This document shows, piece by piece, positions 1-64,000 of a DNA stretch of 64,000 nt. A program made the position numbers and the translations under genes. The stretch comes from Neelides folsomi (taxonomy: Eukaryota > Arthropoda > Collembola > Neelipleona > Neelidae), in assembly GCA_034687125.1 (NCBI GenBank), contig JAQGBZ010000116.1:1-64000 (forward strand), in the 5' to 3' direction. The number at the start of each line of letters is the position of its first letter. Position 1 is the stretch's first letter. The notes beneath the pieces were generated by a model. The model saw only the letters and a program-made list of their open reading frames with translations. It did no database searches and was not told where the DNA came from.

Positions 1-216
1 GAAAACTTTAGATCGTCAAATATTGCTTGACGGATAAAATAACTGTGTTTGGGTAGTTTATAATTTAGGCTGAGCCAGTGGTAATGCCTATTCTTATATT
101 AACATTAATCCATTCTATTAATGCTTTATGTAAGCTTTAATTACATTTCTTTTAAGATTAAGATATAAATATAGAATATGTAATTTTATATTCTAAATTA
201 TTGGTGTTAGAATTAA

Positions 217-331
217 GGTGTTTATCCTATTTATTTCAACGTGTTTAATTTATTTATTATGGTGTTTACCTAAGAGGTATTTAATTTAATTATTTTAAGG
301 TGTTTATTCTATTTATTGAGGTGTTTAGTTA
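217..331. repeat. Degenerate tandem repeat in NOP2 intron
   Basis: Five imperfect copies of a unit beginning GGTGTTTA and followed by T/A-rich TATTTATT-like sequence lie at about 217, 239, 260, 299 and 319. Unit lengths vary from about 20 to 40 bp. It lies in the intron after NOP2 exon 2. It looks like a decayed minisatellite; no coding potential is seen. Confidence 0.5.
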
Positions 332-402
332 AATGGGATCCGAAAATGAATCCAATTTGTTTACCTAATCAATTCTAAAGTTAAAACATTATATGGACAT
401 AC

Positions 403-1353
403 CTTGTTGGGTCTTTTTTGTTTTTAAAATCAAATAAGATTCCAATTATTTCTCTAATTCTGTGTTCAAGTATAGAATTGTCAACAGTTTCAAGTTCCTC
501 TTCTGAAGGGAAATTGAATTTCTCACACTCTTCTTGTTCGTCCTTATCTCCTTCTTCATCTTCGTCATCTTCTTCATTTTCTTCTTCATCGTCATCCTTA
601 TCCCTAATGTAAGTTAAGGTACAAAATTATTGTCTGTAGATATTAAATAGGTGAATTATAAAAAAGTTCATAAAATATATTAAAATAAGCGTAAATTATA
701 AAAAATCTAATAATTGTTTATAAAAATTACTTTTTTAGGGTGAGCTTCTTCTTTAAACCCTTAAGCATTTTATTTGAACTTGGTTTTTTTTCCTCATCTT
801 CGCCTTCTTCCTCTTCGTCTTCTTCATCTTCATTCACTTCAGCATCAAATTCATCATCCATGAATTCTTCATCCTCGACTTCCTCCTCCGCTTCGTCCTC
901 AGATGCAACAAGCTGGGGAGGTTCATCGTCATCCGAATCAAAGATTTTTGGATTCTTTGATGATTTCGCAACAATTTTCTCTTCAGCTTTCCTTTTAAAT
1001 GTGGCTGAAAGTGGAGTTCGTCTTTTTTTTTTAAACTCTTCCTCCTTGTCCAGTTTACTTCTCTCTTTAGCAGCTGTAATGTACTCTGGCTTGAGAAGTG
1101 TTTTTGTATCTTCATCTTTAATAACTTCTAAATCGTTATCAACTTCTCGGGTTTTAAAACTAGAACTTTTCTTATTAAACTTAGGATTAATTTCGGTTTT
1201 ATTAGCATTATTCTTGTCTTGTCTTGTATTTGTCGCTTTCCTTTTAAACTTTCCAGTATCGTCGTCTTGTCCCCATTTAGGATCGCCCTGCTTACGAGAC
1301 TTACGCCCTGGACCTCGTTTAGGCTTCGTGGACCAATCAACATTTCGACCCAT
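403..1353 (-). CDS. NOP2: NOP2 (rRNA cytosine-5 methyltransferase), N-terminal part
   Basis: Partial gene running off the left edge. Two coding exons are visible: 1353-731 and 603-403 (complement), joined in phase 2, giving about 274 residues. The start reads MGRNVDW, followed at residues ~13-25 by GPGRKSRKQGDP, which matches the conserved opening of NOP2/p120 (human MGRK...GPGRKARKQ). A long basic then acidic region follows. Exon 2 ends with FNFPSEEELE and a helix containing HRIREIIGILFDF, matching the segment just before the methyltransferase domain of NOP2. The SAM-dependent catalytic domain is therefore outside the window. NOP2 methylates C5 of a cytosine in the large-subunit rRNA in the nucleolus. 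It is head-to-head with TBPL1. The 3' splice site of the next exon was not found in bases 1-400. Confidence 0.88.
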
Positions 1354-2397
1354 GATTTAACGATTGTTAAAATGCGAATATTATTTTAAATAAACAGATC
1401 GGAATTACTTTTTTATAACAATCACAAAACACAAGTTAAAATTGCATATCAAAAGGCAAAGGAAAAGCTTTGCTTTGCGTTTGCAACACGTTTATTTCAA
1501 AAGTCCTGCCTTAATGGCGCTAAATATACCGCTTTTGGACTCAGGGTCAATTGAGACTTTATAATAAAAAATTGAGTTTAATGACTGTTTAAACTATTAT
1601 TTAAGTGTGATTGAGTTCAATATGTAGTAGTGGTTAAATATATTTATATATTTAATTGGCCAGTTTATGAATTAGGTAATAGGGATGAGGAGAATAAGGA
1701 GGTGAAGTATGTGTTATACATGGATGTGATCCTTAAGTTGGCGCTCTTAAGCCGCAATGGCCGCACTTCCTCTCGGCTCTTTCCCACGACACGACTAACT
1801 TGGAAGGGTCTCGCAATTAATTAGAAACTCTTCCAATTTTATTTTAAGAGGGGGTTTAATTAATTTCCTCTTTTTACCTCCGAAAGATTTAATCCTCGGA
1901 CCCTTTGAAAATCTCATATTTTTGATCTCATCGACGGGCCTTAGAAGTTAAGTCTCCTCTCAATTAAATTCCTCAATTTTCGTCACCGTTTCGTTTTGGG
2001 TTTTTTGGGTATCCCACTGTTCGTATCTTGTAAAGTTTTTGTGAAATTTTTACTAATTGGAGGTATTTAGGCTTTATTCATTCATTATAATCTCACGGAG
2101 GCATTAAACAAGTCCCGGGATTCCTGTGTAATTTAATAATAATTTTTCTAGTCTTTGAAGATTCCTCAGTGGTGAGTTACAGCTATTTATTATTTATTTA
2201 TGTCATCAATTGAATCTCTATTAATTTTTATTCCCTATACTTGCTAATCTTTCACGGTTGATTAATTTGTTTGGTATTACGATCATGTTAATGTTAAATG
2301 ACTAACCTGTTATTAAACTTTACAAAAAATGGAACTGGGCATTAATAACCCCGTTTGAATTTGTTTTAAAGAGACCCGAAGTAAACGCGAGTTAACT
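1354..2397. promoter_or_regulatory. Divergent NOP2 / TBPL1 promoter interval
   Basis: About 1 kb separates the two start codons. GC-richer stretches at about 1740-1810 and 1880-2000 probably hold transcription starts and untranslated exons. A 3' splice consensus (TTTTAAAG then AGACCC) about 27 bp upstream of the TBPL1 ATG suggests a 5' untranslated exon for TBPL1. No TATA box could be assigned and no gene is seen inside. Confidence 0.4.
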
Positions 2398-3619
2398 ATG
2401 AGTTTAAATGTGAAAGTCGAGGAAGTTGACTTGGAGGAGGAGGAGGAAGATGACGAAGAATACGTTCCGGACCACGACTCGGCCGATTCCGACGAGTTTG
2501 AAGTCAAGATCGAGGAGAAAGAGAATAAAGGGGAGAACTTGGCTGACAACGGAGGAAACGAGAACGAGCTCGACATCATTCTCAATAACGTCGTGTGCAA
2601 TTTCAGTGTTCGATGTCATCTCAACCTCAAGCAAATAGCTATGAATGGGAACAACGTGGAATTTCATAAAGAAATGGCCGTAAGATTATAAATTTTCAAA
2701 ACTAATAAAAACTTAACCGTCTCTAAATCTAAAATATAAATTTCTACATATCACCGTAATATAAATCATATTCCATTAAATACGAATATTATTAACTCAA
2801 CGACACTAATGATATATCGTTATTTCATTATCGTCCCGAATAAAACTTTATTTGAAAATTTTAAATTGTTCAGATGCTGATTATGAAACTGAGGAGACCT
2901 CGTTGTACAGCATCCATTTGGTCGTCTGGGAAAGTAACGATGACGGGTGCGACGACGGAAACGGATGCTAAGACGGGTGCGAGGCGAGTGGCCCGGATAC
3001 TTCAGAAACTAGGGTTCAATGTCCGATTCACGAACTATAGGATCGTGAACGTCCTTGCCACTTGCACTATGCCCTTTGCGATTAAAATTGCCGAATTTGC
3101 TTCTGCTCACCCTCGAACGGCTAGGTGAGAAAATCAGATAAAGAATCCTCTCAACCAAATCCGAGAAAGTGTTCCAAGGGACTTGGTTGAGCTTGAGAGA
3201 CTTGAGATTGTTTATCATTTATCATTTCATTATCAACCCCTCAAATATACTATTATTATTTATAACTTGTTATGTTTAGTTTATTTGACTCACTTGTAAT
3301 TCTTTAAACATGTTAAACAAATAGTTAAAATAAGATTAATTACTTAATTTTGTTCATTTACAGCTACGAGCCTGAACTTCATCCAGGAGTAACTTTCCGA
3401 ATGAGGGATATTCGTGCTACATTAAAAGTGTTTTCAACGGGTAGTGTGACCATCACAGCTCCAAGTGTCTCGTCGATTCAAACAGCTGTAGAAGAAGCCT
3501 ATCGCCTAGTCTTCGAGCACAAAAACAAGCGGAGGCCCGAAGACATTAACAAGTTCCCGATCAACGAACGTAAGCGTCGTCGTATGTGCGCCCGCCAACA
3601 AATGTCCGAAAACAAATAA
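2398..3619 (+). CDS. TBPL1: TBP-like factor TRF2 / TBPL1
   Basis: Three exons, 2398-2679, 2874-3124 and 3364-3619, join in frame to 262 residues. After a ~58-residue acidic leader, the TBP core starts at ELDIILNNVVCNF and continues with RCHLNLKQIA, KLRRPRCTASIWSSGK and TGATTETDAKTGARR (first saddle repeat). The second repeat has SYEPELHPGV, RATLKVFSTGSVTI and TAVEEAYRLVF. These match TBPL1/TRF2 rather than TBP: the block IWSSGK...TGA and YEPELHP are TRF2 hallmarks. Human TBPL1 is 186 residues, so this copy has an acidic N-terminal and a basic C-terminal extension (about residues 231-262, rich in K/R). TRF2 binds TFIIA/TFIIB but not TATA, and drives TATA-less and TCT promoters, including ribosomal protein genes in flies. 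Exon boundaries are all GT-AG. Confidence 0.93.
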
Positions 3620-6201
3620 TACCCCGCATGGTCCATCAATAATTAATTTATTTCTAACTGATGTTATCAACTTTGTTTCTCACTTCTGTCCAAAGGCCAG
3701 GAGGAAATGTGAAGACTTTTGAGTGTTAAGTCATTATTATATATTATTATTATTTACGAGTCTACTACAACGTACGCATTATTAGTTTATTGTTTTAATC
3801 TTTAACGCTATATTCTAATAATTAAGGAATAGGTGTTAAGTTTATTTTAATTATCAATTTTCCCATCCAATACAAATTATAAAATAATTGTATTGGTTTT
3901 TTGATTTCTCGAACACTCAAGCTCGTAAAAATTTCCAATGTATAAGTCATTCTTGATTATTTATTAAGCAATAATAACCAATTATTATATTTATAAGAGA
4001 ACATTTTAATAACAAGTCGATCCACTTTAAAATGATTTGATTGTTTTTGCCCAAATAAACAGTTGAGCAAAATGTTAAATTCACAATTCCATTTTCCAGT
4101 GTCATTTGATGATTAGAAAACGATGTAATTTTTGTTTTAAAATAATATCTTTTAATTTTGAATCGGATGACACAATAAGTTTGAAATATATTTATAAATA
4201 TATACCTACAATACAGTTGAATTTACAATACGATTTTATATGTATTTTGAAGTAATAATCGCATCTCATCCGTCTACAATATAATGGTTAGATACATGTG
4301 TAATATCTTATTGATAGTAATTGTTATATCAAGTGTGTTCACCAATGTGTTGGTGAATTAAATTATCAAAAACTAGTTAGGTAATTTCAAGAATGAACAC
4401 TTCCCAATTTTACAAATTGTAAGCTGGCAGGGAAAATGTAGAAATTTACCTAATAATGGATGTCGTCTAAAATATATATAATTACATTGCTTTGATTTTG
4501 ATAATAATTAAAAAAATAACTACAATTTTAGTTAAGGCTCATCTCAAGTCAGCACACAATTTTACAATTATAGAATAAATACATGTATAGAAGCTATGAG
4601 GCAGAAAATTGGATAGTTTTTTATGTTCATTTAAATGTATATTTAAAGATATATAGGTTTATACCTTCGACATTAATTATGTTCACCTCATAGCCTCCTA
4701 TACTAATTATTTTCTCATTCTTTTAACGTTGAGATTACCCAAATACCTTTGATGTAAATAATTTAATAATTTATTTGTAATTGCTTAATTACACTGCACT
4801 TAATTGTAAGTGAATGAATTCCGAACAAGGAATGCGAACAAATGAAGAAGATTCAGTGGTTCTAATTACAAGAAAGGACGTTTCACGAGTTCGTAGGGTT
4901 GTAATGACATAAGCTTAACTGAAATATGTACGTTCTTTATAAATTATAATTAAATAACGAAGTATTATCTAACCTTCAATATTAATATCACCCAAGTTCG
5001 TAATTAACGGTGTTTAAAATTGATTCAGTGTAAACTCAAAATAATGAATGTGATTCAAAATCATGTAATTTTATTTCTCACTAATTCTTTTACTATGAAT
5101 GTTGAATCTGTTGAAGAATAAATAAAGTGAGAAAAGTTTTTATTACAATATTTTATGAATTTATTTCATTTAAAAGTTGTTTATTCTTTTATACTCAAAT
5201 ACCTTTTTGTCACTTCTAAATATAAAAGCAAATATATTAATTTGCAAAAATTAATTTCTTTTGAATAAGCTATTTTATAAAATTACACATTCAATTTTTT
5301 GACATGTAGCGGAATCTAAAATTCCTTATAGAAAATGTTTATACTCCAATGCTTTGCAATATAAAATATGCAAATGTAATCTTACCATTGCAATTGACGA
5401 TTTATATTGTTTTTTGCAATTTAATGCAATGCAATATAAATGCCAAATCCCTAGTCTTATTTATCATCCCTATACACATAATAAACAACATGATAAAAAA
5501 CTAGTCCTACACCAACAGCTTTCATAATAGAAAGATAGAATATCTTGGTATATGATGGAATTCTATTCTCCCATTATCTTTGCAATTTAACATATCCATT
5601 CCGTTTTATCCGTAGTTGAATTGCATCGATTTTGCATTGTCGTTACTTCCAATTCCAACTCGCCCCTAATCAAACCATTTGGGAGTTAATGCGAAAACAA
5701 GGCACGAAGAGAGAGAGAGAGAGATCTGTCTTTGGCGATCGCATCGCCTAGTCGCCACTTCCCCTCCCAAAGCGCTATGCTATTTGAAAAAAAAGGTTGT
5801 ATTTATCAATTTATCACTTTCCTTTCATCTTTTGCTCATCATTTCTTCAGTTGTTCTTTTTTAATTGATTTGTTTGATAACAAATATAATATTTTATAGA
5901 AATTATCAACCTTTACATTATAGAGCATTATTTTGGCGTTGCTCTACTGGTACACTTTTAAAAATTAGTAATCTTATTTATTCTTCTTATAATTTCCAAT
6001 TTGTTTAAAAACATTGTTTAATTGTTGCGAAATGCCTCTTCAATGAGGAATGAATTTCATGTCATTATTAGTAAAATGATATTCAAAAGTTAACAAAACA
6101 AGGTAATTGGACATTTTTACTCTTACTCTTTGCATATTTATTTCCTTTGATATCGCATGCAATAATATTATCAATATTGACATTGTTTTTATATATTTTA
6201 G
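3620..6201. other. Intergenic / Su(H) 5' untranslated region
   Basis: About 2.6 kb, AT-rich, with no recognisable coding exon. A GC-richer patch with an (AG)n microsatellite at about 5705-5800 ends in a donor-like AAAAAG-GTTGTA and is probably a 5' untranslated exon of Su(H). All ATG frames in it close or do not join the next exon in phase. A perfect 8-bp stem with a 4-nt loop (TTCACCAA/TTGGTGAA) sits at 4338-4357. Confidence 0.4.
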
Positions 6202-7723
<1,522 letters not shown>

Positions 7724-8557
7724 TCACAAAATATTAGCAATTATAATAAAAATAGGCTGTATGTTTTGTATAGTAGCAATAATATAAATATAATTCAGAT
7801 ATAAAGTTCAACCTTTGTAATAAATCCTATGTCTTTATATATCAGTAGCATATACCATAATTAATAATTTAAATACTATGAAAAAATATTTAGTTGGTGG
7901 AATATTTTGTACTGTTATAATCTCAATTATTTTAGTTTAATCTTAAATATGTAAATTATGAAATTCATTCATTTAAATTGTTTTGTTTTGTCTTGTCTTA
8001 TAAGCTATATGGAATTATTGGAATTGTTTATAATTATAATTTTAAACTCTGACTTAATCGTATTCGTGTTCATTACATATGATAATTTAATTACTTTTAG
8101 ATATTTTAATATTGAATTTTAATACCCTGAAAAAATCTCCACATTTATAATAAATAGCCAAATAGTCAATTTGTTCCTAAAAATTAAATAATTCGCTTGT
8201 GTAATCATGATAGAATATGGTAATAATGTAAAATATTAGGTCATATTTTTAAAAGTTATAGATGTAACGAGTTTTAAGGAACTTGTATCTGTTAACGAAT
8301 TATCTCATTTTTATATAAAAAATGTGTACCTTTTAAAAATGATCTATAGATTCTGATGCCTTCCAATGGATTTACAAATGAAATTAAAATGCCTACCTAA
8401 TATTGAGATAATATGAGATTGTAATTTTACATATTAAACTGTTATTATAAAAAACTCTAATAAATCTAATGTATAATTGTTATTTTAAATAAATGAGACA
8501 AAATAAATTTTCAAATCATAAACAATTAGTTTCCATTTATTAGAAGAAAATCAAAAT
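7724..8557. other. Convergent 3' interval Su(H) / RPL13
   Basis: AT-rich sequence with the 3' UTRs of the two convergent genes. Candidate poly(A) signals are AATAAA at 7745-7750 (+) and its complement at 8536-8541 (-), the latter only about 17 nt past the RPL13 stop. No gene is seen. Confidence 0.5.
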
Positions 8558-9384
8558 TTATTTCCTCCTCTTCTTCTTTCCAGCCTCCCTCGCCTTCGCG
8601 GCATCTTCAGGGTTCTCGGCCGCCTCCTTCGCTCTCTTAGCTCGGATTCCAACAAGTCGGGCATCGCTGCGAGCTTTCCTCAATGTATTGAAAGCAGAGA
8701 ATTTCTTCTCATCTTCAGTTGGAACGCGTGGCTTCTCCTTCTTAGATGGCTGCCGAATTGGCATGATGGGTCCTTTGAGTTGACTTGCCATCTTCAATTC
8801 CTCGGCCTAAAAACAAGATGGTAATTATAATTTTATACACAAAATAATACAATTTAAAAATAAATATTATTAAATTACATTTGACAAAATTAAACAATAC
8901 CAAAAATATTGAAATTGCTTTGTTCGATTTCGATAGTCAATAAAATGGACATAAAAATATTTACCGATGAGTCTCCCTTCCATGGCTTCTTAGGATTGAG
9001 TGGGAACAGGATTAACCTAGACCTGTATTCCTTAAGACGCTGAACATTTTGTTGAAGCGAATCGAGGGACTTGTTTTTCCTTCGGTGGTCAACAGAAATT
9101 CCGATGGTCCTAGCGTAGTTCTTGTTCAACCCAGCACGCTTAACCTCTTCAAGGGTGAATCCACGTCCTGCCCTGAGCTTTGTGTGGTATCGGACAGTCG
9201 GGCATCGAACAATGGGACGGAGAGACCCGCTGGCCGGGCGAACTCCGAGAGCCTTTGCTTTCTTGACACGATTATCGTGACGACGCTTCTTCCTAGCTGG
9301 TTGATTGAACCAGGTCTTCACATAAGACTGCCAGTCTTTGTGAAAATGCCCATTGGGCACCATATTATTTCGCTTCGGAGCCAT
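8558..9384 (-). CDS. RPL13: 60S ribosomal protein L13 (eL13)
   Basis: Two coding exons on the complement, 9384-8965 and 8806-8558, give 222 residues. The protein reads [19 protein letters not shown], then [74 protein letters not shown], and a lysine-rich tail ending KKKRRK. This is an end-to-end match to eL13 (human 211 residues), a structural protein of the large subunit. A 3' splice site lies 7 bp upstream of the ATG, so transcription starts in an untranslated exon further right, as is common in ribosomal protein genes. The 158-bp intron was read for C/D or H/ACA snoRNA boxes and none was evident. It is head-to-head with PIGN. Confidence 0.97.
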
Positions 9385-10052
9385 CTTCGACCTAAAATAA
9401 TTAAAAAGATTTAAAATGGGGAATTAACCACAATATGCATTTGTGCATGGTATATGGTTAACACAAGGGACTCGGAAGGCATAAGAAAACAACAATAAGG
9501 AGCGTGGAAGTTTTATAATTTTTGGGTAGATTAGTTGGTTAATGATAAGATTATCTAATTAAGGTAATCATAATTAAGAGGGTTGTAAGTTAATTGATCA
9601 TTTAATTTTACCCGTAGAAGTAGAGTCAAGTCGGTTTGGTCAAGTCCGAAGCACGTCGCCGGAAACTTATGGAGTAATCCTATAGAGAGTGCGCTGGCTT
9701 CGCTCATGACTTATAAACATCTTATAACTCGCCCAATTTCAAGCAAACTCCCTCCAAATCATTCACTTTCTTTCTCTATGAGAAATTCTCATTCATTCAT
9801 TCCATTCATTCCCGTATCTTTTCTACGCGCACATGATACATTCCTTTCCTCTGCAAATATTTAATTGTAATTTGTTAAAATATTGCAGTAGAAAAGAAGA
9901 CAGTATTTTGAATATGATTATTCATGATAACTTACATCCCAGTTAGTTAAAAATCATATTAATGCCATATTAATTATTGACATTGTTATATTTAAAAAGG
10001 TAAACATCCAATTACCGGTTTTTAAATTAAAAACTTTTTAATAATCGTTAAA
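9385..10052. promoter_or_regulatory. Divergent RPL13 / PIGN promoter interval
   Basis: About 670 bp between start codons. The left part must contain the RPL13 untranslated first exon; the GC-richer stretch 9625-9720 is the likely core promoter area. No polypyrimidine TCT initiator could be placed with confidence. No extra gene is seen. Confidence 0.4.
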
Positions 10053-13000
10053 ATGCGATACTTTGTTTTTTTGAGTCTTTTAGTTAATTGTTTTTTATTT
10101 TACTCAATATTTGACGTGTATTTTAAATCTCCTGTGGTTCGAGTTGAAAAAGATCATCGACCCGAGGAAGCCTCAAGTTTCGAAAGAATTGTTTTTATCG
10201 TAGGCGATGGGCTCAGGGCAGATTTGTTTTTTAATCATCCCGAAAACATTCCTTTTTTCAGGTATCTGCACTATAAGCTCATTATGAATAATTCCTAACT
10301 CCTTGTATTTTTAATATTTACTAATTTAATATTTTTCATTTTAGGGAGGTGATGACAAGGAATAATGCTGCATGGGGAATTTCTGACTCAAGAGTTCCAA
10401 CTGAATCAAGACCTGGACATATTGCCCTTTTTGCTGGTTTCTTTGAAGATCCGTCCGCTGTCTTTACTGGATGGCAAGAAAATATTGTTGAGTTTGATTC
10501 AGTATTTAACAGAAGTAAACGAGCCGTAGCTTTCGGTTCACCCGATGTTGTCCCAATGTTTGCTAAAGGTATAACACCAATGTTTAATTAATTATTTTTT
10601 TATCCGAATACAATAACATTGTAATTTGTTCAACATAATTTGTTTGCTGATGTTGTGACCTAACTTAATATTTATATAATTTTCTTAGGAATGGGAAAGG
10701 ACAAAATAACATATGACTCTTATGCTGCCGAAGAACAAGATTTTACTAGAAAAAACAACAGTTTACTCGATTCATGGGTTTTAGAGAAATTCGAAGCAAT
10801 GGCAAAAAATAAACTTATCCCAATGGAGAGTGAAACATTAATATTTCTTCATTTACTTGGAATAGATAATACAGGGCATGCAAACAAGCCAGGTTCTAGG
10901 TAAGGATTGAAATACGAAAGTTTATTATTTATTGTACTGTCCTTTCATACATTGTAAACCTATCAATTATCATTTTATTTGTTTCTCAATTAATAATGAT
11001 AATCGTGCTTAAAAGTGCTTATTATTTTGTTTTCTTTATTAGAGAGTACTCTCAGGCTATCAACTACGTCGATACAATTTCTAGAAAAATAGAGCAAATA
11101 ACGAACAATTATTATAATGATGATAAAACACTTTTTATTTTCACCTCAGACCACGGAATGACAAATTGGGGTAAATATTCATTTTCATTATTTAAAATTG
11201 ATGATGATAATGAAATCAATATTTTATTGAATATATTCGCTATCAATCTTGATCGATTTTTCAAACATTTTTATCATAAGGATCTCATGGCGGTGGTTCC
11301 AAAGACGAAACAGAATGTCCTTATGTCGTGTGGGGTGATGGCATCAAGTAAAATCTATAATTTATACTCCAACTCAATCATTTTAAGTTTTAATGTGCAT
11401 CATTGTGTGAAATAATAGGCGAATGGAGAATCATCGACTGAAGCAAACTGATTTTGCGGCATTAATCTCGGGAGGTTTAGGGATTTCGTTTCCAACCAAT
11501 TCTATTGGACGATTTCCAGTTGAAATATTTCAAGATGAACGATATGCTCATCTCGCACTGCATGCCAATTTCCTTCAACTTGTCGAGCTCTATGAAACCA
11601 AAAAGGCCCTTGTTGTTACTGAAAGAAACTTTGGGATATTTGAATACGAAGAGGACGAAGGAATTGAGAGGGAAATAAGTAATTCAGTGGTTCTCAAAGA
11701 TATGGGAAAGCACGATTTTGGCGTAAGTGCATTTAAATAATTAATTCAATCAATTCCCTTCATAATGAGCAAAATTTATAAATATGGATACTTTAATCAC
11801 ATTAATTGGATTCTAATGTTTAAATACAAAAATTTGGATATGATTATAGGTAATCAATACGTTTTTAATAATTTAGCTCGACCGTCTCGAACTGGGGATC
11901 GATCGAGTTTTAAATGGAATTGAATATTATGAGCGTTATGATCAAACCCTCCTAATATTTTTCACTGTGACTGCCTTCATCTTATGGATGCTGATCATCA
12001 CTTACTTCATCTCGTCAGATGCTCTGGATGATGATTTGAGGGGGATTCGAGTCGGGAAGAATTCCCTCATTTCAACGACTCTTTTCTCCCTCATCATCCT
12101 CAAAGGTGAGTAGTGAATGTGTGCTCAATGAGCTGGATGGTGGAGATGTGGGAATAGGGAGATTATATAAATTTCATCCGTATTGTATTCTTGTGAGATC
12201 CCTCATCCTGAGAATCCCATGGAAAAGGGTCTCCTCCGACCCAGATGTTGGATAAAGGCAGAGGGTGAGAAAGTGTGCGTTGCAGGTGTAATCGGTTGGT
12301 CGGTTTGGAAGGGTCCGTACATTTGGGTGGTTTGGTTCCTCAGCCGCCTTCTCGTCTCGCTCCTCTCTACCAAGTGGCTGTTTGAATGGAAGGTCGCATT
12401 TCTTGTCCCGGTCTCCTTCGCCCTTCTCAATGCATTTGAGGAAAGGTGGACTGTGAGCGTTGGGCTCGTCGGGATCGGGATATGGATCCTTTACCGAAAG
12501 TGGGGAATTAAGGGTCTCGTGGCTGTTGCTCCCATCGGGTGTCTCGCCGTCTTCCCCCTCGCACCCGCCATCGGACAGGAGAGAAACCTCTTTCTCATGT
12601 AAATATCCATTACATTCTTCACACACACCTTTCCTTTTGATCCACATTACACGTGTTTGTAAAGTTAGGGAATTGAGCAGACGGTCGGTTTCAATTCGCG
12701 TCACCCATTCAGCAGTCTCAATTTCTTAACTTTTATCCACGATAATATCCAGGCTTTTCTTTTCAAGACATGCTAATGTTTAGGACCAATTTTTACCACC
12801 AGTTGCAAATACAAAGTATAACTAAAAAGTTTAAATCAAAACTTGTATAAAATATAAGTAGAGTTTGTATTTATGTATGATATATACAGCTACAGTTAAG
12901 TTTTACTATATATAGCTCCAACAGTCATTTTTTAGAATTCGTTGGTTTAAATAACTCAAAAATCCTGTTATATTTTTCATACAAAAAATGAGTAGTTTGA

Positions 13001-14451
13001 CAAAAAGTCAAACTAGATTGGATTTTTGAGAGTAAATAAAGATTTTTATATAAAAAATGGGTCTAGCTGTCTAGTACATGTAGGAAAAGCAACTGTTGGT
13101 ATTGTTCAATTTATTTATGGATATGCTCCTCTAACGTCTCTCACATTACCATAATAGGTGTGTTTTGTGTGAGGTAAGTGTAAGCATTATGATATAATGC
13201 ATTATCAAAGAGAAAAGGTGCATAGGGAGGTCTATACTCCCGACTACCGAACCGTGAAGATGAAGATAAAAGAAAGTTGGGTGGAAGAGAGCATTGAGGA
13301 GAGTCAGCCGGCATTTCACGGGACCCTGTTGTTGCTAACGGTCCCATCGCCCTCCCTTTTAGACTGATTTAATAAGGAGGTTAATTGAGGTATTGTTGAA
13401 TGTACAGGAGTGTGGGGCCGCTCATCTCAGCTGGCTTTGGCTTCTTCTTCTTTTTCCGAATCCAAGAGACGGGCATCGTGTTGCCTATACAATCTTCACT
13501 ACTATTTTTATCAGCTCTCCTGGTCCAGTTCCCCATGTCAATGTTGAGCCGATTGATGAGTTGGACCTCACTTGTTCTGGTCTTTCTGCCTACTTGCACA
13601 AATGAGAAGTATCAAGTTCAAAGGCTCATTTCAATTTTCCTCGCTCTTTCAATCCCTTTTTCATACTTGTCAATCACCCATGAAGCCTTGTTTCTCCCGA
13701 CTCTCTTCCTCGGACTGCTCTCGTTCCTTTGGGTGGAGATGAGAGATGAAACGACCTTTACCGAATTCCTCGATCTCACGACTAATTACAGAGAGAAGAT
13801 TGGGAAGAGGAGCATGATGTCATCACTGATAACAGCTTCATTCCATGTAATGTTGAATTAAAGTTTAATTTATTAAGATATATACCTACATAATAATACA
13901 GTAGTTATTAAGTTTAAGATACTTACTTAAATTGAAGAGATAATCTGATAATTGATTAAGATGAGAAATTTTAATCTAGGGCAATTAACTAATGATTTCT
14001 TTTTAAGGTATTTTTCGTCTTTGCGTCGTTCTTTGGAATGGGGAATATTGGAAGTATTAGCTCGTTTGATCCGAGCGCTGTTGTTTGCTTTGTGAGCATC
14101 TTCAGCCCATTTATGATGACGTTTCTACTTGTTCTGAAGTTACTCTTTCCAATCCTTCTCGTTTCTTCATTCTTTCGCTCAATCTTTAGTAGAAGAGAAG
14201 ATGTGAGTCGGCATTTCCTCATCCTTCTCTTCTTATCTCAAGGAATGGCTCTCGTCGCCTTTTTCAGACTCCGTAATGTGGGGTCATGGATTGAGATAGG
14301 AACAGCCCTCTCGGTCTATGTCATCGTCCAAGCTCTTGCTGTTGCTCTTATCCTCTTCCACTTCCTCGCAAATTTTCTCAACTCCTTTGCATTGTTCTCA
14401 TTCCAACCTTCGGATACCCTTCCCAAAGTTCATCACAAGTTCCAGGAATAA
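10053..14451 (+). CDS. PIGN: GPI ethanolamine phosphate transferase 1 (PIG-N)
   Basis: Ten exons: 10053-10261, 10345-10568, 10689-10899, 11043-11170, 11281-11347, 11419-11722, 11877-12105, 12286-12598, 13408-13846, 14008-14451; 855 residues in consistent phase (human 931). A signal anchor (residues ~3-22) is followed by the lumenal alkaline-phosphatase-like domain: IVGDGLRAD (~49-57), VPTESRPGH with the catalytic Thr at ~89, [10 protein letters not shown] (~199-208), [11 protein letters not shown] (~248-258). The C-terminal half is a run of membrane helices ending with [14 protein letters not shown] and [16 protein letters not shown], both diagnostic for PIG-N. The enzyme adds ethanolamine phosphate to the first mannose of the GPI anchor in the ER. 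The start of the exon at 12286 was chosen among several AGs because only it keeps phase and continues the membrane helix. AATAAA is at 14546-14551. Confidence 0.94.
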
Positions 14452-17400
14452 GGTTTTCTCAACGTGACCATTAATAGTGTAGTTGATATATATAGTTTTA
14501 GTTCTAGGTTCATAGATAAATTATAGTATATGCTTCTTAAAGAATAATAAAAGCTGTGTTAACAATTTGTCTTAGGTATGACAAATTAAAATTACGATTC
14601 ATGTTTAAAAGTTACTTAGTTTTCAGTATTTTTGTTTGAAATAACCAGCATCAGCACTACATTAAATAAATGTGAAATGATTTTGTAAAATACAATTACT
14701 ATTATTTTACAGAATAATTTGTCTACTAAAGTTGTTGCGATTAAGTGATACTAATGATAAGTAGGGTATGTGAGGGAGGATGTTAGTTTTATTTTAACTC
14801 TTTATTTAATGATGTAAACACGATGAAAAGTAACTAAATGCGACTAAAGTATATAGTGTTTATTTTTAGTTAGTATTTAACTAAATTCGTGTACGATTCC
14901 TTTGTTGATTTTGCTATTGGCATTTAATACTTATCCATATGTATGGTCGTATGAAAGTTGGTAATGATAGTGAATTTATTAAATCAACCTAGCTATAACT
15001 TCAGAGTGATAAGATTTCTGTCTCCTAGTCAAATGAGCCAAGTTTGCAGAATGTTGTAAGTCATCAAAAGTACAAATTTGTCATTATCTTTTTATGTCTA
15101 CACAAAACTCAAAATATGATTTGACTCAATAAAACATTTTTTACAAAGATCACACACCAAGAGAAACCATTTTATTTCACAATTTTTTTTCTTGAGATGC
15201 TAAATAACATAATTCAAATACCTACACAAAGTCCAATGTTTATATTTATATTATATGTGTCCCTCACATTTCATTATTATCAAGTCATGTTCTATATTTC
15301 ATATTTTATTATAATAATGATATTTTCAATGTTTAAAGCATAAATTCCAAATGTTAGCATAACCCACGAGTAGAATTACCATTCAAACTATTCAATTTAA
15401 TGTAGGTAATAGGAAATAAAAATCTACTCAAATTTCAGTTTTTCTAGCAGCTAGAGCATAAGTATATACTAAACTATGTATAATAACATTAAGTTAGATA
15501 TTAGATACTAGAAATATATAGTGCACACGTGTTTAATAGTAACTTAAGTTAATTAACTATCTTACTCTCAATGGGTGATAATGATAACTCTATATTTGTT
15601 CAATATAATGTTCGCATACATATGGCTTTTCAGGTCTTTATATAAATTGGAGGGAAGGAGTGAAGTGAAATTCTCTGTTATGTGTACACTTTATGGATCA
15701 TTCATTCTTCAGGGATTTATCCCGCTTTGTCGAATTTGCGGGCTTTTTTCCTTTGTCTATGTGTAGGGTCGGGCGGAACCCTGCACATGAGAGGAATGAC
15801 CCTCCCAAACTCCAATCTCAGAGATACGAATGGAAAAAACAGTAGAACCGAGGAGGGCTTACTTACCCCCATGGAATTTCAGAGGGAAAATGAGAGGAAT
15901 GAAATGAACCAGACCCATCCCTCCCATTCACAAAACTAGACAAAGAAAGCATATGTACCATCCAGAGATATAAAGTACCTCTAGATATTCATTAAACAAT
16001 GTACATAGTTATACAATGTTCAAGAGTGAACCATTGATTAATATATCTTTTTTATAATAAAGGGGGAAAGAATCTGGCAGGGATTTGGAATCTCTAAAAA
16101 TGGAATAGTCACAATTTATGTAAACAACTCAAGTCTTATTTATTTGTTATGATGAATTTGGAAATAACATATCTACTTAAAGTTAGTATCTAGATACTTG
16201 TCTCTAGCAATTTGGTTCAAACCATCTTAAAACACAGACCTAATACACCCTCAATCTCCCAAATTCCCAATCCCATCCTGAGTATGACCATGGGCATACC
16301 ATCCTGTATACATTGCTAAAGCCTCTTGAATATATATTGTTAAAATTCTTATAAGTACTTGCATTCTCTTCATACATAATCTACAGTATAGGAATATCGC
16401 GTTGTTGATTATTTGTTCTAGAGGTTCCAATATAAGTATTTTACTTTTTTATTACAAAGGTATTTATTATACAATGAATGATGATATTGTCCATTTAAGC
16501 ACTTATGTATAATTTATCATATATAGTTTATACCCACATTCCTATTTATGAGTTAAGAAGCATTTTGTGATTTTGGCTATCCTATCGCCCTCATTTCCCT
16601 CCCCTGTTCTATTTTCATTTTTACCTGAATACACATTTTTAATAAAGTAAAAGATTAAGAACATGTCAGAAATGAAAGGCAAGCATTGTGAATCCCTCTA
16701 CAAAGAATAGCTTTTGAGGGTACATTCGTATTTTAAAACCTTTTAGAAATACTTATAAATATTCGTGATAAGATTGCTTTCATTTCCTCATGAGTGTCAT
16801 TCATGTTAAGTCTCATAAATACTGACCAAAGACGCCAAATGAACATATCAAAATCAAAGGTCCGATTATAGTTTAAACATTTATGAAAACATAATCATCT
16901 TACCAAGACTTATCTTCAGACATTCCTAGTTTCCATCCTTTGGCCAAGGAGGACACGTTTTGCCTTGATTACTCTTTAAAAGTATTTATTTATACATAGA
17001 GGTAAGTATTATATCCACAATAATCCGCATTCACTGTACATATATTTCTGAACTTGAGACTGCCTATATTTTGGTAAGTAAATATACATAGTGTACATTT
17101 TTGTATTTTTTGGCTTGACGGTTCGAAGGGCTCCCTAAGGTTTAAGGTCTCGGATGACCAGTAAGGTGTTACAGTTTGAGGAAAGGTATTTGAAGGTAAT
17201 TAAGGTGGGTTTGGTATTTTCGTGGTTCCCAAAGGAGTTTGGAGGGAAGTGAGTGAAAGGGGCGGCGGGGAAATCTTTGTTGGTGAGTGGAGGGAGGAGA
17301 CCACGTGACCGTTCCTTTCTCCACATCTCCCTCCTCTGGTCCTTTCTTTCTTAGTCACCTTCGGGAACTCGAGGCAGCAGAGTGATTGACCCCTTCTTCG

Positions 17401-17658
17401 TCCTCTGAAGGTAGAACGACCTTTAATGGCCATTTAACCTTTCAAGTCTCCTCTGGTTCCTCCTTGTAATACTCACTCAAGTCTTTTCCTCGTTAAACAT
17501 CCCTCCTACAAAATGGTGGGCTGTTTAACATAATAATATTTAATCTAATACTTGAGGTCAGAAATGATTCTCTTTATTCTTTCAGATGGTCTTTCCCTCA
17601 AGCTGTGTCTCGACTCCCGCCTGCCCTTCCCACTCCTCTCTTTAATAATATTCAGCTA
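14452..17658. other. PIGN-cyclin E interval with candidate untranslated exons
   Basis: About 3.2 kb. From 14452 to about 15570 and from 16000 to 17100 it is AT-rich with nothing recognisable. The segment 15640-15950 is GC-richer and contains an open, splice-flanked stretch listed separately. The segment 17100-17520 is GC-rich with a pyrimidine-rich plus strand and is probably the cyclin E promoter and first untranslated exon; a splice acceptor (TTCTTTCAG) at about 17585 opens the exon that carries the cyclin E ATG. A GGCGGCGGGGAAA run at about 17261-17274 resembles but does not equal an E2F site. Confidence 0.4.
15767..15939 (+). other. Candidate terminal exon of unrecognised gene
   Basis: After a good 3' splice consensus (CCTTTGTCTATGTGTAG) the sequence is open for about 57 codons in one frame, reading GSGGTLHMRGMTLPNSN and then a charged stretch rich in E, N and R, ending in TAG. 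Base composition differs from the AT-rich flanks. I do not recognise the protein and found no convincing upstream exon. It could be part of a non-coding transcript or a PIGN/cyclin E untranslated exon. Confidence 0.2.
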
Positions 17659-19529
17659 ATGAGGAATGATAAGATGCATCACAGCAGTAAAAGAACGTAA
17701 GTTAAATCCCTTGTCTGTATTTAATTTAATCAGGGTAGAAATAGGTAGAATGACGTAGAAATGCTAACTGTGGGAGTGGAAGGACGTTGGAAAATTGGGA
17801 ATTAAGTTCTTTTTCTTTTCTAGCATTTCTGCGTCTCCGTACAAACTCTTAACCCCGAACAGGCTTTTGAGGAAGATGGGCGGCCGAGTTCTTCCAAATG
17901 CAAATTCCAAAGGAAACAAGCCATCAATTTTGACTCCGAGTCGGAAGCGGAAATTGGAGACGACCGAGATGCGACCCTCCCCACTCCCAGAAGTCAACTT
18001 TGCAAATTCAAGCGAAGTTTGGGAGCTGATGTGCAATATGGACGAAAAGTATCGAAAACCCCTTGACATCTTCAAGAATCATCCAGTCCTCTCTCCTCAA
18101 ATGCGGGCCATTCTTTTCGATTGGATTATGGACGTCTGCGAAGCGTATACTCTCCACAGAGAAACTCTTTACCTTGCCATCGACTACCTCGATAGATATC
18201 TCTCCCTTCAAAACGATATCCTCAAGCATCACCTACAGCTCATCGGTATGCTAAAATTTTATTTAATTGTAATTTGGCAATTCGAGAAATTATAGTTTTT
18301 GGTTTCTTGTGTTCTGTCGATGCTAATTTGATTAAGCATAATTCGATTTGAAGGCATTTAAATTGTTTTAATATTATATGTCGAGGAATGTGCGAGTATA
18401 TTGGAATGTTATAGAGCAAATAAGAAGTCATTCCGGTTTTCACATCTTATTAGAATTGCATACATAAATAGTTTATTACCTATAAACATGTTTGTCGATG
18501 GCCATGACTCAAGGAACTAACTCAATTTAAAAGGCCTCTGATAAGGCTAATTACAAATTCAAATGAACTCTCGAATTTCAAATGAATGAAATCCTAAGGT
18601 CGTGATTTGATTTTGATTTTCAGGAATCACATGTTTATTCATTGCTGCTAAAATGGAAGAAATTTATCCCCCCAAACTCCATACATTCGCATATGTGACT
18701 GATGGGGCCTGTACTGAATCGGATATCCTCGACATGGAACTCGTCATAATGAAGACTTTAAAATGGAATTTGAATCCAATAACTCCCCCCGCTTGGGTCA
18801 ATATCTACCTTCAAGTGCTCAGCGTCTCTTCTGGACAGAAGACTAGTGATTTCCTTCGGACGAACAGATACGTAAGAGAATTGAATCCAGAAGACGTCCG
18901 CCTAACACGCCCACAATATTCTCCCGTCGACTTTGTCCGAGCCCTTAGGATTATTGATTTGGCCATTCTTGACCTCGACTCGTCTAATTTCTCATATTCC
19001 ACTCTTGCCGCCGCTGCAATTTACCACACTAAAGGTATATTTCACAAAATTTAACATTTTACATATAAAGATTAATTTATTTTATAAGAAGCATTATTTA
19101 TTTTATATTGATCGTTTTAACACAATTCATTGATTATTCATTAGGACGACAAGCAGCTTTAGCCTCCAGTGGATTTCAATGGGAGTGCTTAAGTCCATGC
19201 ATCAACTGGTTGGCTCCTTTCGCAGCTGTGCTTAAAAAGACAGAAGTCCCTGAAGTCCTCCCTGGAGTGAGTGGAATTTCAGACGAGGCTCGTCATTTAG
19301 TCCAAACTCATTGCATCACCCTCTCAATGCTCGTAAGTCCATAATAATAAAAATATTATTTATTTGCTAAAATAAGTAAAGGGAGATGTTTCATTAGAAC
19401 TTTTTTATATCTTAGGATTCAGTACAACTGATCGCCACAAGCAACAAAGTTTTTAGTCCAATGAATCACACTGACGCCTTCCTAACTCCACCAAGATCAA
19501 CTGAAAAGAACAAAAGAGGAAAACACTAA
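17659..19529 (+). CDS. CycE: G1/S-specific cyclin E
   Basis: Five coding exons, 17659-17696, 17824-18245, 18624-19034, 19145-19332 and 19416-19529, give 390 residues. The first cyclin box contains MRAILFDWIMDVCEAYTLHRET and [24 protein letters not shown]-type sequence; FAYVTDGAC and the second fold (FSYSTLAAAAIYH) also match cyclin E specifically. The MRAIL hydrophobic docking patch is intact. The tail holds AFLTPPRSTE at residues 374-383, the same arrangement as the Fbw7/Archipelago degron of vertebrate cyclin E (T-P-P-x-S). Another L-L-T-P occurs near the N-terminus. Cyclin E activates Cdk2 for S-phase entry and is turned over by SCF-Fbw7. The first coding exon is only 38 bp; the start is the first ATG after a stop in the same exon. 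Confidence 0.95.
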
Positions 19530-22380
19530 CATTCCCCTTCAACTCCCACTTCTTTATCTCAAATGTACCTTCTTTCTTTTATATATAGACTTTTGGGGCT
19601 GAGTTACATTTGAAATTTCTTTTACAATTCAATGATTTGTTTCACTTTACTTTCTCTTTCGCAAAATTCGCTTTACGTTATTAATTTAATATTTTAAGGG
19701 AACATAATTTATATAGCAAAAATGCAATTTAAGTACATTGTTATTGTTAAGGATTATACAAATATTTTAGGGGTTTCAGTGGTCTGATTAGATTTATTTT
19801 CGTTGTCTTTCTAATCTAGGAATATATTTATGATTTTAAACACAATTTTAAATTGAACCAGGAAAACGTGATTTAGGTAAATTCGTACCGACATGATCTG
19901 ATATTTGTATTTACAGAGTCTATTGCTTATATTATAAATATATTAAAAACGAAATACCAAATAAAAATGTACTAAATTAAGTTATAGGGGGTGGTTACAC
20001 AGATTACACAAATACGGATTCATTTATAATTTTAGTTAATTTTGTTTTGGTGAGAGATTTGTATATATTATATAAAATTGCATGCATTATATTTAAATTT
20101 AATTAATCAAGATTACAATATTTGCAATGGAAAGGCTGACGGTTGACTCGTCAATTAACCACAACAAAGATGATTGGGAGACATTTCTCATGTAATACCT
20201 CAATTTTTAAATGAAATAATGCATAACCAATTTCAATACTAAATTTAGTAAGGGATGGTGTCATTTATTAATATTCTTCAAAGAGGAACTCAAAGCGTGA
20301 TAGTTTTTAAAATAATTTGAGTATTCTTTTTATTACTGTAAACTGGGGCTTGGGTTAATTGTAATATTATTTTAAGGGATTTTTTTTCGTTCAACTGAAC
20401 GCACGGCAATTATTTATAATTTACAAAGAGGGAAATAATGTACTTTTTATAATGCTTTTTGGTGTCGTGTTTTGGTCAAGAAGCACTTTATTAAACTTTT
20501 GCGTCTTAATATTTAAGAATTGCCTATATAAGAAAGGCTGAAGACTTTATTGACAATACTAGTTGTAATTATATAAAATTCTAATTTAATGCATTCCAAT
20601 GTGCGCACAATAAACAATATTTTTAACCTATAAATGTCTCTTTTTTTCATGCATTGAAGACTTATGATTCTTATGAATCGTAAGTTTCATAACTCATAAG
20701 TTGAGCATTTACTAATATTGAGTCATTTAATCTTAATAATCAATTCTAAATGTAAGAAAACAATTGAACAATTTTAATCTTCCATATGGCTTAGCCATGA
20801 TCTTATCTGCAAACAACATATCATATAGCATTATTTAAAAGGCAAGCTAAAATACGCAATGAATAATACCAAAAAGAAAATATCCTTGATGTGACAGAGA
20901 GGAGAAAATGAATATACCTGTTTTATCTTTATGTAACATACTTATTTTATTATCAATTAGGTAATGCTATAAAAGACCCGGTGCTTTGAAGGACTGCTCT
21001 CGCTTTGCAAAATAAGGTGAAATTCTTGGAAGCCAATATTGAACACTTGAAGAGGAATGAATTTAATATTGAATCTAATTTCATTAAATCGTGTCATTAA
21101 AATATGAAATAAAGAATATAACACATTTTGATAAATATTCGGAACTAGAGATTTATTCTCAATAAAATAATGAACCGTTTGTTCAGTTAATTGAATTTTT
21201 ACATGGGTAATTTTAATTGTACGTAATATAATAATTAGATAATATCTATTAGGTATATGTCTAAACTAGGCATTAATATAAAAACACTATCGCGAAATGA
21301 GATTTATTCAATGTAAGAAACACGAAGTAAGATAATTATAATATTAGGTTAGGAAAGTAATTTGACAAATCGAAAAAGAACAAGACTTATCTTTTAGGAC
21401 AATGAAACAAGCTACAAACTCAAAGATGCTAAATTTTAGCTTCGGTATAATTTAATAATACTTTGGAAAAGGTCGATTATAGATGATCAAATGAAAGTAT
21501 TATAATTACAAATCTTATTAATAGGTAGTTATTATTTTATAGGTACATTTGCTTCTATCATTGAAGGAGTTAAAATAAATTACGCTTAAACTACAATTAA
21601 ACAAGTTAATTGAAATTCATCATATTTTCATCAATTAGGTATACAAAATTAATTGTAATTTAATTATTAAAACTTTATAAGTTTGATAAGGTACATTCAT
21701 TTTTGTCTTCTTCTCAGTTAAATTACCACTTATGTTTAGATTAGGGATAAGAATATGATAGCTCTTTTATAATAATACATGTTGAGTAAATACAAAATAA
21801 TATTAGACCTACTTTGAGTACCTCTAATAAATATGGTAGACATTTGAAAATAGTACAATGTAATTAGTACGCACATCAATTTCATTAGATTTTGAAAGTG
21901 AGTTGAAGGATGAAAATTAACATTTAGATTTATAAGAAAAAGACAAATGCTATTAGATGTCATATTACACATAACTATATTTATCTTTGAGTATGTAACA
22001 CATTTATATTTTGGGTTGAAGACAGGTAATTTAATTAATGACAATTTAAATTCATTACATATTGAAATAGACCTCGAGTTTTTTAGACGAAACGAGAACA
22101 ATTTAATTATGTATATTGAGGAGTTCAGGTTTAAATATCATGACTATTCTTCATAAAATTAGATAAAACGATACAAGTTTTTTTCGTGATAATTTTATAT
22201 TTAGCAAGAATAAACAATAGTCAAGATATTTCATTTCGAACAGCCTGTAATTTTTTTTATATTTTACATATACGAAAATACATACGTAGTACCTAGGATT
22301 GGATTACGGATTTAAATAATATCCATTGACTCTTTAACTTAAACATTTAGTAGTTGATCATTTAGCAATTTAGCTAAAAG
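19530..22380. other. AT-rich gene-free interval (cyclin E to OSER1)
   Basis: Convergent 3' flank of about 2.85 kb. All open frames here are short and AT-driven. The cyclin E 3' UTR occupies the left end. No repeat, RNA gene or coding exon was recognised. Confidence 0.5.
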
Positions 22381-25769
<3,389 letters not shown>

Positions 25770-26791
25770 ATGGATTTGATAGCAAGCGTTGAGCCCCAAG
25801 TGGCTCTGCCCGTCGTGGGTGCGGTCCTCTGCGCTTTCCTTGTCTACATCTTTGGGTTCCAGAAGAGTCAAGAACCAAGCTTCCAACATTTGGCTGTTCT
25901 CTCAGAGAAAAAACCTAAACCAAGGCAGCCAGCTACTCAAATTCCTTCGCAAAAGGCGAAAGGGACAGTGCAGCAGCAAGTAGCCAAAGCTAAACCATTA
26001 GCTAATGGGCATGCAGTGACTGAGAAGACACCCAAGAGCCCCAAAGTCCTTCAAAAGGAAAATAAGGAAAATGTGAAGCCAAAGAAGAACGTGAAGGATC
26101 CCAAAGAAAAGCCAGAAGACTTTGAAGGAGGTTTGTCAAACATCTTATCTTAACAAATACTTAATTACAGATTATTCTTTTAATCTTTAAAGAACGGCAA
26201 AGTATTATGAATACATAATAAATACATATAATTTTATAAACTAATATTGGTAAATTATTGTTTTTCCTTATAGGAGAATGGATCCAAGCATTCTCACGCA
26301 AGGAGAAAAATGCGAAGAGAGAAAAGAAGCAGAAGAAAGAAGAAATATTTAAGGGGAAGGAGGAAGTAGCTGAAAAGGTTGAGAAAGTTGAGAAAATCGA
26401 AGTTGTTCTCGAGAGAATGAGAGCCGAGTCCCCGAAGAAGGAAGCTGTCGTGGCTCCTAAGGTGGAAGTGAAGGAAGTTGAGAAGGTCGAAAAGAAAGTT
26501 GAGAAGAAGCCAGCTGAGAAGAAGCAAACTGAGAAGAAGAAGGAAGAGCCACCCAAGAAGTCCGTTGAGGAGAAAGTGGAAGAAAAGGTTGTTACACCTC
26601 CGATGGTCGAAGAAACGAAAACAACCAACGTTGCTTTTGATGAACTTGGAGGTTAATAATGCTTAAATTGTAATTATTTTTAAATTGTAATTCTATTATA
26701 TATTTTACAAATGGAATATGTTAATTATTTAGACTCTTGGGAAGAAGCCAAGTCAAGGGGAACGAAGAAACGGAGAGCTCGAAAAGACTAA
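25770..26791 (+). CDS. MTDH: Metadherin (LYRIC/AEG-1)-like ER membrane protein
   Basis: Three exons, 25770-26130, 26274-26651 and 26733-26791, give 265 residues. A short N-terminus (residues 1-10) is followed by one membrane helix (~11-30, VALPVVGAVLCAFLVYIFGF) and a long lysine/glutamate-rich tail. Two tryptophan-centred blocks resemble vertebrate metadherin: GEWIQAFSRKEKNAKREKK (~121-139) against its EGAWETKISHREKRQQRKR, and the C-terminus DSWEEAKSRGTKKRRARKD against SWESPKQIKKKKKARRE. Topology (type Ib, single N-terminal helix) also agrees. Human metadherin is 582 residues, so the middle is much shorter here. In vertebrates it sits in the ER and nucleus and binds SND1. Because the composition is biased, RRBP1-like or other K/E-rich ER proteins remain possible. 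The ATG exon follows a splice acceptor 20 bp upstream. Confidence 0.6.
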
Positions 26792-29700
26792 ACACATTCA
26801 ACTTAATGACGAAACCTCTCGATGGACGAAACGCATCAAACGTACATATTTACAATTTAAAAATAGAAATAATATTGGCTCTAATCATCAACCAAAATAT
26901 AAACCTTTGTGTATTTAAAATATTTCAATTGACAAATATCACAATATTTGATATAAAAGCTAACAAGACATTTTAAACATATTAGAATATTTAAATTCTT
27001 AGCCAAATATACAATTAACTCAAACACAAAAGTTTAATTTTACATTCGGGTGCGTTAACTTATTCGAAAGTGATATTAAAATTATTAATTTGTATATATA
27101 TTCGTGTTTATATCTACCAAGTCTTTTAAATTATTTTGGAAAAAATTACTTTATTAATTATAAGAATTACTAGTACGCTACGAAACATAATATTTATTAA
27201 AAACCCAGGGCTTTGGCCACCATAAAAGACGAAAGGAATCAAATATTTATTAGTGATTTAATCCTTGGATCCAATAGGCGTCAAGTGACAATTTTCATTG
27301 GAAGAATGTTTCTATTTGAACCAAGACAAATCATTTATTTTATAAAATTGAAGAGTGTGAATGATCATTTCAATTGTAGTTGAAATATCAAACTGAAATA
27401 ATTGACTGATTTTGAGAAATGGTCTTTTCACGTCATTTGGATTAAATCAATTTGTAGGTAAAGAGTAGATGATGTCTATTGACATTCCTATTTAATCATA
27501 AATTACTAATCTTGACTATATACGTAAGATTGACAGGTTAAACAAACCAATTTCCCAATCAATGTTAACCTAAGTTCTCTTTTTAGGAACTAGATATTTA
27601 ATACTTTAATAACTTATATTACTTTTAACTGAACGTACGTTTAAATGCACTTTATTTAATTGTTTTAAGCATTACATCTGACATGAGGATTATTATTAAT
27701 TTATTTCCATTTTCCTTCATACTATACAATTTTTCTTTATTTAAATTAAGAATTTAATACATAAAATGAAAATTCAATTTTCGTTAGCTTCTTTCACAAA
27801 CCTTTCTTTATCACAATTAATGTATCAACTTCAACTTTGTTATAAACCCATCAATTTGAAAAGATTGAAAATTCATTTAGATTCATTCCTATTATTAATT
27901 TACACGTTTTTTCTGTGATAGAATCTTTATTAAGCAGAATTTACGACAATATACCCATTTAACTAACATTAAAAATCACAGATAGTTATGAAATTATTTA
28001 TAAACTTAAAATTTTTACGTTTTGGGTTATTGGGATTTTTCAACAATTGGTGATGGAACTCAATCTTGGGTTAACGATAAAAAATAGCTTTGTTAAATAT
28101 ACTTAATGTGTATTCGCGTACTCATGTACCTAAAAGTTAAATTAGTTATACTTATAATAAAGTATCATAATGTATAAATAATTGAGTCCTTTCAATACAT
28201 CCATATGCGTAATATTATAAATATTTATATGGTATAATAGGAAAATATGAATCATAGATTATGAATAAATACCTAGTTAAAGACAAGTGCACAAAAGCAC
28301 AAGCTTAAAATTTTACAGATAAACTTTATCTAATCTTTTCTACGTCTACGTTCAATCAAAATGGCTGGTTAAGGCACATAACTATTTAAAACTATTTAGT
28401 ATGTCATATTAGATGATAATCTAACAAAGTCTTAAATAACTTCTATGAATAAGTTAATTTATAAAATTCGTATAAGATGTAAGTATTTGTATATTTAAAT
28501 TTAAACGGTACATCGATGTAAGTGAATAATTAACTACGATATTTAATTAATTTTAAATAGAGTTAAATAATTATAGATAGTTAAGCTCTCTAGGACTCGC
28601 TTAAGGCGATGATTCTACAAATGAACTCAAATGGTGCTAGCAGAGTAGTGGAAGGGAATCGGATCTCTTGAGCCGGAAGGATCCTACAAGGTTTACTTAA
28701 AGCTCCAAGAGGGTTCCCTTCAAATAGTTTCAAAAGTAATACTTTTTGTGTGCGATTAAGATTTTTCACTTCGTTTCTTTGCATTCCTTTTGGGTTTCAT
28801 TTTGTAAAAGTTAATTAGATGGGCTTAACCTCACTTCTCTCTTTTGTCTTCCTTCCTTTTCATTGTGTGCAATTTAAGATGCCGAGTCAAATGGATTTAC
28901 ATTACTCAAACTTAGCACATTCCCTTTAATTCCTCTTCCATGATGGATGGAGTGTGAAAGTGTTTAAATTTTACATAAAACGCCTGGTAAACTTCGAGTT
29001 TATTATTAACGGGAATACGGGGTCATAATGTAATATAAATGAGTAATTTTGAATTACTTGAATTAGATTTAATATTGGATTTAAAAAAACTTATTTAAAA
29101 AGTGATTTGTGAGGGGCGTTAGAGTTTTCTTATTTCTTTGCATGCTAAAACCTTTTGGTTTGAATGTCTTAAGGCAATATTAATTTAGTCGATTATAATT
29201 TATAAGGTTGAGATTTGAGATGTATTAGATTATTGTTAGAATAGTTTATTTTTAATTGGATTGGATTAAAATAATTAGTTAAGAAGAGTCATAAAAGTAC
29301 TTGGAATTATATAATTAATAATTTATATTAAAAGTAATTTACATGATTTTGAGGAGGAGTTAAGAATAAGGCGTAGGATTAAGGAAGTTGAAAGTAATTC
29401 GTAACATGTGTGTATTTTTAATGCCACAAGTGTTTCGTTACTTGCTAAACACTAACCAAATGAATGTACATAAAAGGAAAGTAGATTTAAAGTGAAGGAT
29501 GTAATATATAATTACATTTAAATATACGATACTAGTGGTTTAATTTATTTAAACATTACGTTAATTAAGCAGAATTATTCTGTTTTTCAATAGTTGGATG
29601 CTACAAATTGTATTTGGAAGATTTGTCACGAAAAATATTCATTTTGCAAATATTAATAATGTGGATGTAATAAATAATGACTAATGGGTTTAATCAAGTT

Positions 29701-30514
29701 GAAATTTTGTTATTATAATATGAATTTAATTAGACAGAAATTTATGTAGAGGATAATATTATACACTTTTATAGACCTCTTGGCACATTTGACAATCTTG
29801 ATATTTATGAATATAATTTAATGTGAGGGTGATGTCAATTAAAAACATCATACAATTTTGAGAAAAAACTATGAGAAAAGGTTGTAAGCTATTAGAGAAT
29901 TTATTCTTGAATTGTCCATAAAGGTATATGGTTATTATATTGTTACATGAATGTACTTATCTTAAGCATCACGACTATTAAAGTGATATTTATACACGAA
30001 GCTCATTGAGGAATATTTGTTGTTCGAGATTTGTGGGATTTAATTAAATGTGAAGTATTTTTAAATTGGACGAGTTATGAATTAAAATAAATAAAGTCGG
30101 TAAAATCATGCCATTAGAGAAATGTATTCATGTTATCTTTAAAATGAAGTATTGTTATTTGTTATAAATATTTAATATATTTTTGGGGATTGAGGGTTTC
30201 AGGGTTTACTTTCTTAATTAAAAGTATGTAAAATTAATATTTAAAAGGATGAATAAAGAAAGACGGTTTAATCAATGGTTTCATTATTGGGCAAACCATA
30301 CAATGACGATTTACATAATATTTATTCGTACCGCTTTTTATTAATTATGCTAATTTATCAATAATATCTGTAATTAATTCGTTTCTTCTTTTTTTAAAAT
30401 AATAGCTGTAATTTATTTATTTATTATAAGATTTTCCTTTAAACATATTAACCAAACAGTTAACTATTTGGACTTAATAAAAAAACATAATTTGTACATG
30501 AAAAGTAAAAAAAA
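26792..30514. other. Convergent AT-rich interval (metadherin-like to CCDC66)
   Basis: About 3.7 kb with 3' UTRs at the ends and no recognised gene. A locally GC-richer patch at 28590-28800 holds a 64-codon frame on the minus strand (MQRNEVKNLNRTQ...) preceded closely by a stop; it matches nothing I know and lacks splice support. A deep AT-rich stretch follows to 30510. Confidence 0.45.
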
Positions 30515-33500
30515 TTAAACAAGATTATAAGATTTAATGGAAGAAGGTTGAGTCGTCGTTGAGCTCTCATTGTCTGTATCTGAACTAAGGCCCCACTCAC
30601 GGCGTTGTTCTACAATCCCCTATTAAAATAATCGAAATTAATTTTAAGGTTATCATATAACTTAACATAATTATCGGAATAAGTTAAAATTATACTTTTT
30701 TAAGGTATGCGAGATGATGAAGAAAATTCTGTTTGGGTGTCTCTTGTGGGTCATTCGAATAAAGCCATTTAATCGTGGCTCGATCTCGTTCTGATAATGA
30801 AGGCTCAACATAATATGACCCTTCATCTTGAGAAGTTTCCTCGCCCTCTGACCCTTCCAAATTAGGGATAGAAAGTTCTAAAATCCCCTTTTCACTCCCT
30901 CTTGAAGATAAAATCGGTCTTGGGTCGGTCTCTTCATTTATTTTATTCGCATCTCTCAATGCTTTTTCTCTCCTTCGTATCTCTTTCTCTTTGTTACGTG
31001 GGCTAATGAGATCTTCATAAGTCGGATAATTCATCACGGTTTCACCATCAATAAGAAGAGGGATGGGAGGTGGAATGTAAAATGTTGAAGAAGGAGATCG
31101 GAATTTATTCCCTTTACGAACCACACGATCTTCGGAGTTAAACAATGAATTCATTTTTGCATAAACCACAGAGGAGTTGTAATGGAGAAGCTCATCAAAA
31201 TCATCATAAGTGGCTGAGGGATTTGGATTGATTTCAAACTCGGGCTCGAATAATTCAAGACCGGAAGAGACTGCAGAAAGTGCTGTGTTGGAACTCTCAG
31301 GTGAGATTTGAGATGAACTGATTACAATTCCTTCATCAATTTCTTCTTCATTTCTAATATTTTCTATCTTAGGATTTTCTAAATTCTCTTCTTCACTTTC
31401 CTCTTGTTCTTCCTCTTCATCGTCCTCCTCACGCTGTTTAATAAGAAGGTAATCTCCTTTGCTCTCGTTTTCTTCCTTCGTTTCTTCATCTTCATTTTCA
31501 CCCGTTTGGTTCATAAGCTCATAAGTGTCGTCTTTATTTTCCTCTTTGCTAACGTTTATTTCATCATCATCATCATTAGTATTATTAATATTAATTTTAT
31601 CCTTATTTTGATTAATTGGCTCGACTTCATTCGTTTTATTCGTATTCGTATTCGCAATTTCGATTTTTGGATCGTTGGTCTGAAGAATTTTTATACATTC
31701 TGCATTTTCCTCCTCAGACTCCGACATTTCCCTTGAGCCGTGTAATATTTTATTAAGAAGTGCAGGGACAGGTGGGGATGCGTATGGGTCGACATATTCT
31801 TCAAACTTATTCATTTCTAACATTGTTTCTTCCCTTGTGTAATGAGTCTCTTGTTCATAATAATAGTCTTTACATGGTTTTATTTTTGGTTCAGAATTAA
31901 ACCTTGATTTTTTCTTTTTCGAGCTTCCATCTCGTCGCGATCGCCCTTCCGGAGCTGAGCGAATTGAATTTTCTTTCTGTTTCCTATTGAAGTCGTCTTC
32001 AAAGGGAAGAAGAGAATTAAGGGAATTTAATCTAAAGTTGATCATTGAAGGATGATCATTTTCTTTATGATTATTTATTGGAGTGTCGGGTCTTTTGGTC
32101 GAGTCGGGAAATAAATTTTCTTTTTTGCTCATTGGGGAATCTTTCCTTGATGATGGAATTGATGCAAGTTTCATTAATTCTTCTTCCTCCTCTTCTTCAA
32201 ATTCATCATTGACATATTCGTAGTCGTAAATGGGATCGTAGTTGTGAAGGAAGGCTTTCAAAGGTTCGTGCTTTTTCGGACTCTCTTTTTTCCTTGGAGG
32301 CTTATATAAATCCTCCGATTCTGTCCCGGTCTCTTGAGCTCTTTGAAGAAGTTCTCTTCGTTTTAATCTCTCAGCTCTTCGTTTCATCCTTTGAGAGTAA
32401 AACGGATCTTTTTCGGACTGTTTTTTGTAACAGATTTTAGCCGGCGTGGCTCCCCATCTCGGCTTCTCTTCTTTTTTATTCGGACATTTGAGTTTATTTT
32501 CTTTGTCTGAAGAGCATTTTTCAATTAAACTGTTTTGGGATCGGCTGTTATTCTTTTCATTTCTCAATCTTCGACTTTCTACGTCGGTTTGCGTTCCAAA
32601 TTCCCTATTATTGCTCAAACTCCTCGATCGCCTCATTCTGGTCGGAGTGAGCAGGCGAGGTTGAGATTGGGAGTAATCGGACTGTTCGGTCATTAAACCT
32701 TGATCCATCTTGTCAATATTGTTGTAGGAGTGGTGAAGCTTGGAAGGCTCATCAAAGAAGGTGGAGGTAGAAGCGAGGGAAATGGTCGGAGAAAGACGCT
32801 GCATTCCAATGGGAGGAAGAAATCCATCTTTTTCTCTTAATTGTTTCATACGTGTGGAGTCAATGAGAAGTCGTTGACGGCTTTCGAGATATTCTGTACG
32901 AATTTCCTCAACTTCATAGCTATTTAACCCACTTCGAGCCGAAATCTTATTCACCTTAATTAAAAAATAATCAATAATAATCTTTTATCATCACAATACT
33001 GGTTGTGTTACTTATAAATCGTTTACACTTAAAATGCTATCATAAAAATAGTCATTTAAATGGAAATAATAAAAATATACTTTTATACTGAATGACTGAA
33101 TGAAAATATAATATCTGTATACTATCTGTATAACATCTAATACTAATTGTATTGCAATTAGAGAATAAATTACTCTTGATTCTTCTCTTTTAGAACTTCT
33201 CCAAACGCCTCCATGTTCTCTTTCAAATATTTGAAGTTCTTTTTGTCTCTCATTTTCAACTCGAGCTTCTTCCAACTTTTCCGCTTCTTCTTTTCTCATT
33301 CGCTCCTCTTTAATCCGATTTTGTCGTTCTTCCATCTAATAAATAACATAATAGAAAAGGTAAAGGTCAACCAACCGATTATTAAAGAAAATTCAATGGC
33401 AGAAGGACAATCATAACAATTTGTAATCGTGAGTAAAACTCAACTCAATCAATACGTGTCTGTGAATTGGAGTTAATTATATATTATTAACTTCTCCACT

Positions 33501-36500
33501 TTGAATTCTAATTTTATAAGTAGAAGAAAGGAAAATATTTTATGACATCCAATTTCACACCATACTTTGGTTGATAGTTTAATAGTTTTGTCCTTTTGTA
33601 ACAAGACATAGAATTCTTGAATTATTTCGAGATAATCATAGTTTATTGTATTGTGAATATTTATATTTAGCTTAAATATTGCAAAGGATGATTGATACGA
33701 AAAATATATAATCTTTATACATATTTTAAATAAAAGCCATCAAGATATTAGTTACAATATCAGTGTGTATAATTTAAGGTATTGGTTGTAATTTTGCAAT
33801 AAACCAAAGAACTATACTTCTTATAACTTATATTGTATGTAAGTATTTATAAATAATTGTTTTGTTATTTTATATATAATTTATGAGAGGTAATCAAATT
33901 ACCTGTTTTCTAATTGCTTGCTGATGTTCAATCGCCGCCACTCGTTTCTTCTCCCTCTCCGCGAGGAAATCGGGGTCAAGCGAAGCAGGGTGACCTCGAA
34001 CGAAACCCCTAAATGGACAAAATGCACTTCTTACTTTCAAGAATAAATCTTGGGACATTTTGAGTTCACACGCAAAGTTCTCATTGGAACAGGTAATCTC
34101 ATAAATCATAAAATAAGGAATTGTGACGTATGTAGTTATGTATGTAATTCTTCCTCATATTTTATATATGCCAAAGACCCCTGGTATAATCGGGTAAATT
34201 CAGTTATTCAAAATAGCGGAATTGGGAAATACTTCATAGTACAAGGAACCTTAATTCACTTTTATACCTAAATATAAAGGCAAAATGGCAAGGGGCAATT
34301 GGGGTGTTCTATTTATTCCAACTATTGAGATTTGACCATTGTAGGATAATTACCTGCTCTCTAAATTCTCCCTCTCCGAATCTCCTATACTTCTGGCATC
34401 AATGAGAGAATTTTCCAAACTAATTCTTTTTTCCAGCCAAGCAGGATTTTTCATTTCTCCCTGTTTGGTGTCATGATTGGGAAGCCTTGAATTCAAGCCC
34501 ATCGATGTCGGTTCCCAAAAATGTCCAACGCCAATTCCGCGATCTCCCCATCTGACATTATTATAAAAACATTGATGAAAAAATATGATAGACCACAATC
34601 ATTAAATTATATATCCTACTAGATAATGAGCATAATGATATGAAGACCTTTTATGAATGCAAAAATATCATATTAATCAGAAAAAGAGTTTAATTTACTT
34701 TGGTCGCTTTTCTTCTCTTTCCATTGCTCTTCTCGCCCTTTGTTCTTCTCTTTGTTTCTCGAGTTCCATGAGCCATTCTTCCCTATCCTTTAATTAATAA
34801 TAAAGTTTATTCAAGGAAGTGTAACCAAAATCAATTCAATGATTTTATTATAATGAATATTTAATATTACCTTTTTCTGTTGGAGTTTATAAGCCTCCAC
34901 TTCTTCAGCTTTAGATGTAAAGGTGAAAGTGGACATTTGATGTTTTTTCATTTTCTCTGACTCGGCTGGTGAATGCATATAAAAATTGTCCCGGACATTT
35001 TCATTATAAACTTTTTTCTCGGTCCAATTTCGTTTGATCTCTTCAGAATGGAGAATTTTATGAACGATAACTTTCGCAATTTCCTCTTCGTGAAGCATTC
35101 CATTTTCCACAAGGGCGAGAGCCCTTGGAGAAATTTTCAATGAAACTCCTTCCCTCTTCATTCCTTCACTTTCTGGCTCGTTGAAAATCAAAATGTTGAC
35201 TGGTGAAGTTCCTTTCTCTTCATATTTATTATTTGGTTTCGACTCGATGCCATTCAAAGAGCTTTCTTTCTCGATTTTGCTCTTGATGCAACAATCTCGA
35301 TGTTCAAGGTGGACATTTGCGCTTGTATTCGTACTTGTATCCACTTTGGTCAAAGTAACTTCCGACTTTTTAGAATTCTTAATTGGTGATTTTTTACCTT
35401 TCGGCGATGGATTGGAATTTCCTGGTGGTTTTTTGATTACGACAGTTGGTTCACTACTTTGATATCCAGATGTGTCTTCTTCAGTTGCGACAGTCTTTGG
35501 ATTGGAATTTAAAGAATTGTCCGATGAATTGTTTCGCTTGAGGAGAGAATCAATTTTATTCTTTTTATTTCGCTCTGGAGAAGAAACTTCTTTCCCTTTC
35601 TCCTCCGAATGCCAAAATGATGTTTTACCTTTCCCTTCATGCGAGCCCCGGATGGGAGGCAAATGGCACGATTCACTACAAGTCAGATTGGACAATACAT
35701 TTCTGTTTCGTAATATATAACTTTTATTGCCTCCCGAAAAAGCCTTTTGAATGGGTTTGTATAAGGTCTACGGTACGTGTCTATCATAATAATATAATAA
35801 TAACTGCAATATTTACTTATACAGGGTATGTATTTATAAGTATTTATACCTAAGCATTAAGTATAATCTGGGCTCATTCAGGGAGTATTATAGAGTCGTG
35901 TGCATGAAACATATTTAACTACATTCGCGAAAAAAGCGTAGTAGGTCATGAAGTGAAAAGAGTGATACTTCTGGTTCTAATTAACTTTTACTCATTTGTT
36001 CATGCTATAGACTCAAAGCATATCCGGATACGCTATATCCGTTATCGATGACATAGATAGATAAAGCAAAGAATGGATAATATACCTAGAGATATTGAAC
36101 CAACTAAACTACTGAGATGTTTACACTACGAGGCTAATCCGGGAAATGAAAAAAAATAAGAATTAAAATTAAGCTACGAACCTTTGTTGAATTCCTAATT
36201 TCGAGATGTAAGAAGGAGAAAGTATGGGCACGGGGTGAAGGGGCACAACATCACATTCAGTAGGTCGACCCCAAGGGCTCCAAAGTCCATTAAGTTCTTC
36301 TGTAGAGCATAAAAATCAAATGAGCTTTAATATTCATTCTACAAACATTTCATATTCTTAACTAGCTTAAGTAGTATAAACAAATAAATTTTTCCAGTTC
36401 ATTGGACTCGTCAACTTCAAAAGAAAGTCAAAGTTAAGAGAAAAGAATGCCCTCGGAATAAAGAAGGGTTGGCTATGCTATGTTAGGAAGTTAGGATTAT

Positions 36501-37195
36501 ATATTATACTTATGTAAATATGGATTATTTATATTGATTACCTATAGGTATACCATACTACTAACTAAACAATAAATTAGTAATACTGAAGCTCATCAAC
36601 TAATCATGAATAATTTAATGGTGAAAAGGGAAGTGTGTCAATAAACATAATCAAAAGTAAATTGAAAGGAATTAACACCATTTACATTATAAGGTATTTA
36701 CAAAAGTTCCTTCAAAAGCGAAAAAAAATAAAACTCTTTTCTTCATTATCGAAAGTTCATTTTACATAATCGAGACAAATAAATATTTAATATTATTAAA
36801 GGAGTCATAAAGTTGTGAAAGTCATGCTTCCTCAATTATCTCTGACAGCTTTATCAATATTCTATTTACTACAAAAATACTAGAAGAGTATATAACAACC
36901 CATGTATGCTTTACGATATTATGCTTTACGCTTTACACTTAATATATTAAACATGTTGTATAGCTCAATTCTTATTTACTATTTATTTGCTCCTCTTTCA
37001 CTTTAATTGCTTCCGGTGTATGGATTATTTTCCACCAGTGTCTATTTACGTTAGTAAATGTTATGCCATAGACTAATTATGGAATATTGACCCTATTCTT
37101 TTACCCTTTTCTTTGGCCCATTGGAGTTTCTTTTGTTCCATGAGACTGGGTTTTTTCTCCATGTCTCCTGCAGCTTCGGATAGAAATATCTTCAT
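30515..37195 (-). CDS. CCDC66: CCDC66 homologue, centrosome/cilium coiled-coil protein
   Basis: Nine exons on the complement: 37195-37105, 36299-36182, 35702-34871, 34787-34699, 34551-34354, 34008-33903, 33335-33174, 32954-30696, 30619-30515; 1319 residues, all phases consistent. Blocks align in order with vertebrate CCDC66: PSLMEQKKLQWAKEK (with SSLEAKKAQWRKEL), DREEWLMELEKQREEQRARR followed by KRPKWGDRG (with KWIEELNKQIEDDRQRK...DRWA), SLDPDFLAEREKKRVAAIEH (with LLDPAQIEERDRRRQKQLEH), then a charged coiled coil, a GTQTD motif, and KPRWGATP before a basic helix. The long acidic middle (exon 32954-30696) is lineage-specific. CCDC66 localises to centriolar satellites, centrosomes and cilia and binds microtubules. 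An in-frame ATG at 37162 is an alternative start; 37195 is preceded directly by a stop. It is head-to-head with the zinc-finger gene. Confidence 0.82.
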
Positions 37196-39128
37196 TCAAT
37201 CTTCTTAAATCTTCTATTGTAGAAGATTATACTTAAAGCGTATGCACCGAAGTTTCTATGATTTGAAACTGATGAGATTCAATTATCTGTACAAACTTTA
37301 TGTTCTTCAATTTCTCCTTTCACAGATTTTTCTCAATGTCAATTAATTGAAGATATATTTTCTCTTACTCTTTTGAGCTTTAACTTCTAATTAAAAAATC
37401 AGTTAATATTTTATAATATGTAAAAGTAGTTCTTAACAGGAACTTTCTACTAGGACTTTGAATCGAGGAAATGTATTCGCAAAGTCCAGAATGAAACTGA
37501 GGGTGAACGTGTAGTCGAAGGTTCTCTCGAGTGTGTCAAGAGCAATTGCAGCCTCTCTGTTTTGGCTTGGTATACCTGGAGACCCCCTCGTTGACGATCT
37601 CAAACTTATCGCATCTACCCTCTTTCCCCACATGGAGACCTGAGAGGAAGATAAGGAAATTCGGGACGTGCTAAGTGCCGAATTGCTCTTTTCTCCTCAA
37701 TGAGTTCAACGATGAAAGAAATGAGTTTACGTCGAAGTATAAGTTTTACTTGAATAAATATATACAAATAACTACTACTTATTTCTTAGTACATTTTTTC
37801 ATATCGACATTTCTTCAGGTATACGGTTCATTTCTAATGTAGATGATTCACCCTAATAATTACAGCATGTTCATTTAATTAATTAAATGGGTTCGTTTAT
37901 TATCAAATTATCTTACATTCAAATATATTTACCTATGTACATAGCTTTTCTCGGTCCTCAATTATCCAGACCAAAATCCATATATATTTTATATACAAAG
38001 TATGTTTTGGGGTTAATTGCTAAATTTCAAGTTCCCGTCGGTATATTTTGCCCTCAAGAATGGTCTCATCCCATTGCCTTTAAATGCCGTTCTTTAAATA
38101 TATAAATGCAGTGTAAAATTTAATTCTTTGACCGATAACCGGAAGATTTTAATAATTTACCTAAATATTTATAAGATTGGATATATTTCATAAATATGAA
38201 TTTTTCATTATCCAAACGCAAGTACTCGTATTTTATTGCAAAACGATCAAATCCCGGTTTTCTTTTATTTTTAAGAAGCCCAATAGTATATCGATTTTGA
38301 AAAGATAACTTCGGTTTTGATTCTCATCTTAATTGATTTACATATAATAAGTATTGAATGCAGGCCAGTCATTCGTAAAGGTAAAACTATACTTGTTTTA
38401 AGCCCCAATATTCGTGGAAACCATATTTATCACATGTGTCCATTCCATGGTTGAATTATTAAAAAAATATTAGAAAATGCTTAAACGGGGCAGGGATTGG
38501 CTTAGTAACCAAATGTATTAAATTGGCAAAAGCCCGCACCAAAGCACTTATTTAATATTTTCAATAATTATTTATACAACTATGGATCCTTGGACACGTG
38601 AAATGAAGTAGACTAATAATTAAAAGTCCCAAAATTGACCCGAATTGTTAATTATCGTTAATATTTAATTAACACGAACTTTAATCAAAAAATTAACTCG
38701 GAAATGGGATATAAAATTTGATTTTCCTTAAAATGTATATATTAGCTTATATGAATAGAGCTATAGGAGATAGAAGTTTTAAAAATCAACAACTTTGCGA
38801 TGGTTTACAAGAGTTTTGAAGAACTTTTGATTAATATTAATTCCGAAAGTACTTCAATCAACCAAATCTGAACAAATAATGTATTTGAATTTTTTTAAAA
38901 TATTGAGCCAGAAACATATTGTAGGAGCTAGAGTGGAATACCTTGGTGTTTATTGACCGTTAATAAGATACCTACTGGAATTCCAAAAATTAATATGAGA
39001 GATACTTTCCCAATCTTAAAATTTGAAGAATTTATGATTAGTATTTACCTATAATCGTATTTAAGTTATTTAACGAATTGGAATTATAACAATTAATTTT
39101 GTTTTTGACAGATTCCTACCGTCAAGAA
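37196..39128. promoter_or_regulatory. Divergent CCDC66 / zinc-finger interval
   Basis: About 1.9 kb. A GC-richer segment at 37433-37660 is open for 66 codons on the minus strand (MWGKRVDAISLRSSTRG...), after an acceptor-like CCTCTCAG; it may be an untranslated or alternative first exon of CCDC66 and is not recognised. The rest is AT-rich. The zinc-finger ATG exon has its acceptor at 39110-39111, so its first exon is also in this interval. Confidence 0.35.
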
Positions 39129-41670
39129 ATGGTATTTGTTCCTGTGAATGAAGATAAATGTAACGCAGCTGAAGACGAAGAAGTTAGTTGGAATTTGAAA
39201 AGGTCGAATGAGGATGAAGAGCTTGACGACTTTTGCGAAGTTGTCGTTTCCTTCCGCTGTAAACAATGCAGCTTCATTTGCCACGACAAAGAAGAGCTCA
39301 AGTCACACATTAAACAAAATCATCGGAAAGGTGACAGCGAAGACGTAAACGAAGTCGAAAGTGTGTTGTTGAGCCAAGATGCTCAGCATCCTTTTGAAAC
39401 TTCTGACGAACCTCTTGAAAAAACGAATCAGGATGAGTTAAATGTGTCAAAAGACCCGATAGAAAGCCGTGATATTTTAGAAGAACCTCAAAATGTCATC
39501 GATGAAATTCAAGAGAAACATGAAGAGGGTGAAGAGAGCAATAAAGGAGATGAGCAAGGAATTGCCGAAGTTTATCTATGTGCGGAATGTGACATCATTT
39601 TCCATTCTGAAGAGCTCTGTTGTCAACATATGAGTCAAGTTCATCAACTGAGCCAATTCAGTGCTGATTTCATTCGGGAAAAGTTTATGCAGGATGATTC
39701 TAATAATGAAATAAACGAAAATCCTCCTGAGAAAGAACCTCTTAAAAAGCGAAAGGTATTATTATTTTATAAACTTAATAACTAAATAATATAATTTATA
39801 ATAGTTTTTTAATTAATAATTTAAAAAACAGTGTTTAATTTTTCAATGTATTTAATAGGTAAAGCTTCCGAGTAAATTCCGAGAAGAATCAGGTGTCATT
39901 GTTCCTAAAAAGTTTCGAATTTCGAAAGAATCGCCTGAATGTTGTAGCATGTGCAAGGCTTGTTTCAATTCTCTTGATTCGAAAGTTCTTCATGAAAATT
40001 GTCATTCGAGAGAAGGAAAAGGGTTCATTTGTTCAATTTGTCCGGTAACCGATGATGAACCGAAAAAAGTTTTTTCACAGTGGAACAAATGTGCGAATCA
40101 TCTTTGGAAAGAGCACAAAATTGATTGTGATCTATACGCTTGTACATCTTGCCAGGTATTACTTACTCAATTTAAATCATCCTAATATGCATTAAGTATA
40201 ACATGAAAAAATCTATTAATGATTTTATTTGGATTTAGTACAAAACACACTTGATGGCAAAATTGAAGGATCATGAGAAACTTCACAATACATCATTCAA
40301 ATTCACATGCCAAATTTGCCATAAATCTTTTAAGCAGTCGAAACAAGTACTTTATATAAATCAAATTAAATTGTAGTGTAATGAGAATGTCATGTTAAAT
40401 ATTAATTTTATTTGATAGTTAAAAACACATGAGAAGTTTCACACCAGAAATCAAACAAAGCTCTCACCTGCTGAGGACGCCCGTTGGTACACCCCAAAGG
40501 AATGCCCAATTTGCCAAAGAGTACTCTCTGATTCAAAATGTTTGAAAAAACACATTTCCGCTGTTCATAACAAATTGAAACCTTATATGTGCAACATTTG
40601 TGGTCATACAAGTGCCAGAAAGGCAGAGTTACAGGTACAATAAATATAATTTGCTTGCATCTGTATTTTTACAAGTCTGTAAAATTGATAATTGTTTATA
40701 ATTTTCTAGCTGCATGTGAGACAACACACAGGAGAAAAACCGTACAAATGTCCAAAATGTCCTTTTGAAACTCGTGACCACAACTCGTTGAGAAACCATA
40801 AATTGAAGCACTCTGATATTAGAAAATATTCGTAAGTTTCAATATTATATATTCCAATAGTGATATTTAACGAATGCGCTAAATACATAATTTATCTGTA
40901 TTCATTTAAACAGCTGTCCCCATTGCCAGTACAAATGTATTCAATCAGCTGCATTTAAAAAGCATGTTCTTTTGACTCATGCTGAGCAAGAAGAAGTTTT
41001 CGTATGTTCCCATTGTCCTCTTGTGTCAGTGAATAAGAAGACATTCATAGCTCATGAAAAAGATCACACAGAAGGAAGAATTCCTCCATTAGAATCTACT
41101 GAGAAAAGTAAGTTTTATTTATTTCGACATTACTCTAAATCAAACTCTAAATTAATATTTATTGATTTTTTAAAATATAAATATTTAATTCTAATTTTAG
41201 TCGACGAAGAAGAAAACTCTGAATGTCCAATTAACTCCGAAAAGGGAAGAATATGGCCGATTGGAGACGAAGACAGCCAAAGTGTGGATGTAGTTGATTT
41301 CGGAGGACGGACAATACCTGCCCCAACAACCGAATTCGATATTGAAATAGAACAAGAGAAAAATAATAATTCTTCAAATGAAGACGAGAGCTTAAAAGAG
41401 TCTGAACAAGTTGAAGAAACTTCTTCCATTGAAATGACAATTAGTGAAGGAGAAACAGTCATAGAAGTAATGTTACCACCGCCTGATCCAGATTCTTCCA
41501 ATCAGAAACAATCGAAGAGTTCAGAGAACGGGAAACCTTCCAATTCTGGAATTTTCTTCCTATTCGATACTGAATTCTCACTCGATCTCCCTGATATATC
41601 TGATAGTGAATCAGGGAATGAGGGTGCATTTGATAAGTTAATGGATATGCGATTTAATAATATTAACTAA
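39129..41670 (+). CDS. C2H2 zinc-finger protein with about 11 fingers
   Basis: Seven exons, 39129-39755, 39859-40155, 40239-40346, 40419-40634, 40710-40831, 40914-41107 and 41201-41670, give 677 residues. Eleven C2H2 units can be read: FRCKQCSF...H, YLCAECDI...H, CCSMCKAC...H, FICSICPV...H, YACTSCQY...H, FTCQICHK...H, KECPICQR...H, YMCNICGH...H, YKCPKCPF...H, CPHCQYKC...H and FVCSHCPL...H. Only one classic TGEKPY linker is present, between fingers 8 and 9. The first two fingers are separated by an acidic spacer and the C-terminal ~155 residues are acidic and serine-rich, a possible activation domain. No ZAD, KRAB, SCAN or BTB domain is seen. It is probably a DNA-binding nuclear factor; I do not recognise a specific orthologue. 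AATAAA is at 41837-41842. Confidence 0.88.
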
Positions 41671-41959
41671 AATTTAACTTAACCCTTTTTTATTTTTACC
41701 CACAAATGTTCGAATGGTGATTTTAAGATAGTTAATTTTAATGTTAAACTATTAATCGTTTTATATTGATGCATTTGTTATATTTTATTTACACCATGTA
41801 TAAAACCTTGCATGATGAAAACCTCAGGTGAATGATAATAAAAAATAAGTTTTAACCTTTTAACTACAAATGTTTAATCTTATTTTTTGTTAATTAATTG
41901 AACATGACATTGTATATGTGTAAGTAAGATTTAGATAAGTGGGAAAATTAGTCAATTAT

Positions 41960-42462
41960 CTACCAAAGCCGTCTCGGGGATTGTGTCGCGTGTGTAATTA
42001 TTCTCATATTTTCAATATACGGCCCCTTTTGCATTTGCTTGTGTCGCCCGTGAGTCTTGCATCTATTATGGACGAGACCGTTTTGCCAAATTAGGTAACA
42101 GTCTTTGCACCTTCGCCGAACTCTTCCCATAATCTTCATCCCACGTTCTTGGACGACGATGGAAGTCGGAGAAAAACATGATTCTATTTGTTTTAATAAA
42201 CATTTCTCTGGAGTCTTTTGCCCGAGTGTGAGAGTTGAATAATTTTTCTGCAGAACGGGAGCAGTCGATGCCTGTAATAGAATAGTCTTGTGAATTACTC
42301 TACTCTTATATTTTTAATACTAATTAAGATTACACACCACTCAATATAATATTAAAAACTTACGACAATAGTTCTATTATAGTTGAGGAATTGCAATGAA
42401 GGCAAACTTCGTTGAAAAATTTTTAATCCTAATGGAAGCTGTTTTAATACCCCCAATACCAT
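41960..42462 (-). CDS. MRPL36: Mitochondrial ribosomal protein bL36m
   Basis: Two exons on the complement, 42462-42364 and 42271-41960, give 136 residues. The core at residues 78-114 reads MKIMGRVRRRCKDC, YLIWQNGLVHNRCKTH and GRHKQMQ. This matches human MRPL36 ([30 protein letters not shown]). The zinc ligands C88, C91, C104 and H110 have the spacing of bacterial L36. The N-terminal ~70 residues are basic and hydroxyl-rich with few acids (LKQLPLGLKIFQRSL), as expected for a mitochondrial targeting sequence. bL36 is the last-added zinc-ribbon protein of the mitochondrial large subunit. A C-terminal extension of about 22 residues follows the usual end. The gene is small and spliced, and lies 289 bp downstream of the convergent zinc-finger stop. 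Confidence 0.9.
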
Positions 42463-42945
42463 TATTATTCTGTCCTCGCAAAGTTAATTGAATTCAGTGT
42501 TTTTAATATTATGTGTTGAAATATAAGTAAGTTAATTATTAAACTAAACTAAAATAAAATATTTAAGTGTTTGATCATGAATTTTTAGATGTTCGAATGT
42601 TCTTATAAATCTGATTTGCCCTTTTCGTGATTTAGCTTGTGAGCAATGTTGAGAATTTGCGAGAGATAAATAATGCATTTTATAGGGAGCAAATCCATTC
42701 CAAATCCATTGTTAATTGTTTCCTTATATATTTTTAAATGGAATAATAAACATTAAAATAACTTTCTCAATTAGCATAATTTACAGAATTGTATTTAATT
42801 GTCAAAATTCAACATTTAAAATACCTTTAATTAACTGTAACCGTTTATAACCATCAAATTAACAAGTGTCATAAGACTGTCAGATTGTCTATCGACTCAA
42901 AATTAATAATTTAAACTTTTAAAGAATCATTAAGCGAAATCAACA
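42463..42945. promoter_or_regulatory. Divergent MRPL36 / triple p25-alpha promoter
   Basis: 483 bp between two start codons, AT-rich. It should hold both promoters and short 5' UTRs. No TATA box or X-box could be assigned. Confidence 0.45.
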
Positions 42946-45931
42946 ATGACGAATGACCATTGGTCTGATAGTAATAAAAGAGGATCGGATATATCCGAGG
43001 GTGCCGAGGGAGGAAGTCGACGTAATTCATACGTCCGTGACACAAGAGCTAATGGCAGTATGCGGGCAAGTCTCTTTCCCCGTGAGGTTTCTGGACAAGA
43101 AAGTCGGAAAATTCATCATAATCATCACCATCATAAAGAGCATGAAACTCATGGACAATACAAACTGGACATCCAGGGTGGTGGTGGACCATTTAGAAAA
43201 TTTGCATATCAAAATCGGAAGCTCCTCTTTCAACCCGTTGAAGATCTGTTCAAAGAATATGCCAACATGTTTGGTGGAGATTCAAAGAAAGGGACACCAA
43301 AAATTGATCTGTTTGAACTCGAGGCTTGGTTCCGGAAATCAAAGTTCTTTGAAAAAGACTCAATTCCTATGATGTCCGTCAACGAACTCAAGAGCTTTTT
43401 TGAAAGAATATTAGACATTTTTAAATGCTTTTATATTTTTACATACAAAAATTACATTAAACATTCATTCCTCAATTGCCAAACAAAAACTGAAAAAATT
43501 GAAATGTTTATTTTCATCATTAATTAATTGATTTTAAAGGGGAAAGGATCACATTGACTTTGAAGGATTCGTTTATTTAATTGAAGCCATTTCACAGTTC
43601 AAGTCCATCCATGAAAATGCGATCATTTACAAACTACGCGTTGGGGGAAGTCCAGATATGGAATCTAAATTCAAACATGCAACATTACCAGGTTGTTATT
43701 TTAAAGACTTTAAATCATCATTTCATGATTATTCTTGTGATTTTAATGAGATTATGATTTGATTACTTTTATTATTTGTTGAGAGAAGAAGGAACAGCGG
43801 ATCGTTTAGTTGACGCATTTCGAGGAGTCTCACAAATGGTTACGGAAACTTTTTACAATAAGTCGGAAACACCTTACAAAGAACCTGTTTGTGTCGGAGT
43901 AAGATATTTTTCTATTTCTTTAAATATCATCATTTCATAATCCGCTTAATCCTTTTCCATTATTTAAACATGTCAATCTTGTACCTAGTTAATATATATG
44001 GTTTATATTTCTAATAAAAGATTATGTTTCATGTTTAGGGAGTAAAAACAAACATTTTCATGAAGAAGGCTACAAAAAAAGTCATAGAAGAACTTATGGA
44101 TGACCATGCTCCTACTACAGGTAATTATCAATATTAAAAGCGTAGACAAAGGTATTTGAATAGATTGGTTGTTATATGAAGCAGGAAAATCCAATTAATG
44201 AGTACACCTTTTAAATTGATTAACTTTGTATGTATATTTGGTAGAGGCAAAGTCTACGAGTGACTATTCACGAATTCAAAGTTATAGAAGATTTCATGAT
44301 CCCTTCAACATGAACTTCATTTACTTTGCTAAACAAGATAATTATTTCGCTGATGGTCGACGAATCTGCTTGACAAATATCATCAAATGGTTGAAGCAAG
44401 CTGGAATTATTGATGGCTTGGTTGTATCGTCCGCTGACATTGTTTATCTTTTCAAAGAACTTTACACGTAAGATCGACATAAATTGATCCTTCAATTTTA
44501 AAGTTCAGCTAACTTGCTTATTAATTAATTGATTACTCCTCAGAATGCTCAAACATCAGATTTATCTCTACGACCTCCGTCATCATTTTTTGAAAGAATT
44601 GTCAAGTTGGAAAGGTATTGGAAAAGACTTGCTAATAAGTAAAATGAGGAAATGTGGACCACCGGCTGGAAGTTCCTATTCCCTTATAAAAATGAAAATA
44701 CCAGTCTCGAAATTGAACCAGTTCAGAGACATTGTTGAAGAAATGGCTCAGGACTATGAAAATGACAAGGAAAAATATATGCCATTAACTGTAAGCTTCA
44801 ACAGCCATTCTTTGACGATAATGTTAATCATGTTAACAATGTTAAGCATAAATAAATGGTATAATTAACCAAGTATAAATTACTAATTAAATAGGAAGAC
44901 ACCCCATTTGGTCACACGTTTAAATCTCGAGATCGATTCTTCCAAGATGAACTCGAAATGTATCCAGAAATAGGCCATTTGATGATTTTGAAAGCGAAGA
45001 TCAAAAAGCCGAAAAAGATTTTCATCAAAAAGAGCAAAATTCATATGAGAAAAGCAACATTGGCCAATCAAGGAGGCACCAAGGCGAAAAAGGTGAAAAA
45101 GAATGAAAACGAAATGAATGAGTTGGAACTTCTTCAAAAGATCGGGAAAGAAATGGGAACAGTCGCTGAGAACCCCAAGACGAAGCCTCCATACATGGTC
45201 AAGAAATGGGGAGAATCATATCCATTTGGCGGGTTCAAGAGGATCGGTCGCGGGTTGCGAATTTCTAACGACATTGAGAAATTGATGTATCATAAGCATG
45301 ATACAGTGAAGGATAACAATTCTGAAGAAGATTTTCATCCTGAGCACAACATCGTTCCGTTCAATCTTCAATTCAGCTACTTTGCCGGTCCAACAGGAAG
45401 GAGCGATGTGGGAATTTCTTTAAAACGTATCCAACAATGGTTTGAACAAGCCAAGATTCTCCAAAAGGGTTCTGAAAGGGATTTGCTCAATGACACAGGA
45501 GTCAGACTTGGCGATATCAAGGAAGTTTTCACACATGTTATTGCGTAAGGAGACCAAATAAAATTAAATGTCTTAAATAAAATTAGTTACTGAACTTAAA
45601 TAAAATAAGGTAAATTAATATTAAATTGAAGATTTGTTAAATACTTTCAATTAGAATTCTTGGGAAGAAAGATCATCATTTGACACGAGATGGATTTGAA
45701 AATTTTTTGAAAATCCTTGCTGAAAAAACTGGGAATTATGTGAAGGCAATGAAAGATCGTCTTTGTAAATGCGGATCACCAAAGCACAAAAGCAGATCTG
45801 TCTCTCGATCAGTTACAATGAAGAGTTTACATCTAGGAGATGTTCTCAATTTGCAAGAGATGCATCTTTTGAACAAGGAAAAATCTCATCATGAAAACAT
45901 CCATAATCATTTCCATTCTAAGCATCTTTGA
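42946..45931 (+). CDS. Protein with three p25-alpha (TPPP-like) domains
   Basis: Eight exons, 42946-43415 (donor uncertain), 43540-43691, 43786-43898, 44039-44120, 44245-44467, 44544-44790, 44895-45544 and 45655-45931, give about 737 residues. Three p25-alpha units are visible: ~95-175 (LFELEAWFRKSKFF, SVNELKSFFERI, KDHIDFEGFVYLIE), ~295-375 (LTNIIKWLKQAGIIDG, SSADIVYLFKEL) and ~583-680 (LKRIQQWFEQAKIL, RLGDIKEVFTHVIA, DGFENFLKILAE). They follow the TPPP pattern W-x-K-x-x-x-x...D-x-D-I-V-F...F-x-x-F. All three are cut by a phase-2 intron at the same place, which supports tandem duplication. The N-terminus has a histidine-rich run (~57-70) and the end of the second spacer is lysine-rich. Usual TPPP has a single domain and bundles microtubules. 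The first donor is not GT (see findings). AATAAA lies at 45940-45945. Confidence 0.8.
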
Positions 45932-46463
45932 GCTAAGTTAATAAAATGACTTTGCCACTTATTAAATATTGTTAGCTCTCCCCCACATGAACTATTTTTG
46001 TACCTGAACTAACTGTCATATAAAGGCTTAATTAATTCGTTAAATATTTATATTTTGTAAATATATTATAATGGTTGGGAATATTCACACTATGACTATG
46101 AATAAAATTCGATGTAATAATTTAGCAAATCTATCTCATTTCTTGATTTTTTAACGAAGCAATTAAAATTTGAGGTTTTTTATATTAAAATCGTTTATTT
46201 ACTGAATGTTACAATTAAAAAAATGTAAGTAAATTATACAAGTAAATATTATATTGCATAATCAAATTGATCCTTGATATTTAAATTAAAAATGGTAATT
46301 CAATTAAAATATTCACTTGATACATGTCAATTTAGTGAAATAATTCAAATCTAAAATAAGAAATAAAATGCTGAATAAGAAATAAAGACAAATCAACAAA
46401 TTTACTACTGATACTTATCGTTAAAAAGTAAAAAAGAATGTAAAAAGTTATGTACTGAGATTC
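45932..46463. other. Convergent 3' interval (p25-alpha gene / TOP2)
   Basis: About 530 bp of AT-rich sequence holding both 3' UTRs. A plus-strand AATAAA is at 45940-45945; a minus-strand candidate is at about 46194-46199. No gene is seen. Confidence 0.5.
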
Positions 46464-49400
46464 TTATTCTGTTTCGAATCCTCCCTCGGATTCGTCACTG
46501 AAAGTGTATTTCGCTGCTGCTTTTTCTCTTCGTTGGCGATCTCCAGCAGCTGCACTTTTCATGACTTTCTCGGGGCTGCTCACCACAAATTCATCATCCG
46601 AATCCATAATGCCTCTCCCCTTCTAAAGAAATATACAAAAAGAACATTTTAATAAATTACTAAACTAATTGAAAAACATTAAAACTATTTGATACAAACC
46701 TTCTTCTTGGGCTTAAATCCAACACTTGAATCCGAATCACTAAGACTGAAGTCTTCTTCCTCCGAGTTATTCTTCTTCTTTTGTCTCTTAACAGGGCTTT
46801 TCTTCTCAGCTGGCTTCTTCTTTTCAGCTGGTTTCTTTGTGGTCTTCCTAAATGTCAGCTTTGTCTGTTTCAACCCATCAGTTGGCTCTTTGGGTTTCCT
46901 CGGCCCTCTCTTTTTCTTTTCCTTCTCTCCACTATTGCCATTCTCACTACTCCCATTCGCTTTCCTTGGTGAATCATCCATCTCGTCACTTGTATTCAAA
47001 ATTTCAATAAGAGAACTTTGTTCAGCAGCCATTGCATCGTATTTATCTAATTTGATCTTTGGCTCTTTTTCCTTCTTCGGCTTCTTCTCCTTAGATTTAG
47101 CTTTTGTAGCCAACTCAACCTTCTTCGTAATAGCATCCATTCTTGGAGCAACTTTCCGACCTCCGGGACTCGGAGCAACATCAATGAGGGCTTTTCTCGA
47201 AAAGTTCTTCTTAGTCGTCACCTTTTTCTTTGATTCCAACGAATCTTGCTCTTCTTCCTTCTCAACTTTGTTCAATTGGACCAAAAATTCGTCCAAGTCA
47301 TCTTTGTAAAGATCTTTAGGAGTTTTGGCCTTCAACGTGTTCAATTCTTTGTTCTTCTCATCTCGCTTCCTCAACAATTCTTCCTTCTTCTCGAGAGTCA
47401 AACTCACAATGGGCATGTTGAGTAAATAATCGTAATCTTGTCCAGCCACAATTTCCTCAGGAACCTCTTCGCTGTCTCCAGCTGTTGGTTCATCGTCATG
47501 TTGTCGATTTGTTCTTGCAGTTTCAGCAACTTTCCATGCTTTCACAGGATCCGAATCATACCCGCGTCTTTTTAATTCGTCCATCATCAGCTTCTTCTTT
47601 TTGTTTTCAACAACGAGTTTCCCGTCACACTTCTCTGAAATGAACCGAGCTTGGTTTGAAAGTTTTGATGCTTCAGCTGTCAAAATTCCCAACATGTATT
47701 CACGACGTTTGTCATACAAATCAATTCTCAATTCGTAGAATTCCTTCATAATCTCAATAGGCGACTCGTATCTTTTAATACAGCCATTTCGATCAAACAA
47801 GACCATACTTGTAAGATTAATCGCTGATTGCAATTTAAATGCTGCATGGAACCCAGTTTCTTCATATCTGTCCATGTCTTCAGACTTGAGTGAAACAATA
47901 AATTTAACTGTTGTGTCGGTGTGATACTCCTTGTAGTCGTTGATCATCGGCTTAATCTTCTCAGTCCCGTTCAACATCGGTTCCATCACATTTTCCTTAT
48001 AAGTCTGGGTCCATGTGGCAATGGGGAGTTCAGTAATTTCGAATCGATCCTGTTGGAGAACGCTCACAACTCCGTTGACAGCGAATTTCTGCGGAGTTAT
48101 CTCAACAATATCCCCAGTGAATCCTTTGTACCACGGATTCATCGGTAGCAATTCATCGTCTCTCAAAAGCCGAAACAGATTTTCCACAATTTCTCTCGGA
48201 TTGTAATTGGGGGCTTTTGTGCTCCATCCCGTCCCAATGCCTTCAGCTCCATTCACAAGGACCATTGGCAAGATAGGGCAATACCATTCAGGCTCAATCT
48301 TTTGATGATCATCGTACAAGTTCTTAAGAATTGCATCGTCATTTGAATTGAAGATGTAGCGAGCAAGTGGGGAAAGCATAGTGAAGATATATCTCGGACT
48401 GGCCGAATCTTTTCCACCTTGAAGTCTCGTTCCAAATTGACCGATCGGCTGAAGCAAATTGATGTTATTCGATCCAACATAATTTTGAGCCAAGTTGACA
48501 ATGGTGGACATCAACGAAGCTTCACCGTGATGGTAAGCGGAATGCTCAGCAACTGAACCAGCCAACTGAGCCACTTTAATTTCCCTCTTGTCATTTCTCT
48601 TGAAACAAGTAAAGAGAACTTTCCTCTGTCCCGGCTTCAATCCATCAACCACTGAAGGGATTGATCTCTCGTTGTCCAAATTGCTAAAGAGGACAAGTTC
48701 TTTGTTCACAAATTCACTATAAGTGATGGCTGCAACATCTTTGTCGTAAATGATGTCTTCAGCTTCACCCAACTCCCGTCTTCTTTTAACTCCTTCCATC
48801 CAATTGGTGAGCCAAACCTTTCGATCCTCAACATGCTTCTTACTAAACGCCATCATGATCTGATCGTCGTCCGTCTTTCCTTGATACTTGAACCTGATAC
48901 GATGGCGAGCCATGTCAGAGAAATATTCTTTGGCCTCTTTGGAAGTTGACGTACCCAAGCCCTTGTAATACTTAATTTTGTAATTTCGCCAGTTGGCTTT
49001 GTTCTTCTTCCATTCTTCGAGTTCAGGGGTGGAGAAAAAGGAAATGACTTCCGACCCCCTGGAAGCCTTCACAATCGGAGTGATGAATTGTTCAAGAAAA
49101 CCAAGTTTGAGAAGTGATGGCCAATTTGTGTGGACAAAGTTAATGATGAGACCTTTGATATGGGAGCCGTCGTGATCCTGATCAGTCATAATCATCACTT
49201 TGCCATAGCGAAGGGTCTTGAGATCGTCATAACTGTCATATTTTTCTTTGTACTTAAGCCCGATGATTTTCACAAGAGCAGAAATTTCAGCGTTGTCCAT
49301 AATCTATTCAATAAATTCGATAAATTATTAAAAATTCCAGACTCCAAATTATATTTATTCCATTTTAAATTACCTGTTTGTGAGATGCGTCCCGAACATT

Positions 49401-51721
49401 CAGAAGTTTACCCCTCAGTGGAAAAACTCCGTATTTATCTCTTCCAATGACTCCAAGTCCTGCCACGGCAAGAGTTTTGGCTGAGTCTCCCTCAGTCAAG
49501 ATGAGTGTGCATTGTGAGGAGTTTTTCGTTCCAGCATCATTGGCGTCTTCCAACTTTGGAATTCCTAACCATCAATAAATAAAATTATACAACTTGTTTT
49601 AATAATTTTAATTTAAGCTAATAATTTAACTGTGGTATATACCTTTTATCTTATTTTGCTTTTTTCCAGATCCCTTATCGAGCAATTTTTGTTCTTTGAA
49701 TTTTGCCCATTGAAGGACACTTTCGACAATTCCAGATTTCACTACGCTCTGGTAGAACTTATCAGTAGGAACACATTTTGATCTTTATAAAATAATAGAA
49801 AATATTTTAATTAAAAGGCTCAAATATTACATCTGTAAAAAACTATTATAACATTATTGTTTTTACCCAAAGCTTTTAGCTTGAAGTGTCATGTTCTCTT
49901 TTGTCTGGGAGTCAAATGTTGGATTTTCAATGAGACAGTTGACAAACAGCCACATGTGATTTCTAACTTGAAAAGGTTTAATATCAATTCCGCCCTTGTT
50001 CTTCTTTTTGACAGCCTCAACAAGGTTTTTCACCACCATGTCAGCAACATAATCCACATGTCGCCCTCCCTAATAATTATAATTTAAAATGTTAATTTGT
50101 GTAAAAATTTATAATTATTTTAATCGTGTCATTCGAAAATACCTTTGTGGTTGAAATACTGTTGACAAAAGAATTTTGCATGAATCCGTTCTCGGATGGT
50201 GCACACGCAATTTCCCAACGATCGTTCACAACTTCATAAATGAATTTGACCGGCTGGCCCATCTCGTCGGTCTTGTCTTTCAAGAATAGGTCAACGTAAT
50301 CTTTGAAACCTTTAACCTTAAATACAAAAAAATAATTAAATAAACACATGTCAAAAAAATTTTTGAATAAGATTTAATTGGATAATCTTATTACCGGGAC
50401 TCTTGTTCCGTTGAGCATAACTTTCACCTTACGGCCAGACGCAGCAACATCGTAAGCACGACGACTGAACAAAGCCACAATGTCGGGATCCAAAATAGAC
50501 ATCTTGAACTTGGCAAGGTCTGGCTTAAATGAAATTTTCGTGTAATCGTCTCCAAAGAATTCTTTGATCTTCGGTTCTTCAAATGAAGACATGTTATTTC
50601 TCCATGTCTAAATAATCAAAAATAATGATTTTATATTAAATATACCTCTATAATATGTAAATGTTATTAGGTTTTATTCTTTAATTAATTACGGGGAAAG
50701 TTAAACTTAATAAATTACCTGTTTAAAAGCTTTCTTGTATTTCTTCGTTGCAGTTTCAACAGTAAATTCAGTAGAGAAGACATTGCACAACTTGGCTCCG
50801 TAACCGTTTCGACCTCCAGTCACTTTCTTCTCATCGTCATTGAAATTGGAAGAAGTTAGAAGATGACCGAAGATCATTGTAGGCACCATCATTTTTTCCT
50901 TTTCATGCTGAACAACAGGAATTCCTTGTCCGTTGTTCCAAATGGTGATCTTATTATTCTCCCTGAAATAGATTATTATAATTTATTTTCGAGATGATAC
51001 AAAAAGTATGATTTTGTATCTCATTAAATTAAAGTTCATTAAAACAAAATTTTCTTACGGGTCAATGTCAATTTTAATGGTGTCCATATTCTTGTCCCGT
51101 TGTTTGTTGTCGGCAGCATTTACAAGAATTTCGTCAAAGATCTTGTAAAGTCCGGGAACGTAAGTAATATTCTTATGGACCATTTTACCATCTTCAATGA
51201 CCCACATCACCTCTGAAACGGTCTCGACCGAACCTTTTTAAAAAAAATTATGAATCATCTTAATGTTATAATAGTTTTCATTTTATTATTTTCATTCAAG
51301 AATATTAAACTTTGAATAAAGATTAATTTAATGTTTGAGTTATTCTAAACTTAAGCTTACCAATATATGTATCGGGTCTGAGAAGAATGTGCTCGAGCTG
51401 TGTTTTCTTCTGGTAGATATCCTCAATCTTAGGCTTAACCTTCTTCGGTGATGAGGGTCGAACATCTTCGTCGCTGTCACTAACCTCATATACGTCCTTT
51501 TTATTCTTCTTGGACCCCATTTTCATGAAATCCTACAAAAGATTTGGTAATCAATAAATACTCAACACTCGTTCAAAGTTTGCTTATTTAATTGGGAAAA
51601 AAGCGTAAAAGCTTGCCGTCAAATGATAAGAATTTAAAGGAGAGGAAAAGATTTTGTTCTATCTGTATTTAAGTAGTTATTAACAAACCTTCAGAGTCTT
51701 TTGATTAGACGAAGATGACAT
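46464..51721 (-). CDS. TOP2: DNA topoisomerase II
   Basis: Eleven exons on the complement: 51721-51689, 51532-51361, 51233-51059, 50962-50719, 50607-50395, 50316-50143, 50069-49867, 49782-49643, 49564-49374, 49303-46700, 46622-46464; 1435 residues. The GHKL ATPase has LRPDTYIG, EILVNAADN-type helix, IWNNGQGIPV and GGRNGYGAKL. The transducer leads to the TOPRIM fold with EGDSA and DQDHDGSHIKG (acidic metal ligands near residues 556-560). The cleavage domain carries GKDSASPRY, placing the DNA-linking tyrosine near residue 820. The long last part is a charged, lysine/serine-rich C-terminal domain. It relaxes and decatenates DNA by passing one duplex through another. The ATG exon encodes only 11 residues. 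It is head-to-head with COG4. Confidence 0.97.
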
Positions 51722-52614
51722 AGTCTTTGGTGCGGAAGAAAGTAAAGAGTTCTTACAGAAACTTCCCACCAAAGCTACGCAAATGGTTCGGAGCGACACG
51801 CTAACGGTTTTCAAACCGATCCGAGCAAACTAAAGAAGGAAAAGTCAGTGTACTAATTGAATAATTAAAGAGAAAAAATCAACTTAAATCAAAGATACGA
51901 GTGTCGTATATTATATTACATTACTGAAAAAAAGATCCTTAAAATTAAGTATCGTGCTAATTGTCGGCTAGAACAAAATCAAAATACATGTCAGTACACG
52001 TTAAAAAGTACAGTAGAGTATAAAACAATGTTATAATGTTGAAAAGTTGGTATAATATAGCAATAATAATATGCAAATAAGTGGAAGATTTTCACAGTAA
52101 TAAAATGTCAAAGGTTAGGTGGTGATGAAAAGGATATGCTTTTGTCTTTTGTGTTTTGTCAACGGATGAGCGACTTGGCGCTCTCCGCCACCAAAGGTAA
52201 AAGAATGAGAAAGCCAATGAGAAAAAGAGACGAAACCAATTTGACTCAACTTTCCTCTTCCCTATATCTCCCTACAGGTGATTGACCCGGCAGGTCTAAT
52301 TTGACATTTTACCCTTTCCCGTGTCGTGGCAGTGGCAGAGATGAAGGTGAATGGAGAGATGATGTCAATTACCTTTAATTGCTGATCAAGGAAAAGATCG
52401 AAATGCGGAATATGAAGGAGAAAAGACCTCCTTGTCGGGGATCCAACAATCGACTGGGAAGAGTTCGAACCGCTTCTTCTCAACGAGCGTGTAGAGAACG
52501 CGAATGGAACGGAGGGAATGTTGAATTGGAATAGGATTTAATGTATTTTGAACACGTCACCAGAAATGAACTTTAACTTATTAATTAATCGGTGAGCGAT
52601 TTCGTGGTTGAAAA
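51722..52614. promoter_or_regulatory. Divergent TOP2 / COG4 promoter interval
   Basis: About 890 bp. GC-richer patches occur at 51720-51830 and 52140-52510, the latter ending near the COG4 start; they probably hold the two core promoters. Short open frames inside have no family resemblance. Confidence 0.4.
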
Positions 52615-55600
52615 ATGTCTTCATTCGAACATGTTAAAGAGGATGATATTTTCAAGATCTCTGGGATAAGTAATTTAGAAGACATTGATCATTTGGAAGA
52701 ATTACTCAATAGTAAAGAGGTATGCCACTTGTTCAAAAGTTAATTTTATAAAAAGCTTCATTTTTAATTACATTTAAAATAGATGTATATAATGATTTAT
52801 TTTATGTAAATGTTGGTGAATTAATACTCATTTTATAATTTATAGAAAGAATGTTCAGAATCAATTACTCGACTAATGACAAGGAGAGACGATGTAGAGA
52901 TTCAACTAAAAACGTTGACTAAGAAACTGGGGAACATGAAGCCGATGGAGTCAGAAGCTGAAATATTTGCAGAAATTATTAAAAACACGGCTACTCTTGC
53001 TGAAGATGTTAGTGCGAAAGTTCGACTTCTTGATAAAGCCAAAGTAAGGTTTATTTATAATGTTTTGTTTATTATAAAGTAACGGTTATTATAACATGAA
53101 TATTTTTAGAATCGTGTGTCTGAGTGTCAACAACGAGTCAATGATTTACTCGACTTGCAACAATGTAGCGAAGGAGTTGCGACAGCGATGCAGAATGAAG
53201 ATTATGAAAAGGCCGCTGCTCATATTCATCGATTTCTTACGATGGATGAAACTCTCCTTAAACATACAGCAAGGAATGTATCTGAAGGTTCTAAACAATT
53301 CTAAAAGCTATAAATTCTTTTGAGCTTTTATAAAAAATAACACAAATCTATGAATTTCTCTGTAGGAAAAAATCTAGATGCTTCTTTTCATAAACTCCAC
53401 GACGCTGAAAATCAATTGAAGCGGGTCGTTAGTGGGAAATTTGATGAAGCTGTCAGAGACGAGGATTTAGCCTCAGTTGAAAGATTCTTCAAAATTTTTC
53501 CTCTTCTAAATATGCACACAGAGGGACTCGAAAGATTTACAAATTATCTTTCCTCAAAAGTAAATAATTTTATTATAGCTTTCCGAAATATTAAATCTTT
53601 TAAGAAAATCATAGCTAATTTCAAATCATTCATATATTTTTGTTTTTAGCTCTCAGAAAGTTGTGGAAAAAATCTTAATGGTGCAAAAATAACAGGTCAA
53701 AATGACAAACGAGCAAGTATTGTTTTTGCCGATACTCTTACTCTTCTATTTGAATCAATTGCTAGAATTGTTGAAATTCATCAACCCTTAATTGAAACAT
53801 ATTATGGTAAATAATCAATTTACCAAATAATTGTATTTAACTCATATTCGTATGGATTTCTAATTTTTCTATAATCGTAGGCCCTGGACGAATGTTAAGT
53901 GTAATGGAATTCATACAAAAAGAATGTGACAGACAGTCGAAGCAGATTATTGATGAATTTAGGAAAAGTAGAGATTTTTTAAAGAAAGTTTCTCTTGTTT
54001 CTCTTTTCCTTAATCAAAAATCAGAGAGCAAAATTGATCCCAAAGAACTCGACTTAGTTCTGAGTGAATTGACTTTATTGAATGCACGCACTGAGCTTTA
54101 TTCTCGATTCGTCCGAAGAAGGGTTGTGGTATGAATAATAATATATTTCTTATATTCTAAAATGCAACATTTAAGATTAATTTTCCTTTAATTTTTCATC
54201 AGAACGATATTGACGTGTCTGTAACTGACGAATTGGAAAAGAAAGAGAAGCTTGCTATTCTTGATAGACTTTTAAAAGAAAGTGAAACGTTCCGATCAAT
54301 GCAAGTTTTACTCGGGCAGTATATCTTACTTGAACAGTTCTTCATGGCACAAAGTGTTCATAAAGTAAAAAACTATCAGTAAAAATATTTTTAGTTCAAT
54401 TAAGTAACATTAAGTTAATTTTTACAAATTAAAATATTCCTGAATTTATATTTTTCAGGCCGTTGAAATGGATAATTTAGTTGAAGGATCTGGCGACGAA
54501 AGAACCTATGTCCTTTCTAGTATGACCGACGATGTGTTCTTTATTGTGAAAAAGTGTATTAAGAGAAGTCTTTCGAGTCAAAGTGTTGATGGCATTTGTG
54601 CAGTGATTAACAATGCTTGTGGAATTCTTGAATCTGACTTTGCCGATTTACTTCTCACCCAATTAAGACAAGGTAATTTCATTATTATTATTATTAATAT
54701 TGTAATTTGTAATACATAATTCCCAATATAACATTTTTAAATAAATATGTCTACTTTTTATCTTAGGTTTCCCAAGTGGTTATTTGGATTTGGCCCAAGC
54801 ATACAGTGTCCTTCAATCGTCGTTTCAACAAGGAAAAATCCAAGGCTCCGACATTGAAAAGACTCGAACTCAATTCGTGGCTTATATCAATAATACTGAT
54901 TTATCCATGGAATATGTGACAGCACTCAAGAGCTCATTGGAAACTTCCCTCAATGAATCTTTCGGGGCCAATTTGAGTAAATATGAAAGGGACAAAATAT
55001 CAAGTTGTCTTTCTGGCCTTGCATCCGTCAACATTCGACTCAAATCCGTTTCTGAGTTTGGATTTTCACAATTGAGATCGAGCGCAGTAAAGCCAAGAGT
55101 CAAACCATGGCTTGATACATTTTTTCATTCTGTAAATTACTACCATAATTAAATCATTAATAAATTTTTGTAAACTAAATACCTAATGGAATAATTTTTA
55201 TAAAGAATAATTTTTTTTAAATTTCAGCGCCCTTCTTATGAATTACTTGAGGAAGATTTTACGGAGGAAAGTTCTTCGATGCAAAGCCTTATTTCTGACC
55301 TTGATACTTTTTTCAAATCATTCAAATCGTGCCTTTCGTCGACGACTTATGAAACCTTCGTTTCAATGGTCATGACTGAAATTTCAATCCAAATGGAAAA
55401 AATGCTTCTTAAAACAAAATTCAATAGGGTAAGAAGATTTTCCTATTCTTACAATATTTATTGTATTATCTATCGTCAATTGATTAATTGAAAATGAAAT
55501 TGAATGTTTAAATAGATGGGTGGACTTCAGTTCGATAAAGAGCTTCGGGTTTTAATTGGTTATATGACAAGCTCTACAACTTGGTCAGTTAGGGATAAGT

Positions 55601-55861
55601 TTGCAAGACTGACGCAAATTACCATTCTTCTAACAATTGAGAAAGTTTCTGAAGTCTCAGATTATTGGGGAAAAGGTCCAGTGACATGGAGGCTCACACC
55701 ACAAGAAGTGAGATTGATCCTTGGACTCAGGTGTGGATACTTGCCAAATAATATTATGTAGAGATACTTACTTTATAATCAATTTGTATGATTTTAATTT
55801 TTTAATTAACTCTTTTAGATCCGATTTTCGCTCAGAGGATTTGAAACGATTAAAACTGTGA
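52615..55861 (+). CDS. COG4: Conserved oligomeric Golgi complex subunit 4
   Basis: Twelve exons: 52615-52719, 52846-53043, 53110-53287, 53366-53559, 53650-53806, 53881-54128, 54203-54364, 54459-54672, 54767-55131, 55228-55428, 55516-55730, 55819-55861; 759 residues (human 785). Matches run from end to end: [111 protein letters not shown], and the closing block [18 protein letters not shown] followed by [16 protein letters not shown]4 belongs to lobe A of the COG tether and controls retrograde vesicle docking within the Golgi through SNARE contacts. All introns are GT-AG and phases close without a break. A poly(A) signal lies around 55903. Confidence 0.97.
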
Positions 55862-56547
55862 TAAATAAGATAAAAATAATTGTATTTATAATTATATTAT
55901 GTATAATAAACATAATATTATAAATGTCACACCTATTGTATTACATATATGGGATATTTTCAAGCTAAAAAATATTTAAATGTTTATGCCTAATTTAAGT
56001 CATCGGGGGTAAATATTAGAATATGTATCTTAATTTTTGCATACAATATAATAACTATCATAAACTATGTTAAAGAAAAGGATTCATTGCAAATTGCAAT
56101 AAAAATTATTCGGATTTGGACCAATAAATTATTCAATTTGTTTTAACCTTTTAATGCCATTAAATAATTATTAATTTATTCATTAATAATAAGCACTTTA
56201 ATAGATATCCCAGTTAGAATTTGTTTTTGAAGAACATTTCACAAAAATTGATTTATAATTGAATTTCTTTGTACAATTACATAATTTTACATGCTATTTA
56301 TGTTAAAATTGTCCACTTAGCTGTCCATTTCAACATGGCTATATTTTACAAATTAGTGTGTATCTGAATTGATCTTATGATATGATGAGCATTTTTATTA
56401 ATTCCTATTTGAATTAGTCTTTTCGAAGGACTATTCAAGCCTATAGACCTATATTATTACATATATTTATATATAAACAAATAATTTTAAGTACCAATGG
56501 TAAAATATATAAATTTTGTCAATTTAATGAAAATTGAGCGTAAAATT
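55862..56547. other. Convergent 3' interval COG4 / PITHD1
   Basis: About 690 bp, strongly AT-rich, with the two 3' UTRs. Nothing else recognised. Confidence 0.5.
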
Positions 56548-57592
56548 CTACTGGACTTCTCTGGACATTTGCTCCCAGATTCGGTTCGGATGATCAGCGA
56601 CGTTTGGGCGAAGCTCATAGTTGGCAATTGCTATTTGTTGTCTTTGGGCACCCGTGAATTCTCCCCTTAGGCCAATATAACACAATTGGGTCACATCATT
56701 TCCAAAATTGGTCGGAAAGTGAATCGTGAGATGACTCAATGAGGAAAAGTTCACAGGCCTAGTAAAAATAAACAAATTAAAAGAACATCAACTAAAACTA
56801 AAATGAGAATATTCAACTTAGGTAATTAATGAATTCTCACTTTGTAGGATATTCAAGTAGGCCTGTTGGATCTCTGTGTAATTCGTATTCTTGAACTGCT
56901 TCACCGCGACAATCATCAAATGTCATATGAGGCCGATTTTTGTACCTATTGAATAATATAATAAATGGAAACTGGTTTATTCATTGCAAAATTACGATCA
57001 ACTTTAAATAAATATCATCAATAATAACAATAATAAGTATAATCAATCTTACAAACGCATTCTATGAGGATGACTTTCATCGTCTGGTGCAACAAGAATG
57101 ATTCCTTTCAATTTTACATTGCCGCAAAAACTAAACAAATATCAAATATTTTTATGATTGACCATGAGTATTTTATGTTGAATATTAGCTTAATTTTCAA
57201 TAAATTCCTGGGATAATTACAATTTTACATAAAGGTAAAGTCCTTTTGTAATTAGTTTTTAAAATAATACTTACGGTATGTTGAATAAAAGCTCTTCGTC
57301 CACGTCACTTTCAACAACCTAAAATATCAAAAACAAATATAACTAAAGGTAAAAGGATGCTATAATTTATTAATTTGTTAATTAAAAAATATTTTTGAAA
57401 TACTGTGTCCATGTTGAGTCTTTCTTCCCACGGTTTGAAGATGGATTTTCCCGAACCGTCCACTTTCTCATTCAGACATGTTAGATTCTCTTTGTCAACT
57501 TTAACGAAAAGACTATATTCAACGCCCATTTCAGGTCCGTCATCGTGATGTACATGATCTCCGTTGCAACCACCAGGACATTGGCTTGGCAT
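56548..57592 (-). CDS. PITHD1: PITH domain-containing protein 1
   Basis: Five exons on the complement, 57592-57404, 57318-57275, 57130-57053, 56945-56841 and 56758-56548, give 208 residues (human 211). The start has a His/Cys-rich segment (CPGGCNGDHVHHD). The PITH domain follows: LTCLNEKVDGSGKSIFKPW, ESDVDEELLFNIPF, VKLKGIILVAPDDESHP, RMRLYKNRPHMTFDD and the end block QLCYIGLRGEFT with ADHPNR. The PITH fold binds the proteasome in thioredoxin-like TXNL1; PITHD1 has been linked to proteasome function and differentiation. An acceptor (TTTTTACAG) just upstream of the ATG indicates an untranslated first exon. Confidence 0.95.
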
Positions 57593-58159
57593 TGTAATTA
57601 ATTTTTCTGTAAAAATGTATTCCCAAAATTAAATAAAATTGATAATAATTCTGTATTTAAATCAAGATAATATCTAAAAGTTAAAATAGGGATATCTTAC
57701 AGTGAAAGAAGTCAATTATCAAACAGAATCAGATTTCATCGACTTAACCAGAATCGGTCAGGATTTTTCTCGTCAAACGAAGAACCGAAGAAGCCGAAGA
57801 ACAGACGAAAAGAACAAGAACGATGACAATCAAAAAATCCAATGTTTTTTTGTTTTTCGCGGTTTTTTATGAGCAAGAGATATCTTGATAAATGATAAAT
57901 TCCCGAGGCAACATGAAACAATTGGTCTTCTATCTTATTTGTGTGCATAATGAAATAATGACAATGACCATCAATCTATCTCGACGACGTTGAATATGAG
58001 AGTGATGGTTGTAATGAGAGTAATGATACAATTATCATGTTTTTATACATTTTCAGACATATTGTTGTTTATTAATATTGCAAATTATAAAAATTAACAT
58101 AACTTATTTATATTAGAAAGGAATCAGATTTTGTATAAAAAACATTATCTTAAAAATCA
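57593..58159. promoter_or_regulatory. PITHD1 upstream region
   Basis: About 570 bp between PITHD1 and the TMEM218 stop. It should carry the PITHD1 promoter and untranslated exon; the less AT-rich part is 57715-57850. Open frames here show no family match. Confidence 0.35.
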
Positions 58160-58712
58160 TCAGTAATGCCAAGAATTTCCAGTAACTCTCTTTCGAATGT
58201 CTTGCGATCCATGAACTTGAAGGCCCCAAATCTCAACCACTGTTACTCCAATCCCACCAATGATGCTCACCAAAAGAATGATCAAAATTACGAGTCTCCA
58301 AACAAACATGTAGTCGTATCTCTATAATGTGAAACAAAGCTGATAAGAAAAATGTAAACTCAACTCAACTCAACTTCTGAAGATTACACTAACTTGTAGC
58401 TTAAAGTTAGAGTAATTTCAGTTTAATTTGTTTATATTTTTCTTATATACATGTATATTATGTATAATTTTCTGCATTGTGATATATTATTTTTACTTTA
58501 ATAATATCGTCGTCCTCTGCAATATCATGGGCCGAGCTTTTCTCATCGCTAGGAAGGAGGAAAAGAAAGAGCGTCAAGAGTGAAGTGAAAAGAGTGAGAA
58601 GGATCTTAAGAGAAGATTTTGAAAGGAATATCCAAGCAATGACAACGATTGTCCAAAGAATAAAGAGCAATATCACTCCTGCTCCTAAACTAACTGTTGA
58701 TGAACCTGCCAT
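58160..58712 (-). CDS. TMEM218: TMEM218-like ciliary transition-zone membrane protein
   Basis: Two exons on the complement, 58712-58497 and 58321-58160, give 125 residues (human 115). It opens MAGSSTVSLGAGVILLFILW, close to human MAG...GVGAGVFILALLW. Two membrane helices (~8-28 and ~33-52) lie before an acidic loop ending in DDDIIK, then RYDYMFVWRL and a third helix, matching the human order DDFFIGRYVLLAFL. Vertebrate TMEM218 is part of the transition-zone (MKS/tectonic) module and is mutated in ciliopathy. An upstream in-frame ATG at 58730 would add six residues. The match is to a short hydrophobic protein, so moderate caution is needed. Confidence 0.72.
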
Positions 58713-59431
58713 GGACTCGATATGATACACTTCGCTACTAATGTAAGACCAACAACAAAAGAAATTGAATCCGTGCGATCTTTTGTTTTGACATTTGCTA
58801 CCTGGCTACGGTTGCTAACTTGGATTGGAACAGGGATCTTTCAACGGCTTCCGGTTTATTGCATTACATGATTACATCCTTTTATAAAACTTTTTATATT
58901 GTACATATCGCTAATAGGTATGTAATATTATATGCAAGGGAAATTGACGTATTATGAGCTTGGATTTGGATTTAGGATAGATTGAAACACAAAATCAATG
59001 AAACCGTATGTATAGCTAAAGCATCCTATCAGTACTGTTTCATTACTTATTCTAAAACTACCCTTGAAATTTTAAAAGTAAAAAATGGTATTTCTATGGA
59101 AAAATTTCGGATTTTTAACCTTATAATTACGATATCATTTAATTATTCGTAATTAAATAAAAAATATAGGTAATATACATTATACATAATACTCATTTTT
59201 GGCGCGAGTTCGTAATGGGAGTTTTGGAGTGGTCGAACCAAGTGGAGTTGATTTGGTTTAAATGTTTAATTTTTCACTGTTAAGTGATTTTAATTAAATA
59301 ATAAATATATTTATAATTTTAAAGTGACTTAATTTATTTGCACACGTTGTCAATAGGTTAATTTTGAAAATAAACAACATTTTAAATTTCAAGGGTCGTT
59401 TTAGCTTAAGTAATGAAACAGTATGTATGTA
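58713..59431. promoter_or_regulatory. TMEM218 upstream region
   Basis: About 720 bp. Immediately upstream of TMEM218 the sequence around 58795-58820 contains GCTACC, GGCTAC and GGTTGCTAAC, which resemble half-sites of the RFX X-box but do not make a full consensus. Beyond 58900 it is AT-rich with nothing recognised. Confidence 0.3.
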
Positions 59432-59962
59432 CAGGGAGGGCCATAAGTATCTTTCTTTTTTCTTTTAATCTTTAACCAATTTTTCTAACATTTGGCAATG
59501 GTAATGCTTACATATTATATAATATATTCAGTAATATTATTTTGTCACTTGAGCTCCATCAGCTTCGAGGCAGCATTGCAAACGCAAACAAACGACAGCT
59601 TCACATCCACGTTTGTACATAGCAACCTGAACTTCTGCAAACGCTTCGACTATTCCAGCCTGATTTCAGCAAGTGTTGATGGATTCTTGGCGTAAACCTT
59701 GCTTTTGACAAAACCCCATAAAAAGAAGTCCAAGGGAGTGAGATCTGGAGAGCGTCGAGGCCCGTCCTACCCATTGCGTTCCAAAGTTCGCGCTTTCTCA
59801 AAGAAAAGTAGCTGTCGTTTATTTACGCTTTGACTATATCAGTTTTTAGTTTGCTTCAGTAGATGGATACATTTAACATAAATCGCCGATGTTTAAAGAT
59901 TTTTATCTTTAATCACATTAAAATGGTTGCTCATTAAAAAAAGATAATTATGGCCCTCCCTG
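59432..59962 (-). mobile_element. Deleted mariner-family DNA transposon
   Basis: A 531-bp element with terminal inverted repeats of about 25-30 bp (CAGGGAGGGCCATAA at each end, then T-rich or A-rich) flanked by TA on both sides (59430-59431 and 59963-59964), the target duplication of Tc1/mariner elements. On the minus strand the inside encodes the last third of a mariner transposase: RRSPDLTPLDFFLWGF (third catalytic Asp region), VKSKVYAKNPSTLAEI and, after a frame change, VEAFAEVQVAMYKRGCEAVV. A full element is about 1.3 kb, so the 5' two-thirds of the transposase gene is missing. It contains an in-frame stop upstream of the DLTP block and cannot be autonomous. The repeats are still nearly identical. 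Confidence 0.88.
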
Positions 59963-62122
59963 TATCTAGTACAACCTCAACCAATTGTAAACAATGTTTC
60001 GTATTTATTATACCTATAATAGACTACCATACATGCAGCAATGGCTAACATACAATTATCATTAATCGTGTAATAAAGAACAATCTTTTATAATCAAGGA
60101 GCGCCTAATTTGTTTGGTTTTCCTTGTATTTCACATCTTAATGGAGGCTCATTAGACATTGAATGGATACTTTTCTTTGGTATTATAAATTATCCTACCT
60201 ATACTGGGTCCTGGTTGATGAAATTGTCAAAGGAAGTCAGCGTGCTAATTAAAACAATGCAAATAAGCAATCAATCATAATATAAATTACATCTTTTTCA
60301 ATGTTATATCAATATCATTAATAAAACGCTGGGCATTTCCAATTTAAGTACCTACATAAGATGTTATTAATAAACTAATAAAGATCATATCCACACTATA
60401 TAAGTATCTTTCGTAAAATATGTATTACCTTTGTATTTATAAATTCTTTAGTTCTTCAAATGATAGACGAGTTTTTAAGTTGATATTTCATTAAATCATT
60501 TATTCGAAAATGGAAATATTGTATGACTCGTCGGGAGAATGAGTCAATGGAAGGGGAACGTGTCCCTTGATTTATTCCTCCATGTGGTAACATGGGAATG
60601 AGAAGGGTGAAGGAATTAGGTAAGGAGGCGGAGTAGACAATGGGCGCAACAGCAAGCGGAGAATCGATCCCGGGTTTCGGGCCTTCGAAACGACTTGGAA
60701 CCTCAGTTACCATCCAGACACGAAGATGTAAAGGATTTCTTCCAGGGCTCTCACGCCCTACTTCGACACATTTATTTTCAATCACCCACACTCACAATCA
60801 ACTGATATCAATGCAGCTTCAGCTTACATTCATCCAAAAACATCAAATCGTTCAACCCATCATTTAAATCTCCTTTCTTCTCTTCTTCTAATTCTTATGG
60901 TGAGTTTAATACATCTTTGCATATCATGATCGCACAATTTATTCCTCTCATCGAGCTCATTGTCATAAACCTAACTTCCAATGCATTTAAGAAAATATAT
61001 TTAAGACAGATAATTTTACACCTATCTTTCTATAATTCTAACTTATTTGACTTTTAGTGAAAGCTATACCATTGTCCAATTTTCTTAATATCATCCAATA
61101 TGGATAGTTTTCTTAGATTTGGATCTAAAAGGCTTCAGTATAGTTTATTTTACCTTTCAAGGATTGTAACAATCTCTTAAAATTGTAGAATTAAATGTTA
61201 TTTTAATATCAAATAAGATTTTTATATAAAGGTTTATAAGTTCATTGTTTAAATTAAATAGGATTAGGATTGAGCATAGAATTCGGTTAGATTGAATAAA
61301 GAAAATGGAAATGGAAAGAGTGAGGTGAAAAAGGGAATAAATGTGTATATGGTGTAGTCTCCATGTCTTGTCCGGCGGATCAATATGACAGTTCTTTCTC
61401 GGGCACTCCCTTTCTTCGGATATGTGGGGAAATGAAATATTGTATGATTCCCTCCCAGAGTGACTCACTTCCACAAATCCCTTCACCCTCTACCCTCCTC
61501 TACATACACACCAATACACACACACCCTGCATTCACACACTCCCCTTCAACCCCAATTCGAGAGAGGAATCGATAGGATTTATACCCCTTTTTCATTACG
61601 AACATTTCCCTATCTTTTTTAATATCTCACGACCACTCATTCCTATGAATGCTTTCTAACACATAAACATCTTTTATTTACTCTATTTACCATTATAAAT
61701 ATTTTAGTTTCTGTACACTTAATATTTCTACCATATATTGAAGCCTCTTATGTATTTGTATGTACAAATGAAATTTTATTAAATATGATTATTACTTAAA
61801 TATACAATAGTAGTAATGACTTGAATATTTATTAAGAATTTTGTTAGTTAATATAATAAAAACTTTAGTGGTTTTACAATTACAAATGATCAGCAAAACG
61901 GCATAATTAAATAACTTTATCCGAATTCTGAATAGGTATTTTGTAGGTATTTTAGATATTTCGTATATTTAACAGCATGAAGATCGATTATAAATAGGTG
62001 GGTGTTTTAGCATTTAAGTCATAGTCTATTAAAGTAATTATTCTAACATTGACAAAGGAGTAAAGGAGCATAAGACAATAGAGAATTGTTAGAATCTATA
62101 ATTAATTTTAATTTCTTTATAG

Positions 62123-62312
62123 GTGGCTAATTGAATGGCAAATTCTAGGAATTCTTCACGCCTGCTTTCTCATCTCTTTCGCAATCAATACTTGGTTCGC
62201 GATTATCAAGTCATGTTCTATCTCTGAACCTTTTCTTTGTACCGACAAACTTCTGCCTTCCTCCTTACGTCACTCCTTGGGATTCTTCAAATTTCAATTA
62301 TTGATTTACTAA
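62123..62312 (+). other. Candidate exon encoding a hydrophobic segment
   Basis: Following an acceptor-like TTTCTTTATAG, the frame starting WLIEWQILGI is open for 62 codons to a TAA. It predicts a helix (ILHACFLISFAINTWFAII) and then a polar tail. There is no ATG in frame, so it would need an upstream exon; none was identified. It may be chance. Confidence 0.18.
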
Positions 62313-62867
62313 CCAAAATGGTGAAAAGACGAACCAATATTTGTTTTACTTGATATCTATTTATTCAGATTGAAAAATTTTCGACCACGCCCACAGCTCC
62401 ATGTTTTCTCATAAAGAAAGTTTCTTTTTATGTTCTCAATATAATGCATTTGTTTGAGAATGCCTTTTATTCTTATTATTATGTAAATTGTAATAGATTT
62501 AATGTAATTTTAGTATAATCTATTTAGGTTATCGAACCCAAGTGAAATTCACGGGTTGATGAATAATCCGAGTGGAATCATTAATTATTTAAATACAAAT
62601 CAAATCTAATGTATTTCTACTTACAATTAGTATATTAAGAGTACAACATAGAGGTACATAAAATATGTATTATTTACCTATAGTATATCAATAGAATATA
62701 GTATAATACCTACAATATTTGTAATTATTATAGTGACTATTATATTGATTATTATTATATTAATTATTAAATTGTTGAGGTGTATGAGTAATTAAGATAA
62801 TTCTATATACCATAAGTACATAGTAGTTATATCCTCAATTTGGGGGTTCCGGGACGTTGAATTGAAG

Positions 62868-62898
62868 ATGCCAGTTCTCGAAATGTCGGAGAGACGAG
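62868..62898 (+). other. Candidate first coding exon (MPVLEMSERR)
   Basis: An ATG opens MPVLEMSERR and runs straight into a strong donor, CGAG-GTGAGT, inside a local GC-rich patch. This is the usual look of a short first coding exon before a long intron. No partner exon is visible before the window ends, so the call rests on composition and splice consensus only. Confidence 0.2.
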
Positions 62899-64000
62899 GT
62901 GAGTTCATTAATTCATTATCAAAATCGTGAACGAGATGAACAACCCGTGAAACTTCGATTGTGCCATACTTATAACTCTGTAACATTTACTGGTACATTT
63001 AGTAAATACGTCTTTAATATACAAAGATAATTGTCAATAAGATAGAATATGTAATAAACTTACCTATACATGTACCAACTATTGGTATTATTATAATATG
63101 TATATGGAACTCAAAAACTGTTTTTTGAATTGCTGGATGAATTTCGATCAACTTTAACAATCCTCAACACAACCCATGCACTGTATGTATTCATTCATGA
63201 AATTGAACAACGATCCGTTGAAAATATAAAAATGCTTTAAAATGTTAACAATTTTCTAATCAATTCGCAATTATGCGGGATGATTGACAACGTTTGCATG
63301 CAATCAATACAATCTTGTTAATGTTCACTAGAAAAATTACAAGCACTTATTGTGAATGAGTACAAATAATGGAGTTGAAACAAAGAGCACTTTCTGAAGT
63401 CTCATTTTTATAGGATTTTTCCTTGAGCACTCTCCGTTATTACATCTTATAAATGCTTGATGAATAATTTACCTAATTGTGTCAGTGTGCAAATGTGCCT
63501 CTATGGTATATGCTCTTTTTAAAAATCAGAGTAAAAATAAATTAAGAAAATTCCTCTACTAAAGTTAAAATCTCAACTTTTGTAAATGTCACAAAATGTA
63601 TTAAAGTGTGTAATAATTGAAATAATTTTAAGATCATCGTAATCAACTTTTCAAGTTAGAGAGCGAGTTGCAGCACAAACCAAAGAATTTGTACAATAAA
63701 TGTAATGTTAATCTAATCACTAAATGTAAATTCTTGTAAGAAGAATATTATTTGTAATTAACTTAATTATATTTAGTAGCTCAATGATATCCTACGTTAA
63801 ATAATTCAGTCATTTGTAAGAATTTGTACAATCAATAAGATTCGTATAATACACTTGACGATATTATAAATGGGTTTATTACCGATTTCAACTACCCTTA
63901 TAAAACAGGAGCAATGTTATTTATTAGTTGTTTACTAATTACAATGTAACTCTATGTATTTGGTTAAACCAACGAGGTAATCAATTATGTATATTTAAAT

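What the first reader, a model, noticed from the sequence alone, without database searches (positions are those of the whole stretch)
42946..45931. One protein carrying three p25-alpha (TPPP) domains
Seen: three separate segments fit the p25-alpha pattern, and each is interrupted by a phase-2 intron at the same point, just after the F-x-x-hydrophobic helix. Known: animal TPPP proteins have one such domain and bundle or stabilise microtubules. Inferred: tandem duplication made a multivalent microtubule or ciliary protein, with a histidine-rich head and basic linkers. I do not know a described protein with this layout.
Basis: partly seen in the sequence, partly recalled or inferred. Interest (0 to 1): 0.72.

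Follow-up and report, generated by a model that had tools for sequence, protein, structure and literature searches.

The report
Arthropod protein with three TPPP domains
An insect or crustacean gene appears to encode one protein with three diverged copies of the core domain of the microtubule-binding protein TPPP; tandem TPPP proteins are known from algae, protists and a few animals, so this looks like a new arrangement of a known family, perhaps a strap across microtubules in sperm tails or sensory cilia.

Summary
The gene looks real. Eight exons (42946-45931, +) give one open frame, 734 residues in the chosen model. Pfam p25-alpha (PF05517) matches the whole protein at 3.3e-11, 44.1 bits. 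Alone, only the middle domain passes Pfam's cut-off; D3's core scores 16.9 bits and D1 nothing. Against a four-TPPP profile, D1 is reached by 0, D2 by 0 and D3 by 2 of 5000 shuffles, while three non-domain segments score like shuffles. The phase-2 intron of D2 and D3 sits where both ordinary TPPP genes of this genome have it, a site shared by human TPPP1 and a fly TPPP (PMC8180608). D1 has an intron there too, but no GT donor that keeps the domain whole. The domains are 19-32% identical to each other, so the copies are old or fast-evolving. None has the C-terminal GxGxGxxGR block: they are of the 'truncated' kind. Closest in print: 'double long' TPPPs of an annelid and a sponge, a 'triple long' TPPP of a green alga, and Tetrahymena TLP2, whose two TPPP-like domains wrap a ciliary microtubule. 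New variant of a known kind; an axonemal microtubule strap is the likeliest role, untested.

The parts
42946..43409 (+). exon 1: start codon, histidine-rich head, first half of p25-alpha domain 1
   Evidence: model; best of six frames on a codon table from the neighbouring TOP2 exon, GC 0.42
43114..43152 (+). histidine-rich run in the head (residues 57-69)
   Evidence: 9 His in residues 1-93
43410..43539 (+). intron 1 (130 nt, GC 0.18), phase 2, inside domain 1; donor reads AT where GT is expected
   Evidence: exact donor uncertain (43425 scores about the same)
43540..43691 (+). exon 2: second half of domain 1
43789..43898 (+). exon 3: stretch after domain 1 resembling the beginning of TPPP's last exon (GTADRLVD against GVVERLTD); acceptor 43785, 43788 or 43791
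44039..44120 (+). exon 4: linker 1-2
44245..44467 (+). exon 5: end of linker 1-2 and first half of domain 2
44468..44543 (+). intron 5, GT-AG, phase 2, at the ancestral TPPP intron site
44544..44790 (+). exon 6: second half of domain 2 and start of linker 2-3
44895..45544 (+). exon 7: linker 2-3 and first half of domain 3
44979..45101 (+). most basic 41 residues of the protein (455-495)
45545..45654 (+). intron 7, GT-AG, phase 2, at the ancestral TPPP intron site
45655..45931 (+). exon 8: second half of domain 3, histidine-rich tail (45887-45925), stop
43225..43675 (+). p25-alpha domain 1 (residues 94-200), split by intron 1
   Evidence: four-TPPP profile: 12.4 bits with flanks (0 of 5000 shuffles), 7.7 bits as core (4 of 5000); no Pfam hit alone; coordinates
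44289..44682 (+). p25-alpha domain 2 (residues 285-390), split by intron 5
   Evidence: PF05517 27.6 bits, over the cut-off; four-TPPP profile 38.2 bits, 0 of 5000 shuffles; 36-38% identical to this genome's ordinary TPPPs; coordinates
45348..45802 (+). p25-alpha domain 3 (residues 578-692), split by intron 7
   Evidence: PF05517 16.9 bits, E 0.0077, under the cut-off; no hit with a longer piece; four-TPPP profile 8.5 bits, 2 of 5000 shuffles; coordinates

Best explanation
A single gene of a pancrustacean (insect or crustacean) encodes an 85 kDa, basic protein with three diverged 'truncated' p25-alpha (TPPP core) domains joined by linkers of about 84 and 187 residues. It arose by multiplication of a TPPP unit that carried its phase-2 intron. 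Most likely mechanism (inferred): the domains sit in grooves between microtubule protofilaments and the linkers carry the chain across the lattice, so that the protein straps or cross-links axonemal microtubules in the sperm flagellum or in sensory cilia, as Tetrahymena TLP2 does with two such domains. Shown here by sequence: gene model, domain homology (strong for D2, weaker for D1 and D3), intron homology, absence of the C-terminal TPPP motif, presence of axonemal gene families in the genome. Not shown: expression, splicing of intron 1, fold, tubulin binding, location.
For: Domains. One gene. Intron homology with ordinary TPPPs; shared site in human and fly from PMC8180608. Old or fast-evolving copies: 19, 24 and 32% identity between the domains, terminal branches of 1.6-2.3 substitutions per site. 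Axoneme-building animal: tektin matches on 5 contigs, Radial_spoke_3 on 2, CH_2 on 2, IFT57 on 2. Working precedent: TLP2, two TPPP-like domains on a long helix, lying across eight protofilaments of the tip central pair (PMC11642885, abstract and passages). The profile A1 (three window domains plus four TPPPs) also reaches solved TLP1 (9nw3), but only at E 0.13.
Against: No expression data, no spliced transcript. The part of TPPP held responsible for microtubule binding in animals is missing. Contact residues of TLP1/TLP2 could not be aligned directly; counting along the profile without gaps, domain 2 keeps basic residues near both places, domain 1 near one or both, domain 3 neither clearly (my count, weak). 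Domain 1 lacks a canonical splice donor. The profile of the three window domains alone finds TPPP in the PDB only at E about 1, as 2 of 3 listed hits, behind an unrelated protein at E 0.7; phmmer of the whole protein (8 hits) and of D2 (4 hits) lists no TPPP in the PDB. The axonemal gene families show only that the animal can build axonemes, not that this protein is in one. No fold prediction was run.
Confidence: 0.45

Rival explanations
1. The three cores do not bind microtubules. Having lost the C-terminal binding block they act as a protein-protein scaffold (self-association or binding of partners), and any microtubule contact comes from the basic linker alone.
For: No GxGxGxxGR anywhere in the protein; the last TPPP exon is described as responsible for microtubule binding (PMC8180608); very basic stretch at residues 455-495.
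Against: [quoted passage not shown]
Confidence: 0.3
2. The gene as assembled makes a shortened or differently spliced product: intron 1 is not removed, or a GT donor upstream is used, so that domain 1 is broken and only domains 2 and 3 are intact in the main product; or the missing donor is an assembly error or a damaged allele.
For: No GT donor at the homologous site; canonical alternatives such as 43344 and 43378 delete part of domain 1; the first 1185 bases of the gene have no second copy in the assembly to compare with.
Against: Exon 2 is best in its true frame, though by a small margin (0.05 against -0.08); domain 1 keeps TPPP similarity on both sides of the intron.
Confidence: 0.2
3. Domains 1 and 3 are EF-hand-like helical modules that resemble p25-alpha by shared fold only, so the protein has one true TPPP domain.
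For: Domain 1 alone has no Pfam hit and domain 3 is under the cut-off or without a hit; the profile A1 also reaches calbindin D9k at E 0.04-0.2.
Against: The same phase-2 intron at the same site in D3 (and, less exactly, D1); D2-D3 similarity 14.5-15.6 bits, 0 of 2000 shuffles; no EF-hand family in the Pfam scans of the protein and its domains.
Confidence: 0.05

Closest known systems
Truncated TPPP (Drosophila CG6709 and orthologues; PMC8180608)
   Same: p25-alpha core without the last exon; arthropod; phase-2 intron at the conserved lysine codon
   Different: one domain, 117 residues in Drosophila; here three in one 734-residue protein with long linkers
'Double long' and 'triple long' TPPPs (Lamellibrachia, Halichondria, Salpingoeca, Chytridiales sp.; Cymbomonas; PMC12731214)
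   Same: p25-alpha domain repeated in one protein, three times in Cymbomonas
   Different: those repeat the whole domain; here no copy has the C-terminal GxGxGxxGR motif, and the animal is a pancrustacean
Multidomain proteins with 1-3 short p25-alpha domains plus EF-hand in green algae (rows seen of Table 3, PMC3498115)
   Same: several short or truncated domains, three in one Micromonas protein
   Different: algal, joined to EF-hand domains that the Pfam scans do not find here
Tetrahymena TLP2 (PMC11642885)
   Same: more than one TPPP-like domain joined by a long linker; basis of the strap model
   Different: 1694 residues, an ARM domain, two TPPP-like domains; a ciliate
Ordinary long TPPP (PDB chains 2jrf and 9j4f; this genome's C10 and C567 genes)
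   Same: p25-alpha core; the phase-2 intron in C10 and C567
   Different: one domain, GxGxGxxGR present

Membership tests
TPPP-like superfamily (at least one p25-alpha domain) | PF05517 match over its cut-off | tested here: met
   whole protein 44.1 bits and domain 2 alone 27.6 bits against a cut-off of 22.6
TPPP-like superfamily (at least one p25-alpha domain) | all three domains individually over the Pfam cut-off (needed for 'three domains' on Pfam alone, not for membership) | tested here: not met
   D1 no hit, D3 16.9 bits or no hit; both beat nearly all shuffles against a four-TPPP profile
Animal TPPP gene structure | phase-2 intron at the conserved lysine codon | tested here: met
   exact in D2 and D3 and in both ordinary TPPPs; D1 approximate and without a GT donor
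Long, double long or triple long TPPP | complete domain with C-terminal GxGxGxxGR | tested here: not met
   0 occurrences in the protein; present in 4 of 4 long TPPPs checked; linker 2-3 gives no profile match (0.6 bits, 885 of 5000 shuffles as high)
Truncated TPPP (CG6709 type) | core present, last-exon block missing | tested here: met
   D1 keeps only a trace of the block's start
Truncated TPPP (CG6709 type) | single-domain protein | tested here: not met
   three domains in one frame
TLP2-like microtubule strap | TPPP-like domains bound between protofilaments in cilia | not testable with these tools
   no expression, localisation or binding data

The most novel reading that the evidence does not exclude
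A pancrustacean axonemal protein in which three truncated TPPP domains clamp three protofilament grooves of one microtubule, or bridge two: the animal counterpart, reached independently, of Tetrahymena TLP2.
Probability: 0.25. Interest if true: 0.65.

Novelty: new variant of a known kind. Interest (0 to 1): 0.42.

Why it matters
What TPPP does in cilia is stated to be unclear (PMC11642885). A protein with three cores and without the C-terminal microtubule-binding block would separate the two parts of TPPP, and the conserved intron gives a simple mark for tracing how TPPP domains multiply. In the paper that reviews them, whole-domain doubles in animals come from an annelid and a sponge (PMC12731214); the passages I saw on arthropods name only long and truncated TPPPs with a single domain (PMC3498115, PMC8180608).

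Tried and rejected
Relatives elsewhere: one scan of bacterial and archaeal contigs with exon 7 only (217 residues of 734) found none (68 pattern matches, 0 confirmed), as expected; no collection of animal genomes could be searched, and the genome has no relatives on hand. Second copy or haplotype: none found with the exon 7 protein or with the first 1185 bases of the gene; the rest was not searched. NCBIfam: only a chance-level match (E 0.85). PDB by sequence: no TPPP among 8 hits for the whole protein or among 4 for D2 alone. Other Pfam families at E 0.012 and above for pieces (CEP76_N, GemA, SPATA19 and others) were taken as chance; those whose cut-off is printed were all under it. Domain tree: unresolved, support 37/51 and 49.9/56 on the branches that matter, so whether the three domains are each other's closest kin is open. 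A hidden fourth domain in the head or linkers: no. The first shuffle test used a clipped domain 3 (8.4 bits, 3 of 2000) and was redone. Literature: 7 searches, (open-access PMC papers only); one search returned no paper.

Not tried: fold prediction.

Full report
Gene. The plus strand at 42946-45931 holds eight exons that join into one frame. With introns 1 and 5-7 fixed by eye, 9 of 192 combinations of sites for introns 2-4 stay open, giving 729-735 residues; the chosen model has 734. Introns 2 to 7 of that model are GT-AG. Scored with codon frequencies from the neighbouring topoisomerase II exon, the chosen frame beats the five other frames in 8 of 8 exons, narrowly for exon 2 (0.05 against -0.08) and with a slightly negative score for exon 8 (-0.04); frames with stops are penalised in this score, which favours the chosen frame. 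Exons have 0.35-0.42 GC, introns 0.18-0.29. No second copy was found with the exon 7 protein or the first 1185 bases of the gene.

Domains. Pfam finds p25-alpha (PF05517) in the whole protein at 3.3e-11, 44.1 bits, best at residues 293-388, with three stretches at the loose limit of E <= 10. Alone, domain 2 passes the cut-off (27.6 bits); domain 3 has 16.9 bits, E 0.0077, as a core and no hit as a longer piece; domain 1 has no hit. A profile built from two TPPPs of this genome and two TPPP chains of the PDB (2jrf, 9j4f) gives three stretches in the whole protein at 98-216, 293-388 and 629-689, with 7.2, 32.3 and 3.5 bits. As separate pieces with 5000 shuffles each, 0 reach domain 1 (4 for its core alone), 0 reach domain 2, 2 reach domain 3 (1 for its core), while the head, linker 1-2 and linker 2-3 score like shuffles (699, 486 and 885 of 5000). 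Between domains, single-sequence scores are 14.5-15.6 bits (D2-D3), 10.1-10.2 (D1-D3) and 5.2-5.6 (D1-D2), reached by 0-6 of 2000 shuffles. Domain 2 is 36-38% identical to the genome's ordinary TPPPs; the three domains are 19% (D1-D2), 24% (D1-D3) and 32% (D2-D3) identical.

Introns. The two ordinary TPPP genes of this genome (contigs C10 and C567) each have a phase-2 intron inside the lysine codon of F-K-K-L-F-[K]. A paper on fly TPPPs reports the same phase-2 intron in human TPPP1 and Drosophila CG6709 (PMC8180608, part 1 of 3 read). Domain 2 has it at F-K-E-L-Y-[T] and domain 3 at F-T-H-V-I-[A], phase 2 in both. Domain 1 has an intron at about the corresponding place, but no GT donor in the stretch tested keeps the domain whole: AT-AG at 43410 or 43425 score 12.3 and 12.1 bits, the best GT-AG choice 9.3. 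I cannot tell a non-canonical intron from an assembly error or a damaged allele.

What is missing. No copy has the GxGxGxxGR motif of long TPPPs (0 in the protein, present in 4 of 4 long TPPPs checked). After domain 1 there is a trace of the start of TPPP's last exon. By the published scheme the domains are of the truncated kind (PMC3498115, PMC8180608).

Organism. Thirty-nine Chitin_bind_4 matches, 11 TGA codons read through in COX1 and a mitochondrial gene order with tRNA-Leu(taa) between cox1 and cox2 and I-Q-M before nd2 (COX1 was found by its family, the other genes are named by my reading of the frames, and that this is the ancestral pancrustacean order is recalled) place it among insects and crustaceans. 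Three weak 7tm_6 matches (25-36 bits) hint at an insect. The species is not identified.

Mechanism. The genome holds matches to tektin (5 contigs), Radial_spoke_3 (2), CH_2 (2) and IFT57 (2); in the 14 control genomes tektin also rang in one bacterium and IFT57 in three archaea, all under the cut-off. So the animal can build axonemes and probably sensory cilia. [quoted passage not shown] review passages PMC13406575). By analogy the present protein would lay three clamps across a lattice, with linkers of 84 and 187 residues that, if helical, could reach about two and five protofilaments (my estimate). This is inference; none of it was tested, and the loss of the C-terminal block leaves a scaffold without microtubule binding as a serious rival.

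Age. Low identity and terminal branches of 1.6-2.3 substitutions per site mean that the multiplication is old or that the gene evolves fast; relatives in other arthropods are to be expected but could not be searched. The tree does not resolve whether the three domains are each other's closest kin.

Literature. Repeated p25-alpha domains are in print: one to three short domains beside EF-hands in green algae, with stramenopiles also named (PMC3498115, passages); whole-domain doubles in an annelid, a sponge, a chytrid and choanoflagellates, and a whole-domain triple in the alga Cymbomonas (PMC12731214, Results read whole, other passages). In the 7 searches made (listings, plus the passages named here) I saw no arthropod protein with more than one.

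Noticed in passing
43405-43430: The splice donor expected for intron 1 is absent; AT stands where GT should be. Could be a rare AT-AG intron, a damaged allele or an assembly error.
   Followed up: partly
43114-43152 and 45887-45925: Histidine-rich runs at both ends of the protein; metal binding is possible but untested.
   Followed up: no
L003, L004 (contigs C567, C10): The genome carries two ordinary three-exon long TPPP genes, whereas animals other than vertebrates are said to have generally one (PMC8180608).
   Followed up: partly
30693-32984 (-) and 34814-35767 (-): Long open frames of 764 and 318 residues with no Pfam match at E <= 0.01.
   Followed up: no
46685-49303 (-): DNA topoisomerase II exon of 872 codons with a lysine-rich end, convergent with the p25-alpha gene.
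   Followed up: no
6202-6984 (+): LAG1/Su(H)-type DNA-binding gene.
   Followed up: no
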